From Mannheimia haemolytica (GTDB lineage: Bacteria > Pseudomonadota > Gammaproteobacteria > Enterobacterales > Pasteurellaceae), in contig LR134495.1 in assembly GCA_900638155.1 (NCBI GenBank), positions 2,271,739-2,335,738 of the forward strand: a stretch of DNA of 64,000 nucleotides. The letters run 5' to 3'. The notes beneath the pieces are model-generated. The model had not been told where the DNA came from, did not search any database, and saw only the letters and a program-made list of their open reading frames with translations. The first letter of the stretch is position 1. The number at the start of each line of letters is the position of its first letter. The translations under genes and the position numbers were made by a program. Of the stretch, positions 1 to 64,000 are shown piece by piece.

Positions 1-1
1 G

Positions 2-790
2 CCAAATGCACCAACCTTGATTCAGGGTGAGCATATTAAGGTAGATTATATTCTAAAACGCTCGCTATTCGGCAAGCCGAAAAAGGTGTTCAATGCGTTA
101 AAAGATATTTCACTTCATCTTAAAACCGGCGAAACGCTTGGGATTGTAGGCGAATCCGGCTCTGGGAAATCTACCCTCGGACGTGCCATTATGCAGATTT
201 TGGATTATCGAGGAAACATTACGTTTGCAGGTAAGAATATGGCTAATCTTAATAAAGCCGAACGTCAAGCCCTGAAAAAAGATATGCAAATGGTATTCCA
301 AGACCCGTTCAACTCACTTTCACCTCGCTTAACAGTAGGGGAAATTATTGCCGAAGGCTTAACTGTACATTGCCCTCAAATGAGCAAAGCCGAACGCCGA
401 GAGAAAGTAATGAAAATGTTGGAAGAGGTTAATCTCAACCCTGCAATGATTAACCGCTATCCGCACGAATTTTCGGGCGGACAACGCCAACGGATTGCAA
501 TTGCCCGAGCCATTATTTTAGAGCCAAAATTTGTATTGCTTGATGAGCCAACCTCAGCACTCGACCGCTCTACCCAGATCACCGTGATTGAATTGCTTAA
601 CCGCTTACAGAAAAAATACGGCTTAAGTTATATTTTCATCAGCCACGATTTGGCGGTAATCAAAGCACTCAGTGACCGAGTGATTGTAATGAGCCAAGGT
701 GAGATTGTGGAAAGCGGTGATGTCACTCAAATTTTTGAAAATCCACAACAAGAATACACCAAGCGGTTGATTTTAGCCTCTAACGTGTAG
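2..790 (+). CDS. yejF: Peptide ABC transporter ATP-binding protein, YejF-like, C-terminal part (5' truncated by window)
   Basis: The reading frame is open from base 2, so the gene begins before the window; the TTG at 17 is not a credible start. What remains is one complete ABC nucleotide-binding domain: Walker A GESGSGKST, Q-loop FQDP, signature FSGGQRQRIAIARA, Walker B FVLLDEPTSALD and the H-loop in FISHDL. The wording (MQMVFQDPFNSLSPRL, PQQEYTKRLILAS) resembles the second half of E. coli YejF, a two-NBD ATPase of about 530 residues that energises microcin C/peptide import with YejABE. The end matches the family's usual C-terminus. A DppF/OppF single-domain protein is the alternative; the upstream half would decide. 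Confidence 0.8.
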   Translation, partial: PNAPTLIQGEHIKVDYILKRSLFGKPKKVFNALKDISLHLKTGETLGIVGESGSGKSTLGRAIMQILDYRGNITFAGKNMANLNKAERQALKKDMQMVFQDPFNSLSPRLTVGEIIAEGLTVHCPQMSKAERREKVMKMLEEVNLNPAMINRYPHEFSGGQRQRIAIARAIILEPKFVLLDEPTSALDRSTQITVIELLNRLQKKYGLSYIFISHDLAVIKALSDRVIVMSQGEIVESGDVTQIFENPQQEYTKRLILASNV

Positions 791-800
791 CACAAAAGAC

Positions 801-836
801 AAGACCTTATTCCAACACAGAATAAGGTCTTTTTTA
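801..836 (+). terminator. Rho-independent terminator after yejF-like gene
   Basis: Perfect stem AAGACCTTATT / AATAAGGTCTT followed by a run of T, 10 bases after the stop codon. Confidence 0.9.
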
Positions 837-962
837 ATGTAGATAACCATTCATTTTTATCCCTTTATTTCAAAAATGTTAACAACTTTGAACTTTATCT
901 CAAACTTCACCTCTAAAAAATAGGTTGTCTGAATTCGGATAACACTCATTTAGGAGAATGGT

Positions 963-1358
963 ATGAAAAAATTAATGGCATTAGCCACAACAGCAATGAT
1001 GGCAAGTGGTTTAGCACAGGCTGCAGGTGAACAAAGTGATGCAAGAGAGGCCCACGAAAGCACCGTAAAAACCTCAACTGTTAAGTATAGCTGCCAAAAC
1101 GGCAAAAAATTAAGTGTGAAATACGGCTTCAATAAACAAGGTATTCCAACCTATGCTGAGGCAAAATTAAGCGGTAAAAAACGTTTTATGCCGATCAACC
1201 TATACACGACAGATGCAACCGGCACTAACTTTGGTGACGAAAACAATTTCAGCCTTTACGGTGATCCAATGGAATTTGCCAACCACCGTAAAGCGTCAGT
1301 AAATATCCAAAGCCCTGCAAGTGAAATTTTATATAAAGGTTGCACACCTCAAAAATAG
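963..1358 (+). CDS. Secreted ACP-like protein (Neisseria adhesin complex protein / lysozyme-inhibitor family)
   Basis: A 131-residue exported protein. The signal peptide has a KK start, a hydrophobic core and cleavage near GLAQA-AGE (about residue 21). The mature part resembles recalled Neisseria ACP: VKYSCQNGKKLSVKYGFNKQG early, AKLSGKKRFMPINL in the middle, and a C-terminal ILYKGCTPQK. The two mature cysteines (in YSCQ and KGCT) fit the family's single disulphide. Neisserial ACP is a surface/periplasmic protein reported to bind c-type lysozyme; that activity is inferred here. A Shine-Dalgarno sequence (AGGAG) lies just upstream. Monocistronic, between a terminator and a converging TonB receptor. 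An MliC-type lysozyme inhibitor is the alternative. Confidence 0.72.
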   Translation: MKKLMALATTAMMASGLAQAAGEQSDAREAHESTVKTSTVKYSCQNGKKLSVKYGFNKQGIPTYAEAKLSGKKRFMPINLYTTDATGTNFGDENNFSLYGDPMEFANHRKASVNIQSPASEILYKGCTPQK

Positions 1359-1450
1359 ATAAAAAGTAAAATGAGTCCGCTCTGATAAGTGGCTTTTTAA
1401 TAGCTGTTTATTGCAGATAGGAAAGCATTTTGTTTTTATCTACTATCCAG

Positions 1451-1512
1451 AAACAAGCGGTTAAATTTGTTTAATTTTTTACAAAAAATGGGCCAAAATT
1501 AACCGCTTGTTT
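1451..1512. terminator. Inverted pair of uptake signal sequences, probable bidirectional terminator
   Basis: AAACAAGCGGTTAA at 1451 is answered by TTAACCGCTTGTTT ending at 1512. It sits between two converging genes (ACP-like and the TonB receptor), where Pasteurellaceae often use paired USS as terminators. Confidence 0.7.
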
Positions 1513-1567
1513 ATTACTATAAAGAAATAAGTACGTAAAAATTAACTCTTACATTTAATGCTTATCT

Positions 1568-3727
1568 CTAAAATTTAAACTCCACTGATGCCATTACATA
1601 GCGCTCTGGAGAAAGGTAACGATTTAAGCCTTCGCCAGTTATACTGTTGGCAACTCCAGGACTAGTTATACCAATAGTTCTTAAACTATCCCAAGTCCAA
1701 TATTTTTTATTAAAGAGATTATAAACCCCAACTTTAACAATCGCTCTTTCTCCAAACTTTTTGTGTGCAACTAAGTCAAATACGGTGGCTGAATTACTTA
1801 AGTATGGGTAAGTGGTTAATGATTTATCGTAACTTAAATATCCAGTATTTGCTAAAATAGCATACTGTTGTGCATATTTTGCTTTTTTGCCTTGTGTGTA
1901 TGTGCCGTTTAGGTGTATCGCCCAGTCATTGTTCACAGCTCGATAACCTATGCCGAACAATGCTTTTAACGGTTGAACCGTGAGTAAGTCGGAACCATCA
2001 TTACGTTTGCCACGAGCATAACCAAATCCGCCATTAAGCTCAAAGCCTTGTGGAATTGCATTCCACGCTGTGTTTAAGTCTAAAGTTCCGTTAATATCAA
2101 CACCTTTGATTTTAGCTCGGTTGACATTTTGCGATTGGTAAACATTGTTACCAATAGTGGCAAGATCAATCAGATTTCTATAGTGGGTATGATAAGCTGT
2201 TACGCTCAAGCTGCCTAATGAACCATTACCTACCAGTGAAATTTCATTACCTAAGCTTGTTTCCGGTTTTAAGTTAGTATTTGCTAAGAAAGTTTGGCTT
2301 GCTCCACGCCCTTGAACTTCACGGTTAAAGAACATTTCACTTGCGGTAGGTGTTCTAAAACCACGGCTGAGTTTATAGCCAATTTGCCATACAGGAGAGA
2401 GCTGATAATTTAAACCAATATCTCCCGCCCAATTGTTAAAGGTTTTATCTGACAAACTATTATCATCCGAATGTAATTTCGACTGCTCATATCGAGCATT
2501 TAAATGAGCAGATAGATTTTGTGTCAGTAAAATAGAGTCGCCCATCAAAATATGGAAAGACTTGTTTTTTGCCGGAGACTGCATATTTTGATCGGTTGGC
2601 GTAATGCCTGCTGTATAGGTTTGCATATCAAAACTGAAATCAGATACACCATAGCCTAATTCCGTTGACAATTTATGTTCGGTATTACCTAGATCAACAG
2701 GCTTGAATGTAACACCTAAGCTACCTTCAACATTTTTAGTATTAAAAGCCCGTTTGGTATTATCTGTTTTTGTACCACGGGCAATAGTGATTTGATCGTT
2801 AATACCTGAAATTTCAGTATCCTGTTTGGTTACCGCAACTTTAATATTTTCAAGAATACTGTTTTTTGGAGTGTATAAATAAGTAACGCCATAAGTTTCA
2901 ATTTCCTGCACATCCAAAAAATCACGTAATGTGACGGTAGAATAAGAAAGCTCTTGACCGGCGTTTTTACTGCGTTGCTTAGAAGTTTTTAATTCAAGGC
3001 GATTTTCATCATTCCATTTTAGCCCTAATTTTGCCAAGTAGCTGTATTGATTATTTTTGTAAGGATTTGGTAAACCACGACCACTTCCCATAATATCCGG
3101 ACCTTTAGACGTTGTTTGTGTTTCGTGTCCTTGACGGTGGCTATACATAACCAAAGCATCCGCATATTGACCATCCGCAGCAATACCTGCCGTCTCAATA
3201 TTCTCTTTATTTTGACCGTTATAGGTATATTTCAACATCCCACCAAATTGGCGACCTTTCATTAAAATATCACTTACGGTTTTAGTTTTATAGTTCACAG
3301 AGCCGCCTAATGCCCCATTGCCTACGTTTGTGCTTGAGCCTTTTTCAATGGTTACATCGCTCATTAATTCAGTATCGATTTCAGGGCGAGATTTATTGTA
3401 GTAACTATAGCGACTAAAGGTGGCATAGTTATTTGATGCTGCTTGCGATATGCCATCAACTGTTACTGCCACTTGATTACCTTCAACACCACGGATATTA
3501 AACCCTTGTGGGCCAAAGCGGCCTGTTTGCGGAACGCCCATATCAGTACTATAACGTACTAAATCTTCATTGCTCATCACCGCTTGCTGTTTAAGTAGGT
3601 TCTCCTGCTGCTCATTTACTTCAATAGTATCTAGTTCAATGCTACTAATCTTTGTTTCTTGAGCTAAGGAGAGTTGAGAAATAAAGGGAGTAATCGCTAT
3701 TGCTAATACAGTTTGCTTTATTTGCAT
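1568..3727 (-). CDS. TonB-dependent heme/hemoglobin-type outer membrane receptor
   Basis: 719 residues. Signal peptide with cleavage around LSLAQ-ETK (residues 22-23), then a TonB-box-like SIELDTIEV, a plug domain (GFNIRGVEGNQVAVTVDG; IEKGSSTNVGNGALGGSVNYKT) and a beta-barrel with the late signature YNLFNKKYWTWDSLR and a terminal aromatic (EFKF). These match the heme/hemoglobin receptor family (HemR/HmuR type). A Shine-Dalgarno sequence (GAGGAT) precedes the ATG at 3727. It is divergent from hmuTUV across a 130-bp spacer with a Fur box, so it probably brings heme through the outer membrane for that ABC transporter. Ligand choice (heme, hemoglobin or another carrier) cannot be told from sequence. 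Confidence 0.85.
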   Translation of the reverse strand: MQIKQTVLAIAITPFISQLSLAQETKISSIELDTIEVNEQQENLLKQQAVMSNEDLVRYSTDMGVPQTGRFGPQGFNIRGVEGNQVAVTVDGISQAASNNYATFSRYSYYNKSRPEIDTELMSDVTIEKGSSTNVGNGALGGSVNYKTKTVSDILMKGRQFGGMLKYTYNGQNKENIETAGIAADGQYADALVMYSHRQGHETQTTSKGPDIMGSGRGLPNPYKNNQYSYLAKLGLKWNDENRLELKTSKQRSKNAGQELSYSTVTLRDFLDVQEIETYGVTYLYTPKNSILENIKVAVTKQDTEISGINDQITIARGTKTDNTKRAFNTKNVEGSLGVTFKPVDLGNTEHKLSTELGYGVSDFSFDMQTYTAGITPTDQNMQSPAKNKSFHILMGDSILLTQNLSAHLNARYEQSKLHSDDNSLSDKTFNNWAGDIGLNYQLSPVWQIGYKLSRGFRTPTASEMFFNREVQGRGASQTFLANTNLKPETSLGNEISLVGNGSLGSLSVTAYHTHYRNLIDLATIGNNVYQSQNVNRAKIKGVDINGTLDLNTAWNAIPQGFELNGGFGYARGKRNDGSDLLTVQPLKALFGIGYRAVNNDWAIHLNGTYTQGKKAKYAQQYAILANTGYLSYDKSLTTYPYLSNSATVFDLVAHKKFGERAIVKVGVYNLFNKKYWTWDSLRTIGITSPGVANSITGEGLNRYLSPERYVMASVEFKF

Positions 3728-3805
3728 ATTTTAGATCCTCTAGTTAGTTTAATCCGTTTAATGTTAAAAAAATGTTAACACTATATCATTTTAATTGAAA
3801 ACTTA

Positions 3806-3824
3806 AATAATAATAATTATTATT
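3806..3824. promoter_or_regulatory. Fur box between the TonB receptor and hmuTUV
   Basis: AATAATAATAATTATTATT matches the 19-bp Fur consensus GATAATGATAATCATTATC at 15 positions and contains a 16-bp perfect palindrome (3809-3824). Its place in the divergent spacer suggests iron repression of both sides. Confidence 0.7.
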
Positions 3825-3856
3825 TGAGTTTAGATAAAAATCAAATGGAGTATAAA

Positions 3857-4711
3857 ATGAGAACCTTACTTTTTTCTTTCATTGCCCTATCAATGTGTTT
3901 AAATACCACAAACGCGGCAGAAAAAATTGTTTCAACTGCGGGCTATGCTTCCGAAATTGTCGCAGCACTAGGAAAAGCTGATAAGTTAGTCGGTGTGGAT
4001 ACCACTTCAGTTAAACCTCAAACGATAATGGAGAAAAAACCTAAAATCGGTTATCGTCGCCAGCTTTCTGCTGAAGGTATTCTCTCTTTAACCCCAGATT
4101 TGATTATTTTAGCCCCTGATGCCGGCCCTAACGCAGTTATTGAGCAAATTAAAGCCAGCGGTATTCCATTACTTCACTTAGGAGAGAAACCGAGCTTAGC
4201 AGGGATTCGTGAGGATATTCAGCAAATTGCCAAGGCGATTGGTGCAGAATCAGAGGCAAAACAATTAACAGAAATCATTCTGGCAGATGAAAAAAAATTA
4301 GCGGACATTCGTAGCCAACATTCTCCTGACAAAGAAGCCTTAGTGCTAATTGACACTGCATCGCAAGGCATCTTTGGGCTAGGGAAAAAGAGTGTGGGTG
4401 AGCATTTCTTAACCTTGTTAAATCTCAACAATAGTTTCAATGCCGAAGGCAATAAGCCACTCTCCAACGAGGCTTTAGCCGCAAGTAAAGCAGATGTTAT
4501 TCTATTAGCCTCCCGCAATCAGGCAAAAGAATCTGCAACGATCAGTAAATTAGCAGAATCCAGCCCACAATATGCCCAACTTACAAATACACAAGCGGGC
4601 AAAAAAGGCTGTGTTTTTGCAATCAATATTTTAGATGCCTTGGGCTTTGGGCCTTACACTGCTCAATATGCACACCAAATTCTCACCACTATTCAACCTT
4701 GTTTAAAATAA
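3857..4711 (+). CDS. hmuT: Heme ABC transporter substrate-binding protein, HmuT-like
   Basis: 284 residues from the ATG at 3857, chosen because GGAG lies 6 bases upstream and because it gives a clean signal peptide (MRTLLFSF... to TNA-AEK). Upstream in-frame TTG and ATG codons would spoil the signal peptide. The protein is a cluster A-II periplasmic binding protein: IVSTAGYASEIVAALGKADKLVGVD at the start and LTPDLIILAPDAGP near residue 90, with no metal-binding histidine triad. First gene of a compact operon with permease and ATPase; role is to carry heme in the periplasm. Vitamin B12 (BtuF) or siderophore binding is less likely given the adjacent heme-type receptor. Confidence 0.82.
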   Translation: MRTLLFSFIALSMCLNTTNAAEKIVSTAGYASEIVAALGKADKLVGVDTTSVKPQTIMEKKPKIGYRRQLSAEGILSLTPDLIILAPDAGPNAVIEQIKASGIPLLHLGEKPSLAGIREDIQQIAKAIGAESEAKQLTEIILADEKKLADIRSQHSPDKEALVLIDTASQGIFGLGKKSVGEHFLTLLNLNNSFNAEGNKPLSNEALAASKADVILLASRNQAKESATISKLAESSPQYAQLTNTQAGKKGCVFAINILDALGFGPYTAQYAHQILTTIQPCLK

Positions 4712-4721
4712 CGGATACGCT

Positions 4722-5708
4722 TTGAAACTGTATTTAACCTTAATTTTCACTTTAATTATCAGCTTAGTGGTTTGTACCCATTTAGGGGCGATGTCATTAC
4801 CCCTATCCGCTTGGCACTGCAACAACGCTGAATGCGAAAGTGCAGCCTATATTTTATGGCAAATCCGCCTGCCCCGCTTACTAGGAGCGTTGTTCATCGG
4901 GGCAGCTCTCGCTATTAGCGGAGCAACAATGCAAGGGCTGTTTCGCAATCCGTTAGTAGATCCGGGGATTATAGGTGTTTCTTCGGGGGCTGCATTGTCT
5001 GCGGCATTATATATTGTGATGGTTCAGCCACTATTGCCGGAATCAATCAGCTATTATGCTCTACCTATTGCCGCCTTTTTAGGTGGCTGGCTGGTGACTT
5101 TTATGCTTTATCTACTTTCTCAACGTAACGGGCAACTACATATCGCCATTATGCTATTAATTGGTATTGCTCTGGCTGCATTTAGCGGTGCTTTAACCGG
5201 CATACTGATTTACATTGCCGATGATAACCAACTGCGCAGTTTAACCTTTTGGAGTATGGGATCTTTAGCCGGTATGAATTGGCAAATGGCGGCAATGATG
5301 GCTACCGTTGTCTTCATTTGTAGCCCACTTATTTGGCGGGAACACCGTGCATTAAACGCCTTAACATTAGGTGAAGAAGATGCACAATACATTGGTTTTG
5401 ACATTGCAAAAGTCAAACGTCGTCTTGTGTTTTACGTTGCCTTATTAACCGGCACAAGTGTTGCCTGTGTGGGCGCTATCGGCTTTGTCGGGTTGGTTAT
5501 TCCGCATTTGATGCGTTTACTGGGAGGCAGTAACCACCGCCATTTATTACTCAATAGTTTGGTTTGCGGTGCAATTTTATTAATGATTGCGGATACCCTT
5601 GCCAGAACCCTAGCCGCCCCGGCAGAAATCCCGATTGGCATTTTTACCGCCTTATTTGGTGCGCCATTCCTTGCGGTAATGGTATGGAAGAGTGGGAAAC
5701 ATATCTAA
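4722..5708 (+). CDS. hmuU: Heme ABC transporter permease, HmuU/FecCD family
   Basis: 328 residues with about nine or ten hydrophobic helices. The FecCD hallmark is clear around residues 68-92 (GATMQGLFRNPLVDPGIIGV then SSGAAL), as are GAIGFVGLVIPHLMR, the coupling region that contacts the ATPase, and the C-terminal EIPIGIFTALFGAPFL. The start is TTG at 4722; the next ATG falls after the first membrane helix, so TTG is preferred even though the ribosome site is weak. Ten bases separate it from hmuT, and its stop overlaps the hmuV start (TAATG), indicating translational coupling. Confidence 0.85.
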   Translation: MKLYLTLIFTLIISLVVCTHLGAMSLPLSAWHCNNAECESAAYILWQIRLPRLLGALFIGAALAISGATMQGLFRNPLVDPGIIGVSSGAALSAALYIVMVQPLLPESISYYALPIAAFLGGWLVTFMLYLLSQRNGQLHIAIMLLIGIALAAFSGALTGILIYIADDNQLRSLTFWSMGSLAGMNWQMAAMMATVVFICSPLIWREHRALNALTLGEEDAQYIGFDIAKVKRRLVFYVALLTGTSVACVGAIGFVGLVIPHLMRLLGGSNHRHLLLNSLVCGAILLMIADTLARTLAAPAEIPIGIFTALFGAPFLAVMVWKSGKHI

Positions 5709-6514
5709 TGAGCAATTTATTAACTTGCCAAAATTTAAGCATCGTTCATCAACAAAAAAAGTTGCTGGAGATTCAAGAGGTCTCTTTTGAACAAGGAAAA
5801 TTTACCGCCATCATCGGTCCAAACGGTGCAGGCAAAACAACCTTACTCAAAGCCTTAAGCGGTAATAATGCACAAACTAACAGTGCCGTATTTTATCAAC
5901 ATCAACGCTTAACAGACTTAAACGGATATGCTCTGGCTCAAAAACGGGCAATGCTCAGCCAACAGAGCCAAATTGCCTTTCCCTTAAAAGTAGAAGAATT
6001 GGTACAACTCGGAAGAGAGCCATATCGCCAAAGTGAATTTGCAAAATTTAATGAAAAAATAACCGCTTGGGCTATGGAAACAATGTCTTTAACCGCATTA
6101 AAAGAAAGAAGTAGCATACAACTTTCAGGGGGAGAACAACATCGAGCGCATATTTCCCGAGTGCTGTCTCAACTCGTTCCCGAACCGAATGCCGATTTAA
6201 GCGGAAGCTGGCTTTTGCTTGATGAACCCACTAACCATTTGGATATTCATCACCAATATCAGCTTTTTTCCTTACTACAAAAGCTGAAACAACAAGGTTT
6301 AACCATCATTGCGATTTTGCACGATCCTGCATTGGCGATAAATCAAGCCGATCATATCTTAATGCTAAAAAATGGGAAAAAATTTGCTGAAATGTCCGCC
6401 AAAGCAGTCGCTGAAAGCCGTTTATTAGATGATCTGTATGAAATGAAAATGGGCTGTCGCTATTGCCCTCACAGTGGGCAATATTATCTTTGCCCTGCAT
6501 TAGCTGAAAGTTAG
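5708..6514 (+). CDS. hmuV: Heme ABC transporter ATP-binding protein, HmuV-like
   Basis: 268 residues from ATG 5708, which overlaps the hmuU stop; the longer open frame inside hmuU is not used. One ABC domain: Walker A GPNGAGKTT near residue 35, Q-loop LSQQSQ, signature LSGGEQHRAHISRVLSQL, Walker B LLLDEPTNHLD, and ILHDPALA for the H-loop. This layout, including the stretch between signature and Walker B (VPEPNADLSGSW), is typical of HmuV. It powers import of heme delivered by HmuT through HmuU. No heme-degrading protein (HmuS/HemS) is next to the operon. Confidence 0.87.
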   Translation: MSNLLTCQNLSIVHQQKKLLEIQEVSFEQGKFTAIIGPNGAGKTTLLKALSGNNAQTNSAVFYQHQRLTDLNGYALAQKRAMLSQQSQIAFPLKVEELVQLGREPYRQSEFAKFNEKITAWAMETMSLTALKERSSIQLSGGEQHRAHISRVLSQLVPEPNADLSGSWLLLDEPTNHLDIHHQYQLFSLLQKLKQQGLTIIAILHDPALAINQADHILMLKNGKKFAEMSAKAVAESRLLDDLYEMKMGCRYCPHSGQYYLCPALAES

Positions 6515-6529
6515 GGTGCAATGCACCCT
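6513..6529. terminator. Short palindrome between converging hmuV and purN
   Basis: AGGGTGCA-A-TGCACCCT spans the hmuV stop. It has an 8-bp perfect arm but no T run, so termination is only a possibility. Confidence 0.35.
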
Positions 6530-6534
6530 ATCGT

Positions 6535-7173
6535 TTAATCTTCGGCATATCCACCGGTAGGCAACAGTTTACCGTCTAAATACGCTTTGCCGTGCTGAGA
6601 AACTAATCTACCCGAACAGAACCACTCAATCACCAACGGATAGTATCGATGCTCTTGCTCAACCACTCGAGCCATTACATCTTCAATCTCATCTTCAGGA
6701 TAAATCGGCACTTTGGCTTGTAATACCACCGCACCCGCATCCACTTCTTCATTCACGAAATGAATGGTCGTGCCGTGTTCACTCTCCCCAGCCTCAATCG
6801 CTCTTTGATAAGTGTTTAGCCCCGGGTATTTAGGTAATAAGGAAGGGTGAATATTGAGTATTTTGCCAGCAAAACGTTGCGTAAATTCAGGCGTTAAAAT
6901 TTTCATATAGCCGGCTAACACAATTAACTCAGCTCCTAACTGCTCAATTTGTTCGGCAATCGCAAGATCCATTTCCACATTGCTTTGGTAATCTTTACGA
7001 GAAAATACAAATGTCGGGATTCCCGCCTGTTTAGCTCGAATCAGCCCATAGGCATCTGCCTTATTGCAAATTACACCGCAAATCTGACCGCTTGTATCCG
7101 CAGATTTTTGCGCATCAATCATTGCTTGTAGGTTAGAACCATTCCCTGAAATTAAAACCACAAATTTTTTCAT
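6535..7173 (-). CDS. purN: Phosphoribosylglycinamide formyltransferase 1
   Basis: 212 residues from ATG 7173 (an in-frame GTG three codons earlier is not needed). It transfers the formyl group of 10-formyl-THF to GAR in purine synthesis. Family marks: VLISGNGSNLQAMID at the N-terminus for the phosphoribosyl site, VLAGYMKIL, the catalytic NIHPSLLPKYPGLNTYQRA, and HGTTIHFVNEEVDAGAVV with the conserved Asp. Full length. It stands alone: purM, its usual partner, is not upstream; instead a TonB receptor precedes it, separated by a strong terminator. Confidence 0.95.
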   Translation of the reverse strand: MKKFVVLISGNGSNLQAMIDAQKSADTSGQICGVICNKADAYGLIRAKQAGIPTFVFSRKDYQSNVEMDLAIAEQIEQLGAELIVLAGYMKILTPEFTQRFAGKILNIHPSLLPKYPGLNTYQRAIEAGESEHGTTIHFVNEEVDAGAVVLQAKVPIYPEDEIEDVMARVVEQEHRYYPLVIEWFCSGRLVSQHGKAYLDGKLLPTGGYAED

Positions 7174-7241
7174 ATTACACACCGGCTGAATATTAATCGT
7201 TCCCGATATTATGCCTTGAATCTCAACATCAGTACAGGAAA

Positions 7242-7277
7242 GAAAAATGGCTTATTGGTTAAAATAAGCCATTTTCA
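7242..7277 (-). terminator. Terminator after the second TonB receptor gene
   Basis: 13-bp perfect stem AAAATGGCTTATT / AATAAGCCATTTT with a 6-base loop, starting 3 bases past the receptor stop on the minus strand; the descending arm ends in T-rich DNA. Confidence 0.8.
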
Positions 7278-7279
7278 AG

Positions 7280-9523
7280 CTAGAAACGCACCTCTGCCCC
7301 TAGTGTGTAAGTTCGACCTCTGGCACTATTCGTGAAACGATAGGTGTCTGTATCAGAGTCATACTCTTCTGAGCTGGAAGAGTTATACGCATTTAAGGCA
7401 TCAAGATAATTTCGGTTCATCACATTTTGTACCCCGACTTTTAAGGTTAAATGTTTATTCACTTTGTAATTTGCATATAAATCGATAATCACCGGAATAT
7501 TCGGTAACTGCTCGTGAATAATGTTGCCATCTTCGTCTAAATCAATACCGACACGTTTCGCTTTGCCTGTATATTTAAAAATGCTAGACAGTGTTAATTT
7601 TTTATCCAGCAATTTAGCCCCTAGCTCCAAAGTCGCATAATCTTTTGGTAGCTGGGTATAAGCTTCAGTGCCAAATCCATAAAGAATAGTCGCACCTTTT
7701 GAAGTGGGTGCTGTGCTTTCAGTTCGGGTATAACTACCATTGACAAAAAAAGCATCGGAATCGTAAGCCAGCTCAACTTCCCAACCTCGATTTTTAACCT
7801 TTTCAGGGTGATTCACATAAATTTGGAACTGTATAGCATTGGTAGCATCACTTGAATTTCGACATACTGTTGGCCCACAACCATACAACGAGAGGTTATA
7901 CAAATAGTCTTTAATGCGTGAGTTAAAATATACCGCTTTTAGCCCCAAGATATCATTATTGAGTAATACATTATCTTGATGAATATTAAACCCAATCTCA
8001 TAGGTTTTCGCACTTTCCGGTTTCAAAAACGGGTTCACACTCAAGCCATTTCGACTGGTATTAAACATTTCTTGCACATTAGGCGAACGGGAGGTTTGTT
8101 TGTAACTGACAAACGGTTGAAACCAATCAACAACCTGAAACGCTAAAGTAGCAGAAGGATTCAACTTGTAGTGTTTTTTATTAACATCAAACCCAAAAGA
8201 AGGGAAACAATAATCCATATCATCGCTATCGCATTCTGGCTTATATCCTTTTAACTGATAGCGTGAATAGTGAAGACTTGAATTTAAAGTGAAAATACCG
8301 TATTTCCATTCAGTGTCTAGGTAAAGGGAATCAATATTTTGCTTACCTGCCGGCCCAAAAGCTGCATTGCGAATCGCTCCATCATTATTCTTACTTTCCG
8401 GTAAATCACGGGAATATTTATTTCGCATTAAATTTACACCATAAGTCAATAATGCTGATAATTTCCCTGACTCAAAACGGCTGGTGTTATTCAAATCAAA
8501 CATCCACATTTTGTTTTTGGTTGAGGCATCTTCTAATGTCCATAGTTTTGCATCATCGTGGAAATCTTGCTTAGTTTCTGTTACGGCAGTTAGGAATTTC
8601 AGATCAATCCAATCAGATTGAGGACGGTAACTGGATTCTAAGGAATAGGTCGCACTATCAATATTACGCCCCACTAAGCTATTTTTATATTGACGTCCGG
8701 ACAATTTAAACTCTGAGTCTTGATTTGGCTTAAAGGCAATTTTTCCCATATAAGATTCAGGGTGATTTTTTAACCCTTGCATATAAGCAGAATCACTTGC
8801 CATTGTGCCATTACCTCGCCGATAATTTTGACTGATACTACTTTTGCTAAAAGCCAATAAACTGCCAAGAGAGCCACTTTCCAGCACATCAACTTTTCCG
8901 GCTAGTGCAATCATTCCGTTTTTACCTAGATCATTATTGCCATAATTAAAACGGCTTAAAACACCAACTTTATGTTGTTCTAGCAGAATATCTTCGACAT
9001 CAATCGTTTTAAAATTGGCACTACCAGCTAAAGCATTCAACCCGGCTGCACCATTGTTGTAACCTTTCGCAATATCCACTCGGGTTAAAAAATTTTGATC
9101 AATTAAAGTGCTGAATTGGCTCATTGGCCCGTTACCGTCAGTGTGGAACTTACCACCTCCGTTTGCTGATGTACCAAGCTGGGTTTGTGGCACGCCATCA
9201 ACTAAGGTATTTACCCGACCGAGTCCGCTCATATTACGAATATTCACGCTCACGCCACCCTGCCCCGGGTCAATTTGGGTATAACCACCTGCGACAGAGC
9301 GGACAATACTATCTAAATTTTGCATTGCATTCACATTCATTGCACGGGAGCTCACCGATCCGGCTTTACTGAAATTCTCAAAATTAGGGTTTTCCACAGT
9401 GCCATAAACTGTAACAGTATCAAGCTCCATAATATTTTTCGCCTTTTCTTCTGCGAATGTAGTTTGCGATGCTACGATACACAACACCGGAAGCAAAATG
9501 CGAGTAATTGTATTAAATTTCAT
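7280..9523 (-). CDS. TonB-dependent receptor, heme/hemoprotein type, in operon with ChaN-like lipoprotein
   Basis: 747 residues from ATG 9523, which has GGAG five bases upstream; upstream in-frame codons overlap the preceding gene. Signal peptide to about residue 24 (TTFA-EEK), TonB box MELDTVTVYG, plug with VSVNIRNMSGLGRVNTLVDG and the AGLNALAGSANFKTIDVEDIL element shared with HasR/HxuC-type heme-carrier receptors, then a barrel with NRNYLDALNAYN and a terminal EVRF. Two cysteine pairs (ECDSDDMDYC and GCGPTVC) probably close extracellular loops. It lies 8 bases after chaN in one Fur-controlled unit. Substrate unproven; heme or a heme-carrying protein is the best guess. Confidence 0.8.
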   Translation of the reverse strand: MKFNTITRILLPVLCIVASQTTFAEEKAKNIMELDTVTVYGTVENPNFENFSKAGSVSSRAMNVNAMQNLDSIVRSVAGGYTQIDPGQGGVSVNIRNMSGLGRVNTLVDGVPQTQLGTSANGGGKFHTDGNGPMSQFSTLIDQNFLTRVDIAKGYNNGAAGLNALAGSANFKTIDVEDILLEQHKVGVLSRFNYGNNDLGKNGMIALAGKVDVLESGSLGSLLAFSKSSISQNYRRGNGTMASDSAYMQGLKNHPESYMGKIAFKPNQDSEFKLSGRQYKNSLVGRNIDSATYSLESSYRPQSDWIDLKFLTAVTETKQDFHDDAKLWTLEDASTKNKMWMFDLNNTSRFESGKLSALLTYGVNLMRNKYSRDLPESKNNDGAIRNAAFGPAGKQNIDSLYLDTEWKYGIFTLNSSLHYSRYQLKGYKPECDSDDMDYCFPSFGFDVNKKHYKLNPSATLAFQVVDWFQPFVSYKQTSRSPNVQEMFNTSRNGLSVNPFLKPESAKTYEIGFNIHQDNVLLNNDILGLKAVYFNSRIKDYLYNLSLYGCGPTVCRNSSDATNAIQFQIYVNHPEKVKNRGWEVELAYDSDAFFVNGSYTRTESTAPTSKGATILYGFGTEAYTQLPKDYATLELGAKLLDKKLTLSSIFKYTGKAKRVGIDLDEDGNIIHEQLPNIPVIIDLYANYKVNKHLTLKVGVQNVMNRNYLDALNAYNSSSSEEYDSDTDTYRFTNSARGRTYTLGAEVRF

Positions 9524-9531
9524 AATTCTCC

Positions 9532-10368
9532 TTATTGAGTGACCCAAAGATAATCTGCCTGTGAAGAAGTAATACCTTCTCTCTCTGTTTTAAGCATTAG
9601 CACCGCTACTTTTTTTGTTCGGTCATATTCCGCAGTATGCAACGGAACGCCAAGATCTTTGCGAACGTGGTGGTTACCTGCAATCAGCAAGCTAGTCGAT
9701 AACGCATTTTTTACTAATTTTTCTGCCATTCTGCGATCACGGAATTGTTGTACTGCCACCATATTTTCCATCGGGTAAACACTCCCGTGATTTATTGAGG
9801 ACAGTAATTGTGCAATCTTTTGTTTGACTTCAGTGGAAGTGGATACAGAACCTTTTAATGGCTCTGCCCCATTTAATAAAATTTCAACCTCTTTATCTGT
9901 TAAGTTAGTGGCTACAACACGACTATTTGAACGCAAACTCTCTACCACTAAATCTTGATACATCTTCCAATCCCATTTTTGCCATTGAATTGCCTCTCTT
10001 AAATCAGTAGCTGATAAATTAACCGGTTGGTTAAACTGAATGCGATCAATCGCAGGTTGCTGATCCACATTTAACATCTCCAACGCAATTAAATGTAACT
10101 TGGCTTTCTTCGTAAGTTGATTAAATAAATACAATTCAATTTGGTGGTGAATTAACTGAGTATGCTCCTCACCAACTAAAACGTAATCTTGAGAAGATAG
10201 ACGGGAAAGTAGCTCAGTAAATGAAATCGTTTGATTGGTATTCAGATCAATAATTTGGCCGATAGAGTCCACGTTTTGTTCATTAAGGGATTGTGTTGAA
10301 ACCGAGCAGCCTAAAAGAAAAAAAGCCATAAAAAGGCTAGCTAAAAAAGAGGAAATACGAGGTAACAT
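9532..10368 (-). CDS. ChaN-family iron/heme-binding lipoprotein
   Basis: 278 residues from ATG 10368. This start gives a lipoprotein signal with lipobox LLGC (Cys about residue 21), and leaves the upstream Fur box outside the coding region; longer starts would run through that box. The body is the ChaN (Tiki/EreA-like) fold: VLVGEEHTQLIHHQIEL, LHLIALEMLN, AIQWQKWDW, LLIAGNHHVRKDLGVP. Campylobacter ChaN binds two cofacial hemes, and PhuW is the Pseudomonas relative. Being first in an operon with a TonB receptor and behind a Fur box, it probably handles heme at the outer membrane. Confidence 0.82.
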   Translation of the reverse strand: MLPRISSFLASLFMAFFLLGCSVSTQSLNEQNVDSIGQIIDLNTNQTISFTELLSRLSSQDYVLVGEEHTQLIHHQIELYLFNQLTKKAKLHLIALEMLNVDQQPAIDRIQFNQPVNLSATDLREAIQWQKWDWKMYQDLVVESLRSNSRVVATNLTDKEVEILLNGAEPLKGSVSTSTEVKQKIAQLLSSINHGSVYPMENMVAVQQFRDRRMAEKLVKNALSTSLLIAGNHHVRKDLGVPLHTAEYDRTKKVAVLMLKTEREGITSSQADYLWVTQ

Positions 10369-10386
10369 AACAAAAAATAAATTAAT

Positions 10387-10405
10387 GAGAATTATTATCA
10401 TTATG
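10387..10405 (-). promoter_or_regulatory. Fur box before chaN-receptor operon
   Basis: On the minus strand CATAATGATAATAATTCTC agrees with the Fur consensus at 16 of 19 positions. It ends 19 bases before the chosen chaN start, in the expected operator position. Confidence 0.78.
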
Positions 10406-10472
10406 TTATGTAAAAAAAGAAAAATCAATTTATTTTCAGAAAACAGATAAAGAAAATGATTGATAAAACAAA

Positions 10473-10505
10473 AAGCGGTAATATTTCTAAAAAATATTAC
10501 CGCTT
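10473..10505 (-). terminator. USS-based terminator after glyA
   Basis: 14-bp perfect stem AAGCGGTAATATTT / AAATATTACCGCTT with a 5-base loop, 20 bases past the glyA stop; the minus-strand exit is T-rich. Each arm carries the AAGCGGT uptake core. Confidence 0.85.
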
Positions 10506-10525
10506 GTAAAAGTGTAAAGTTGAGA

Positions 10526-11788
10526 TTATGCGTACACTGGTAAACGTTTACAAATGTCTAAAACTTTCGCTTTAGTCTCTGCAATCATTTGTTCGTGATT
10601 ATCTTTACCAATGCTATCTAACACATCGCACATCCAGCCGGCTAGTGCCGTCACTTCTGCTTCTTTAAAACCACGGCGGGTTACAGAAGGCGTTCCCACA
10701 CGAATACCTGAAGTCACGAATGGTTTTTGAGGGTCATTCGGTACCGAGTTTTTATTCACGGTAATGTTCGCAGCCCCTAATGCAGCATCTGCCGCTTTCC
10801 CCGTTAAACCTTGTTTTACAAAGCTAACAAGGAATAAATGGTTTTCCGTACCGTTTGAAACCACATCAAAACCACGTTGCTTAAATACCTCAACCATTGC
10901 TTTCGCATTTTTCACAACCTGCTGCTGATATGCCTTAAATTCCGGCTCTAAAGCTTCTTTAAAACAAACCGCTTTTGCCGCAATAACGTGCATTAACGGA
11001 CCACCTTGACCAGCTGGGAATACAGCAGATTGCAGTTTCTTATACATTTCTTCATCACCAGATGCAGATAAAATCAAACCACCTCGAGGACCGGCTAAGG
11101 TTTTATGGGTTGTTGTCGTCACGACATGAGCGTGTGGAAGCGGATTTGGATAAACCCCCGCCGCAATTAAGCCGGCAACGTGAGCCATATCCACAAATAA
11201 ATATGCCCCAACTTCATCGGCAATTTCACGCATTTTTGCCCAATCCATAACTTGCGAATAAGCAGAGAAACCAGCAACAATCATTTTCGGTTTCACTTCT
11301 TGGGCTTGTTTGCGTAATGCTTCATAATCAATTAAGCCTTCATCAGTAATGCCGTATTGTTCTGCTTTATAAATTTTACCAGAGAAGCTGACTGAAGCAC
11401 CGTGGGTTAAATGCCCGCCGTGCGCTAAACTCATACCTAAAATAGTATCACCCGGATTAAGCAACGCCATATATACGGCTGCATTCGCTTGTGAGCCTGA
11501 ATGCGGTTGAACGTTGGCATAATCTGCCCCGAACAATGCTTTCGCACGGTCAATCGCGAGTTGTTCTACAATATCCACATACTCACAACCCCCATAGTAA
11601 CGTTTACCCGGATAACCTTCGGCATATTTATTGGTTAATTGTGAGCCTTGAGCCTGCATTACACGTGGGCTTGCATAGTTTTCAGATGCAATTAATTCAA
11701 TATGTTCTTCTTGACGGCGATCTTCATCTTGAATGGCTTGCCATAATACTGCATCGTAATCAGCGATATTCATATCACGTTTTAACAT
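10526..11788 (-). CDS. glyA: Serine hydroxymethyltransferase
   Basis: 420 residues, the normal size. It makes glycine and 5,10-methylene-THF from serine and THF with pyridoxal phosphate. Diagnostic stretches: [34 protein letters not shown], and the PLP lysine motif [19 protein letters not shown] sits properly before ATG 11788. Single gene with its own terminator and an upstream PurR-type operator, as in E. coli. Its methylene-THF supplies purine, thymidylate and other folate reactions. Confidence 0.97.
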
Positions 11789-11809
11789 TTTTGGACTCCT
11801 AATAAGCTT

Positions 11810-11825
11810 AAGTAAACGTTTGCGT
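11810..11825 (-). promoter_or_regulatory. PurR operator upstream of glyA
   Basis: Minus strand ACGCAAACGTTTACTT matches the PurR consensus ACGCAAACGTTTTCNT at all but one defined position, 22 bases before the glyA start. Repression by purine co-repressors, as in E. coli glyA, is inferred. Confidence 0.75.
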
Positions 11826-11911
11826 AAGTTGATTTCACGTTATTTTACGCATTTTTTAGTTTCATAGATAGTATTATTTATATAAAAATTAACTTCGAGT
11901 GAAAGAAAAAC

Positions 11912-11954
11912 AAGCGGTCACATTTTGTAAAAAATTTACCAAATATGACCGCTT
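11912..11954 (-). terminator. USS inverted pair after the small membrane protein genes
   Basis: AAGCGGTCA and TGACCGCTT arms flank a mostly self-complementary centre; on the minus strand the stem leads into GTTTTTC. It closes the transcript that ends with the 30-residue gene. Confidence 0.6.
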
Positions 11955-11970
11955 AGTATTATTCATTGAA

Positions 11971-12063
11971 TTAATGATTATGATCTTTTAAATGCTTTGC
12001 CCATTGCATTGCCGCAAATCCTAAAACGGCTAAAACTAGCAAACCAATAGTTAATCCATCCAT
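11971..12063 (-). CDS. Tiny single-span membrane protein (30 residues), unknown
   Basis: This frame is too short for routine gene calling, but it has a good ribosome site (GAGG, 9-10 bases before ATG 12063) and starts one base after the stop of the preceding gene. The product begins MDGLTIGLLVLAVLGFAAMQ, one hydrophobic helix, then a basic, histidine-rich tail WAKHLKDHNH. It is last in the unit and is followed by a USS hairpin. I do not recognise it. Small helical subunits of membrane complexes look like this, and the 73-residue neighbour is the obvious partner. Chance cannot be fully excluded. Confidence 0.55.
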   Translation of the reverse strand: MDGLTIGLLVLAVLGFAAMQWAKHLKDHNH

Positions 12064-12064
12064 T

Positions 12065-12286
12065 TTACATTTCCTCCGCTGTCTCTCTAAATGCCCTGGC
12101 GGTTGTTAAAAAAGAATATATAACCGTAAATAATGTAGCCAAATGCACAAACTTCATCAATAGTAAATACTCTCCATAGAGAATAACAGGAATTGCTAAA
12201 ATTGCAACTTTTGCCACATCGTCCATTAGTTTTGCCCAAGCCTCAAATGAGCTTTTCTTAATCGGCTTTTTAAATAGATTTAGCAT
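12065..12286 (-). CDS. Small membrane protein (73 residues), unknown
   Basis: Start ATG 12286 is picked for its GGAGG four bases upstream; the open frame upstream of it has no ribosome site. The protein has a basic amphipathic start (MLNLFKKPIKKSSFEAWAKL), one hydrophobic helix VAKVAILAIPVILYGEYLLL and a second, HLATLFTVIYSFLTTA, ending acidic (FRETAEEM). No family recognised. It is 87 bases after mesD on the same strand and is coupled to the 30-residue gene, so the two probably act together; a link with methionine synthesis is only positional. Confidence 0.7.
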   Translation of the reverse strand: MLNLFKKPIKKSSFEAWAKLMDDVAKVAILAIPVILYGEYLLLMKFVHLATLFTVIYSFLTTARAFRETAEEM

Positions 12287-12373
12287 AATGCCTCCGTCAT
12301 TTCCTGTTATTTTGGAAGAAAATCTGGAAACGAGCAAAAAGCAAAGTTGATATTTTCGATGCAGATCGCAAAA

Positions 12374-13405
12374 TTATTTTGCTAATTCCGCACGCAATAT
12401 CGCTGCCCCTTGGCTGAGTGCCTGTAATTTACCTTGTGCGACTTGGCGTGAAAGTGGTGCCATTCCGCAGTTGGTGCTTGGGTAGAGTTTATCTGCATCG
12501 ACAAATTGTAATGCTTTGCGTAACGTATCTGCCACTTGTTCCGGTGTTTCGATAATGTTAGTAGCCACATCAATCGCTCCCAGCATTACTTTTTTGCCAC
12601 GCACTAATTCGATTAAGTCCATTGGCACACGGGAGTTTTGGCACTCTAAGGAGATAATGTCGATTTTTGATTGTTGCAGTTTCGGGAAACTCTCTTCGTA
12701 TTGACGCCATTCATTGCCGAGGGTCTGTTTCCAGTCGGTATTGGCTTTAATGCCGTAGCCGTAGCAGATATGCACCGCCGTTTCGCATTTTAAGCCTTCC
12801 GCCGCACGCTCTAACGCTGCCACGCCCCAGTCGTTTAATTCATCAAAGAAAACGTTAAACGCCGGTTCGTCAAATTGAATAATATCGACACCTGCTGCTT
12901 CCAACTCTTTGGCTTCTTCGTTGAGGATTTTGGCAAATTCCCACGCCAGTTTTTCACGGCTTTTGTAATGACCGTCATAGAGGGTGTCGATCATCGTCAT
13001 CGGGCCGGGTAATGCCCATTTAATTGGCTTGTCGGTATGCGCACGCAAGAATTTGGCATCGTCCACAAACACCGATTTCGGACGGGAAACTGCCCCCACC
13101 ACGCTTGGCACGCTGGCATCGTAACGGTTACGAATGCGCACGATTTCACGCTTGCTAAAATCCACCCCTTCCAAATGCTCGATAAAGGTAGTAACAAAGT
13201 GCTGGCGGGTCTGCTCACCATCGCTAACAATATCAATCCCTGCCGCAATTTGTTCGGCAAGAGAGACAAGAAGGGCATCACGTTTGGCTTGAAGTAGCTC
13301 CTCTCCTTCAAATTTCCAAGGTGACCACAGTTTTTCTGGCTCGGCAAGCCACGAAGGTTTTGGTAGGCTGCCGGCTGTAGAGGTTGGGAGAAGAATGTTG
13401 CTCAT
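12374..13405 (-). CDS. mesD: MetE-like core methionine synthase, probable MesD type
   Basis: 343 residues: only the C-terminal catalytic barrel of cobalamin-independent methionine synthase, without the N-terminal folate-binding half of MetE (about 750 residues). The zinc ligands are present: His212 and Cys214 (VHICYG), Glu254 (LECQN) and Cys313 (STNCGM). DEPAF near 179-183 is the family's conserved acidic loop. The gene lies just after a DUF1852 gene, the arrangement described for MesD-MesX, a folate-independent, oxygen-dependent methionine synthase whose methyl donor is not settled. If that holds, this enzyme makes methionine without 5-methyl-THF. A MesA/B/C-type enzyme is less likely given the partner. 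Confidence 0.82.
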   Translation of the reverse strand: MSNILLPTSTAGSLPKPSWLAEPEKLWSPWKFEGEELLQAKRDALLVSLAEQIAAGIDIVSDGEQTRQHFVTTFIEHLEGVDFSKREIVRIRNRYDASVPSVVGAVSRPKSVFVDDAKFLRAHTDKPIKWALPGPMTMIDTLYDGHYKSREKLAWEFAKILNEEAKELEAAGVDIIQFDEPAFNVFFDELNDWGVAALERAAEGLKCETAVHICYGYGIKANTDWKQTLGNEWRQYEESFPKLQQSKIDIISLECQNSRVPMDLIELVRGKKVMLGAIDVATNIIETPEQVADTLRKALQFVDADKLYPSTNCGMAPLSRQVAQGKLQALSQGAAILRAELAK

Positions 13406-13459
13406 TTTGTGTTCTCTGATTTATGTGTGTTTTTAAGTTTATACTATGGAGATCAAACT

Positions 13460-13480
13460 CCCCTCTTTAGCAAAGAGGGG
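13460..13480 (-). terminator. Hairpin between mesX and mesD
   Basis: CCCCTCTTT-AGC-AAAGAGGGG, a 9-bp perfect stem in the 99-base gap between the two genes. It lacks a T run, so it may trim or stabilise mRNA rather than terminate. Confidence 0.45.
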
Positions 13481-13504
13481 AAGTTATTTAGGACATAATT
13501 TTAT

Positions 13505-14482
13505 TTATTTTTCTGCTGCCCAAGCCTCTAAAATCGCTTGGTAACGCTTAATAAAATGCTCTTCGGTGTATTTACCCTGTTTGATCGCCAACTGGGTGCG
13601 TTCTTCACGGTCATATTCCACTTTGGTGACAGAATAATCTTGGTAAGTCAGGCTGCCTTTATATACTTGCCCTGCGACCGAATTGGCATTGTAAATTTCC
13701 GGACGGTAAATTTTTTGGAACGCTTCCATTGTGGCAATCGTGCTGATTAGCTCTAAGTTAGTGTAATCATTGAGCAAGTCTGCATTCTCATCAAAGTAGA
13801 ACGCATACGGCGCAACGGATTTTGGCGGCATAAAGTAACGCACTTTTAAGCCCATTTTCGCAAAATAGGCATCGGTTAATGAATAACTATCTTGCAGATA
13901 TTCCACACCTAAAATCGGGTGAACGTTAGTGGTTCTCGTGTAGGTACGGGTGGTTGCCACGCTTAAACAGATCACCGGTGGTTTTTTATATTTTGCGGTA
14001 TATTCAGGCGATGCCAATAAATGCTTAAACAATTTACCGTGCAACTCTCCATAGCCTTCCGGTACGCTAAATTGCTTTTTGTCTTTGTTATAATCTAGTA
14101 ACAGTACGCTGAAATCGTAATCACGCACAAATGACGAGAAGTTATTGCCAACAATACCGTCAATGGTTTTGCCGGTTTTGTGGTCGATAACATAGGTTTT
14201 TAACCACTCAATCGCTGGGAAAAACTCGCCCTTGCCTTCGACATCAATATCCAGCGAAACAATATCTAATTTCACCGAATAACGATCCGCATTCGGATTA
14301 TCCCAGTTCGCTAAATCGTTAAAACGGTTGTTGATCATCGCAATCGCATTTTGCAGGTTCTGCTTGCGGTTTTCGCCACGGGCAAGGTTGGCAAAGTTGG
14401 TGGTTAAACGGGTGCTCTGCTCTGGTTGGTAATCCTCATTAAATTCAATGGTGTGCACTTGGCATTTAAAATTTGTTGTCAT
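13505..14482 (-). CDS. mesX: DUF1852 protein, probable MesX partner of MesD
   Basis: 325 residues from ATG 14482, preceded by GAGGGG; the in-frame TTG at 14506 is weaker. Features that made me assign DUF1852: an N-terminal FKCQVHTIEFNEDYQPEQST then RLTTNFANLARGENR, an internal VSLDIDVEGKGEFFPAIEWL, and NVHPILGVEYLQDSYSLTDAYFAKMGL. No signal peptide or membrane helix; probably cytosolic. DUF1852 proteins were shown genetically to be needed by MesD and were named MesX; their chemistry is unknown. The pair stands in the order mesX-mesD with a possible MetR site ahead. Confidence 0.8.
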   Translation of the reverse strand: MTTNFKCQVHTIEFNEDYQPEQSTRLTTNFANLARGENRKQNLQNAIAMINNRFNDLANWDNPNADRYSVKLDIVSLDIDVEGKGEFFPAIEWLKTYVIDHKTGKTIDGIVGNNFSSFVRDYDFSVLLLDYNKDKKQFSVPEGYGELHGKLFKHLLASPEYTAKYKKPPVICLSVATTRTYTRTTNVHPILGVEYLQDSYSLTDAYFAKMGLKVRYFMPPKSVAPYAFYFDENADLLNDYTNLELISTIATMEAFQKIYRPEIYNANSVAGQVYKGSLTYQDYSVTKVEYDREERTQLAIKQGKYTEEHFIKRYQAILEAWAAEK

Positions 14483-14563
14483 TTTATTGTCCCCTCTATT
14501 TTTCAAGATGACTTATTGAACCACAAATTTTTATTGAATAAAAATGATATATTTTTGAAATTT

Positions 14564-14582
14564 ATATGAAAGCAATTCATAT
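14564..14582. promoter_or_regulatory. Possible MetR operator upstream of mesX
   Basis: ATATGAA-AGCAA-TTCATAT holds the MetR pattern TGAA-N5-TTCA exactly, inside a 7-5-7 palindrome, 82 bases before the mesX ATG. MetR activates met genes with homocysteine in enterics. No MetJ box or SAM riboswitch was seen. Confidence 0.5.
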
Positions 14583-14621
14583 TGAATTTGCAAATTTAAG
14601 TAAAAAAGCACCGCTTGTCAT

Positions 14622-15506
14622 TTAAAACAGCTTACTTGCCCAGCCTAATTTAGAGCCTAATACGGTAAAGTAGTTGTAATCTTTTAAATGCAGTAGTTGT
14701 AATTTATCTGGGCTTTTACGCACCAAGACTCTATCTTCAGGCGTAAAGTGCATATTCACCTGCCCGTCACAAATCACTTCTAAATCAGGGGTATTATATT
14801 TGGCAAAACGAAGTGAAATTTGGCTATCGCCATCAACCACTAAAGGACGAGAAGAAAGGGTGTGAGGGTGCATCGGTACTAATGCCATTGCATTCATATT
14901 CGGAGTTAAAATCGGGCCACCAGCAGAAAGTGAATAGGCGGTTGAGCCTGTAGGCGTTGCCACAATCAAGCCATCTGCACGTTGTGAAAAAGCGAATTTT
15001 CCGTCAATATAAACTTCAAATTCAATAATTCGAGCTACTTGAGTTGGGTGAACCACAATTTCATTCAAGGCATTATTTGCGGCAATAATTTTACCGTTTC
15101 GCTCAATGAAAGCCTCTAACAGGAATCGCTCTTCAATCACATATTCATTTTTTACCAAGCAGCTATAAAGCTGTTCAAAAGCCGTTTGAGGTGCAATATC
15201 GGTTAAAAAACCCAGATTGCCCCGGTTAATGCCTATCAATGGCACTCGGTATTTAGCTAAAGCTCGGGCGATGCCAAGCATATTACCATCGCCACCAATC
15301 ACAATCACCAACTCTGCACGCTGACCAATCTGATCTAAACTGTAACTCTCCTTAAGCTGTAACTGAGTGGCAACCTCTGTTTCCACTAAAATTTGATAAT
15401 CACGATCTTTTAACCAATTATAAACGGCAAGATGTGTTTCAAATGCACTATCGTGTCGAGGTGTGCCAACAATCGCAATCACTTCAAACGGTTTTTGCTG
15501 ATTCAT
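14622..15506 (-). CDS. nadK: NAD kinase
   Basis: 294 residues, same size as E. coli NadK. It phosphorylates NAD to NADP. Motifs: [15 protein letters not shown] (the GGDG nucleotide-binding loop), [45 protein letters not shown] precedes the ATG. It follows the SpoU methyltransferase gene with a 9-base gap, so the two are co-transcribed. In many relatives nadK is near grpE and recN, which are not present here. Confidence 0.96.
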
Positions 15507-15515
15507 TTCAATTCC

Positions 15516-16550
15516 TTAAAGAATGTGGGTTTGATACCATTGATTAAGTAGAATACCTGCGTTTACCGCCACATTTAAACCACTATTTAACGGATTATTA
15601 AAGGAAAGCTGTACTGTTGTATCTTCTGTGTAAGCCACATCACTTGCCGGAATCTCACTTAATACAAAAACCACCTTTTCCGCCAGCTTAATTTTGGTTA
15701 AAGAAGGGGCTTGCTTATGGCGTGTGAGGTGTACGATTTGATAACCAGCTTGGCGTAGCTGTACCAAAGCAATATGCTTGTTTTTAGTTTCTAACGCCCG
15801 CACAAATTCCAAGCCACCTTCTGCAACACGAGCTGCGGCACTGGAATTTAAACTATCTACATTTTCGGTAATAATGCCTTTCACACCATAGAAAGCACAA
15901 GTTCTGATGATTCCCCCCACATTCTGTGCATTGTTTACGCCATCTAACAACACTAAGCAATCTTGTTTTTTCGGAACTTGTAAATAGCCCTCTAACACAA
16001 ATGAGGCGGCTTTTTTCACCAATAAGCACATATCGCCGTGATGTTCGGTGCCGGTAACACGCTCCATCTCTTCACGGTCAATAACGTGATAGGCTTTTTT
16101 GTTCTGAGCCAAATAGCTCATTAAATCGCCTAATTTTTTGGCTCCTTCCACTGTTGCCCATAAACGCACAATAGATTCAGGACGCTGTTGGAACAAGCTG
16201 ATACAAGCATTTTCGCCATAGATTTTCATCTCTTCCAAACGATTTTTCTTAATTTTCTCGGGCGCTCGTGGTGAAAGTGGGCCGGTTTTCTTCTGTTTAA
16301 CTGAGCTATTCCCACCTTTTACCCAAATTTGCACGCTCCCCTCACCGCTGGCTTTTTTGCCTTCGGTTGGATAAATCTGTTCCGTGCTTGAATAAGTCTC
16401 TTCACGCTTAAAATGTAGCTTATGCGGTCTGTCACTTTTACCTTCATTTCCTCGCATTTTGCCTTTATCTGAAAAACGGCGAGAACGCTCATCTGAACGG
16501 CGTTCTTCTCTTTGTTTAAAACGAGGTTGATTATTTTCTTTAAATTGCAT
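15516..16550 (-). CDS. SpoU-family RNA 2'-O-methyltransferase, YfiF-like
   Basis: 344 residues. The first hundred are strongly basic and low in complexity (RFKQREERRSDERSRRF), a likely RNA-binding tail. Then a SpoU substrate-binding domain (KIYGENACISLFQQRPESIV) and the knotted SAM-binding domain: LVLLDGVNNAQNVGGIIRTC, NSSAAARVAEGGLEFV, VFVLSEI, LNSGLNVAVNAGILL. The architecture matches E. coli YfiF (also called TrmG in some work). Target RNA cannot be read from sequence. Operon with nadK. Confidence 0.85.
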   Translation of the reverse strand: MQFKENNQPRFKQREERRSDERSRRFSDKGKMRGNEGKSDRPHKLHFKREETYSSTEQIYPTEGKKASGEGSVQIWVKGGNSSVKQKKTGPLSPRAPEKIKKNRLEEMKIYGENACISLFQQRPESIVRLWATVEGAKKLGDLMSYLAQNKKAYHVIDREEMERVTGTEHHGDMCLLVKKAASFVLEGYLQVPKKQDCLVLLDGVNNAQNVGGIIRTCAFYGVKGIITENVDSLNSSAAARVAEGGLEFVRALETKNKHIALVQLRQAGYQIVHLTRHKQAPSLTKIKLAEKVVFVLSEIPASDVAYTEDTTVQLSFNNPLNSGLNVAVNAGILLNQWYQTHIL

Positions 16551-16604
16551 TTTTAGTACCTAAATGGGTGGCTTGAATGGGGGCTATTATAACGAATCCA
16601 AACT

Positions 16605-16662
16605 ACAAGCGGTTAGAAAAAGCCATTTTTTTGTAAAATTTTTCACAGATTAGACCGCTTGT
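16605..16662. repeat. Inverted USS pair in divergent spacer
   Basis: ACAAGCGGT at 16605 and ACCGCTTGT ending 16662. Unlike most other pairs here it lies upstream of both genes (yfiF-like and suhB diverge), so a terminator role for them is unlikely. Confidence 0.6.
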
Positions 16663-16730
16663 TGTTTCTTTATTTCGCTACATTCTTTATAATTCGTGCT
16701 TTGTTATGTTCTTTAAAATCTGGTGGAAAT

Positions 16731-17543
16731 ATGAACCCAATGTTAAACATTGCTATTCGTGCTGCACGAAAAGCAGGCAATATTATTGCCAAAGGCTATG
16801 AACAATCGCCTCAAGATACACAAGTTTTACAAAAAAATACGAATGATTATGTCACTGAAATTGATAAAGCAGCGGAAGCGGCAATTATTGATGTGATCCG
16901 TAAATCTTACCCTGAACATTCAATCGTGACCGAAGAGTCCGGCGTGTTAAACGGTAGCAATGAAAATGTACAATGGGTGATCGATCCATTAGATGGTACA
17001 ACCAATTTCGTAAAACGCTTACCTCATTTTGCTGTCTCGATTGCCGTGCGTGAAAACGGACGTACGACAGTAGGGGTAGTTTATGATCCTATCCGCAACG
17101 AGCTTTTCACTGCGGTGCGTGGCGAAGGGGCTAAATTGAACGAGTTCCGTTTACGCATTGATGCAGAACGCCGTGATTTAAAAGGCACTGTGATTGCAAC
17201 CGGTTTTCCTTTCAAAGTCATCAGACATCGTGATGCACATTTAAATATGCTTGAAAGCTTAATGAATAACGGCGTAGCTGATTTCCGCCGTACCGGTTCT
17301 GCCGCTTTAGATCTTGCCTATGTTGCAGCAGGTCGTGTTGATGGCTTCTTTGAAATCGGCTTAAAACCGTGGGATTTCGCAGCCGGTGAACTCATTGCCC
17401 GTGAAGCCGGTGCGATTGTGACTAACTTTGTTGGCGGAACAGACTACTTGAAAACAGGTAATCTGGTTGTTGGTAATGGCCGTGTGGTTAAAGAAATTTT
17501 AAATAGCATTCAGCCTACTTTGACCGAAGAACTCAAAGCTTAA
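16731..17543 (+). CDS. suhB: Inositol-1-monophosphatase family protein SuhB
   Basis: 270 residues from ATG 16731, which matches the E. coli start (MNPMLNIAIRAARKAG); the longer frame reaches back into a USS pair. Metal and substrate residues are in TEESG, VIDPLDGTTNFVKRLPHF and KPWDFAAGELIAREAG. The enzyme hydrolyses inositol phosphate, but SuhB's important bacterial role is in rRNA antitermination complexes with Nus factors. Followed 44 bases later by dxs on the same strand. Confidence 0.95.
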   Translation: MNPMLNIAIRAARKAGNIIAKGYEQSPQDTQVLQKNTNDYVTEIDKAAEAAIIDVIRKSYPEHSIVTEESGVLNGSNENVQWVIDPLDGTTNFVKRLPHFAVSIAVRENGRTTVGVVYDPIRNELFTAVRGEGAKLNEFRLRIDAERRDLKGTVIATGFPFKVIRHRDAHLNMLESLMNNGVADFRRTGSAALDLAYVAAGRVDGFFEIGLKPWDFAAGELIAREAGAIVTNFVGGTDYLKTGNLVVGNGRVVKEILNSIQPTLTEELKA

Positions 17544-17587
17544 TTTAATATCATCTATTATTTGATGGTTGTGGGTAATAAAACATT

Positions 17588-19441
17588 ATGGAAAAGAAGT
17601 ATCCTCTGTTAAGCGAAATCAACTCACCGGAAGATTTACGTTTACTTTCTAAAGACCAGCTTCAAACCGTAGTTGATGAACTGCGAGCCTATTTATTGGA
17701 ATCAGTCAGTCAAACTAGCGGACATTTAGCCTCTGGCTTAGGGGTAGTGGAGCTTACGGTAGCTTTGCATTATGTTTATCAAACGCCTTTCGACCAATTA
17801 ATTTGGGACGTTGGTCATCAAGCTTACCCACATAAAATCCTTACTGGACGTCGGGATCAAATGCACACTATTCGCCAAAAAGATGGTATTCACCCCTTCC
17901 CTTGGCGTGAAGAAAGCCCTTACGATGTATTAAGCGTTGGGCATTCTTCCACTTCGATCAGTGCCGGTCTTGGCATTGCAGTAGCGGCAGAAAAAGAAAA
18001 TGCCGGACGTAAAACCGTCTGTGTAATCGGTGATGGTGCAATCACTGCCGGAATGGCATTTGAAGCATTAAACCACGCAGGTGCATTGCATACCGATATG
18101 TTGGTTATCTTAAATGATAATGAAATGTCAATCTCTGAAAATGTCGGGGCATTAAACAACCACCTTGCCCGCATTTTTTCTGGTTCGCTCTATACTTCAG
18201 TGCGTGACGGCAGTAAGAAAATTTTAGATAAAGTGCCTACCATCAAAAACTTTATGAAAAAAAGCGAAGAGCATATGAAAGGGGTGATTTTCTCCCCTGA
18301 AAGCACTTTATTTGAAGAGTTAGGCTTTAATTATATCGGCCCGATTGATGGGCATAATATTGACGAGTTAGTCAAAACCTTGAGCAATATGCGTGAGCTG
18401 AAAGGCCCGCAATTTCTGCATATTCGTACGAAAAAAGGCAAAGGCTACACACCAGCAGAAAATGATCCGATTGGCTACCACGGCGTACCTAAATTTGACC
18501 CAACCATCAATGAATTACCGAAATCAGCCGCTCCGCCAACATACTCGAATATTTTTGGCGATTGGTTATGCGAAATGGCAGAGCGTGATCCGAAAATTAT
18601 CGGCATTACGCCAGCAATGCGTGAAGGCTCGGGAATGGTGGAGTTTTCCAAACGTTTCCCAGAGCAATATTTTGATGTAGCGATTGCCGAACAACATGCA
18701 GTGACTTTCGGGGCAGGCTTAGCGATCGCAGGCTATAAACCGGTGGTCGCAATTTATTCTAGTTTCTTACAGCGAGCTTATGACCAATTAATTCATGATG
18801 TCGCCATTCAGAACTTGCCGGTGATCTTTGCGATTGACCGTGCCGGAATTGTCGGTGCGGACGGACAAACCCACCAAGGTGCATTTGATTTAAGCTTTAT
18901 GCGTTGTATTCCCAATATGACCATTATGGCGCCGAGCGATGAAAATGAAATGCGACAGATGCTTTATACCGCTTACACGCTGAATACGCCAAGTGCCATT
19001 CGCTATCCTCGTGGCAATGCTAAAGGGGTAAAACTTGAGCCAATGCAAGGACTTGAAGTAGGTAAAGGAAACATTATTCGTGAAGGCAAAAAAGTTGCCA
19101 TTTTGAATTTTGGTGCTTTGCTTGATGAGGCAAAAATTGTGGCTGAAAAACATAACTACACTTTGGTAGATATGCGTTTCATTAAACCATTAGATGAAGC
19201 ATTACTTCAAAAAGTGGTGGATTCACACGAGTTGTTAGTTACGCTTGAAGAAAATGCTATTCAAGGTGGTGCAGGTAGTTTTGTGAATGAATATTTGCAA
19301 AATATCGGCAAAATCAAACCGCTTGTAATGCTTGGTATTCCTGACTTTTTCGTTCCCCAATCTACTCAAGCTGAAGCTTATGCCGATCTTGGATTAGATG
19401 CCCAAGGCATTGAAGCAAAAATTCAAAAATTCGATATTTAA
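17588..19441 (+). CDS. dxs: 1-deoxy-D-xylulose-5-phosphate synthase
   Basis: 617 residues, full length. Condenses pyruvate and glyceraldehyde-3-phosphate with thiamine diphosphate, the first step of the MEP isoprenoid route. Seen: [16 protein letters not shown], the TPP motif [27 protein letters not shown], and the transketolase-like [16 protein letters not shown] and [15 protein letters not shown]. The E. coli neighbours xseB and ispA are absent; suhB is upstream instead. An uptake core (CCGCTTGTAA) lies within the 3' coding part. Confidence 0.97.
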
Positions 19442-19445
19442 CTTT

Positions 19446-19485
19446 AAAAAGTCCCTTTGATTGATACAGAACAAAGGGATTTTTT
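19446..19485 (+). terminator. Terminator after dxs
   Basis: TCCCTTTG / CAAAGGGA stem with flanking A and T runs, beginning 5 bases beyond the stop. Confidence 0.85.
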
Positions 19486-19626
19486 GATGAACCTCACATT
19501 TTCAGTAAATTATTCACACAAATCTAACAATTCGTTTTACTTTATCCTCACTCCTCACTTACAATGGCACGCCTTTAGCAGTTCTGCTAAAAATGATCAT
19601 TTATCTCAATTTATAGGATTTCTACT

Positions 19627-21213
19627 ATGTTGTGGTTCTTTTTCTGTGTAGCGGTACTTGTACTTGGCTACTTCACTTACGGAAAAATCATTGAAAAGAT
19701 TTTCGTGATTAATCCGAAAAAAACAACGCCAGCGTATTCAATGAATGACGGTGTTGACTATATGCCAATGTCTAAAACAAAGATTTGGCTAATTCAGTTA
19801 TTAAATATCGCCGGTACAGGCCCTATTTTTGGACCAATACTTGGTGCCTTATACGGACCAGTTGCGATGCTTTGGATTGTGTTTGGCTGTATTTTTGCCG
19901 GTGCAGTACACGATTACTTCTGCGGTATGCTAAGTATCCGTAATGGTGGAGCAACAATGCCAAACCTTGCAGGTAAATTCTTAGGACGTCCGGTAAAATT
20001 ATTCATCAACGTTATGTCATTAATTCTACTTTTATTAGTAGGAGTGGTATTCGTTGCAAGTCCGGCTCAATTACTCTCTACCATCACTATGGATATTGCC
20101 GGTGCAACCCAAAGTGCAATGGAATTAGGTGATGTGGAAGCCGTAAAAGAAGCGGTTGCAGCAGGTGGCGTTACCGTTTGGGGTATGGATAAAGCAACCG
20201 TTATCTCAGTCTGGACGTTAATCATTTTTGCTTACTATATTTTAGCAACATTACTTCCGGTAGATAAAATCATTGGTCGCATCTATCCATTCTTTGGTGC
20301 ATTATTGCTCTTTATGTCTGTGGGTATGGTTTACGGGTTGGTTTCTGCACACTTAAGTGTTACAGATCCAATTGACTTCTTCCGTACAGTGAATGCAGAC
20401 GGTCAAGGCTTAACTTGGGAAAAATTCACTCAAAACTTCCAAGTAAAAGGTGATGTTCCAATTTGGCCATTATTATTCTTAACCATTTCTTGTGGTGCAT
20501 TATCGGGCTTCCACGCAACACAAACTCCATTAATGGCTCGTTGTGCTCAAAATGAAAGCGAAGGTCGTTTCATTTTCTATGGTGCAATGATTACAGAAGG
20601 TGTGATTGCGTTAGTATGGTGTATGGTTGGTCTTTCATTCTATGAAAACCCACAAGCATTACAAGATGCGATTTCTGCCGGCTCACCGTCTAAAGTGGTG
20701 TATGACAGCTCATTACACTTCTTGGGCTTTATCGGTGGTATTTTTGCGGTATTAGGTGTGGTGATATTACCTATCACTTCTGGTGACACCGCATTCCGTG
20801 CTGCACGTTTACAATTAGCAGAAATCTTCGGTTTGGAACAACGTACTTTAGTTAAACGTTTATACATTGCTATTCCATTATTCGTGCTTGGTTACCTTGT
20901 GTCAAAAATCGACTTCAGCGTATTGTGGCGTTACTTCACTTGGGCAAACCAAATGACTGCAATGGTTATGTTATGGACTGCCGCAGGTTACTTATACCGC
21001 TATAAAAAATTCCACTGGGTATGCTCGATTCCTGCATGGTTTATCACTACCGTGTGTGCAACTTACCTTGCGAACAACAAAATCGGCTTCGGTTTAGATT
21101 ATGAATTATCAGTTTATATCGGTTTTGCGATTACGGTAGTTTGTGTTATTTGTTTCTTTGCTTTCCTCAAGCCATCTGAGGCTCGAGATGAAGATGCTTA
21201 TGTAACAAACTAA
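19627..21213 (+). CDS. CstA-family peptide/pyruvate transporter (short form)
   Basis: 528 residues with around a dozen membrane helices. CstA marks: KKTTPAYSMNDGVDYMPM, LNIAGTGPIFGPILGALYGPVAMLWIV, FCGMLSIRNGGATMP, LSGFHATQTPLMARCAQNE and VILPITSGDTAFRAARL. E. coli CstA and BtsT are about 700 residues; this is the shorter version without the extra C-terminal helices, a subfamily found in many bacteria, not a truncation (frame and end are clean). Members import peptides or pyruvate when carbon is short. Single gene between two terminators. Confidence 0.88.
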   Translation: MLWFFFCVAVLVLGYFTYGKIIEKIFVINPKKTTPAYSMNDGVDYMPMSKTKIWLIQLLNIAGTGPIFGPILGALYGPVAMLWIVFGCIFAGAVHDYFCGMLSIRNGGATMPNLAGKFLGRPVKLFINVMSLILLLLVGVVFVASPAQLLSTITMDIAGATQSAMELGDVEAVKEAVAAGGVTVWGMDKATVISVWTLIIFAYYILATLLPVDKIIGRIYPFFGALLLFMSVGMVYGLVSAHLSVTDPIDFFRTVNADGQGLTWEKFTQNFQVKGDVPIWPLLFLTISCGALSGFHATQTPLMARCAQNESEGRFIFYGAMITEGVIALVWCMVGLSFYENPQALQDAISAGSPSKVVYDSSLHFLGFIGGIFAVLGVVILPITSGDTAFRAARLQLAEIFGLEQRTLVKRLYIAIPLFVLGYLVSKIDFSVLWRYFTWANQMTAMVMLWTAAGYLYRYKKFHWVCSIPAWFITTVCATYLANNKIGFGLDYELSVYIGFAITVVCVICFFAFLKPSEARDEDAYVTN

Positions 21214-21231
21214 TCGCTTGCGTAAAGTGCT

Positions 21232-21264
21232 AAAAATGGGGACAATTTAGTCCCCATTTTTATT
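21232..21264 (+). terminator. Terminator after cstA
   Basis: AAAAATGGGGA / TCCCCATTTTT perfect 11-bp stem, ending only 9 bases before the next start codon. Confidence 0.88.
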
Positions 21265-21273
21265 GGTTTTATT

Positions 21274-22068
21274 ATGCAGTTTTTTGACACCCATACTCAC
21301 CTTGATTATCTTGCGGAAAGCCTAAATTTAAGTATTCCAAAATTGGTTGAGAATGCTAAACAACATCAGGTTGAACGCATTCTCATTGTTTCCGTATTTG
21401 CAAAAAATTTTGCAAAAGTGACCGCTTGTGCCAAGCAAAAACCGGAAAACTTGGTGTATGGATTAGGACTGCACCCACTCTATATTCAACAGCATCAAGA
21501 GCAAGATCTAATCTTATTGGAAAATTTGTTAAGCCAGCGAGATCCGCAATGTACCGCAGTGGGTGAAATCGGTTTAGAAAAAGCGGTAGCTGAAGTTTGC
21601 ACGCCATCGCTATGGAATAAGCAATGCGACTTTTTAGAAGCACAACTTGCGTTAGCGAAACGGTTTAATCTACCGGTAAACCTGCATTCACGCAAAAGCC
21701 ACGATCAACTTTTTGTGTTTCTCAAAAAAGCCCAGCTCACAAAAACCGGTGTAGTGCACGGTTTTGCCGGTAGTTATGAACAGGCTAAGCGTTTTGTCGA
21801 TCTCGGTTATAAAATTGGTGTCGGGGGAACAATTACCTATGAACGTGCGAACAAAACACGTGAGGCGATCCGAAAATTGCCGCTAGACAGTTTGTTGTTG
21901 GAAACCGATTCCCCTGATATGCCGGTGTTTGGCTTTCAAGGGCAGCCAAACCGACCGGAACGGCTTTTAGTGAGTTTTAATAGCCTATGTGAATTAAGAA
22001 CAGAATCACCAAATATGATTGCAGAAACCATTTGGCAGAATAGTGAGCGGTTATTTTTTTACGCTTGA
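21274..22068 (+). CDS. TatD-family metal-dependent hydrolase, YjjV-like
   Basis: 264 residues. Metal ligands are in the opening DTHTHLDYLAE, in AVGEIGLE, in PVNLHSRKSHDQL (in place of the more common HxR), VVHGFAGSYEQA and LLLETDSPDMP. TatD-type proteins act as DNases or phosphoesterases. The length and wording are nearest YjjV. Its last 10 bases overlap the end of the convergent BPL_N gene, so no terminator separates them. Confidence 0.88.
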   Translation: MQFFDTHTHLDYLAESLNLSIPKLVENAKQHQVERILIVSVFAKNFAKVTACAKQKPENLVYGLGLHPLYIQQHQEQDLILLENLLSQRDPQCTAVGEIGLEKAVAEVCTPSLWNKQCDFLEAQLALAKRFNLPVNLHSRKSHDQLFVFLKKAQLTKTGVVHGFAGSYEQAKRFVDLGYKIGVGGTITYERANKTREAIRKLPLDSLLLETDSPDMPVFGFQGQPNRPERLLVSFNSLCELRTESPNMIAETIWQNSERLFFYA

Positions 22069-22817
22069 TTTAGTTGTTGTTTTAGATGTCGCCAAATTTG
22101 CGAGCCATAATTTACATTAAAATTAGAGCAAATTGCTTCTTCTTGTGTTTTTATGTCAAGATTTTCACAGCAATTTACAATTTTTTGCCAATAAACGACC
22201 GCTTGTAATTCAAAATGTACACCCGACAACAGATAATAACCTCGCCCTAGCTCTCCCTCTATCATTGCTACTGAGCCATCAGGATAATAAGCCAACGGGT
22301 TATAAATCACTGTTGTTGAATTTGGTTCAAAACAGCAACCACCGTGATAATAAAACGGCGTTTTTCCACCCTCTGCAAGTGTTACTTCAACTATCGCTTT
22401 GCTACCAATGTTTTCATCGTAAAGTTGCCCGTTGGTAAACTGCGGCAGGCTGCCTTTCGCAATGCCATTAAATAAAGCTAGTTCTCGATTGCCATTTACG
22501 CTATAGTCACGCCCTACAAAATTCAATTCAGCACAGCCATAATAAGCTCCGGCACAGATACCGAGATAAGCTCCACCTTGTTCAATAAATTGGCGGATTC
22601 TACGATTGCCTTCTCCGTTTAATTTTTTGCAGTAAGGTAAATCGGCTCCACCGGGCATGATTAATAAACAGCCATCGGAAAACTTGCTTTGAATAATTTG
22701 TTTGGCATTGATGAGATAAGCCGGACGCTGTAAATGCTGTTTTACTGCCAATAACAGTGATTGAACACCAATTTCACTGCTACCTTCATCACAATAAATA
22801 TAAACTGGTTTTACCAT
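22059..22817 (-). CDS. BPL_N-domain protein (biotin-protein-ligase N-terminal, glutamine-amidotransferase-like)
   Basis: 252 residues. A class I amidotransferase-like fold: LIMPGGADLPY, then the nucleophile elbow GGAYLGICAGAYYG, then FYYHGGCCFEP and YYLLSGVHFELQ near the end. It resembles PF09825, the domain in front of eukaryotic holocarboxylase synthase, but stands alone with no ligase part. It diverges from bioY, and the shared biotin theme suggests a job in biotin handling; the reaction is unknown. The usual catalytic His-x-Glu of amidotransferases seems to be HFE (GVHFEL). Confidence 0.75.
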   Translation of the reverse strand: MVKPVYIYCDEGSSEIGVQSLLLAVKQHLQRPAYLINAKQIIQSKFSDGCLLIMPGGADLPYCKKLNGEGNRRIRQFIEQGGAYLGICAGAYYGCAELNFVGRDYSVNGNRELALFNGIAKGSLPQFTNGQLYDENIGSKAIVEVTLAEGGKTPFYYHGGCCFEPNSTTVIYNPLAYYPDGSVAMIEGELGRGYYLLSGVHFELQAVVYWQKIVNCCENLDIKTQEEAICSNFNVNYGSQIWRHLKQQLNQA

Positions 22818-22897
22818 TTTAAATTCACTCTTACCCTAAAAGACATCTTCCTATATAATCGGTTGAGAATATTTTAACCATATTAAAGGAGAGGATT

Positions 22898-23464
22898 ATG
22901 TTCACTACGCAATTAATTCAAACTAAACGTTGGCTAGAAGCCAATAGTATAACTACATTTTGGTTGAAAACTTTTATTGGAGCAACACTGCTTGCTATTT
23001 TTGCACAAATTTCTGTGCCGATGTACCCTGTACCCATTACAGGGCAAACACTTGCTTTAACTGTGGTTGGTTTTGCAATGGGTCGTAAAGCCGCAACTGC
23101 TGCAGTATTACTTTATCTTTTTGAAGGGGCGATTGGTTTACCTGTCTTTGCCGGCGGTGCTTCAGGTTTCCATCATTTCTTTGGTCCAACAGGCGGATAC
23201 TTATTAGGCTATATTCCAACCGCCTATTTCTTAGGCTATTATAGCGATAAAGGCGTATTAAACTCTTTTTGGAAAAGTTTATTTGTCGCCTTAATTGCAA
23301 GTGTGATCACCTTTGCTTTCGGCTTGGCTCAACTTTCTTTCTTTGTACCAGAAGGCACTGTATTACAAGCGGGCTTATATCCATTTATTTTAGGTGGTGT
23401 GCTTAAAGCACTCCTAGCGAGTGTTTTGGTTAGCCCAAGCTACAAATTCTTCTCGAAACTCTAA
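22898..23464 (+). CDS. bioY: Biotin transporter BioY
   Basis: 188 residues, about six helices; the substrate-binding S component of a biotin ECF transporter. Seen: FAQISVPMYPVPITGQTLALTVVG (first twenty residues diagnostic), GLPVFAGGASGFHHFFGPTGGYLLGY and GLYPFILGGVLKALLAS. No EcfA or EcfT genes are next to it, so it works alone or with shared modules elsewhere. GGAGAGG precedes the start. A TATAAT box at 22854-22859 is a plausible -10; GGTT-N11-AACC after it is a weak candidate operator. Confidence 0.95.
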   Translation: MFTTQLIQTKRWLEANSITTFWLKTFIGATLLAIFAQISVPMYPVPITGQTLALTVVGFAMGRKAATAAVLLYLFEGAIGLPVFAGGASGFHHFFGPTGGYLLGYIPTAYFLGYYSDKGVLNSFWKSLFVALIASVITFAFGLAQLSFFVPEGTVLQAGLYPFILGGVLKALLASVLVSPSYKFFSKL

Positions 23465-23471
23465 TCTTTCT

Positions 23472-23499
23472 AAAGGCTTTGTTACGGCAAAGCCTTTTT
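23472..23499 (+). terminator. Terminator after bioY
   Basis: AAAGGCTTT / AAAGCCTTT stem around GTTACGGC, followed by T residues. Confidence 0.85.
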
Positions 23500-23667
23500 C
23501 AATTCTGATTGCTCTATTTTTTACTACATTTCAAAATCACCTTCATTTGATTTTTTAATCAAAATAGCCAAAAGTTATTTTCTCAACGCTAATAATAACT
23601 TTTTTGCCTAAAAGGTATTAAATCGGTACAATGATTTAATACTGGCAGAATGTTTGAAGGAGCATTG

Positions 23668-25017
23668 ATGAATAGCACTAAATTTTACTCCCTTTATTCA
23701 GGTATCTTTTTTCTGTTTTTCGGCTACGGTTTATTTCTCAATTCAGCAGGAATTAAGCTTGCCGAAATGGGGGTAACGGATATCATCATCGGTTTACTTA
23801 ACGCTGCTTTCTTTATTGGGGCGGCATTAAGCACCATTTTTGCCCACCGTATTGTGTCAAGTGTCGGGCATATCCGCTCATTTAGTGTATTCTGTGCCGT
23901 TTTTGCTATTGCCGCCCTCAGTCATATGATGGTGGATACTTTGTGGATTTGGGGCGTATTACGCATTATTTTGGGCTTCTGTCATTATAGTTTACTGCTT
24001 TTGGTCGAAAGTTGGTTAAGCGAAAAAACCAATGTCGATACCAGAGGCAAAGTGCTTGCGACCTATAATATCATCTTTTATCTTGCCTTTATTTTAGGCG
24101 TGAGTTTATTAAGTTTAGAACTCAGTAGCCGAAACATTTTTACCTTATCCACCATTTTAGTGGTGATGTCGATGATCCCAATCGCTTTAACTAAAATGGT
24201 TCAACCTGATATTCCGAGCCGTGAACGCATTAGCATTCCTAAACTATTTGCAATTTCGCCGTTAGCCTTAGTAACCAGTTTTATTAGCGGAATGTTAGTA
24301 AATGGCTTTTTTACAATGGTGTCGGTTTTTCTACTGAAGTTTAGCTTTTCATTAAGTGAAATCTCTCTTTATTTGATGATCTCGATGATCGGCGGTTTTA
24401 TCAGTCAAATGCCAATGGCGATATTATCGAACCGTATTGGCAGACGTAACGCCATTTTAGTCTGTTCTGTAATCGCCACTTTAACCGCACTTGCCGGATT
24501 ATTTGCAATTTTCCAAGAAAATTTGACCGCTTGGGGACAGTATATTATCGCCTTTTTCTTTGGCTGTAGTCTGTTTAGCTTATATGCGTTGAGTATTGCC
24601 CGTGCCAACGATGAATTGCCGAATAATATGAACACAGTTGAAGTAAGCAGAGGTTTACTGTTTTGCTATGGTGTGGGGGCGTTAGTTGCTCCACCGCTTA
24701 TCGGGTTTGCGATGAGCCTTTCCGCTGAATATGGCTTTTATGCACTTTTTGGACTGTTCTCACTTAGTTTATTTATTTGTGCTTTCCGCACTAAATCAAT
24801 CCCGAAAGCGGAACGAGCAGAGATGCAATACGCTACCCCAATTGCCACCGCAAGCCCGCTTGAAGAAATTGAAACAGTTGAGGAAGAACTTATTCCGTTT
24901 GATGAAGAGGCGGTGCAAGAATATCAAGCTCAACTTGAAACATTTGAAGAAGAGCCACAAACAGAAAATGAAAATATTGAGCTTGATGAAAAAACCGCTG
25001 AAAACAGCAAAGTTTAA
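23668..25017 (+). CDS. MFS transporter, YcaD-like
   Basis: 449 residues from ATG 23668, preceded by AAGGAG; the earlier in-frame ATG at 23650 lacks such a site. Twelve hydrophobic segments and MFS signatures (HRIVSSVGHIRSF after helix 2; LSNRIGRRNAILV between the halves). The last 60 residues are a hydrophilic, glutamate-rich tail (EEIETVEEELIPFDEEAVQ), unusual for the group and presumably cytoplasmic. Substrate unknown; YcaD/YfkF-like drug or metabolite exporters are nearest by eye. The gene is monocistronic, after a terminator and ahead of the thrS leader. Confidence 0.75.
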   Translation: MNSTKFYSLYSGIFFLFFGYGLFLNSAGIKLAEMGVTDIIIGLLNAAFFIGAALSTIFAHRIVSSVGHIRSFSVFCAVFAIAALSHMMVDTLWIWGVLRIILGFCHYSLLLLVESWLSEKTNVDTRGKVLATYNIIFYLAFILGVSLLSLELSSRNIFTLSTILVVMSMIPIALTKMVQPDIPSRERISIPKLFAISPLALVTSFISGMLVNGFFTMVSVFLLKFSFSLSEISLYLMISMIGGFISQMPMAILSNRIGRRNAILVCSVIATLTALAGLFAIFQENLTAWGQYIIAFFFGCSLFSLYALSIARANDELPNNMNTVEVSRGLLFCYGVGALVAPPLIGFAMSLSAEYGFYALFGLFSLSLFICAFRTKSIPKAERAEMQYATPIATASPLEEIETVEEELIPFDEEAVQEYQAQLETFEEEPQTENENIELDEKTAENSKV

Positions 25018-25032
25018 TTTTTCTTTGTTTTA

Positions 25033-25129
25033 TGCTAGAATTTCTGTGCTTTTATTCCCCACTTGTAAGGGAAATAATAAGCAAATTGCAAAATTTTAAT
25101 CAAAAAAGACCGCTTGTAGGCGGTTTTTT
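25033..25129 (+). promoter_or_regulatory. thrS leader: extended -10 promoter followed by a USS hairpin terminator
   Basis: TGCTAGAAT at 25033-25041 is an extended -10 element. Downstream, 25102-25129 forms AAAAAAG-ACCGC-loop-GCGGT-TTTTTT, an intrinsic-terminator shape, 56 bases before thrS. If the promoter fires, the hairpin lies inside the thrS leader and could attenuate; otherwise it simply ends the MFS transcript. Confidence 0.45.
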
Positions 25130-25185
25130 CATTCTCAAACTCAACAAGTAATCTCTCGTATGGATTACCACTGTAAGGATTTATT

Positions 25186-27117
25186 ATGCCAATTATCACT
25201 TTACCGGACGGTTCACAACGTTCATTTGACAACCCGGTTTCTGTAATGGAAGTTGCCCAATCTATCGGGGCCGGTTTAGCAAAAGCGACCATTGCCGGTC
25301 GTGTAAACGGTGAACGCCGTGATGCGTCTGATATCATCAGCCAAGACAGCACACTCGAAATTATAACTGCCAAAGACGAAGATGGTTTAGAGATCATTCG
25401 TCACTCAACCGCTCACTTATTAGGTCACGCCATCAAGCAATTATTCCCTGATGTCAAAATGGCTATCGGTCCGACTATCGAAAACGGTTTCTACTACGAT
25501 ATTGATTTAGACCGCTCTTTAACCCAAGAAGACTTAGACGCCCTTGAAAAGCGTATGTTAGAGCTGGCAAAAACCAACTATGACGTGGTAAAACGCCCGG
25601 TAAGCTGGCAAGAAGCTCGTGATACCTTTGAACAACGTGGTGAGCCATACAAAATGGCGATTTTAGATGAAAATATTGAACGTACTGCAACGCCTGCGTT
25701 ATATCACCACGAAGAATATATTGATATGTGCCGTGGGCCTCACGTGCCAAATATGCGTTTCTGCCACCACTTCAAATTACAAAAAGTTGCCGGTGCTTAC
25801 TGGCGTGGCGACAGCAAAAACAAAATGTTACAACGTATTTACGGTACCGCTTGGGCAGATAAAAAACAATTAGCCGAATATTTACAACGTTTGGAAGAAG
25901 CGGCAAAACGTGACCACCGCCGTATCGGTAAAGCGTTAGATTTATACCATATGCAAGAAGAGGCACCGGGTATGGTGTTCTGGCACAATGACGGCTGGAC
26001 GATTTTCCGTGAGCTTGAAACTTTTGTGCGTACCAAATTGAAAGAGTACGATTACCAAGAAGTAAAAGGTCCGTTTATGATGGACCGTGTGCTTTGGGAA
26101 AAAACCGGACACTGGCAAAACTACGCAGATTTAATGTTCACTACCCAATCGGAAAATCGTGAATATGCGATTAAGCCAATGAACTGCCCGGGTCACGTTC
26201 AAATTTTTAATCAAGGCTTGAAATCTTACCGTGATTTACCGATCCGTATGGCAGAATTTGGTTCGTGCCATCGTAACGAGCCGTCCGGTTCATTACACGG
26301 CTTAATGCGTGTGCGTGGTTTCACTCAAGATGATGCCCATATTTTCTGTACCGAAGAACAAATCGAGTCAGAAGTAACAAGCTGTATCAAAATGGTGTAC
26401 GACATTTACAGCACCTTCGGTTTTACTAACATTGCAGTAAAACTTTCAACCCGTCCGGAAAACCGTATCGGTGATGATGCCATGTGGGACAGAGCAGAAG
26501 AAGGCTTAGCCAACGCCTTACGCAACAACGGACTTGAATATGAAATTCAAGAAGGCGAAGGTGCATTCTACGGGCCGAAAATTGAGTTTGCATTGCGTGA
26601 TTGCTTAGGGCGTGAATGGCAATGTGGCACGGTGCAACTTGACTTCGCTCTACCGGGTCGTTTAGAAGCCTCTTATGTAGCAGAAGATAATGGTCGCCGC
26701 ACACCTGTAATGATTCACCGTGCGATTCTTGGCTCAATCGAACGTTTCATCGGGATTATCACCGAAGAATATGCCGGTTTCTTCCCAACTTGGCTTGCAC
26801 CCACCCAAGCAGTGGTAATGAACATTACCGACAGCCAAGCAGATTATGTGCAACAAGTGGTAAAACAGCTTTCTGATGCAGGCATTCGTGTGAAAGCAGA
26901 CCTTCGCAACGAAAAAGTCGGCTTCAAAGTGCGTGAACATACCTTACGCCGTGTGCCTTATATGCTGGTTTGCGGTGATAAAGAAATTGCCGAAGGTAAA
27001 GTATCTGTACGCACCCGTAAAGGTGCAGACTTAGGCACTTACTTCGTTTCAGACTTAGTTGAGATTCTGAAAAACCAAATTAAAGCTCGAGAGCTGAAAT
27101 TATTAGGCGAAGAGTAA
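25186..27117 (+). CDS. thrS: Threonine-tRNA ligase
   Basis: 643 residues, the E. coli size. Domain order: N-terminal TGS ([20 protein letters not shown]), editing domain with [16 protein letters not shown] and the C/H zinc-type editing site ([10 protein letters not shown]), class II catalytic core with motif 2 [26 protein letters not shown] in pieces, zinc Cys in MNCPGH, motif 3 [11 protein letters not shown], and the anticodon domain to the end. Enteric thrS represses its own translation through a tRNA-like leader; the leader here was not folded. infC, rpmI and rplT, which follow in enterics, are not adjacent. Confidence 0.98.
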
Positions 27118-27127
27118 TAACATAAAT

Positions 27128-27174
27128 AAAAGCAGCTACCTTTCTGACATAATCAAGGGTTAGCTGCTTTTTTA
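27128..27174 (+). terminator. Terminator after thrS
   Basis: AAAGCAGCTA / TAGCTGCTTT arms with an interior loop and a T run, about 10 bases past the stop; it also faces the converging end of lolE. Confidence 0.85.
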
Positions 27175-27191
27175 TTGGAATAGGAAAATGA

Positions 27192-28457
27192 TTAATGCCC
27201 ACTTAACACTTTTGCCGGTTCTAATTTAGCGGCACGGTTGGCGGGATATAAACTTGCACAAAGACTTAAAATAATCGTAGCAGCCAAGACATAGACAACA
27301 TCTTGCCAATGCAATTCACTTGGTAGGAAATCAACAAAATAAACCCCATCTGAAAGCAATTTCATCCCAAAGAATGCCTCAATCGCTTTGATGATAGCGG
27401 TCAAATTTAGCGATAAAATTACACCTAAAATCAGCCCGAATAACGCCCCTTTCATACCTGAAATTAAGCCATACCACAAGAAAATGCGGCGGATAAAACC
27501 GTTATTTGCCCCGAGTGTCCGTAAAATCGCAATATCGCCCTGTTTGTCTTTCACCGCCATAATCAAGGTAGAAATAATATTAAAACAGGCAACGCCAATC
27601 ACCAGAACCATTGCAATGTACATCACGGTGCGAATCAGCTGAATATCGTTATACATATAACCAAATTTATCAATCCACGTATTCAAATAAAGCGGTTGGG
27701 TATAGCCGTTAAGTTGTGGCATTTCAAGCTGTTGTACATCAAACGGATTGGCAAGGCTGATTTCAAGCCCTGACACTTCATTCGCTTGGTATTCCAACAG
27801 CTCTTGAGCTTTATTCAGTGGAATCAAGGCATAACTGTGATCCAGCTGCCCATCTAGCCGCAAAATGCCGGTTACGTTTAGATTAAAACGCAAGGGCTGG
27901 GCTAATTTACCCTCTTCTGTTGGCTGAGGAATTAAAAGCGTAACTTCGTCTCCTGCCTCAACTTCTAACGCTTTGGCAATACCGGCTCCTAAAATCAAGC
28001 CATCTTCATCGGCTTGAAATTGCTGATTGAACGCTTGCCATTGCTCGGGTGGAATAAATTGGCTTAATTGGCTGACCTGATCTTGCTTTTTAGGATCAAC
28101 CCCTCGCACCTGGGCGATTTTAAGCTGAGCCCCATTTTCAATTAAGGCGGTAAAGCTGACAAAAGGCGAACTAGCGGTCACATTTTGCGATTTTTTTACC
28201 AATGCCTCTAATTTTTTGCTATCAAAAATTGGTTGAGGCTGATTGTCTTGAAACGAAACCAGTTCAGCGTGTGGCACAACCGAAAGCACACGATTATTCA
28301 GCTCTCGCTCAAAGCCGTTCATTGCACTTAGCCCGATAATCAATACTGCGACCCCAAGGGCAATACCGATGTTGGAAAAGAGGGCAATTAGTGAAACCAG
28401 TCTGTTTTTCTGTTTGCCCCGTTGGTAACGCCAGCTAATGAAAAACGGCGTACTCAT
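27192..28457 (-). CDS. lolE: Lipoprotein-releasing ABC transporter permease LolE
   Basis: 421 residues; four membrane helices (one near the N-terminus, three at the C-terminus) around a periplasmic domain. The start [20 protein letters not shown] and [20 protein letters not shown] are LolE-like, as is [17 protein letters not shown]. With LolC and LolD it extracts outer-membrane lipoproteins from the inner membrane for LolA. Its ATG overlaps the lolD stop (ATGA), so translation is coupled. Last gene of the operon. Confidence 0.93.
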
Positions 28458-29137
28458 AAGCTCTCCTCGCTTAACACGCCATCTCGCATTACAAGACTAC
28501 GTGAAAGTTTATTCGCCAGGTTTAAATCGTGCGTTACTAATAAAAACGCAATATTTTGCTCTTGGTTGAGCTGTTGAATCAGCTCAAAAATGCTTTCGGT
28601 GGTTTTTTGATCTAAATTACCGGTCGGTTCATCGGCAAGTACCAGAGCAGGATTATTAACCAACGCTCGGGCAATCGCCACCCGTTGGCGTTCACCGCCT
28701 GAAAGTGCTGATGGGCGATGTGTCATTCGATGAGCTAATCCGACCGCTTGTAACATTTTCTCGGCACGGTTGGCAGCTTCGGTTTTGTTCTGTTTGCCGA
28801 TCAGCATCGGCATCATCACATTTTCAAGGGCGGTAAAGTCTGCCATTAAGTGATGAAACTGGTACACAAAGCCTAAGTTTTGGTTACGCAATAACGCCAA
28901 TTTGTCTGAACTGAGCTGTTGCAGTGATTGCCCTCGAATCCAGACTTCACCGGTGCTTGGCTGATCTAGCCCGCCTAATGTGTGCAATAGGGTGCTTTTG
29001 CCGGAACCTGAACTACCGACAATCGCCACCAGCTCACCTTCGTTCATCGAAAATGACACCTCTTTTAGCACCTGAACTTTCTGTTCGCCCTCATCGTAAA
29101 ATTTGCTGATATGTTCACAGCGAAGTAATTCTGTCAT
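28454..29137 (-). CDS. lolD: Lipoprotein-releasing ABC transporter ATPase LolD
   Basis: 227 residues from ATG 29137 with AGAGG upstream, giving the same N-terminus as other LolD proteins ([14 protein letters not shown]); a second ATG at 29155 would overlap the unknown gene upstream. Walker [11 protein letters not shown]-loop [17 protein letters not shown] (a LolD hallmark), signature [15 protein letters not shown], Walker [13 protein letters not shown]. Supplies energy to LolCE. Normally it follows lolC directly; here an unrelated AT-rich gene sits between them and ends one base before this start. Confidence 0.95.
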
Positions 29138-29138
29138 T

Positions 29139-29936
29139 TTAACCTCTTTGGCCATATAAAATATAATTTAGCAAATTTTGAATCTCTTTGGGACCAGACT
29201 CTATTATTAATTTATATAACTCTCCAGATATACATAAATATGAAATAAAGATAAGTAATAAAGTTATAGAAACTTTTTTAAATCCCCAGATAACTCTCTT
29301 TTTATTAAAGAACTTATTTACTGATAGCAATAACATTGACGCGACAACTTCTTTTAAAACTAACATAAGAAGTAAAACACCAGATATGTATATAGTTATC
29401 CATATTATTAAGTTAGGGCTTCTATAGTAATTAGATAAAAATTCTAAAATACCTTTTTTATTCAGATAATTGCTTATACTAGTAAAAGAATTATTTTTAC
29501 TAATTAAATCAAATGCAAAATCCAATATAAAATAAAAAATCAGATGAATAAATATAACAGCGATCCAGCTATAATCATATTCTCTCTTATGGACTCTATA
29601 CAATAAGCATCCAATGCATAGAAATATTATGATCTTATTTAATACGTTAAACAAAAAATGTACATAATTAGGGTTAAATAAATAGAAAATAAAAAATATA
29701 AAAATAAAAACACCTAATAAACCATCATATGGTTTATTGATGATTTTATTGTCTATATAATAATTGATAGATATAGATGTATTATTAACAACCGAGTTTG
29801 ATGTTGTTGTTTTAGATTTGTCTAATAAAAAAGTTAAAAGAACTCCAATAATTGTTGAAATAATACTAATAAGAAAATCATCGCTTTCTAATAGTTTGAT
29901 AACGTTTTGCATATTAAATATCTCGTAATTATTCAT
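29139..29936 (-). CDS. Unknown AT-rich multi-span membrane protein inserted between lolC and lolD
   Basis: 265 residues. Not recognised. Predicted helices by eye: 21-38, 72-88, 92-113, 124-146, 176-206 (long, perhaps two) and 221-239, with a polar Thr/Ser/Asn segment (41-66) after the first. No catalytic motif seen. Base composition is very different from both neighbours: many lines are near 20-25% G+C, with Ile/Asn/Lys/Phe-rich coding and AT-ending codons, and there is no uptake word. Yet the gene fits the operon perfectly: its ATG overlaps the lolC stop (ATGAATAA) and its TAA is one base from the lolD ATG. It looks foreign but translationally coupled. Function could be lipoprotein-related, a defence or toxin/immunity membrane protein, or a passenger. 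Confidence 0.8.
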
Positions 29937-31101
29937 ATCTCAATGCCTGTGCCGGCTCAATTTTTGAGGCTCGGTATGCCGGGTAAAGCGTGCAAAGGAG
30001 TGAAAGCAACATCGACACCCCAACAATAACCGCAATTTGCGTGCCTGAAATTAGGGTTGGCAGCTGTATGCTCGGATTTAATAACAGGATAATCTGATCT
30101 AAATTGTAGGCAATCAGCACTCCAAGCAAACCACCAATAATCGAGCCAATTACCCCGACAATCGCCCCTTGGAACACAAAAATCTGCATCACTTGTTTTT
30201 TGGTTAAGCCTTGAGTTTGTAAAATCGCAATTTCGCCCTGTTTGTCCACCACCATCAAACTGAGTGAAGTCACAATATTGGAAATTGCCACCACAATAAT
30301 TAGGCTAATAAGTAAACCCATCATATTTTTTTCCATTTTTACCGCTTGGAAAAATTCACCTTTTTGCTCCCGCCAATCACTGATTTGGTAGCGTTCTGCA
30401 TCGAAATATTGGCTAAGTTCGGTAACTTGGAACGGATCTTGCAAATATAAACGCACGCCTTGTACTTGATCTTCACTGATACGGAGCAAACGCCCGACAT
30501 CGGCTAAATTGGCAAAGAGGGTAAATTCGCTCGCTTCCCGATTAGATTGATACACGCCCGAAATTTCAAACAAACGTTGCACCGGCACTCGACCCAGTGG
30601 CGTATATTGGCTGTTTTCAGTGATCATTAAGCGAAGCTTATCGCCAATGGTTACATTCAATTTATTTGCCAAGCGAGAGCCAATTACTACCTTAAATTCA
30701 CCACTAGGTAGTAATGCTGGGATATTTTCCGCCACTAACAACGGATCGTCTGTGGCATTTTCCACGCCGATTAACTGACCGGCGTTAATGCCTTGTGAAC
30801 TTTGGATAATCACATTCGCACGGTTAATCACCACACTTTGCTTGGCAAATTCTGGTAGAGCCAGTTTTTCACCTTTGGCAAAATGCCCCTCTTGAGGGGT
30901 GATGATAGCGTGAGGCAAGGTGGATAGCAGATTGGTTTTCTGCATATTTTCTAAACCGTTCATAACCGACAGCACAATCACCAATGCCATTACGCCCAGT
31001 ACAATGCCAAGGCTGGCAAGATTGGTGACTAACCGCCCGAAACGGTCAGCACTTTTCGATCTAAAATAGCGAAAGGCAATAAAAAAAGGGGTTAAATTCA
31101 T
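29929..31101 (-). CDS. lolC: Lipoprotein-releasing ABC transporter permease LolC
   Basis: 390 residues. N-terminus FIAFRYFRSKSADRFGRLV then LGIVLGVMALVIVLSVMNGLE is LolC-like, as distinct from LolE. The periplasmic domain includes PHAIITPQEGHF; three C-terminal helices follow, with NIVTSLSLMVVDKQGEIAIL and the final [18 protein letters not shown]. First gene of the lol operon; its stop overlaps the start of the unknown membrane gene. In known systems LolC holds LolA through a hook in the periplasmic domain. Confidence 0.93.
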   Translation of the reverse strand: MNLTPFFIAFRYFRSKSADRFGRLVTNLASLGIVLGVMALVIVLSVMNGLENMQKTNLLSTLPHAIITPQEGHFAKGEKLALPEFAKQSVVINRANVIIQSSQGINAGQLIGVENATDDPLLVAENIPALLPSGEFKVVIGSRLANKLNVTIGDKLRLMITENSQYTPLGRVPVQRLFEISGVYQSNREASEFTLFANLADVGRLLRISEDQVQGVRLYLQDPFQVTELSQYFDAERYQISDWREQKGEFFQAVKMEKNMMGLLISLIIVVAISNIVTSLSLMVVDKQGEIAILQTQGLTKKQVMQIFVFQGAIVGVIGSIIGGLLGVLIAYNLDQIILLLNPSIQLPTLISGTQIAVIVGVSMLLSLLCTLYPAYRASKIEPAQALRYE

Positions 31102-31167
31102 CTGTTTCTTTTAAAAATAATAGATACTACGGGTGGATATATCTGTCCGTCCCTACGGAGTTTAGCA

Positions 31168-31233
31168 CTCTCTCCCCTTGTGGGAGAGAGACCGAAAAAT
31201 ATTTCGTTCAGAAATATTTTTCAGAGAGAGGGG
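31168..31233 (+). repeat. Dispersed two-hairpin repeat, copy A
   Basis: Hairpin 1 CTCTCCC-CTTGT-GGGAGAG, then hairpin 2 GAAAAATATTT / AAATATTTTTC, then a closing AGAGAGGGGG. Same plan as copies B and C but with a different inner stem. Located in the 283-bp gap between lolC and hprA. Confidence 0.8.
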
Positions 31234-31270
31234 GTATTTGCAAAATTCTGATGAAAAATACCCGCTTGTT

Positions 31271-31331
31271 CCCTCTCCCTGATTTTTCTTCTGAATGAAG
31301 AAAAATCGTTCCTCTCCCACAAGGGGAGAGG
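31271..31331 (-). repeat. Dispersed two-hairpin repeat, copy B (inverted relative to A)
   Basis: Read on the minus strand: CCTCTCCCC-TTGT-GGGAGAGG, then GATTTTTCTTC / GAAGAAAAATC around ATTCA, then AGGGAGAGGG. It is nearly identical to copy C at 54645. Copies A and B face each other, and their CTCTCCC arms can also pair over the intervening 37 bases. Nothing else was seen in this gap apart from a USS-like CCCGCTTGTT at 31261. Confidence 0.8.
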
Positions 31332-31384
31332 ATTGTTCGAAACGGTAAATTGAAATCTAAACAATATCTTATGGTATCTACAAA

Positions 31385-32332
31385 TTATTTACCTGTTGCC
31401 ACAAACTCTTCCATATTTTGTGTTACTTTGTTCACTAGCGTTGTAACCGCAGAATCGCTTGCCCACGCAACGTGTGGGGTAATCAGTAAATTCGGTAAAC
31501 GTTTTGCCGCTAACATTAAAGGGTTGTCTTTTTCAGGCGGCTCTTTCACTAAAACATCTAATGCTGCTCCGGCAATCTTGCCTTGCTCTAATGCCTCAAG
31601 CAATGCCTGTTCATCAATCAGTGGGCCTCGACCCGTATTGATAATATAAGCAGTCGGCTTCATTAAGGCTAAGGTTTCTGCATTAATCAGGTTTTGGGTC
31701 TGCTCGGTTAAAGGGCAGTGTAGCGAAATAATATCTGCTTGCTTGAATACCTCTTCAAAGGCGGTGTAGCCTGCTCGAATTTCAGTTGCCCCTTGATGTT
31801 CTGCAAAAATAACCTGCATTCCGACCGCTTGTGCCAGCCTTGCCACTTCAGCCCCGATGTTCCCTTTACCGAAAATGCCTAAGGTTGAGCCTCGTACATC
31901 GTGAATCGGGTAATCTACATAGCAAAATTGCCCGCAGGTTGCCCAGCGATCCGATGTGATTAAATCACGATGGTAATCGGCTAAACGGTGTTTCAAGGAG
32001 TAAATCATACCAATGACGTGTTCCGGCACGGTGATGGTGGAATAGCCAGTTACATTTTTAACTGCAATCCCTAACTCTTTTGCTGCCGCTAAGTCCACAT
32101 TGTTCGTGCCGGTTGCTGTGATCGCAATTAATTTCAACTTTGGCAACTTAGTCAGTAAATCACGTTGGAGCAGCACTTTGCTGGTGATGATAATATCCGC
32201 CTCTTTTACTCGCTCAAAAGTTTGATCGGCAGAGGTGGTGGCATATTCTGTCCAAGTATGTGGAAAATTCGGGCGAGGAATCTCGTGAGTGGCAGGAATG
32301 CCGGTGCGGTCAAGAAAAACAATATTTAACAT
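31385..32332 (-). CDS. D-2-hydroxyacid dehydrogenase, HprA-like (glycerate/hydroxypyruvate type)
   Basis: 315 residues. NAD-binding GKGNIGAEVARLAQ (the usual GxGxxG with Lys at the first x), substrate-side TGTNNVDLAAAKELGI, catalytic Arg in NTGRGPLIDEQAL, Glu in DVLVKEPPEKDNPL and His in ITPHVAWAS. It reduces or oxidises a small 2-hydroxyacid, most likely hydroxypyruvate/glycerate by resemblance to family members beside kdsA in Haemophilus. Exact substrate uncertain. Separated from kdsA by repeat elements, so likely expressed alone. Confidence 0.82.
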   Translation of the reverse strand: MLNIVFLDRTGIPATHEIPRPNFPHTWTEYATTSADQTFERVKEADIIITSKVLLQRDLLTKLPKLKLIAITATGTNNVDLAAAKELGIAVKNVTGYSTITVPEHVIGMIYSLKHRLADYHRDLITSDRWATCGQFCYVDYPIHDVRGSTLGIFGKGNIGAEVARLAQAVGMQVIFAEHQGATEIRAGYTAFEEVFKQADIISLHCPLTEQTQNLINAETLALMKPTAYIINTGRGPLIDEQALLEALEQGKIAGAALDVLVKEPPEKDNPLMLAAKRLPNLLITPHVAWASDSAVTTLVNKVTQNMEEFVATGK

Positions 32333-32385
32333 TATTTTCTCCTATTCTGTCTTTTTACGTTTCTTACATCCCTTCTGAGCTACCT

Positions 32386-32465
32386 GAGCGTGTTTGAATG
32401 GGTAGGAAAATTTACTCTGAGCGAAGCGAATGTAAATTTTTCGTTAAGCCCATTCACACTAAGCG
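32386..32465. repeat. Imperfect palindromic intergenic element
   Basis: Inner arms GAAAATTTAC (32406) and GTAAATTTTTC (32432) and outer arms around GAATGGG / CCCATTC form a long imperfect hairpin. Followed closely by a second, perfect hairpin at 32500. Together they fill the 222-bp gap between kdsA and the dehydrogenase gene. Confidence 0.65.
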
Positions 32466-32499
32466 AAGAAAAGTAGCGAAGTAGGGGCGCCTTTCTTTG

Positions 32500-32531
32500 C
32501 CTACTTTCTTTGGCGAAGCAAAGAAAGTAGG
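32500..32531. terminator. Perfect 13-bp hairpin after kdsA
   Basis: CCTACTTTCTTTG-GCGAAG-CAAAGAAAGTAGG, 24 bases beyond the kdsA stop. Either a terminator of kdsA or part of the adjoining repeat element; there is no clear T run. Confidence 0.6.
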
Positions 32532-32554
32532 AAAGGATTTAATGCGGAGAAAGT

Positions 32555-33433
<879 letters not shown>

Positions 33434-33436
33434 CTA

Positions 33437-33488
33437 CCTAGCACGGCAGAGCCGTACTAGGTTAATCATAGCCCAGCCCCTTTGGGGC
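33437..33488 (-). terminator. Two hairpins between sirB1 and kdsA
   Basis: AGCCCC-TTT-GGGGCT at 33474-33488 directly follows the sirB1 stop on the minus strand. CCTAGCACGGC-AGA-GCCGTACTAGG at 33437-33461 follows with one mismatch. The first resembles a terminator without a strong T run; the second looks like a small palindromic repeat. Confidence 0.5.
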
Positions 33489-33495
33489 TGTTATC

Positions 33496-34362
33496 TTAAT
33501 GCACCAAACTTTCTTGGCTTTTTTGTTGTAGTCCTTTCACTTCCATTTTCAAAATTTCAGCGGAAGGATCTTCAGGGCATTGGTCGATGAAATAATTAAT
33601 ATCCTCTAACGCTGCTTGGTAGCAATCCATACTTGCCAGCACCATACCTCTGTCTCGTATTTCATACGGATCTTCCGGGCTAAATGCCAAACGGTATTCA
33701 ATCAAACGTAAGGTTTCTTCATATTTGCCTTCACGGGTGAGTGCCATTTTAAATACGGTTTCGACTCTTTCCAGCAGCTCTTGTGGTTCTGCCCGTCTTA
33801 ATAAATCAGGGGTAACTTCTACGCCAAAGCCCATTTCACCTTCGAGCCATTTATTCAGCATTTCGATAGTGAGAAATTCACCGTTCCACGGGTTGATAAA
33901 ACGCACTTTGGTTGCACCGTTCGGCTGGCGTATTTCAGCCCGTAGCACAAGCTGAGTCGGGAAATTGACTGGGTAAAGCGGTAAATCCAATACCGCCGCT
34001 AAATAAAGCACCACCGCCCCGAGTGAAACCGGCATTCCACGCCGTTTGCGAATTACTTGATTTAGCAACAAATTTTCGGTGTGGAAATAGTCTTCATAGT
34101 AGCAATGAAAGCCCCAGTCTTGATAGACTAAATGAAGTAATTGGTTAATTCGCTCTTCATCGCCTTCGCCATTCACATTATAGCGAGCTTTTTTCACCAA
34201 TGCTGACATCTGCCCAAACACTTGCTGCTCGCTTACATTGTTATCAATTAGCGTAGTTAATCTTAAAATTTCACGGTAAAGAAACTTTTTCAGCTCGGTT
34301 TCGCTTATGATTGGTTTTGGATCTTCCAACTCTTTTAACAATTCTTCAATAATATCGTCCAT
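33496..34362 (-). CDS. SirB1/transglutaminase-like and tetratricopeptide protein
   Basis: 288 residues. The N-terminal two thirds is the SirB1 (transglutaminase-like, PF13369) domain: NLLLNQVIRKRRGMPVSLGAVVLYLA, PLYPVNFPTQLVLRAE and FINPWNGEFLT. The C-terminus (from about residue 200) holds TPR helices, ALTREGKYEETLRLIEYRL and SMDCYQAALEDINYFID. A cysteine at the usual transglutaminase nucleophile position is not apparent, so enzymatic activity is doubtful. It is regularly found beside prmC and kdsA; here it follows prmC by 8 bases. Confidence 0.85.
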   Translation of the reverse strand: MDDIIEELLKELEDPKPIISETELKKFLYREILRLTTLIDNNVSEQQVFGQMSALVKKARYNVNGEGDEERINQLLHLVYQDWGFHCYYEDYFHTENLLLNQVIRKRRGMPVSLGAVVLYLAAVLDLPLYPVNFPTQLVLRAEIRQPNGATKVRFINPWNGEFLTIEMLNKWLEGEMGFGVEVTPDLLRRAEPQELLERVETVFKMALTREGKYEETLRLIEYRLAFSPEDPYEIRDRGMVLASMDCYQAALEDINYFIDQCPEDPSAEILKMEVKGLQQKSQESLVH

Positions 34363-34370
34363 TTTCTGCC

Positions 34371-35237
34371 TTATTTTAAAATCGCTTTGGTCACTCTGTC
34401 ATTGCCGGCATAGTCTTGAGCAGTTTCCACCTGTTCCCATAAACGCAAATCAAATAAATCTCGAACTGCATTCCCCTGTTGCCAGCCGTGTTCTAGCATT
34501 AACGCTCCTTGCGGCTTTAAGTAAAGCGGTGCATTTTCGATGATTTTTTGCAAATCGCTCAACCCTTTATTATCGGCAACTAAGGCGGTTAAGGGTTCAA
34601 AACGTACGTCTCCCACCGTCAAATTTTCGTCCGATTCATCAATATAAGGCGGATTTGAGACAATTAAATCAAATTGTTGATTTGCCAGTGAGCTGAACCA
34701 ATCGCTTTGTAAAAATGTAACCTGATTTAAGCCCAAGTGTTGGCAATTTTGTTCTGCCAGTTGTACCGCTTCATTTTGGAAATCGACTCCGATAATTTGG
34801 GCTTTCTCACCTAATTCACTCGCCAGTGCCAATGCAATCGCTCCCGTGCCGGTGCCGAGATCCAGAATTTGCAACATTTTTTGATTTTCTAACCGCTTGT
34901 AGGCATATTCCAACGCCAATTCAACCACCCTCTCGGTATCGGGGCGGGGAATCAGCGTTGCTGGCGAAACCTTTAACGGCAACGACCAAAATTCCCGATA
35001 GCCTAAAATATATGCCATAGGTTCACCTTTGGCACGTCGAGCTAATTTTTCCGCTAATTCCACAAGTTCACGTTCAGAAAGTACTGTTTCGGAAAAAGCA
35101 AAAATGGCCGATTTTGAGCGTTTTGTGACTGCTTGCAGCAACAAATTAGCATCGAATTTGGCGTTTAAAAACGGGTCTTGCTCGGCATTTTCAAGGAGAG
35201 TCTGCTCGGCAAGTGTTAGCCATTGTTGATAATTCAT
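34371..35237 (-). CDS. prmC: Release-factor glutamine N5-methyltransferase
   Basis: 288 residues. SAM-binding ILDLGTGTGAIALALA, the catalytic NPPY motif (IVSNPPYIDESD) that binds the glutamine amide, and an N-terminal helical bundle with GEPMAYILGYREFW. It methylates the GGQ glutamine of release factors, and its substrate PrfA is encoded just upstream (35 bases). Terminal MLEHGWQQGNAVRDLF is family-typical. Confidence 0.96.
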   Translation of the reverse strand: MNYQQWLTLAEQTLLENAEQDPFLNAKFDANLLLQAVTKRSKSAIFAFSETVLSERELVELAEKLARRAKGEPMAYILGYREFWSLPLKVSPATLIPRPDTERVVELALEYAYKRLENQKMLQILDLGTGTGAIALALASELGEKAQIIGVDFQNEAVQLAEQNCQHLGLNQVTFLQSDWFSSLANQQFDLIVSNPPYIDESDENLTVGDVRFEPLTALVADNKGLSDLQKIIENAPLYLKPQGALMLEHGWQQGNAVRDLFDLRLWEQVETAQDYAGNDRVTKAILK

Positions 35238-35245
35238 AAGTAGTA

Positions 35246-35265
35246 GGGACGTATGTCATACGCCC
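35246..35265. repeat. Small palindrome between prfA and prmC
   Basis: GGGACGTATGTCATACGCCC, a near-perfect stem in the short gap. The sequence TAGGGACG recurs inverted at about 31151, so it may be a scattered element. Confidence 0.4.
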
Positions 35266-35272
35266 AATTATA

Positions 35273-36355
35273 TTAAGGCTGATCCGACAACGCCGCTAAC
35301 TGATCCGCTTGATATTCAGTGATAATCGGTTGGATCAATTCATCAATTTTGCCGTTCATTACTTCATCTAAACGATAAACCGTGAGGTTAATACGGTGGT
35401 CGGTCACACGTCCTTGCGGGTAGTTGTAGGTGCGAATCTTATCCGAACGGTCGCCCGAACCGAGTAAGTTACGGCGAGTATCGGCCTGCTCCTGTGCCTG
35501 TTTCTCTTTTTCTACCTGCACAATACGAGAAGCCAATACTGCCAACGCTTTGGCTTTGTTTTTGTGTTGTGAACGCTCGTCTTGGCATTCAACGACAATC
35601 CCTGTTGGAATGTGGGTAATTCGCACCGCAGAGTCGGTGGTATTAACGTGCTGACCGCCTGCACCCGATGAGCGGTAAGTGTCAATTCGCAAATCAGACG
35701 GATTGATTTCCGGCATTTCACTTTCCGGCAACTCCGGCATTACTGCCACAGTGCAAGCAGAGGTGTGAATACGCCCTTGTGATTCGGTTTTCGGCACACG
35801 TTGTACACGGTGTCCGCCCGATTCAAATTTAAGCTGGCCGTAAACGCCTTCGCCTGAAATTTTCACAATGATCTCTTTGTATCCGCCTTGTTCGCTCTCA
35901 TTTGCCGAAAGCTCTTCAATCCGCCAGCGTTTGCTTTCGCAGTAACGGCTGTACATACGGTATAAATCGCCGGCAAAAATACCTGCCTCGTCACCGCCCG
36001 TACCGGCACGGATTTCAAGGAATGCGTTGTATTCATCATTCGGATCTTTCGGTAATAGTAAAATTTGTAAATGTTGCTCGAGGTTTTCAATTTCGGCTTT
36101 GTTTTCCGCAATTTCTTCCGCTGCCATATCCTTCATATCAGGATCATCGAGCAATAATTGAGCCTCTTCAATATCGTTGTTCAGCTTTTTCCAGCGGTTA
36201 AAGGTGCCAACCACTTCTTCTAGTTGCGAATATTCTTTGGAATAAGCTCGGAATTTGTCTTGATCGGAAATAATTGAGGCATCGCCAAGTAACGCCTGTA
36301 ACTCTTCGTGGCGTTCGCTTAAACTTTCTAATTTATTGATAATCGAATCTTTCAT
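35273..36355 (-). CDS. prfA: Peptide chain release factor 1
   Basis: 360 residues, standard size. Terminates at UAA and UAG. The recognition region of domain 2 reads [14 protein letters not shown]; the catalytic GGQ is Gly233-Gly234-Gln235 in [18 protein letters not shown]. Also [20 protein letters not shown] in domain 3. In enterics hemA precedes prfA; here no hemA is adjacent and pabA lies upstream with its own hairpin. Confidence 0.98.
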
Positions 36356-36381
36356 TTAAATTATCTCTTGCATATTAAGGG

Positions 36382-36399
36382 GGCGAAAAATTTTTCGCC
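36382..36399 (-). terminator. Palindrome between pabA and prfA
   Basis: GGCGAAAAATTTTTCGCC, perfect 9-bp arms without loop bases, 50 bases after the pabA stop. Termination is plausible but unproven. Confidence 0.45.
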
Positions 36400-36450
36400 T
36401 CTATAGATTTTAAAAGGGTAAATAACTGACGGATTATAGCGGATTTCACG

Positions 36451-37035
36451 CTAAAAATCTTGTTTAATCTCAAGCCAATTTGCCAACATTTGCTGACCAA
36501 ATTCAGTGATAAAAGATTCCGGGTGAAACTGCACGCCAAAAATCGGCAAATCTTGATGTTTAAACGCCATTAACACATTTTGATCGCAAATGGCGGTCGG
36601 TACAAGCGGTGTATTTTGCAACGAATTTTGCAAAATGCCCCAAGAGTGATACAGCCCAACTTTCAACTGCTTAGGTAAGCCTTTAAATATGGGGTTCGGC
36701 TCAATTTGAGTGAGTGTGCGTTGCTGCCCGTGTCTAACATCGTTTAAGTTATATAACTTACCGCCGAAAAACTCGCAAATCGTTTGATGCCCCAAGCAAA
36801 CCCCTAGAATCGATTTAGTTTGATGATAACGCTCCAACATCGCAAAGGTTTGTGGATAGGCTCTCGGCACATCAGGGCCGGGCGAAATCAAAATATGGCT
36901 AAAATGCTCCACCTCATTGAGGTCAAGCTCTTCAACCAGCCCCACTTTCGCCGGCACATCAAGCTTACGGAGTAAATCCACCAAGTTGAAGGTAAAAGAG
37001 TCGTGGTTGTCGATGATTAATAGTTTTTTTAGCAT
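36451..37035 (-). CDS. pabA: Aminodeoxychorismate (or anthranilate) synthase glutamine amidotransferase subunit
   Basis: 194 residues, class I amidotransferase. Catalytic triad visible: Cys80 in LGVCLGHQTI, His171 and Glu173 in FHPES; oxyanion site ISPGPDVP. Start IIDNHDSFTFNLVDLL is typical of TrpG/PabA. No trp genes are near, while pabB and pabC lie 1.7 kb away on the opposite strand beyond rmuC, so the folate role (PabA) is preferred. It feeds ammonia to PabB. Confidence 0.88.
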   Translation of the reverse strand: MLKKLLIIDNHDSFTFNLVDLLRKLDVPAKVGLVEELDLNEVEHFSHILISPGPDVPRAYPQTFAMLERYHQTKSILGVCLGHQTICEFFGGKLYNLNDVRHGQQRTLTQIEPNPIFKGLPKQLKVGLYHSWGILQNSLQNTPLVPTAICDQNVLMAFKHQDLPIFGVQFHPESFITEFGQQMLANWLEIKQDF

Positions 37036-37097
37036 TTTATTATTTTCTTTAGTATTTCAAATCACCCCATATTTTTGTAGGGAATAAAGAGATTTGA

Positions 37098-38717
37098 CTA
37101 TTCTTCCAATAATTCTCTCGATACTATTTCCAATTTAATAGTATCCACCTCGTTTTCAATTAGCTCAACCTGCGGCACAATTTGGCTTGCTTTGCTTGAA
37201 AGATGTTGGAATCGTTCCACTTTGCCTAGTAAGCCTTGTCGCCCAACTAACGAGGTAACGGTTTGATTGTATTGATTATTTGCGGTATTTAGCGTGTTAC
37301 CTAATTTAGCTAACCGATCGGCAACTGCACACACTTGGTTGTAAATTTCGCCGGCTTTTTCGCTAATTTCACGCGCCTCGCTGTTGCCTCGTTCAATCCG
37401 CCATAAATTAGCGACCGTGCGTAAAATCGGCATTAAGGTGGTGTGAGAAACTAAAATCACATTGCGTTCATAGCCAAAGTTAAACAATTGCGGATCGTGC
37501 TTCATCGCCTCAATATAAGCCGGCTCAATAGGAATAAACATCAGCACAAAATCAGGGCTTTTAATGCCTAATAATGCACTGTAGTTCTTCTTAGATAACC
37601 CCTCAATGTGATTGCGTAGCGAACGGCAATGTTCGTCTAATGCCTGTGAAATTGCAAAATTTTCCTCTGATCTGACCGCTTGATCATAAGCTACTAACGA
37701 GACTTTACTGTCAATAATCAGATGTTTTTGATCCGGCAAATGCACCACAAAATCAGGGGCAAAACGTCGCCCCTCTTCATCACGAAAACTCTCTTGAGCT
37801 TGGTAATGCTCGCCTGCGAGTAAACCGGCAGATTGCAAGGCACTTTCAAGCTGTACTTCGCCCCAGTTGCCGGCAATTTTATTATTGCCTTTTAATGCCG
37901 TTGCCAGATTTTGTGCCTCTTCCGACATTGAAACGCCAATTTGTAGCACCCGCTTAATTTCAGCTTCTAAATTCGCCGAGCCTTTGAGCGACTCACTATG
38001 CACCTCATTCACCCGTTTTTGAAAGCCTTCAATTTGCTCTTTGAACGGTTTCAGTAGTGCTTCTAACGAGCTTTGGTTTGTTTCACTAAAACGCTTGCTT
38101 TTTTCATCTAGAATTTGTTGTGCTAAATGTTGAAATTCCACATTAAGCTGTTGTTTTACTTCAATAAAATTACGTTGTTGTGCTTCAAAATTTGCCTGTT
38201 TTTCCGACAGCGTAGTACGCAGTTCGGTCAGCTCGTTTTGTACCTCGTTTAAACGGCTAAATAACGCTTGATTTTCCCGCTCTTTGGTCGAGAGTGAACT
38301 TTGGCTAAATTGTAGCTGTTCTTCCAAACTTTCTGCCTTTGCTTGGGAAGAACCCACTCTCTCTTTTAGCTCATTAATATAGCGTTCCAGCTGATTTTCT
38401 TGCTGTTCGGCAAGTTCAATTTTTTGCAGAAATCGTTGTAGTTGTCCGTCTCGCTCGCTCAAACGTTCACTTACTGCTTCATATTTAGTCTGTTGCTGAA
38501 TTGCCCACTGCTCAAGCTGATTTTTTTCTTGAGCCAACACCTCATATTTTTGCTGAATTTGTTCAAAATTTGCGGTGATTTTGTCAAGATCTTGGCTTAA
38601 CTCATAGGCATCTCGCTGATAACGGGATTTCAAGAAAAAGAGATAAACGCCTACCAGCACACAAACGGCAAGAGCGATGTAGATCCCAATTTCTTGAAAA
38701 TAAATGGCGTTGTTCAT
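37098..38717 (-). CDS. rmuC: DNA recombination protein RmuC
   Basis: 539 residues from ATG 38717, which has AAGG at proper spacing and begins with a membrane anchor (IGIYIALAVCVLVGVYLFF); the longer frame overlaps the divergent pabB promoter. Then a long coiled coil (about residues 35-200, heptad-like and rich in Gln/Glu) and the RmuC nuclease-like domain: GNWGEVQLESALQSAG, FAPDFVVHLPDQKHLIIDSKVSL, DFVLMFIPIEPAY, LVSHTTLMPILRTVANLWR. Loss of RmuC raises inversion between repeats in E. coli; its biochemical activity is not settled. Confidence 0.93.
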   Translation of the reverse strand: MNNAIYFQEIGIYIALAVCVLVGVYLFFLKSRYQRDAYELSQDLDKITANFEQIQQKYEVLAQEKNQLEQWAIQQQTKYEAVSERLSERDGQLQRFLQKIELAEQQENQLERYINELKERVGSSQAKAESLEEQLQFSQSSLSTKERENQALFSRLNEVQNELTELRTTLSEKQANFEAQQRNFIEVKQQLNVEFQHLAQQILDEKSKRFSETNQSSLEALLKPFKEQIEGFQKRVNEVHSESLKGSANLEAEIKRVLQIGVSMSEEAQNLATALKGNNKIAGNWGEVQLESALQSAGLLAGEHYQAQESFRDEEGRRFAPDFVVHLPDQKHLIIDSKVSLVAYDQAVRSEENFAISQALDEHCRSLRNHIEGLSKKNYSALLGIKSPDFVLMFIPIEPAYIEAMKHDPQLFNFGYERNVILVSHTTLMPILRTVANLWRIERGNSEAREISEKAGEIYNQVCAVADRLAKLGNTLNTANNQYNQTVTSLVGRQGLLGKVERFQHLSSKASQIVPQVELIENEVDTIKLEIVSRELLEE

Positions 38718-38781
38718 CGGTAAAACCTTTTTTAAAAAATGCTTTTCAAATCTATTGCTTTGCATTATAACAGAGCTTTTG

Positions 38782-39789
38782 ATGATTCAGCCAATTTCAG
38801 CCATTGTGTTTTCTATGCAAGATTTTATCCACCAAGCCAATCACTACGGGCAAACCAAACGCCCTTTTTTCTTCTTAATTGATTTTGAACAGCAAAAACC
38901 GCTCCTTTTTCCGTTGGAACAGGCTCACGCAAGCGGTCTTTTTTTTGAGTTTTTTTGCAAATCGAATCTCGAAAAAACACTTGGAAAACCGACTAAAGCT
39001 TTTGAATTTTCGGCAAATCCGATTCCGTTTAGCAAATACCAAACCGGGTTTGAACTAGTGAAAAAGGAAATTCAAGCCGGCAATAGCTACTTGCTGAATT
39101 TAAGCTACCCGACTGCGATTGAAACCAATTATTCATTGGCGGAAATTTTTGCGGCTAGCAAAGCAAAATATAAATGTTATTTGCAAGACCGATTCGTCTG
39201 TTTTTCCCCTGAATGCTTTGTGCGAATTAAAAATAACCGCATTTTTTCCTACCCGATGAAAGGCACAATTAATGCAAGCGAGGAGAATGCCGAACAGAAA
39301 TTAATGGCTTCAGAAAAAGAGTTCACCGAGCATAATACCATTGTAGATTTGATCCGAAATGACTTGGCGTTAGTGGCGAAAAATATTGAAGTGACGAAAT
39401 ACCGTTATGTGGAAAAAGTCGAAACTCATCGAGGGGCAATTTTGCAGACAAGTTCTGAGATTTGCGGAGAACTTGCTGAAAATTGGCAAGAAAATATCGG
39501 TTCGATATTGGCAAAATTACTGCCTGCCGGCTCCATTAGCGGTGCACCGAAAGAAAAAACGGTTTCGATTATTCAGCAAGCGGAATTAGGAAAACGGGGT
39601 TACTACACCGGTATTTTGGGTTATTTTGATGGCGAGAGCTTAGAAAGTGCGGTGGCAATTCGTTACATTGCTCAAACCTCAAACGGGCTGGTGTTTCATA
39701 GTGGTGGTGGCATTACCTCACAAAGTGTGTTAGCTGATGAATATAATGAAATGTTAGAGAAAGTCTATGTGCCGATTTCCACTATTTGA
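38782..39789 (+). CDS. pabB: Aminodeoxychorismate synthase component I
   Basis: 335 residues from ATG 38782; ATG 38815 (MQDFIHQANHYG) is an equally possible start and neither has a strong ribosome site. Chorismate-binding enzyme core: PMKGTINASEENAEQ (the PxKGT lysine region), EHNTIVDLIRNDLA, PAGSISGAPKEKTV, GYYTGILGYFD, AIRYIAQTSNGLVFHSGGGI. Shorter than E. coli PabB (453), lacking much of the N-terminal part, as in other Pasteurellaceae. Uses ammonia from PabA to make 4-amino-4-deoxychorismate. Overlaps pabC by 23 bases. Confidence 0.9.
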   Translation: MIQPISAIVFSMQDFIHQANHYGQTKRPFFFLIDFEQQKPLLFPLEQAHASGLFFEFFCKSNLEKTLGKPTKAFEFSANPIPFSKYQTGFELVKKEIQAGNSYLLNLSYPTAIETNYSLAEIFAASKAKYKCYLQDRFVCFSPECFVRIKNNRIFSYPMKGTINASEENAEQKLMASEKEFTEHNTIVDLIRNDLALVAKNIEVTKYRYVEKVETHRGAILQTSSEICGELAENWQENIGSILAKLLPAGSISGAPKEKTVSIIQQAELGKRGYYTGILGYFDGESLESAVAIRYIAQTSNGLVFHSGGGITSQSVLADEYNEMLEKVYVPISTI

Positions 39790-40387
39790 AACCCTTTCGA
39801 TTATTGACGGACAAGTTCAGAACTTGCAGTATCATCAGCAACGTTTTGAGAAAGCAACACAAGAATATTTCGGTTGTGAACCTCGTTTTAGGCTTGCTGA
39901 TATTTTAGTTATGCCAGAGGCTTATCAACAGGGCAAAGTACGTTGTCGAATAGATTATAACGCAACAGAATTTGAGCTGAAATTTTTTGCTTATTCGCCC
40001 AAAAAAGTAGAACGTTTTCGCTTGGTTGAGGTGGAAAATTGGGATTATCACCTCAAATTTAGCGACCGCAAGCGGTTTGATTTGCTCCCTATTTTGCAAA
40101 ATGAAGAGGTGATTATTCTTAATAACGGCTATGTTAGTGATTGTTCCATCGGCAATTTACTGTTCCTAAAACAAGGGATTTGGTATAGCCCACAACATTA
40201 TTTGCTCAAAGGCACACAACTTAGTAGATTGCTTGATGAGGGGAAAGTTGTTTTAACCAAAATCACCAAACAAGATTTGCATCAATATGAAAAAATTATG
40301 CTGATTAATGCTCTCAATCCCTTTGAGGAATCAAGAGCGTTGTCTTGCTCGCAAATTTATTTTTGTGATCTTGATCGAAAATCCTAA
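39767..40387 (+). CDS. pabC: Aminodeoxychorismate lyase, class IV aminotransferase-like
   Basis: 206 residues, shorter than E. coli PabC (269). The fold-type IV pattern is there: PLFETLSIIDGQVQNLQYHQQR at the start in two pieces, the PLP lysine candidate in KFSDRKRFDLL, and VIILNNGYVSDCSIGNLLF. It releases pyruvate from aminodeoxychorismate, giving p-aminobenzoate for folate. The start codon lies inside the pabB end, indicating coupling and supporting the assignment. The compact form is normal for the family in Haemophilus-like species. Confidence 0.83.
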   Translation: MCRFPLFETLSIIDGQVQNLQYHQQRFEKATQEYFGCEPRFRLADILVMPEAYQQGKVRCRIDYNATEFELKFFAYSPKKVERFRLVEVENWDYHLKFSDRKRFDLLPILQNEEVIILNNGYVSDCSIGNLLFLKQGIWYSPQHYLLKGTQLSRLLDEGKVVLTKITKQDLHQYEKIMLINALNPFEESRALSCSQIYFCDLDRKS

Positions 40388-40395
40388 AAAAATGC

Positions 40396-40434
40396 TTGCA
40401 ACTGGATAAGTAAATACTATAATAATATACAGTT
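40396..40434 (+). promoter_or_regulatory. recA promoter with LexA (SOS) box
   Basis: TTGCAA (40396-40401), 16-base spacer, TATAAT (40418-40423). Overlapping the -10 is TACTATAATAATATACAGTT (40415-40434), an SOS box with a perfect ACAG half and a CTAT instead of CTGT half. Confidence 0.72.
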
Positions 40435-40487
40435 ATTTTGTAGCAACAAGCGGTTGCTTTTAGATAAAAGTTTACAAAGGATAGAAT

Positions 40488-41594
40488 ATGGCAGAGAAAA
40501 AAAGTCAAAAGAACACGCCGGTTAAACAGGTTGATCCGGAACAAAAAGAAAAAGCGTTGGCAGCCGCATTAGCTCAAATTGAAAAGCAATTTGGCAAAGG
40601 CTCAATTATGAAGTTAGGCGATACTCAAGCCCTTGATATTGAAGCAGTTTCAACCGGTTCTCTTGGTTTAGACTCAGCATTAGGCATTGGTGGTTTACCA
40701 ATGGGTCGTATTGTGGAAATTTATGGGCCGGAATCTTCAGGTAAAACCACATTAACTTTATCTGTGGTGGCTCAAGCCCAAAAAAATGGTAAAACTTGTG
40801 CCTTTATTGATGCCGAACACGCACTTGATCCTATTTATGCCCGTAAGTTAGGGGTAGATACAGATGGATTATTAATTTCGCAACCGGATAACGGCGAACA
40901 AGCCTTAGAAATTTGTGATGCGTTAGTTCGCTCCGGTGCGGTTGATGTGATTATTGTGGACTCTGTTGCGGCACTTACACCAAAAGCAGAAATTGAAGGC
41001 GATATGGGTGATTCCCATATGGGCTTACAAGCTCGTTTAATGTCACAAGCATTGCGTAAATTAACCGCAAATATCAAAGCAACTAACTGCTTGGTGATTT
41101 TCATTAACCAAATTCGTATGAAAATTGGGGTAATGTTCGGTAACCCTGAAACCACAACTGGTGGTAATGCCCTTAAATTCTATGCTTCAGTACGTTTAGA
41201 TATTCGTCGTTCAGGCGTAGTAAAAGACGGTGATGAGGTTATCGGTAGCGAAACAAAAGTGAAAATTGTGAAAAACAAGGTTGCTCCACCGTTCCGTGAA
41301 GTGCAATTTGATATTATGTACGGTGAAGGCATTGCCCGTATGAATGAATTGCTCATATTGGCTGAATCTCACGGCTTTATTAATAAAGCAGGCGCTTGGT
41401 TCTCTTATGAAGGGGAGAAAATCGGTCAGGGTAAAAATAATGCGATTAAATGGTTAAAAGAACACCCTGAAGTGGCGAGTAAAATTGAGCAAGATATTCG
41501 AAATCTACTCATTTCAAACCCGACTTTTACAGCTACTCCAGATTCTGAAAATGCAGACAATGCAGATGATGAATTTAGTGAAGAAGAACTCTAA
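40488..41594 (+). CDS. recA: Recombinase A
   Basis: 368 residues. Walker [10 protein letters not shown] at 80-88, [30 protein letters not shown], loop L2 [21 protein letters not shown], and an acidic tail ([13 protein letters not shown]). Carries out strand exchange and triggers LexA cleavage; in naturally competent Pasteurellaceae it also integrates incoming DNA. AAGGAT precedes the ATG. recX follows after a hairpin. Confidence 0.99.
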
Positions 41595-41602
41595 TTAAAT
41601 GT

Positions 41603-41637
41603 ATGCGGTTTTCGCTCAACGTGAAAATCGCATTTTT
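41603..41637 (+). terminator. Hairpin between recA and recX
   Basis: ATGCGGTTTTC / GAAAATCGCAT (one mismatch) followed by TTTTTATTT. Acts as a terminator or, as in enterics, an attenuator that lets some transcripts into recX. Confidence 0.75.
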
Positions 41638-41651
41638 ATTTCTAACCCACT

Positions 41652-42131
41652 ATGACAACGACTTCTACTGCAAAAACAAATAAATACACAGCGGTCAATT
41701 ATCTGCTATATTTACTTTCAAAGCGTGATTACAGCGAGCAAGAGCTACGGCAAAAACTCAAGCAAAAAGAGTATGATATAGCGGATATTGATGGTGCTAT
41801 TGAAAAAGCCCAAGCGAATCAGTGGCAAAGTGATGAACGCTTTTGTACCGCTTTTATCCGTTATCGCTCAATGCAAGGCATTGGGCCTCGCCGCTTAAAG
41901 CAAGAGCTAAAACTTAAAGGGGTAAAAGATTGGTTAATTAACCAAGAATTAGAAAACGCCGAAGTGGATTGGTTTGAATTAGCGGAGCAAATTTTTGAGA
42001 AAAAACGGCCGCTTGTATGGGATCTGAAAGCAAAGCAGAAAATGTGGCGATTTATGGTCAGCCGTGGTTTTTATCACGATCATTTTAGTCATTTAATGGA
42101 TCTGGATTACAGCAGCGATGAATATGAATAG
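41652..42131 (+). CDS. recX: Regulatory protein RecX
   Basis: 159 residues, three-helix repeats: [40 protein letters not shown], and a C-terminal [18 protein letters not shown]. Inhibits RecA filament growth. The place right after recA is diagnostic. A USS (GGCCGCTTGTATGG) is inside the gene. Its end overlaps the beginning of yqfB's frame. Confidence 0.94.
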
Positions 42132-42435
42132 AGAGAAAATTACCTTTTTCAGCCGATTCGAAACCGATATTTTAAGCGGTAAAAAAACAATTACGATTCG
42201 AGACAAATCAGAATCTTACTTTCAACCAAACCAAGAATTAGCTGTTTTTACCAACGAAACCGATAGATTTTTCGCTAATATCAAAGTGCTATCAGTAACA
42301 CCGATTCACTACGCTGAATTAAACGAACAACACGCTAAACAAGAAAATATGAGCTTAGCCGAATTGAAACAAGTTATTCGAGAGATTTATCCGAACGACA
42401 ATGCGTTTTTTGTGATTGAATTTATACTTATTTAG
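42124..42435 (+). CDS. yqfB: N4-acetylcytidine amidohydrolase, ASCH domain (YqfB)
   Basis: 103 residues from ATG 42124, equal to E. coli YqfB; an ATG two codons upstream is also open. ASCH pattern: [22 protein letters not shown] and [27 protein letters not shown] at the end. E. coli YqfB hydrolyses N4-acetylcytidine using a Lys/Thr/Glu set; the lysines in SGKKTITIR and Glu in KQENMS agree. Starts within the last codons of recX, so translation is coupled. Confidence 0.88.
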
Positions 42436-42444
42436 TGAATCCGT

Positions 42445-42981
42445 ATGGTGCTTTTTAAATCAACCAAACACACTGAAATTTGTCCACAATGTGGCTCACC
42501 GTTACAAATCAAGCAAGGTAAAAAAGGGTTGTTTTTGGGTTGTTCAGCTTACCCCGATTGCGATTATATTAAACCATTACATCAAGCCAGCCACATTATT
42601 AAGGAATTAGATGAGCGTTGTCCTGAATGTGGTGGAAACCTGCAACTAAAACAAGGCAATTACGGCATTTTTATCGGCTGTAGCCATTATCCTGAATGCC
42701 ATTTTATCGTCCACGAAGAAGCTGAAATTGAAGAAGAGTTTGATTGCCCGGAATGCCAAACTCATAAACTGGTGGCAAGAAAAGGGCGTTCCGGTAAGAC
42801 ATTTTATGGTTGTACTGGCTTTCCAAGCTGTAAATTCACTCTAGCCGGAAAGCCGGTTAAACACAAATGCGATGTGTGTGGCTGCGAATTGGCAAGCGTG
42901 AAAAAAGTAAAAGGTAAACAAACCTATATTTGTGCCAATAAAACTTGCCTACACCAAATAGAAATCCAATCAAATGAATAA
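42445..42981 (+). CDS. Topoisomerase-type C4 zinc-ribbon protein, YrdD-like
   Basis: 178 residues made of four zinc ribbons: CPQCGS...[17 protein letters not shown]...[17 protein letters not shown]...[11 protein letters not shown] and a last CDVCGC...CANKTC. The first three match the zf-C4 of topoisomerase I C-termini. A nucleic-acid-binding role is likely. It is next to tsaC and aroE as in E. coli (yrdD-tsaC-aroE), and its end overlaps the tsaC start by 8 bases. Confidence 0.9.
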
Positions 42982-43528
42982 TTTTTTAGATATTGTTAAT
43001 CAACTGAAACAGAACGAAGTAATTGCTTACCCAACCGAAGCAGTATTTGGCTTAGGTTGCAATCCGCAAAGTGAAACAGCCGTTCGTAAATTGCTTGCGT
43101 TAAAACAGCGCCCAGAGGAAAAAGGGTTAATTTTATTAGCCTCTGAGCTAAGCTATCTTCTGCCTTATATTGATGAAAGCAAAATGACAGAGCAGGCTTG
43201 GCAACGCCTAAGCCATATTGGCGAGCAGGCAATTACTTGGATCGTACCGGTTAAAAATACTGTGCCAAGTTACCTCACCGGCAAATTTGATTCTATTGCC
43301 GTACGTTTATGTAATGTGCCGGCGGTGGTTCAGTTGTGTGAGGCAATCGGCGTTGCGTTGACCTCTACCAGTGCGAATTTGAGCGGAGAACCCCCTTGTC
43401 GCAGTGCAAAAGAAGTTATCAATCAGTTTGGTCAAGATTTTCCTGTATTGCACGCAGATACGCTCGGTAGAGAAAACCCTTCCGAAATTCGAGATATTTT
43501 CAGCCAACAGATTTTTAGACAAGGATAA
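42974..43528 (+). CDS. tsaC: Threonylcarbamoyl-AMP synthase
   Basis: 184 residues, YrdC/Sua5 fold. Seen: [54 protein letters not shown] and [14 protein letters not shown]. Makes the activated threonylcarbamoyl group for t6A37 in tRNAs that read ANN codons. Ends 6 bases before aroE. Confidence 0.95.
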
Positions 43529-43534
43529 GTTGAA

Positions 43535-44350
43535 ATGAACCGATATGCCGTATGGGGCAACCCGATTGCTCAAAGTAAATCCCCCCGTATTCATCAACTC
43601 TTTGCTTTACAAACCCAACGCAACATTGAATATATCGCTAAATTAGGTGATGAAACGGCTTTTGAGCAACAATTAGCTGATTTTTTCGCTCTAGGTGCAA
43701 AAGGTTGCAACATCACTGCTCCTTTTAAAGAAAGAGCCTTTAAATTGGCAGATGCATTTAGCGAAACCGCTTTGTTGGCACAGGCGTGTAATACGCTTAA
43801 ACGCTTAGAAGATGGACGGTTATATGCCGATAATACTGACGGGGCCGGTTTAGTTTCTGATTTGGAACGGCTAGGTTGGTTACAAAAAGGGCATAAAACC
43901 TTAATTCTTGGAGCAGGTGGAGCAACCAAAGGCGTATTACTTCCGTTACTTAAAGCGGGGTTAGAGATTACTCTATATAACCGCACGCAGGAGAAAGCGG
44001 TCGTTTTAGCCGAAAAATTTGGCAAAATTCAGACCGCTTGTTTAAGCGATTTGGCAAACCAACGGTTTAATTTAATTATCAATGCCACCTCTCTCGGACT
44101 GCAAGGCAAATATGTTGAACTGCCTAAATCCGTCGTAGCTTCGGCGAATATTTACGATATGCAATATGCCCCCAATATGCAAACTCCTTTTCTCAATTAT
44201 GCAAGACGTTGTGGAGCAACAGCGTGCCAAGACGGATTAGGAATGTTGGTTGGACAGGCAGCGTTTGCGTTTTCTTTGTGGGAAGGGCAATTCCCCGATG
44301 TTGAGCCTGTACTGGCTCAATTAAAATTAGAAATGCAAACGGTGAAATAG
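43535..44350 (+). CDS. aroE: Shikimate dehydrogenase (NADP)
   Basis: 271 residues. Shikimate-binding AVWGNPIAQSKSPRIHQLF, NITAPFKERAF with the catalytic Lys, LYADNTDGAGLVSDL with the catalytic Asp, and the nucleotide loop LILGAGGATKGVLLPL. It reduces 3-dehydroshikimate in chorismate synthesis, which feeds the pab genes upstream. Two uptake cores lie in the coding region (AGAAAGCGGTC, GACCGCTTG). Last gene of the yrdD-tsaC-aroE unit. Confidence 0.97.
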   Translation: MNRYAVWGNPIAQSKSPRIHQLFALQTQRNIEYIAKLGDETAFEQQLADFFALGAKGCNITAPFKERAFKLADAFSETALLAQACNTLKRLEDGRLYADNTDGAGLVSDLERLGWLQKGHKTLILGAGGATKGVLLPLLKAGLEITLYNRTQEKAVVLAEKFGKIQTACLSDLANQRFNLIINATSLGLQGKYVELPKSVVASANIYDMQYAPNMQTPFLNYARRCGATACQDGLGMLVGQAAFAFSLWEGQFPDVEPVLAQLKLEMQTVK

Positions 44351-44455
44351 CAGAATATAAGCTATTATTTTATAAACAAAAAATGCTAGATTTAAGCCAA
44401 AACGACGAATAACTATACAAGCGAACCAAAAATTCAATTTTTTTAAAAAAAGTAT

Positions 44456-44484
44456 TTGACGGAAAGCCCTAAAATCAGCATAAT
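44456..44484 (+). promoter_or_regulatory. Promoter of the tRNA cluster
   Basis: TTGACG, 17-base spacer, CATAAT; the first tRNA begins 33 bases downstream. A strong sigma70 shape, with the GCACACCG stretch after the -10 being GC-rich as in stringently controlled promoters. Confidence 0.7.
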
Positions 44485-44516
44485 GCACACCGTTGACCGA
44501 TATGGTGAACGCAAAT

Positions 44517-44593
44517 GGCTACATAGCTCAGCTGGTTAGAGCACAACACTCATAATGTTGGGGTCGCAAGTTCGAATCTCGCTGTAGCCACCA
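44517..44593 (+). tRNA. tRNA-Met (CAT), elongator
   Basis: Cloverleaf with acceptor GGCTACA / TGTAGCC, anticodon CAT in CACTCATAATG, T-loop GTTCGAATC and encoded CCA. Overall it is close to E. coli elongator tRNA-Met; the paired first base pair (G-C) argues against an initiator. Confidence 0.93.
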
Positions 44594-44595
44594 TT

Positions 44596-44680
44596 GCGGG
44601 ACTGGCGAAATTGGTAGACGCACCAGATTTAGGTTCTGGCGCCGCGAGGTGTGTGGGTTCAAGTCCCTCGTCCCGCACCA
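44596..44680 (+). tRNA. tRNA-Leu (TAG)
   Basis: Class II tRNA with long variable arm: acceptor GCGGGAC / GTCCCGC, anticodon TAG within CAGATTTAGGTTCTG, GTTCAAGTC T-loop, encoded CCA. Two bases after tRNA-Met. Confidence 0.95.
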
Positions 44681-44705
44681 TTTATCGATTAACAAAAATT
44701 AGTGT

Positions 44706-44780
44706 TGGGGTATCGCCAAGCGGTAAGGCACCGGGTTTTGATCTCGGCATCCCTAGGTTCGAATCCTAGTACCCCAGCCA
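44706..44780 (+). tRNA. tRNA-Gln (TTG), copy 1
   Basis: Acceptor TGGGGTA / TACCCCA, anticodon TTG in GGTTTTGATCTC, T-loop GGTTCGAATCC, ending GCCA (CCA encoded). Includes an AAGCGGT uptake core by chance in the D-arm. Confidence 0.95.
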
Positions 44781-44835
44781 CTTAATTTCAAACATTCAAA
44801 TCTATATAAGCTAACGTAAGTTAGTTTTTTTCTTT

Positions 44836-44910
44836 TGGGGTATCGCCAAGCGGTAAGGCACCGGGTTTTGATCTCGGCATCCCTAGGTTCGAATCCTAGT
44901 ACCCCAGCCA
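44836..44910 (+). tRNA. tRNA-Gln (TTG), copy 2
   Basis: Identical over its full 75 bases to the copy 55 bases upstream; the spacers around them are unrelated, so duplication and later conversion or tight selection keep them the same. Confidence 0.95.
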
Positions 44911-45062
44911 TCTATTCTTTATCTTAAATTAATATCTTATTTCTGATACTTTACATTATATCTAGCTTGCATTATTTAATTTTATTTACCCTTAGTTTAA
45001 GGTTAAGAGGCAATATATCTTGCCCCTTATATCTATATTCCTGCAAAAAACTTTTTATTCGC

Positions 45063-47261
45063 CTAAATCCGCTCTAAATTTGCCATTTTGGCAATCAGCC
45101 ATTTAATACCATTGCCAACAAAAGCAACTTGTAAACGGGTAGCTTCGCCTGAGCCTTCCACATTGATGATTGTGCCCTGCCCAAATTTAGCGTGGTTCAC
45201 TTTCTGTCCCATTTTCCAAGTATCATCGTTTAAAAGGGAAGCGGTCGTTTTTGTCGGATTTTTTGCAAATGAATTAGCTTGGTTAAAACTTGCTGCTCGA
45301 TTAATCGAACCTCTCAATCTCACTTCTCGAATATGTTCTTCCGGTAATTCAGCAATAAAGCGAGACGGAACGTGGCGTTCTTCTTTGCCATAAAGCCGTC
45401 TTGATTCGGCATAGCTAATCGTCAGCTTTTTCTTGGCTCGGGTAATACCGACATAAGCCAAACGGCGTTCTTCTTGCAATCTACCTTCATCAAAACTCAT
45501 TCCGCTTGGGAAAATCCCTTCTTCCACGCCCACCATAAACACACGAGGAAACTCCAACCCTTTGGCGGAATGTAGCGTCATCAGTTCGACATAATCTTCG
45601 TGTTGCGAGGCTTGGGCTTCTCCAGCCTCAAGTGAGGCGTGGGTTAAAAATGCGGTAAGATCGGTTAGCTCTTCCGCTTCATCAGGTTTCACAAATTGCT
45701 TGGTTGCGGTAACTAACTCCTCTAAGTTTTCAATCCGCACCTCGCCCTTCTCGCCTTTTTCTTGCTTATACATTTCATATAAGCCCGATTTTTTAATTAC
45801 AAAATCGGTTTGTTTCGCAAGCGACATCTGCTCGGTTTCTTGATCAAGAGCGTTAATCAGCTCTACAAAACGCAATAAGGAAGAAGCGGCACGCCCTGAA
45901 AGTTGCTCTTCTTGCACCGCCACTTGAATTGCTTGCCACAGCGTAATTTGGCGGGTTCGGGTAATTTGACGCAGAGTGTCTAAAGTGCGATCACCGATTC
46001 CTCTAGTCGGGGTATTGATCACCCGCTCGAATGCTGCATCGTCTTGGCGATTGGCAATTAAGCGTAAATAAGCCAGAGCATCTTTAATTTCTTGGCGTTC
46101 AAAGAATCGCATTCCGCCGTAAATGCGATAAGGAATATTTGCTTGAATTAAGGCTTCCTCAATCACGCGGGATTGGCTGTTGCTGCGATACAACACCGCA
46201 CATTCTGCCAAATCGCCCTCGTCTTCTTTCCATTGTTTGATTTGCGAGGCAACAAAGCGGGCTTCATCAAGTTCGTTGAAGGCACAGTAAATATCCACAG
46301 GCTCGCCATCGCCACTGTCTGTCCATAAATTTTTGCCTAAGCGGTTATCGTTATTGGCAATTAATTCATTGGCACAGCTTAAAATATTGCCGGTGGAGCG
46401 GTAATTTTGCTCTAAGCGAATGGTTTGAGCGTTGTCATAATCATTTAAGAAACGTTGGATATTCTCGACCTGTGCCCCACGCCAACCATAAATGGATTGG
46501 TCGTCATCGCCTACAATCATCACTTTGCCGACATCGCCGGCAAGTAAACGAATTAAGTCATACTGAATGTTATTGGTGTCTTGAAACTCATCAATCAAAA
46601 TTTGCTGAAAACGTTGTTGATAACGTTGCAAAATGGTTGGCTTGGTTTTGAATAGTTCATAAGCCCGAATCAACAGCTCGGCAAAATCCAACAACCCCGC
46701 TCGGTCGCAGGCATCTTGATAGATTTGGTAAATCTCCACCAATTTTTTTTCATTGGGATCGTTATGGTGATCAATATCTTTCGCCCGTTTACCTTTATCT
46801 TTTTGAGCATTGATATACCACGCAACGTGTTTTGGCGGAAAATGTTTCTCATCAATATTGTGCAGTTTCAGTAAACGTTTGAGCAAACGTTGCTGATCTT
46901 CAGTATCCATAATTTGGAAATCTTGCGGTAAATCCGCATCTAAATAGTGGGAGCGAAGTAAGCGATTGGCAATGCTGTGGAAAGTACCGACCCACATTCC
47001 AAACAAGCGGTTATCACCCGATTGGGAAAGGGTATATTCAATACGATGCCGCATTTCCGCCGCCGCTTTATTAGTAAAGGTAACGGCCAGAATATTAGAT
47101 TCCGGCACATTTTCCACCCCAATCAGCCACGCAATGCGATGGGTTAAAACCCGAGTTTTGCCCGAGCCGGCACCCGCCAGCACCAAATAATTGCCAATCG
47201 GAGCGGCAACCGCCTCTCTCTGCTTGTCATTTAAACCGTCTAATAATAATGAGAAATCCAT
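45063..47261 (-). CDS. uvrD: DNA helicase II, UvrD
   Basis: 732 residues from ATG 47261, giving the E. coli-like N-terminus MDFSLLLDGLNDKQREAVAA with AAGG upstream; an in-frame GTG lies two codons earlier. Superfamily 1A helicase: Walker A GAGSGKT at 30-36, VTFTNKAAAEMRHRI, LIDEFQDTN, VGDDDQSIYGWRGA, LEQNYRS, MTLHSAKGLEFPRVFMVG and the C-terminal Tudor-like region VNHAKFGQGTIINVEGSG. Unwinds nicked DNA in mismatch and excision repair and strips RecA. Confidence 0.98.
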   Translation of the reverse strand: MDFSLLLDGLNDKQREAVAAPIGNYLVLAGAGSGKTRVLTHRIAWLIGVENVPESNILAVTFTNKAAAEMRHRIEYTLSQSGDNRLFGMWVGTFHSIANRLLRSHYLDADLPQDFQIMDTEDQQRLLKRLLKLHNIDEKHFPPKHVAWYINAQKDKGKRAKDIDHHNDPNEKKLVEIYQIYQDACDRAGLLDFAELLIRAYELFKTKPTILQRYQQRFQQILIDEFQDTNNIQYDLIRLLAGDVGKVMIVGDDDQSIYGWRGAQVENIQRFLNDYDNAQTIRLEQNYRSTGNILSCANELIANNDNRLGKNLWTDSGDGEPVDIYCAFNELDEARFVASQIKQWKEDEGDLAECAVLYRSNSQSRVIEEALIQANIPYRIYGGMRFFERQEIKDALAYLRLIANRQDDAAFERVINTPTRGIGDRTLDTLRQITRTRQITLWQAIQVAVQEEQLSGRAASSLLRFVELINALDQETEQMSLAKQTDFVIKKSGLYEMYKQEKGEKGEVRIENLEELVTATKQFVKPDEAEELTDLTAFLTHASLEAGEAQASQHEDYVELMTLHSAKGLEFPRVFMVGVEEGIFPSGMSFDEGRLQEERRLAYVGITRAKKKLTISYAESRRLYGKEERHVPSRFIAELPEEHIREVRLRGSINRAASFNQANSFAKNPTKTTASLLNDDTWKMGQKVNHAKFGQGTIINVEGSGEATRLQVAFVGNGIKWLIAKMANLERI

Positions 47262-47306
47262 AATCACCTTTTAATCTGTGCTTTTATACAGCATTATAGC
47301 CTATTT

Positions 47307-48203
47307 TTAAGGTTTGATAAAAAGTTTCTCGGTTAAAATCGGGTTTTGGAATTGAAAACCTGCGTCGAGTAGTTTTTCAGGCATTAATTGCTGATTATCC
47401 AGTAGCAAACAAGCTCTTTCACCTAATGCTAGTTTCAAGGCAAATTCCGGAGCGGCAAAAAAAGCCGGGCGATTTACCGCTTTCGCAAAGGCTCGGTTAA
47501 ATGCTTCATTTTTTACCGGATTTGGGGCAACAAAATTGTAAGCTCCCGAGCAATTTGCATTTTTAAGTAAAAAAATCACCGCTTGTACGTGGTCTTGAAG
47601 GCTAATCCACGCCCAATATTGCTTGCCGGAACCGAGCTTTCCCCCCAGACCGCATTGGTAAAGTGGCAACATTTTTTTTACTGCCCCACCTTCAGAGGAA
47701 AGCACCGTGCCGGTGCGAATGAGGCAGACTCGGGTTTTATCGCTTGCTGCGTTTAATGCAGCGGCTTCCCATTGTTGGCAAAGATGATTGGCAAAGCAAT
47801 CTTGATAACAAGCGGTCGATTCTGTATAAAAATTTACAGAAGGCGGTAAATCGCCATAAATCCCGATTGCCGAACCGGAGAGAAAAGTATGCGGAGGGTT
47901 AGCACTTGCCTTAATTAATTCGCTGAGTTTATTCGTTACTTTAACTCGGCTTTCAATCAATTTCCGTTTTTGCTCGTCTGTCCAACGTTTATCAAAAATC
48001 GGCTCGCCGGCAAGGTTAATTACTGCATCAAAATCATTTAAATCAACAAGTTCATCAAGTGAATAGCAATAATTAATCTGTAAATCATCACTTTTCGCTT
48101 CTGTATCTCTAGTAAGAAGTGTAAAGTGGTGATTTTCAGATTTTAATTGCTGGATTAATTCACGCCCAATAAAACCCGTACCGCCTGTTATAAAAATGTG
48201 CAT
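47307..48203 (-). CDS. TIGR01777-type NAD-dependent epimerase, YfcH-like
   Basis: 298 residues, extended SDR. Nucleotide motif ITGGTGFIGRELIQQL at the start, VINLAGEPIFDKRWTDEQK, FLSGSAIGIYGDLP, and the characteristic WISLQDHVQAVIFLL and GAYNFVAPNPVKNEAFNRA; C-terminal LLDAGFQFQNP. Related to YfcH in E. coli and to plastid GC1, a cell-division-linked protein; substrate unknown. Starts about 50 bases after argR, across a terminator. Confidence 0.9.
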   Translation of the reverse strand: MHIFITGGTGFIGRELIQQLKSENHHFTLLTRDTEAKSDDLQINYCYSLDELVDLNDFDAVINLAGEPIFDKRWTDEQKRKLIESRVKVTNKLSELIKASANPPHTFLSGSAIGIYGDLPPSVNFYTESTACYQDCFANHLCQQWEAAALNAASDKTRVCLIRTGTVLSSEGGAVKKMLPLYQCGLGGKLGSGKQYWAWISLQDHVQAVIFLLKNANCSGAYNFVAPNPVKNEAFNRAFAKAVNRPAFFAAPEFALKLALGERACLLLDNQQLMPEKLLDAGFQFQNPILTEKLFIKP

Positions 48204-48211
48204 AATAATCT

Positions 48212-48246
48212 CCTAAAAAATAAGGAGAACGTTGAGTTCTCCTTAT
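48212..48246 (-). terminator. Terminator after argR
   Basis: ATAAGGAGAAC / GTTCTCCTTAT perfect stem with a 5-base loop; on the minus strand it runs into TTTTTTA, just 8 bases after the argR stop. Confidence 0.85.
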
Positions 48247-48253
48247 ACTGATT

Positions 48254-48733
48254 CTACAATGATGTTTCAAATAACTGTGTCACATTCTTCACCAATTTTT
48301 CAATTTGCATATTGCGTGCCGGCGTTATAAAAATCGTATCATCGCCAGCAATAGTGCCTAAAATACCTTCGGCTTTACCCATTGAATCGAGCAAACGGGC
48401 TATCAGTTGAGCCGCACCGGGGCTGGTTTTGACCACAATTAACGCATCATTATGATCAATATCTACCACCAAATTTTTAAGTGGGCTGGAGGTAGTCGGT
48501 ACACTTAATTCGACTGGTAGCTGATACACCATTTCCATTTTAGGATTACGGGTTCTGACTGCACCAAATTTTGATAACATTCGAGAAACTTTGGATTGGT
48601 TGATATTATCAAACCCCATCTCTTGTAGTGCGGCAACAATTTCACTTTGCGAGCCGAATTTTTCTTCCTTTAAAAGCGATTTAAACGCTTCTGATAAACT
48701 ATCTATCTTGTCCACTTTCACACTCTTATTCAC
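48254..48733 (-). CDS. argR: Arginine repressor
   Basis: 159 residues. Winged-helix N-domain with [22 protein letters not shown] then [16 protein letters not shown], and the hexamer/arginine domain with [19 protein letters not shown] and [14 protein letters not shown] (the Asp-Asp arginine pocket). Represses arginine synthesis genes when arginine binds. Diverges from mdh, an arrangement shared with enterics. Two tandem ARG-box-like sites lie just upstream. Confidence 0.96.
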
Positions 48734-48736
48734 AAA

Positions 48737-48775
48737 AACTTAAAAATATTCATAATTCTTGCTTATTTATGCAAA
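48737..48775. promoter_or_regulatory. Candidate tandem ARG boxes upstream of argR
   Basis: Two 18-bp sites, 48737-48754 (right half ATTCA perfect, left half poor) and 48758-48775 (core TGCTTATTTATGCA, 11 of 14 core positions), separated by the canonical 3 bp. Suggests autorepression, possibly touching mdh too. Confidence 0.4.
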
Positions 48776-48910
48776 TAAATCAATAAAACCCATAAAAATC
48801 AGCTAAAAATTTGCTCTATGTCTCAAAAATGAGATTTGCCGTTTGAATCGCCCAAAAAATTGGCTTAGACTAAATTGGTCTAAACTTCCATAACATTTAG
48901 GAGAAATTTT

Positions 48911-49873
48911 ATGTGTCAAAGTAAAAAAGTTGCCCTTTTAGGTGCTGCAGGTGGAATCGGTCAATCACTCGCCTTATTATTAAAACTCAATTTACCGGCT
49001 AAATCTGAATTATCTCTTTACGATATTTCCCCTGTTACTCCAGGAATTGCAGTGGATTTAAGCCATATTCCAACTGATGTAAAAGTAACCGGTTTTGCAG
49101 GTGAAGATCCGACTGAGGCACTAAAAGATGCCGATGTAGTTGTTATTTCTGCTGGTGTTGCCCGTAAGCCGGGGATGACACGAGCTGATTTATTCAATGT
49201 CAACGCAACTATCGTATATAACTTAGTCGAAAAAGCGGCGAAAGTTTGCCCGAAAGCCTGCATCGCAATTATCACTAACCCGGTGAATACCATTATTCCG
49301 ATTGCGGCAGAAGTATTGAAAAAAGCCGGTGTGTATGACAAAAATAAACTTTTCGGTGTTACAACATTAGATGTTATTCGAGCGAATACTTTTGTCGCTG
49401 AAGCTAAAGACGTGAATGTGAAATATGTAAGAGTGCCTGTGATTGGCGGACATTCCGGTACCACCATTCTTCCACTACTTTCACAAGCAACGGTAAATGG
49501 CTTAAAACTTGAGTTCACTCAGGAACAAATCGAGCAATTAACTCACCGTATCCAAAATGCCGGTACTGAAGTGGTTGAAGCAAAAGCAGGTGGCGGTTCA
49601 GCAACCTTATCTATGGCTCAAGCAGGGGCAGAATTTGCACTTGGCTTAGTGAGAGCATTAATTGGGGAAGATGTCATTCGTTATGCTTATGTCGATAACA
49701 CCAATGGCGAAACCTCTCCGGCATTCTTTGCTTACCCGATTCATTTAGGCACAAATGGGGTGGAGACAGTGCTTCCTATCGGTAATCTGAGTGAATTTGA
49801 AAAAGATCAATTAGAGCAATTAATTCCGGTATTAAATGACGAAATTCAATTAGGACAAAATTTTAATAAATAA
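48911..49873 (+). CDS. mdh: Malate dehydrogenase
   Basis: 320 residues. NAD motif [18 protein letters not shown], substrate loop [25 protein letters not shown], and the catalytic histidine in [12 protein letters not shown]. Interconverts malate and oxaloacetate; in Pasteurellaceae often part of the reductive branch to fumarate. AGGAG lies before the ATG. Followed by a terminator. Confidence 0.97.
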
Positions 49874-49888
49874 TTTTTAATAAATAAT

Positions 49889-49918
49889 ATAAAGGGCTGT
49901 TTATCAGCCCTTTATTTC
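49889..49918 (+). terminator. Terminator after mdh
   Basis: ATAAAGGGCTG-TTTAT-CAGCCCTTTAT perfect 11-bp stem followed by TT. Confidence 0.85.
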
Positions 49919-49946
49919 AATCAAAATAATTTATCGAGGAAATTAT

Positions 49947-50234
49947 ATGCTAAAACACATTATTTCAATCAGTATAGTCGCATTTATTGCCGCTTGTTCA
50001 CAGAATAAACCGGTAGAAGTTGTAAGTGATGATAAAAATATTGATTATGCACAACAAAAAAATATTCATATCAGTGAATCAACATCTACTAAAACTCAAA
50101 CCGAGAATACCATTCAAAAACCTAAAAACGCCACTGCTCTTTGTTTTAACGGCAACTATTCAACAGATATGCAAAACCCTTGTGTTAAAGACGGTGGAGT
50201 AAAAGAAAGATTTAATCATTATCACGCAGATTAA
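49947..50234 (+). CDS. Small lipoprotein, unknown
   Basis: 95 residues. Lipoprotein signal with lipobox IAAC (Cys about residue 17) and SQNKP after it, so probably sent to the outer membrane. The mature part is short, polar and low in complexity (Lys, Thr, Gln, Asn), with two further cysteines in ALCFNGNY and NPCVKDGG that could form a disulphide. I do not recognise the family. GAGGAA precedes the ATG; a strong terminator follows within three bases, so it is a single-gene unit. Confidence 0.72.
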   Translation: MLKHIISISIVAFIAACSQNKPVEVVSDDKNIDYAQQKNIHISESTSTKTQTENTIQKPKNATALCFNGNYSTDMQNPCVKDGGVKERFNHYHAD

Positions 50235-50236
50235 AT

Positions 50237-50278
50237 AAAAATGCACAATAGTTATCTCGCTATTGTGCATTTTTTTTA
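50237..50278. terminator. Bidirectional terminator between the lipoprotein and DUF5363 genes
   Basis: AAAATGCACAATAG / CTATTGTGCATTTT perfect 14-bp stem with T run. It overlaps the last codon of the converging gene. Confidence 0.92.
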
Positions 50279-50458
50279 TGCTTTATTTTCCGCTTTTTGT
50301 GTTTTTTCAGACGGCTCTTTTTCCGGTTCAGGGTCAAATTTCACTACAGGTACACAACCTCGGCAAGCACCTTGATTTACCCCTAGCTCATCGCAAAAGG
50401 CATCATATTTCTCAAGGGCTTTTTTAAACCAGCCTTTCTTTTCTGTTTGCTCGCTCAT
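50276..50458 (-). CDS. Small DUF5363-like protein
   Basis: 60 residues from the second of two adjacent ATGs, which has better spacing from AGGA. WFKKALEKYDAFCDELGVNQGACRGCVPVVKF in pieces recalls DUF5363, a short family known mainly from Pasteurellaceae; the C-terminus is a charged Pro/Glu/Lys tail. It has a C-x-x-C (ACRGC) plus a third Cys, suggesting metal binding or redox chemistry. No membrane helix. Upstream of yajQ's end, separate from it by about 85 bases with a USS. Confidence 0.65.
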   Translation of the reverse strand: MSEQTEKKGWFKKALEKYDAFCDELGVNQGACRGCVPVVKFDPEPEKEPSEKTQKAENKA

Positions 50459-50544
50459 CATCTCTTCCTTTTATGTTGAATTATTAATGCAAGCGGTCAA
50501 ATTTTGCTGAATTTTCCACTTGTCATCATTAATTGCAGAAATTG

Positions 50545-51048
<504 letters not shown>

Positions 51049-51912
51049 TTAATTTTGAAATAAATTTTTCGCATTCAGCAATAAGCATAATGCGGTTAAG
51101 TCTCCAAAGTTTACCACAAAATCAGCCTGTTCTTGTACTTTTGGTTTTGCGTGTAGGGCAACGCCTAAACTGGCGGTTTTTAACATTGGCAGATCGTTTG
51201 CCCCATCGCCTACCGCAACCCATTGATTTTGTGGAATATTAAAGGTTGTTGCCAAATTTTTTAAGGTATCAGCTTTATGTTGAGCATCTACCACTTTGCC
51301 TAACACCTTGCCGGTTAATTTACCGTCAATAATTTCCAGTTGGTTAGACACCGCAAAATCCAGCCCGTATTTTTGTTTTAAGTAATCGGCGAAATAATCA
51401 AATCCACCAGACGCAATCGCTAATTTCCAGCCGTATTCCTTAAGAATAGCAACCATCTGCTCAAAGCCGTCCATAAGCGGTAGATCTTCCCGCACTTTTT
51501 GCAAAATGCTTTCCGGTGCGTTTTCCAGCGTGCCGACCCGCTTGCGTAAACTTTGCTCGAAATCCAGCTCGCCCCGCATTGCACTAGCGGTAATGGCAGA
51601 CACCACCTCGCCGGTGCCGGCAAGTTTAGCAATCTCATCAATACATTCAATTTTAATGGCGGTGGAATCCATATCCATTAATAGCAAACCGGCTTGGTTT
51701 AAGGTTGGAATAATAGTGAGATCGCTAATATCCGCATTGATTTTCTGTGCCGTTTCACGCAGCTCGCAAGCGGTTAAATTTGTGGAAAAAAATGCAATTT
51801 TGTAGTCTAAATAGACCGCTTGTTTCAGCAAAATCGCTGCCGTTTGTTGTGAAAACAGCGCAATTTCGCGCTCATCTAAGTTTTTTGAATAGATAAAAAT
51901 TGTGTTTGTCAT
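51049..51912 (-). CDS. serB: Phosphoserine phosphatase
   Basis: 287 residues. HAD motifs: LLMDMDSTAIKIECID with nucleophile Asp80 and Asp82, IASGGFDYFADYL (motif II Ser region), Lys in VVDAQHKADTL, and VAVGDGANDLPML. N-terminal part is the ACT-like extension of the SerB group, shorter than E. coli's 322 total. Last step of serine synthesis. Divergent from ytjB as in enterics. Several uptake words in the gene. Confidence 0.95.
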   Translation of the reverse strand: MTNTIFIYSKNLDEREIALFSQQTAAILLKQAVYLDYKIAFFSTNLTACELRETAQKINADISDLTIIPTLNQAGLLLMDMDSTAIKIECIDEIAKLAGTGEVVSAITASAMRGELDFEQSLRKRVGTLENAPESILQKVREDLPLMDGFEQMVAILKEYGWKLAIASGGFDYFADYLKQKYGLDFAVSNQLEIIDGKLTGKVLGKVVDAQHKADTLKNLATTFNIPQNQWVAVGDGANDLPMLKTASLGVALHAKPKVQEQADFVVNFGDLTALCLLLNAKNLFQN

Positions 51913-51997
51913 TGTCTTATTTTAGGTTGTTTAAATTTACTGCACTAATCTAACAGAAAAGCGTGCTACAATCACGCATCATTTTGAGGGAATTTCG

Positions 51998-52657
51998 ATG
52001 TACATTAGTCGTGAAAAAATAACGAAAACGCTTTTGCTGGCAGGGATTACGCTACTCTGCTGTGGGATCGTGGCGGTTATTTTAATGGGCGTAAACCAAT
52101 TTAAGCTAGGCTCACAATTGGCCAGCATTAATCAAGTATCAAACCTTTCACACCTATTGGTTCGCCAGCAAGCAAATATTTTTTCGTTTTTGTTAGTTAA
52201 AAATGCCAAAACCGATGAGCTGGTTGATGCGTTGGATAGTTTTGCCAAAGAAGATTTTATTATTGATGCCAATATCTATTCACCAAATGGCGTGCTACTG
52301 GCTCAAAGCCAAAATGCGAAAGATTTAAAAGTATTGCTCGATTCAGAGCAATCTGCCAAAACTCAGCAAATTGTTGAGCCAATATTTTCTCAACAGGCGT
52401 TGGTTGGCTTTTTGCGGGTCACGTTTGATGCAGAATATGGGCAAACGACTAAAGCACGAGTAGAGCAACAATTTCATCAACTTTATGGGGAAATAATTAT
52501 TTTGCTACTCACAGGTATATTGTTGGCAAGTAGCATTAACTACTATTTTCGTCGTAAAATTCATCATGTACAGATAAGTCCAAAACCACTTATGAGTCAA
52601 GTAAAAACCCAAACCCAGCGTTTTCACTCACGTCGCCGTTGGATTAAGCGTAAATAG
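51998..52657 (+). CDS. Membrane protein YtjB/Smp-like (AhpA family)
   Basis: 219 residues. One helix near residues 13-32 (LLLAGITLLCCGIVAVILMG), a periplasmic part of about 130 residues with IYSPNGVLLAQSQNAKDL, a second helix (about 166-183) and a basic cytoplasmic tail (RFHSRRRWIKRK). The topology resembles a sensor kinase input region without kinase. Divergent from serB, the same context as E. coli ytjB/smp. Function unknown. Confidence 0.82.
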   Translation: MYISREKITKTLLLAGITLLCCGIVAVILMGVNQFKLGSQLASINQVSNLSHLLVRQQANIFSFLLVKNAKTDELVDALDSFAKEDFIIDANIYSPNGVLLAQSQNAKDLKVLLDSEQSAKTQQIVEPIFSQQALVGFLRVTFDAEYGQTTKARVEQQFHQLYGEIIILLLTGILLASSINYYFRRKIHHVQISPKPLMSQVKTQTQRFHSRRRWIKRK

Positions 52658-52765
52658 TTTACACTCAAATGGATAAACGATTGTAATTTGAGCGAATAAG
52701 CGTATAATATCCGCCGTTTTTCGCCGAATGGCATCATATAAAAATAAAACTTTAAAGAGGAATAA

Positions 52766-52984
<219 letters not shown>

Positions 52985-52997
52985 TTCAGTATAAAAT

Positions 52998-53025
52998 AAG
53001 GCGAACATTGTTCGCCTTTTTGTTT
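52998..53025 (+). terminator. Terminator after infA
   Basis: AAGGCGAA-CATTG-TTCGCCTT followed by TTTGTTTAG. Also faces the convergent yhiN. Confidence 0.88.
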
Positions 53026-53036
53026 AGTTTTTTTAG

Positions 53037-54230
53037 TTATTTGCTTTTTTCAATAATCCCTTCCGCACAGGCAAAAGCCGATGACCACGCCCATTGGAAA
53101 TTATAACCGCCAAGCCAGCCGGTCACATCTAACACTTCTCCGATAAAATAAAGCCCTGCGGTGTTTTTCGCTTCCATCGTTTTAGATGAAATATAGTCGG
53201 TATCAACCCCACCTTTGGTGACTTCCGCCGTGCGATAGCCTTCCGTGCCATTTGGCAAAAAGAGCCAATGATGAATAAATTGCTCTAAAAAGGTCAGTTC
53301 TTTTTTACTCAAATCGGCAATGATTTTATCTGTCAGTAATTTCTGTTCCAGCCAAACTTCAACCAATTTTTTGGGTAAATAGCGAGATAATACGGTTTTT
53401 AGCTGCAATTTCGGCGAAGATTGGCGTAGTTCGCTCAATATGTCAGTAATGGACTGTGAAGGTAGCAGATCAATCTCTACCGTTTCACCTAATTCCCAAT
53501 AATTGGAAATCTGCAAAATTGCCGGACCGGATAAGCCTCGATGAGTGAACAACATCTGATTGCTGAAACTTTTGCCATTGGCGGAAACAGTAATCGGCAT
53601 TGCAATGCCGGAAAGCTCGGCAAAATATTTATCGCTCTCTTTCCAAGTAAAAGGCACAAGGCTTGCACGTGGTGGCACAACAGGAATACCAAACTGCTCG
53701 GCAAGTTGATAGCCAAAAGGGCTTGCTCCGAGTGCCGGCATCGAAAGCCCTCCGGTTGCAATCACTAAATGTTCGGTTTGGAACTTGCCACAAGCGGTCG
53801 AAATTTCAAAAAAATTTGCAACTTTTTCCACAGAAATGACCGCTTGTCGTAACAGAATCTCAACCTTGCCTTTGTTGCATTCCGCTTGCAGTAAATCGAC
53901 AATTTGTTGCGAGCTTTCATCACAAAAAAGCTGTCCTAACTCTTTTTCGTGATAGCTAATGCCATAGTGGCTGACAAGTGAAATAAAATCCCATTGGGTA
54001 TAACGTGAAAGGGCGGATTTCACAAAATGGCGGTTTTGGCTGAGGTAATGATTCGCCCCAACCTCTAAATTAGTGAAGTTACAAAAACCACCGCCTGACA
54101 TTAAAATCTTACGTCCAATTTTCTTGCCACTGTCTAGCACCACCACTTTTTTACCGGCTTGCCCCAGTTGGGCGGCACAAAATAGCCCCGCAGCACCGGC
54201 ACCAATCACCACAACATCAATATTTTGCAT
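53037..54230 (-). CDS. HI0933/YhiN-family FAD-dependent oxidoreductase
   Basis: 397 residues. FAD motif VVIGAGAAGLFCAAQLGQAGK, KIGRKILMSGGGFCNFTN (family hallmark), LVIATGGLSMPALGASPFGYQLA, TEVTKGGVDTDYISSKTM and the terminal GEVLDVTGWLGGYNFQWAWSSA in pieces. Probable flavoprotein; substrate unknown, possibly membrane-quinone or tRNA related by distant similarity to GidA/HdrA folds. Its ATG overlaps the stop of the DsrE gene (TAATG). Confidence 0.9.
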   Translation of the reverse strand: MQNIDVVVIGAGAAGLFCAAQLGQAGKKVVVLDSGKKIGRKILMSGGGFCNFTNLEVGANHYLSQNRHFVKSALSRYTQWDFISLVSHYGISYHEKELGQLFCDESSQQIVDLLQAECNKGKVEILLRQAVISVEKVANFFEISTACGKFQTEHLVIATGGLSMPALGASPFGYQLAEQFGIPVVPPRASLVPFTWKESDKYFAELSGIAMPITVSANGKSFSNQMLFTHRGLSGPAILQISNYWELGETVEIDLLPSQSITDILSELRQSSPKLQLKTVLSRYLPKKLVEVWLEQKLLTDKIIADLSKKELTFLEQFIHHWLFLPNGTEGYRTAEVTKGGVDTDYISSKTMEAKNTAGLYFIGEVLDVTGWLGGYNFQWAWSSAFACAEGIIEKSK

Positions 54231-54598
54231 TAAAAATTCAGTACCTTATCTGCTTGAATTGTCCAATCTGCCAGTTCAATTAATGTACCAATCTCTACTC
54301 CATCAGCTAAAGGCAAATCCGTAATCCCTCGAGCATTGGTGCAGGTTTTGCACAATTTTACGCTTGCACCTTGTGCGGTTAAAATTTCCAGCATTTGCTG
54401 AATGTGATACCCCTCCGCCGGATTTTGCTTTGCCAGCCCTGCGGTGACTGCATCCGACATTAAGAAAAGTTTAATTTCAGTGTGAGCTTTATGCTGCTCT
54501 TGGATTTGCAAAGCTAAACGTAAGGCACTAAAAAATGCTTCATTGCCATAAGGAGCGGAATTAATGATAAAGAGAAGTTTTTGAACTGAATCAGACAT
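54230..54598 (-). CDS. DsrE-family protein
   Basis: 122 residues from ATG 54598, which has GAGG upstream. DsrE/YchN fold: LLFIINSAPYGNEAFFSALRL at the start in two pieces, FLMSDAVTAGLAKQNP, and a conserved cysteine pair region LCKTCTNARGI that matches the sulphur-relay cysteine of this family. Likely handles sulphur or a related redox group. Translationally coupled to the flavoprotein gene downstream, which suggests shared function. Confidence 0.82.
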   Translation of the reverse strand: MSDSVQKLLFIINSAPYGNEAFFSALRLALQIQEQHKAHTEIKLFLMSDAVTAGLAKQNPAEGYHIQQMLEILTAQGASVKLCKTCTNARGITDLPLADGVEIGTLIELADWTIQADKVLNF

Positions 54599-54644
54599 TG
54601 TTTTACCTCGGAATACACGAAACACATAGATAATGAATCAAATA

Positions 54645-54709
54645 CCCTCTCCCCTTTGTGGGAGAGGGATAGATTTTTCTTCGTCTAGAAGAAAAATCAG
54701 GGAGAGGGG
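54645..54709 (+). repeat. Dispersed two-hairpin repeat, copy C
   Basis: CCCTCTCCC-CTTTGT-GGGAGAGGG is partly a hairpin, then GATTTTTCTTC-GTCTA-GAAGAAAAATC, then AGGGAGAGGGG. Nearly the same as copy B on the minus strand at 31271. Lies between the NCS2 permease end and the dsrE promoter. Confidence 0.8.
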
Positions 54710-54720
54710 TTAGCGAGAGC

Positions 54721-56016
54721 TTAACCTACCCACACAAATTTAGCAATAAAGAGAAGTGAAACTACTAAAACAGAAAGATTGATTTCTTTCCAACGCCCGG
54801 TGAAGGCTTTCATTACGCAGTAGCTGATAAAGCCGAATGCAATCCCTTCAGTGATGGAGTAAGTAAACGGCATCATTGCGGTAGTAATAAATGCCGGTGT
54901 GGCTTCAGTTAAATCGTCCCATTTTACTTCAATCAAGCTAGATGCCATTAAAATTCCTACAAATACCAACGCCCCCGCAGTTGCATAGGCAGGTACTAAC
55001 CCTGCAAGTGGTGAGAAGAAAATGGTTAATAGGAATAAGATCCCAACTACCACCGCAGTTAAACCGGTACGACCGCCAACTGAAACACCCGAGCCACTTT
55101 CAATATAGGTAGAAATCGCTGAAGTTCCCATATAAGAGCCTGCCATTGCAGCGGTACTATCTACTAGCAGAGCTTGTTTCATTTTCGGGAAACGCCCTTG
55201 TTCATCCGCAAAGCCTGCTTTGGTAGTCACCGCAATTAAGGTGCCGGAAGAGTCAAACAGGTTTACCAACATAAAGGAGAAAATGATCCCGAGTAAGGCA
55301 ACATCAAAAGCACCGGCAATATCCACTTGCCCTACCACAGCACCAAGGCTTGGTGGCATAGACATTATGCCGTTAAAGCTTACAGCCGGGTCAAAGGCTA
55401 AGGCAAGAGCGGTAACAATCACAATTGAAATTAACACGCCTGAGTGAATACCTTTCGCCGCTAATACAACAATGATGAAAAAGCCTAAAATCCCCATTAA
55501 CACTTTCGGGTCGTGCAAATCACCTAGTGCCACAAGCGTTGCCGGATTTGGCACCACCAAGCCCATATTTTTAAAACCGATTAGGGCAATGAATAAACCG
55601 ATACCGGCACCAATACCTACACGTAAACCAAGTGGAATCGCAGACATAAACCAGTAACGAACTTGTAATACAGTTAATAGAAATAAGCCGACAGAGCCCA
55701 AGAAGATCGCCCCCATACCTACTTGCCACGAGTAACCTAATTTTTGCACTACTACGAATGCAAAAAAGGCATTTAAGCCCATTGCCGGTGCAAGAGCAAT
55801 CGGTAAATTACTGAATAACCCCATTGCAATTGTGCCAAAAGCCGCAATTAAACAGGTAGTGACAAACACCACTTGGGTGTCCATTCCCGCCACGCCTAAA
55901 ATAGACGGATTGACGAAAACAATATAAACCATTGTGAAAAAGGTAGTAATACCGGCGATAATTTCGGTTTTCACATTACTGCCTTTTGCTTTGAGCTGAA
56001 ATAATTTTTCTAACAT
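54721..56016 (-). CDS. NCS2-family purine permease (adenine or guanine/hypoxanthine type)
   Basis: 431 residues from ATG 56016 (AAGG upstream). AzgA-like subfamily marks: EIIAGITTFFTMVYIVFVNP, PIALAPAMGLNAFFAF, VGIGAGIGLFIALIGFKNMG, NLFDSSGTLIAVTTKAGF and SAISTYIESGSGVSVGGRTGLT in pieces. Twelve to fourteen helices. Imports adenine or guanine/hypoxanthine with protons; which one is not decidable here. Single gene; no purine riboswitch seen upstream. Confidence 0.9.
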   Translation of the reverse strand: MLEKLFQLKAKGSNVKTEIIAGITTFFTMVYIVFVNPSILGVAGMDTQVVFVTTCLIAAFGTIAMGLFSNLPIALAPAMGLNAFFAFVVVQKLGYSWQVGMGAIFLGSVGLFLLTVLQVRYWFMSAIPLGLRVGIGAGIGLFIALIGFKNMGLVVPNPATLVALGDLHDPKVLMGILGFFIIVVLAAKGIHSGVLISIVIVTALALAFDPAVSFNGIMSMPPSLGAVVGQVDIAGAFDVALLGIIFSFMLVNLFDSSGTLIAVTTKAGFADEQGRFPKMKQALLVDSTAAMAGSYMGTSAISTYIESGSGVSVGGRTGLTAVVVGILFLLTIFFSPLAGLVPAYATAGALVFVGILMASSLIEVKWDDLTEATPAFITTAMMPFTYSITEGIAFGFISYCVMKAFTGRWKEINLSVLVVSLLFIAKFVWVG

Positions 56017-56043
56017 AAGACCTTCGGTGTTTAAACAAAATGA

Positions 56044-56075
56044 CAACGCCCAAGCAATCGGTTGCTCGGGCGTTG
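56044..56075 (-). terminator. Terminator after the Asd-like gene
   Basis: CAACGCCC / GGGCGTTG arms extended by AAGCAA / TTGCT, with T-rich DNA on the minus-strand exit. It lies in the 96-bp gap before the permease. Confidence 0.75.
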
Positions 56076-56112
56076 ACGATTTTTATCACGGAATAAATAC
56101 TTTTGCAAGCAC

Positions 56113-57099
56113 TTAATACGCTAAAACTAATTTTAGTAATTTCACCGCTAAAAATGCAAGGCTAAAACGCTGCTCATCAGCGACTGTCCAGAACTGGATT
56201 TCCTGTTCGGACTTTGTTAATAACTGACTGATTTCTAACGCATTTTGCTCTTCGCTTTCGCCATTTTTCACCGCGGTCATCACTGAATTTTCGTTGAAAT
56301 TCAGCCAATTTTCGGCTTTCCACGCTTCACTTAAAACATTGGCATCTAGCTGATATTCAGATTGCACCGACACCATTTGGGAAACGCCATAAAAAACCGG
56401 CACTTGCACGCTGTGGAAGGTAGTACAAGCGGTCAAATTCGGTAAAACTTTTGCAAGTTGCAGCTCAAAGGCTTTTGAGAATGGTAGATTTTTCTCCTCT
56501 CCCTGCACATTTGCCGGCACAACATCAAAAGCGATACGTTCAGCATTTTCATCAAACGGAATGCCATTTAACAAACGGGCAGTTTGTCCGGCAAGCTCTT
56601 TGACTTTTTCATCACCAAAATAGGCAGAGGGTAAAAGTGACGTCACCCACACCTGTTTTAACGGCTCGTTCAGCAACGGTTTTAACGCTAATGCCAGTTG
56701 TGAAATTTGCGGATTGGCTAAGGCTACAATATTTCGCTCACGCAGATTTGCCACATTTTCATCATTTACACTTGGCACAACTACCGGTACATCGCCGATG
56801 AGTGCGGTAATGCCGTATAAATCTAAAATCACACAGCCGGCTTTCACCGCTTCTGCCAACACTTCCGCTTGTGCCATTTTACCGGCAAATAGAACATGGC
56901 TAAATTCCGCCCAATTTACTTCATCTAACGCATATAGTGCGACTGCTTTTGCCCCAAAGCGTAAATTCTGCTCTTCACCAAACGGCTCAAGCTCAACGGC
57001 TGAAATATTTTCAATCCCTAAATCTTGATTTGCTAATGCTTCAAGTAATTTTTCTGCCAGCGTAAAATCAGCGGCAATCGCTAAATGGATATTCGACAC
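56113..57099 (-). CDS. usg: USG-1-like protein, aspartate-semialdehyde dehydrogenase homologue without catalytic Cys
   Basis: 328 residues. The overall Asd layout is present: N-terminal Rossmann (HLAIAADFTLAEKLLEAL), ELEPFGEEQNLRFGAKAVAL, VLFAGKMAQAEVLAEAVKAG, VVVPSVND, and the dimer domain. Where true Asd has the nucleophile motif (N-C-T/x), this protein reads IVALANPQISQLALAL, with no cysteine; Cys occurs only in KAGCVILD and LTACTTFHSV. That makes it a probable non-enzymatic paralogue like E. coli Usg, which sits before truA. truA is not here. Partner or role unknown. Confidence 0.85.
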   Translation of the reverse strand: MSNIHLAIAADFTLAEKLLEALANQDLGIENISAVELEPFGEEQNLRFGAKAVALYALDEVNWAEFSHVLFAGKMAQAEVLAEAVKAGCVILDLYGITALIGDVPVVVPSVNDENVANLRERNIVALANPQISQLALALKPLLNEPLKQVWVTSLLPSAYFGDEKVKELAGQTARLLNGIPFDENAERIAFDVVPANVQGEEKNLPFSKAFELQLAKVLPNLTACTTFHSVQVPVFYGVSQMVSVQSEYQLDANVLSEAWKAENWLNFNENSVMTAVKNGESEEQNALEISQLLTKSEQEIQFWTVADEQRFSLAFLAVKLLKLVLAY

Positions 57100-57285
57100 A
57101 CTATCTCCTTTTTCATAACGTTATTCGGTTTCATTATAAGCTAATTTCACGCTTCAGAAAAATCATAACTCATAATGTGTAATTTATGGTTTTTGCAAAT
57201 TTTAAACGAAAAAACACCGCTTGTTTTGCCTGCAATTTGCTTTTCAAATGATTGAACTTTTGATATAGTTCACACTTTAAAAGTA

Positions 57286-57304
57286 GCTTATCATTCTCAT
57301 TAAA
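57286..57304 (-). promoter_or_regulatory. Weak Fur-like box before ybfE-fldA-fur
   Basis: On the minus strand TTTAATGAGAATGATAAGC agrees with the Fur consensus at 13 of 19 positions, centred 45 bases before ybfE. Autoregulation of fur through this site is plausible but unproven. Confidence 0.4.
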
Positions 57305-57339
57305 ACTGAGGATTAGCTAAAGCCCAATAGTAAAACAAA

Positions 57340-57615
57340 ATGGCAAAACAAGATTCAGATTGTATAACCTTAGATCTGTTTGCGACTGTACCAAAAGTTG
57401 GGCGTCCTCGTACAAATCCTCTTGATAGAGAACAACAACTTCGAATCAATAAACGTAACCAACTAAAACGAGATAAGTCTTCCGGTTTAAAACGGGTAGA
57501 ATTAAAACTGCATTCGGATTTAGTAAAGTTATTAGAGGAACAGGCGTCTGAACAAGGTGTTTCACGCGGGCAGTTAATTGAAACAATTCTAAATAATTAT
57601 CTCACAAATAGGTAG
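57340..57615 (+). CDS. ybfE: YbfE-family ribbon-helix-helix protein
   Basis: 91 residues, very like E. coli YbfE, including TLDLFATVPKVGRPRTNPL, LRINKRNQLKRDKSSGLKRV and a C-terminal CopG-type helix pair (SRGQLIETILNNYL). The E. coli gene is LexA-regulated, but I see no SOS box upstream here. Probably a small DNA-binding protein. Heads the conserved ybfE-fldA-fur unit, 5 bases before fldA. Confidence 0.92.
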   Translation: MAKQDSDCITLDLFATVPKVGRPRTNPLDREQQLRINKRNQLKRDKSSGLKRVELKLHSDLVKLLEEQASEQGVSRGQLIETILNNYLTNR

Positions 57616-57620
57616 TAGCA

Positions 57621-58145
57621 ATGGCAGTTGTAGGTTTATTTTACGGTAGCGATACAGGCAATACAGAAAATATTTCAAAAATGATTCAGAAAAAATTAGG
57701 GGCTGAATTAATTGATATTCGTGATATTGCTAAAAGTACAAAAGAAGATATTGAAGCATACGATTTTCTGATGTTTGGGATCCCAACTTGGTATTATGGT
57801 GAATCGCAAGCCGATTGGGACGATTTTATGCCTACCCTAAAAGAGATTGATTTTAACGGCAAAGTCGTTGCAATTTTTGGTTGCGGTGATCAGGAAGATT
57901 ATGCAGAATATTTCTGTGATGCAATGGGTACTGTGCGTGATGTGGTAGAGCCAAATGGTGGTGTGATTGTTGGTCATTGGCCAACTGCCGGTTACACTTT
58001 CGAGGTTTCTCAGGCCTTAGTTGATGATGATACTTTTGTCGGCTTATGTATTGATGAAGATCGTCAGCCTGAATTAACCACTGAACGTGTTAATAAATGG
58101 TGTGAGCAGTTGAAAGAAGAAATGTGCTTAGACCAACTCGCATAA
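57621..58145 (+). CDS. fldA: Flavodoxin I
   Basis: 174 residues. FMN phosphate loop GLFYGSDTGNTENISKMI, the isoalloxazine loops PTWYYGESQADWDDF and IFGCGDQEDYAEYFCDAMG. Long-chain flavodoxin. Carries electrons for the MEP pathway (IspG/IspH), biotin synthase and radical SAM enzymes. Its position just before fur ties it to iron supply, as flavodoxin can replace ferredoxin. Confidence 0.97.
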   Translation: MAVVGLFYGSDTGNTENISKMIQKKLGAELIDIRDIAKSTKEDIEAYDFLMFGIPTWYYGESQADWDDFMPTLKEIDFNGKVVAIFGCGDQEDYAEYFCDAMGTVRDVVEPNGGVIVGHWPTAGYTFEVSQALVDDDTFVGLCIDEDRQPELTTERVNKWCEQLKEEMCLDQLA

Positions 58146-58180
58146 TAACTATTTTGGATAAAGATAAATAGGTGGCATAT

Positions 58181-58621
58181 ATGTCTGAAGCAAATATTAA
58201 ACGTTTAAAAGAGGTAGGCTTAAAAGTAACCGAGCCTCGTTTGACTATCCTTGCATTAATGCAAGATATTCGTGATGAAATGCAACATTTTGCAGCAGAA
58301 GATATTTATAAGATTCTGTTAGAAAAAGGCTCAGACATTGGTTTAGCAACGGTTTATCGTGTCTTAAACCAATTTGAAGAAGCCGGCATTTTAACCCGCC
58401 ATAATTTCGATGCGAATAAAGCAGTATTCGAATTAAATATGAACCACGAACACGACCATATTATTTGTATGGATTGTGGTAAGGTGTTCGAATTTAAAGA
58501 TCCTGATATGGAGCGTCGCCAACGTGAAATCAGTGAAAAACACGGAATGGAATTGACTAACCACAGTTTATATCTGTATGGTAAATGCAGTAATTTAACC
58601 AACTGTGATGAGAAAAAATAA
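58181..58621 (+). CDS. fur: Ferric uptake regulator Fur
   Basis: 146 residues from ATG 58181, preceded by AGGTGG; the GTG three codons earlier is inside this ribosome site. N-terminal winged helix (VTEPRLTILALMQD; LATVYRVLNQFEEAGI), then regulatory metal site HEHDHIICMDCGKVFEF with Cys pair, and a C-terminal Cys pair KCSNLTNCDEKK. The wording is very close to H. influenzae Fur. Represses iron uptake genes with Fe2+; the two heme loci in this window carry matching boxes. Confidence 0.97.
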   Translation: MSEANIKRLKEVGLKVTEPRLTILALMQDIRDEMQHFAAEDIYKILLEKGSDIGLATVYRVLNQFEEAGILTRHNFDANKAVFELNMNHEHDHIICMDCGKVFEFKDPDMERRQREISEKHGMELTNHSLYLYGKCSNLTNCDEKK

Positions 58622-58647
58622 TATTTCTTATTTTGACTTATTTCTAT

Positions 58648-58674
58648 TACCGAAGTCCCTTTGGGTCTTCGGTA
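58648..58674 (+). terminator. Hairpin after fur
   Basis: TACCGAAG-T-CCC-TTT-GGG-T-CTTCGGTA followed by TTGTTCTATAT. A good stem with a weak T tail. Confidence 0.65.
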
Positions 58675-58703
58675 TTGTTCTATATAGGTTTCCCTAATTT
58701 AAA

Positions 58704-61370
58704 ATGACGATGGAAGAAAATACCCACACTGTTGTAGATGCCCAAATCCGGCAACCTCGCAAAATTTCTCCTTTTTGGCTGTTACCAATAGTTGCTTTTA
58801 TTATTGGTGCTTTGCTATTTTTCCAAATTTTAAAAGAGCAAGGTGAAACAATCACAATTCGATTTAGTAAAGGTGATGGCATTACTGCCGGAAAAACCGC
58901 TATTCGATACCAAGGTTTGCAAATAGGCCAAGTTAAGCGCGTTTATTTTGTTGATAACTTAAAAGAAGTGGAAGTGCAAGCAGAAATAAACCCTGAAGCC
59001 AAAAGTATTTTACGCAAACAGACTAAATTCTGGTTAGTGCAACCAAGTGCTTCTTTGGCCGGAGTTTCAGGCTTAGATGCGATTGTTTCTGGTAACTATA
59101 TTACCCTACTTCCCGGTGAAGGCGATTTCGTCGACGAATTTATTGCGGAAGAAGATCCTCCGGCTATTACCGTGAGCGATGGCGATTTACTGATCCGTTT
59201 AATCTCTGATGACATAGGCTCTATTACTGTCGGAGCGAGTGTTTATTTCCGTAAAGTGCCAGTGGGCAATATTGCCGATTATCGTTTTACCAAAGACCAG
59301 AAAAAAATCGAAATTGATGTCGTCATTAACCAAAAATACGCTCATCTAGTGAAAAAAGAAAGCCGATTTTGGAATATTAGTGGCATTAGCGCTGATGTAA
59401 ATTTACAAGGTATTAAAATCAATATGGACAGCCTTGCCTCGGTAGTACAAGGTGCGGTTGCTTTTGATTCGCCTGATAATATGGAAGTTGCCGAGCAAGG
59501 ACAGAAATTTGAGCTATATCCGGATTTGAAATCAGCTAAACGTGGAATTGAAATCAACGTAAAACTACCGCTTACGCGTAATTTAAAAATTAATGAGACC
59601 GGCGTTTTTCACCAAAATGTGCAAATTGGTATGCTTTCTCAGCTAAAATTACCGCAAGTAAAAGACAACGGTGTGCCACAGCAAGAATCAGAGCAGCATA
59701 GACAGATTGATGGGGTTTTATTAATTGACCCAAGTTATGAAAATTTACTACGCTCACAAACTAAAATCTTGCTCAAAGAGCCGAAATTCTCCTTAAACAC
59801 AGAGCAACTGACCAAAGTGGGCGAGCTGCTGCGTGGTGTCTATTTTGAAGTTCACCCGGGTGAAGGGGAACCACAATCGGAATTTGTGGTACAAAACGAA
59901 GCCGATTATCTATTAAGTTTACCGAATTTACTTAGCTTTAGCTTAATTGCTCCTCAAGCCTATGGGGTAGATACCAATCAGGGGATTTACTATAGCGATG
60001 TGCAAATCGGAGAAATCGTCAAACGTAGCCTAGAGTTAGACAAAGTACGTTTTGATGTCATTATTTATCCGCCTTATCGCAACCTGATTGGGAGTAACAG
60101 CAAATTTGTTGCGATATCCAACATTGATATGTCGGTGGGGCTAGATGGGTTAAGAGTTCACGCCGGTTCACCATCTGAATGGTTAAAAGGCGGTGTTCGC
60201 TTAATTAACGGTAAAAATGACGGTAGCCCGAAAAAACAATATGCACTGTATAAAGATGTAGAAAGTGCCGAATCAGGCGTTGCAACCTTAGAGAAAAAAG
60301 CGACTACGACCCTTTCGGCTGAATCACTATCCGGCATTAGCGAAGGTTCTGTGGTGCTATACCGTGATTTTCAGGTCGGTGAGGTGTTAAAAATCACACC
60401 GAAACAACAGAAATTTGAGGTTGAGCTATTTATTCAGCCAAATTATCGCCATCTATTAACCGAAAAAAGCCGTTTCTGGATTGAACCGGCAGCCAATGTC
60501 GATGTGTCACTCAAAGGCGTGAATATCACCACAGCTCCGTTAATGCGTACCTTAAAAGGGGCGATCAGCTTTGATAATGGCGGTTCAAAAGGCAATAAAA
60601 CGCTTTATGCCAGCAAAGAAAAAGCTACCTCGGGCAATACTTACCTCACGCTGATTGCGAAAGATGCGAGTAAGTTAAGCGAAGGAATGGACATTAAATA
60701 TATGGGATTAACCGTAGGTCAAATTGAAAAACTTGAGCTACAAAATGCAAAAAAACAGATAAAAGCGACCGCTTACATTCAAAGGAAATACTATCCGTTA
60801 ATTGCAAAAGCCGGCAGTAAATTTAATGTTATCTCGCCTGAAATCAGTACCTCCGGCTTTAAAAATTTAGATGCAGCACTGCAAAATTACATTACGGTTG
60901 ATGTCGGTTCAGGGCAAGCTCAAAACCAATTTGTTCTTGCAGATACCGACACAGTGAAAACCACCTATGCCAACGGTTTCCCGATTATTGTTGAAACCAC
61001 TAATGCCAATGGTATTCAGCCGGAAGCACCGGTGCTTTACCGTGGAATGCAGGTGGGAATAGTCAGCCGTTTAGGGCTAAGTGAGTTAGGCGATCGAGTG
61101 CTTATTTATGTCAATATTCAAGATAAATACAAGCACTTAGTCAGAACTAACACCCAATTCTGGCAAGCTTCAGGTTACACGATGGACGTGAGCCTGCAAG
61201 GTGTAAGTATGAACTCAGGCACAATGTCGCAGTTATTAAACGGCGGTATTGAGTTCTCTACCCCTTACACTAAAGTGGTGAAGCCTCAGGCTCAGCCAAA
61301 CAGACGATTTTTCTTACAACGCAAACTACCTGATGAAGCCCCTGCTTGGGATCAAGGAATTGCGGAATAA
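58704..61370 (+). CDS. letB: LetB/YebT-like MCE protein (seven MCE domains)
   Basis: 888 residues (E. coli LetB about 880). One N-terminal helix (FWLLPIVAFIIGALLFFQIL), then seven MCE modules, recognised by the repeated [IV]-x-[YF]-x3-x-[VIL]-G core near residues 67, 180, 301, 428, 551, 664 and 777: e.g. IRYQGLQIGQVK, VYFRKVPVGNI, VLYRGMQVGIVSR. Such proteins stack into a hollow tube that spans the periplasm and moves lipids between membranes. Seven modules separate LetB from the three-module PqiB. The PqiA/LetA-like membrane partner that usually precedes it is absent; fur is upstream instead. Confidence 0.92.
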   Translation: MTMEENTHTVVDAQIRQPRKISPFWLLPIVAFIIGALLFFQILKEQGETITIRFSKGDGITAGKTAIRYQGLQIGQVKRVYFVDNLKEVEVQAEINPEAKSILRKQTKFWLVQPSASLAGVSGLDAIVSGNYITLLPGEGDFVDEFIAEEDPPAITVSDGDLLIRLISDDIGSITVGASVYFRKVPVGNIADYRFTKDQKKIEIDVVINQKYAHLVKKESRFWNISGISADVNLQGIKINMDSLASVVQGAVAFDSPDNMEVAEQGQKFELYPDLKSAKRGIEINVKLPLTRNLKINETGVFHQNVQIGMLSQLKLPQVKDNGVPQQESEQHRQIDGVLLIDPSYENLLRSQTKILLKEPKFSLNTEQLTKVGELLRGVYFEVHPGEGEPQSEFVVQNEADYLLSLPNLLSFSLIAPQAYGVDTNQGIYYSDVQIGEIVKRSLELDKVRFDVIIYPPYRNLIGSNSKFVAISNIDMSVGLDGLRVHAGSPSEWLKGGVRLINGKNDGSPKKQYALYKDVESAESGVATLEKKATTTLSAESLSGISEGSVVLYRDFQVGEVLKITPKQQKFEVELFIQPNYRHLLTEKSRFWIEPAANVDVSLKGVNITTAPLMRTLKGAISFDNGGSKGNKTLYASKEKATSGNTYLTLIAKDASKLSEGMDIKYMGLTVGQIEKLELQNAKKQIKATAYIQRKYYPLIAKAGSKFNVISPEISTSGFKNLDAALQNYITVDVGSGQAQNQFVLADTDTVKTTYANGFPIIVETTNANGIQPEAPVLYRGMQVGIVSRLGLSELGDRVLIYVNIQDKYKHLVRTNTQFWQASGYTMDVSLQGVSMNSGTMSQLLNGGIEFSTPYTKVVKPQAQPNRRFFLQRKLPDEAPAWDQGIAE

Positions 61371-61387
61371 TATTGATGGAGTAAAAA

Positions 61388-61897
61388 ATGCCTTTATTAG
61401 ATAGTTTTAAAGTAGATCACACCAAAATGAACGCCCCAGCCGTGCGTGTTGCAAAAACAATGACCACACCGAAAGGCGATACCATTACCGTGTTCGATCT
61501 CCGTTTCTGCCGTCCGAATATTGATATTCTACCGGTGCGTGGGATTCACACGATGGAACATCTTTTTGCCGGTTTTATGCGTGACCACCTCAATAGCGAA
61601 CAGGTGGAGATCATTGATATTTCACCAATGGGTTGCCGTACCGGTTTTTATATGTCACTGATTGGCACACCTTCAGCAGAAGAGGTTGTCAAAGCGTGGA
61701 CGGCTTCAATGGAAGATGCGTTACATAAAATCCCTGATGTATCGGCAATTCCTGAGCTGAACGAATATCAATGTGGCTCTTACAAAGAGCATTCTTTAGA
61801 AGAAGCTCACCAAATTGCCCGTAATGTGTTAGCTGCCGGCATCGGTGTAAATCACAACGAAGATTTAGCCTTAGACGAAAAATTACTTAATCCATAA
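61388..61897 (+). CDS. luxS: S-ribosylhomocysteine lyase, AI-2 synthase
   Basis: 169 residues. Metal site H54-x-x-E57-H58 in GIHTMEHLF and Cys129 in [10 protein letters not shown]. Splits S-ribosylhomocysteine to homocysteine and DPD, the precursor of AI-2. It returns homocysteine to the methionine cycle, relevant to the mesD/mesX pair in this window. Starts 17 bases after letB with a good ribosome site, so may be part of the same transcript; a terminator follows. Confidence 0.98.
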
Positions 61898-61915
61898 TTT
61901 TTCTTAACATTTTTC

Positions 61916-61945
61916 GGGGGCAAATGGTTATTTGCCCCTGCATTT
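61916..61945 (+). terminator. Terminator after luxS
   Basis: GGGGCAAAT-GGTT-ATTTGCCCC stem followed by TGCATTTTTATT. Confidence 0.85.
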
Positions 61946-61966
61946 TTATTCGGAAATCACAAATTT

Positions 61967-63814
61967 ATGTTTGAAAAACTGTTTCAATGGTTTGAGGCAA
62001 GGGTGGAAACTTACCCAAATGAAATGCCAAGAACCCCAAAATCAGGTCTCATTCCTTTTATTTACGACGCCACTAAAGGAATGCGGTTTTATATCTTACT
62101 GCTGACTGTGTTAGTGGCAGCGGTCGGTATTATCGAAGCGGTTCTGTTTCGTTTTATGGGCGATTTGGTCGATTGGGTCAATAAATACTCGCCAACAGAA
62201 CTTTGGGCAGAAAAAGGCTGGACGATTATCGGTATGTTTTTTACTGCCCTACTCGCAGTGGTGTTTGTTTACCTTGCCAGCAGCATTCGCTTTCAATCTC
62301 TGCAAGGGGTATTCCCAATGCGTTTGCGTTGGAACTTCCACCGCTTAATGCTCGGGCAAAGTTTAGGTTTCTATCAAGACGAATTTGCAGGAAGAGTATC
62401 GGCAAAAGTAATGCAAACCGCCCTTTCCGTGCGTGATGTAATTATGACTTGTGCCGATATGTTGGTGTATGTGCTGGTTTACTTCACCACCTCCAGCGTG
62501 ATTTTATTACAACTTGACGGCTGGTTATTCGTGCCGTTTATTTTATGGGTCATCTCATTAGCGGCAACCATTATCTACTTTGTCCCGAAATTAGCCCAAG
62601 CCGCTCAAGAACAATCTGATGCCAGAAGTCTAATGACCGGTCGAATTACCGATGCTTACGCTAACATTGCCACCGTAAAACTCTTCTCGCACGGCAACCG
62701 TGAATCTGCCTACGCCAAAGAATCAATGGAAGAATTTATGGTGACAGTGCATAAACAGATGCGTTTAGTCACGGTGATTGAAACTGTAACCAACCTTACT
62801 TCTATGGCATTAATTCTTTCTACCGCAGCCATCGGCTTATGGTTATGGGGAACGAATATAGTGACAGCCGGTGCGATTGCGACTTCAACCGCATTAGCGT
62901 TACGAATCAAAGGGTTATCGCAATGGATTATGTGGGAATTTGCCCGCCTGTTTGAAAATTTAGGCACGGTGCAAGACGGTATGATTACTCTCTCCAAACC
63001 GCATAATGTGGTGGATAAAACCGATGCTAAACCATTGAATGTGACACAAGGTGAAATTAAATTTGAGAATGTGGATTTTTCCTACGACCCGAAAAAACCG
63101 TTGCTGAAAGACTTTGACTTAACCATTAAACCGGGGGAAAAAGTGGGCTTAGTCGGGCGTAGTGGTGCAGGTAAATCAACGCTCACCAATTTATTATTGC
63201 GTTTTTACGATATTCAAGACGGTTCAATCACGATTGACGGGCAAAATATCCGTGATATTACCCAAGAAAGCCTTCGCTCACAAATTGGTTTGGTGACCCA
63301 AGACACCTCGCTATTACACCGCTCTGTGCGTGAAAACTTGATGTACGGTCGCCCGAACGCCACCGAAGAAGAGATGATCAAAGCCGTTGAACAAGCTGCC
63401 GCCAGTGAATTTATTCCAAACCTGCAAGATGCCAAAGGCAGAACCGGTTTTGATGCACACGTTGGCGAACGAGGGGTAAAACTTTCCGGCGGACAACGCC
63501 AACGGATTGCGATTGCCCGAGTGATGCTAAAAGACGTTCCGATTTTATTACTCGATGAGGCAACCAGTGCGTTAGACTCTGAAGTAGAAGTGGCAATTCA
63601 AGAAAATCTCACGCAATTAATGGAAGGTAAAACCGTGGTTGCGATTGCCCACCGCCTCTCTACCATTATGGCAATGGACAGACTTATCGTGTTAGATAAA
63701 GGCGAAATCGTTGAACAAGGCACGCACGAAGAATTGCTTGCTCAAAACGGTGTTTACGCCAGACTTTGGGCTCACCAAAGCGGTGGGTTCTTACCGGAGA
63801 ATACGGATATTTAA
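61967..63814 (+). CDS. ABC exporter, fused permease-ATPase (MsbA/Atm1-like)
   Basis: 615 residues: six-helix type IV transmembrane domain (about 40-340), then an ATPase: Walker A VGRSGAGKST, Q-loop VTQDTSLLHRSVRENLMYGRP, signature LSGGQRQRIAIARVML, Walker B ILLLDEATSALDSE and IAHRLSTI. All catalytic residues present, so it probably works as a homodimer. An extra 35-residue N-terminal stretch (FEKLFQWFEARVETYPNEMP) precedes helix 1. Substrate (drug, lipid, peptide or metal-glutathione) not predictable. Ends in the strong USS hairpin. Confidence 0.85.
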   Translation: MFEKLFQWFEARVETYPNEMPRTPKSGLIPFIYDATKGMRFYILLLTVLVAAVGIIEAVLFRFMGDLVDWVNKYSPTELWAEKGWTIIGMFFTALLAVVFVYLASSIRFQSLQGVFPMRLRWNFHRLMLGQSLGFYQDEFAGRVSAKVMQTALSVRDVIMTCADMLVYVLVYFTTSSVILLQLDGWLFVPFILWVISLAATIIYFVPKLAQAAQEQSDARSLMTGRITDAYANIATVKLFSHGNRESAYAKESMEEFMVTVHKQMRLVTVIETVTNLTSMALILSTAAIGLWLWGTNIVTAGAIATSTALALRIKGLSQWIMWEFARLFENLGTVQDGMITLSKPHNVVDKTDAKPLNVTQGEIKFENVDFSYDPKKPLLKDFDLTIKPGEKVGLVGRSGAGKSTLTNLLLRFYDIQDGSITIDGQNIRDITQESLRSQIGLVTQDTSLLHRSVRENLMYGRPNATEEEMIKAVEQAAASEFIPNLQDAKGRTGFDAHVGERGVKLSGGQRQRIAIARVMLKDVPILLLDEATSALDSEVEVAIQENLTQLMEGKTVVAIAHRLSTIMAMDRLIVLDKGEIVEQGTHEELLAQNGVYARLWAHQSGGFLPENTDI

Positions 63815-63840
63815 TCCACTCCATCACACATCATACTAAG

Positions 63841-63896
63841 CAAGCGGTCATTTTTTGTTAGCAATTTGCAAGATTTCAACAAAAAACGACCGCTTG
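63841..63896 (+). terminator. USS inverted-pair terminator after the ABC exporter
   Basis: CAAGCGGTC-A-TTTTTTGTT pairs with AACAAAAAA-C-GACCGCTTG: two 9-bp helices around one mismatch, with an 18-base loop. Confidence 0.75.
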
Positions 63897-63978
63897 TTCG
63901 CCAATTAAAACCTCTTCCAAGCACCAATAAAATCTATCAAAAATTTGCAAGATTTCTCCCCTTTTTTCAGGTATCATT

Positions 63979-64000
63979 ATGACCTTTAATAACAATAATT
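63979..64000 (+). CDS. Possible start of next gene, cut by window end
   Basis: ATG at 63979 with AGG eight bases upstream opens a frame reading MTFNNNN. Only seven codons are visible; no identification is possible. Confidence 0.3.

Follow-up and report, generated by a model that had tools for sequence, protein, structure and literature searches.

A likely horizontally acquired gene for a predicted six-helix membrane protein inside the lolCDE operon of Mannheimia haemolytica

The genes lolC, lolD and lolE, which encode the LolCDE lipoprotein exporter, are essential. In the Mannheimia haemolytica DNA analysed here (a stretch of 64 kb, hereafter the window), lolC and lolD are separated by a further gene on the same minus strand, which we refer to as the cargo gene. 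This raises the question of whether the cargo gene is part of the exporter or a passenger in its operon, and what its product might do. The interrupted operon begins with lolC (29929..31101, 390 aa; NCBIfam LolC/LolCE models), the product of which is 99% identical in the relative G001. The cargo gene is followed by lolD (28454..29137, 227 aa from MTELL; NCBIfam TIGR02211) and lolE (27192..28457, 421 aa; NCBIfam LolE models), both on the minus strand, with a lolE-lolD overlap of 4 nt in all seven genomes compared.

Extent, composition and expression of the cargo gene

The original prediction described a 265-codon gene with an ATG overlapping the lolC stop. While a 265-codon open reading frame with an intact frame does exist (29139-29936, minus strand), the likely gene comprises 257 codons (29139..29912). 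The overlapping ATG (29934..29936) belongs to a conserved lolC end, GATATGAATAA, which is also present in four of the six congeners that lack the cargo gene (L004, L007, L008 and L009); the remaining two (L005 and L006) have GATACGAATAA in its place. In alignments of the protein family, the first Met of other members coincides with the second Met of the cargo ORF (29912), and the database entry P0001 and the relative P0002 both begin at this second Met. Because of these three observations, the overlapping ATG is probably not the start codon, and translation probably begins at the second ATG, 16 nt past the lolC stop. The TAA of the gene was correctly placed one base ahead of the lolD ATG (29137).

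Counted from 29912, the cargo gene has a GC content of 22.9% (GC3 19.8%), compared with 43.6, 46.3 and 43.0% for lolC, lolD and lolE respectively. It has the lowest GC content of the 52 ATG-started ORFs of at least 150 aa within the 64-kb window, the runner-up being at 37.0%, in agreement with the strong AT-richness noted originally. Approximately six hydrophobic segments were recovered from the hydrophobicity peaks of the protein, as grouped by the author, and six or so transmembrane helices are predicted for the 257-aa product. The gene was also said to lack an uptake word, and indeed contains no copy of ACAAGCGGT. This is true but uninformative, as 27 copies per 64 kb correspond to approximately 0.33 expected in 786 bp, and absence is expected by chance in approximately 72% of cases.

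A pattern scan detected neither a minus-strand promoter-like site upstream of the cargo gene nor a minus-strand terminator-like site in 28400-31200. Within the cargo gene itself there is a single promoter-like match on the minus strand (29519-29490), with the number of such matches not above that of shuffled sequences. As no promoter of its own was recognised, the cargo gene is likely transcribed from the lol promoter by read-through, and the co-expression with the lipoprotein exporter that had been proposed is, as far as a pattern scan can indicate, probable. The lolD translation signals are likewise preserved despite the insert, in support of the original proposal. The last cargo codons, CAA AGA GGT (Gln-Arg-Gly), contain the likely lolD ribosome-binding site AAAGAGG (29143..29149, minus strand), with an anti-Shine-Dalgarno pairing of -6.5 kcal/mol compared with -3.3 to -4.6 kcal/mol in six congeners. 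This makes the lolD ribosome-binding site of the window the strongest of the seven genomes scored.

The empty site and other occupants of the lolC-lolD junction

Comparison with G001 (L052) by blastn reveals that homology stops at 29141 and restarts at 29928, so that a segment of 786 bp in the window (29142..29927, minus strand) corresponds to 18 bp in the empty site. The flanks are 95.0% identical over 8.7 kb and 94.6% identical over 5.3 kb. The insert contains the single cargo gene and nothing else, and is not surrounded by a long flanking repeat. The cargo gene was not found in any of the six congeners searched, and among 100 genomes searched it matched only two, the window itself and G036, the G036 copy being located after hslU as opposed to between lolC and lolD. 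An ancient member of the lol operon, present at this place in nearly all Pasteurellaceae, is thus rejected in favour of an insert, and the horizontal gain originally proposed is upheld by the absence from all six congeners, by the empty site in an approximately 95% identical relative and by the different gene that occupies the slot of G006. We consider horizontal acquisition likely, and infer that the direction of change was gain and not loss, because a short lolC-lolD gap is the common state and insertion is the simpler direction. The protein P0003, labelled Mannheimia granulomatis, shares the C-terminus ILYGQRG with the window protein, and may for this reason lie in the same lolC-lolD slot.

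The lolC-lolD gap was then compared across 140 genomes of the Pasteurellaceae. It is shorter than 100 bp in 76 genomes, 100-299 bp in 10, 300-1499 bp in 8 and 1.5-20 kb in 24. Of the other 22 genomes, nine have lolC and lolD at distant places or in a different order, eight have them on different contigs and four on different strands, and one yielded no LolC match that passed. Other genes do occupy the same slot in relatives. In G006, the slot holds a gene for a 185-aa GNAT acetyltransferase, a protein with nine relatives at E ≤ 1e-20 in a protein search; a gene of this type occurs in two of the 140 genomes, the second copy having no lol genes among the listed ORFs. Another occupant of the slot is bioA, found there in 24 of the 140 genomes, spanning three genera, by visual comparison of the coordinates in every one of the 24. 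The one genome tested with family models (L045) contains bioA, bioF, bioC, bioD and one ORF without assignment in the slot. These bio genes resemble the cargo gene in being accessory cargo in the same slot and on the same strand. However, they differ in comprising several metabolic genes over approximately 4.6 kb that encode unrelated proteins, and are not AT-rich in L045-L047. Other species of two genera (g30 and g43) have a lolC-lolD gap of 18-35 bp, such that bio genes are present or absent inside an essential operon.

As a control, gaps between adjacent co-directional genes around the operon were compared among seven sequences, namely the window and a 60-kb region from each of the six congeners. 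In this small sample, 13 of 43 pairs qualify as tight (median gap below 100 bp, at least five genomes), each compared in five to seven genomes, and lolC-lolD is the only one with gaps above 300 bp (two of seven genomes), the other 12 pairs having none. The prmC-prfA pair nearby, the median of which places it outside the tight set, also varies within the genus, with gaps between 35 and 1045 bp. Its gap is 35 bp in the window (35238-35272) and 474-1045 bp in all six congeners compared, where it holds a 177-aa lipoprotein-like ORF and/or an ORF of approximately 130 aa that we take to be ASCH-like; the window genome seems to have lost these ORFs.

Two further features of the lolC-lolD gap were observed. 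An uptake word of the ACAAGCGGT type is found in the gap of three congeners (L007, L008 and L009), and could favour DNA import at the junction. In genus g11, eight of nine genomes (L010 and L012-L018) carry a repeat-like sequence of approximately 110-210 bp in the gap, starting near CCACGGAATAC; the ninth (L011) has a gap of 24 bp. Taken as a whole, the comparison gives a hint that lolC-lolD is a recurrent socket.

A rare family and its genomic settings

The cargo protein matched no model in NCBIfam or PHROGs, none of the PADLOC 2023 families at E up to 1, and nothing above the cut-off in Pfam, where the single match, AOX, lies far below it (E 0.54). A structure predicted from 20 aligned sequences is all-helical (pLDDT 74.9, pTM 0.62), and a structure search with this model yielded no match above noise. 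The first protein search returned two relatives, P0002 and P0003, that are 83% and 66% identical to the window protein and align ungapped over 215 and 154 residues respectively. Both are incomplete, with P0002 (215 aa) lacking the end and P0003 (154 aa) lacking the first ~100 residues, which could reflect contig ends, start calls or disabled alleles. The homolog in G036, found among the 100 genomes searched, is 30% identical over residues 10-263 (E 2e-10), and the sequence of its ORF resembles the Phocoenobacter skyensis protein P0004. A four-sequence profile that included the G036 homolog retrieved 20 proteins at E ≤ 1, among them proteins from Vibrio cholerae (44 members), Photobacterium and metagenomes. 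A scan with two short patterns against 84,980 species, each represented by one genome, led to eight loci, in Vibrio, Comamonas, Pseudomonas (three), Pseudoalteromonas, Aeromonas and Litchfieldella. In seven of these the match spans the entire length of the family, and in the eighth it reaches residue 198 only. The P. skyensis protein is 63% identical to a Vibrio member, while the window protein is only 21-25% identical to P0005-P0020 and is linked to them via this one intermediate; the function of the window copy may for this reason differ from that of its distant relatives. We regard the family as a rare, unnamed group of predicted six-helix inner-membrane proteins, and found no published description of it.

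Several family members sit in mobile settings. In L059, the family gene lies beside an integron integrase (TIGR02249, E 3e-139) and is bounded by cassette ends that match at nine of nine positions, a fit reached in none of 500 shuffles; in L060, the ends match at eight of nine positions, a fit equalled in seven of 500 shuffles. The two loci have a single stretch in common, 897 bp long and 81% identical, which corresponds in size to one cassette, and these are the two of nine loci at which family members are integron cassettes. The test for cassette ends was negative in L049, L054, L055, L056, L058 and L061, and L057 offered no candidate end. For the window copy, the status of integron cassette was considered and rejected, as no GTT-started end, hence no matching pair, occurs in the 80 bases upstream. 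As a rule, integron cassettes have no promoter of their own and rely on the platform promoter (PMC11014356), so that members of this family would be well suited to a borrowed operon. The window copy resembles these mostly promoterless cassettes through its relatives in L059 and L060, but differs from them in lacking cassette ends and in lying in a conserved operon rather than an array.

Other members have defence-type genes as neighbours and may be cargo of defence-rich islands. Among the three Pseudomonas loci, which have their right flank in common, the family gene adjoins a CBASS cyclase and a phospholipase in L057, lies near a CARF-STK-AAA protein in L056, and has a tmRNA 0.6 kb upstream in L058. 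In L061, the neighbours include a methylase and a dCTP-deaminase-like protein, and in L055 a caspase. Defence-type neighbours thus occur at four of eight loci (L055, L056, L057 and L061), a count that derives from hand-picked neighbours and comes without a background rate. The PADLOC scan covered ten defence-looking ORFs, one of them in G036 and the other nine at L054-L057, L060 and L061, with L058 and L059 contributing none; those of L054 gave no match and those of L060 weak matches only. In contrast to the family members in such neighbourhoods, present in several hosts, the window copy is alone, as a one-gene insert.

The G036 copy lies in a block of approximately 2.4 kb after hslU (L049:6121-8498), together with two ORFs of 82-83 aa and a 253-aa ORF with hydrophobic segments; no integrase is found among its ORFs. 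On either side of the block lies a direct repeat of the end of hslU, 86% identical (142 of 166 bases alike) over at least 166 bp, a lower bound since the compared piece ended there. No such block occurs within 1.5 kb after hslU in any of three congeners of G036, and the block looks like a small mobile unit. As with the window copy, a gene of the same family has been placed after a conserved gene in one genome and is missing there in congeners, but the four ORFs and the direct repeat set the G036 block apart. Around the window copy, neither cassette ends nor a long flanking repeat were recognised that would point to its route of entry.

Possible roles of the cargo protein

The proposed function for or on LolCDE finds no support in the distribution of the family. 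An accessory or modifier of LolCDE that alters lipoprotein release would account for the position of the gene inside the lol operon and for the preserved lolD signals. However, LolC, LolD and LolE were not found near any of the nine family loci outside the window (tblastn, E 1e-5, loci of 11-14 kb), all six congeners live without the cargo gene, and the use of the same slot by unrelated genes (GNAT, biotin synthesis) points to an effect of the site. Given a family without ties to lol and a slot used by unrelated genes, we consider a LolCDE role very improbable; the cargo gene is likely a passenger that borrows the expression of the operon and not a part of the exporter. Such a passenger could be neutral or selfish, without benefit to the cell and retained since its landing was non-polar on lolD and lolE. 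The persistence of a GC content of 22.9%, the presence in the window only among seven genomes of the genus, and the two incomplete nearest relatives, which could be disabled alleles, are consistent with neutrality. Set against these are the intact frame in the window, the ungapped alignment of the existing parts of P0002 and P0003, and the full-length matches in seven of the eight distant loci, and we regard a purely neutral gene as unlikely.

A solo immunity protein against a membrane-acting bacteriocin or a contact-dependent toxin, kept on by the lol operon, is similarly doubtful. A solitary, patchily distributed multi-helix membrane protein would fit this role, which would be well served by constant expression within an essential operon, but inspection by eye of the ORF lists of the nine family loci revealed no toxin-like partner, and the defence-type neighbours, hand-picked as they are, speak against it. 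Bacteriocin immunity and the neutral passenger are nevertheless the main competing readings. Phage protection, one of the original suggestions, would fit some of the neighbourhoods. On the basis of these neighbourhoods, and of V. cholerae integron cassettes, at least 16 of 179 (about 10%) of which are reported to be anti-phage in a review (PMC12409362) that covers Darracq 2025 and Kieffer 2025, our leading guess is a predicted anti-phage role at the membrane, for and against which the chances seem roughly balanced. With the same even confidence, we propose that the cargo gene is a horizontally acquired member of the six-helix family, expressed by lol read-through, that encodes a stand-alone, abortive-infection-like anti-phage membrane protein and not a part of LolCDE. 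According to this proposal, the gene would have entered the lolC-lolD gap by horizontal gain, its mRNA would be made by read-through of the lol operon, and lolD would be translated from the ribosome-binding site within the last cargo codons. In the simplest model, the cargo protein would perturb the inner membrane upon phage infection.

A bolder and rather tentative extension, which we think improbable in full, is that lolC-lolD does the work of an integron without an integrase, as a socket in which accessory genes lacking promoters are captured singly, expressed constitutively and protected from silencing, with the cargo gene a new single-gene membrane anti-phage system. The protection would arise because silencing of the cargo gene would also silence lolD and lolE. 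While mobile genes in operons are known as such, novelty seems to lie in the family itself, in the presence within an essential operon of a gene related to ones from integrons and islands, and in the hint of a recurrent lolC-lolD socket. If the proposal is true, small mobile cassettes gain a second mode of expression, by lodging in an essential operon where a gene cannot be silenced alone. The six-helix family would then provide a short list of single-gene candidates for phage protection, and gene order beside essential genes may mislead guesses at function.
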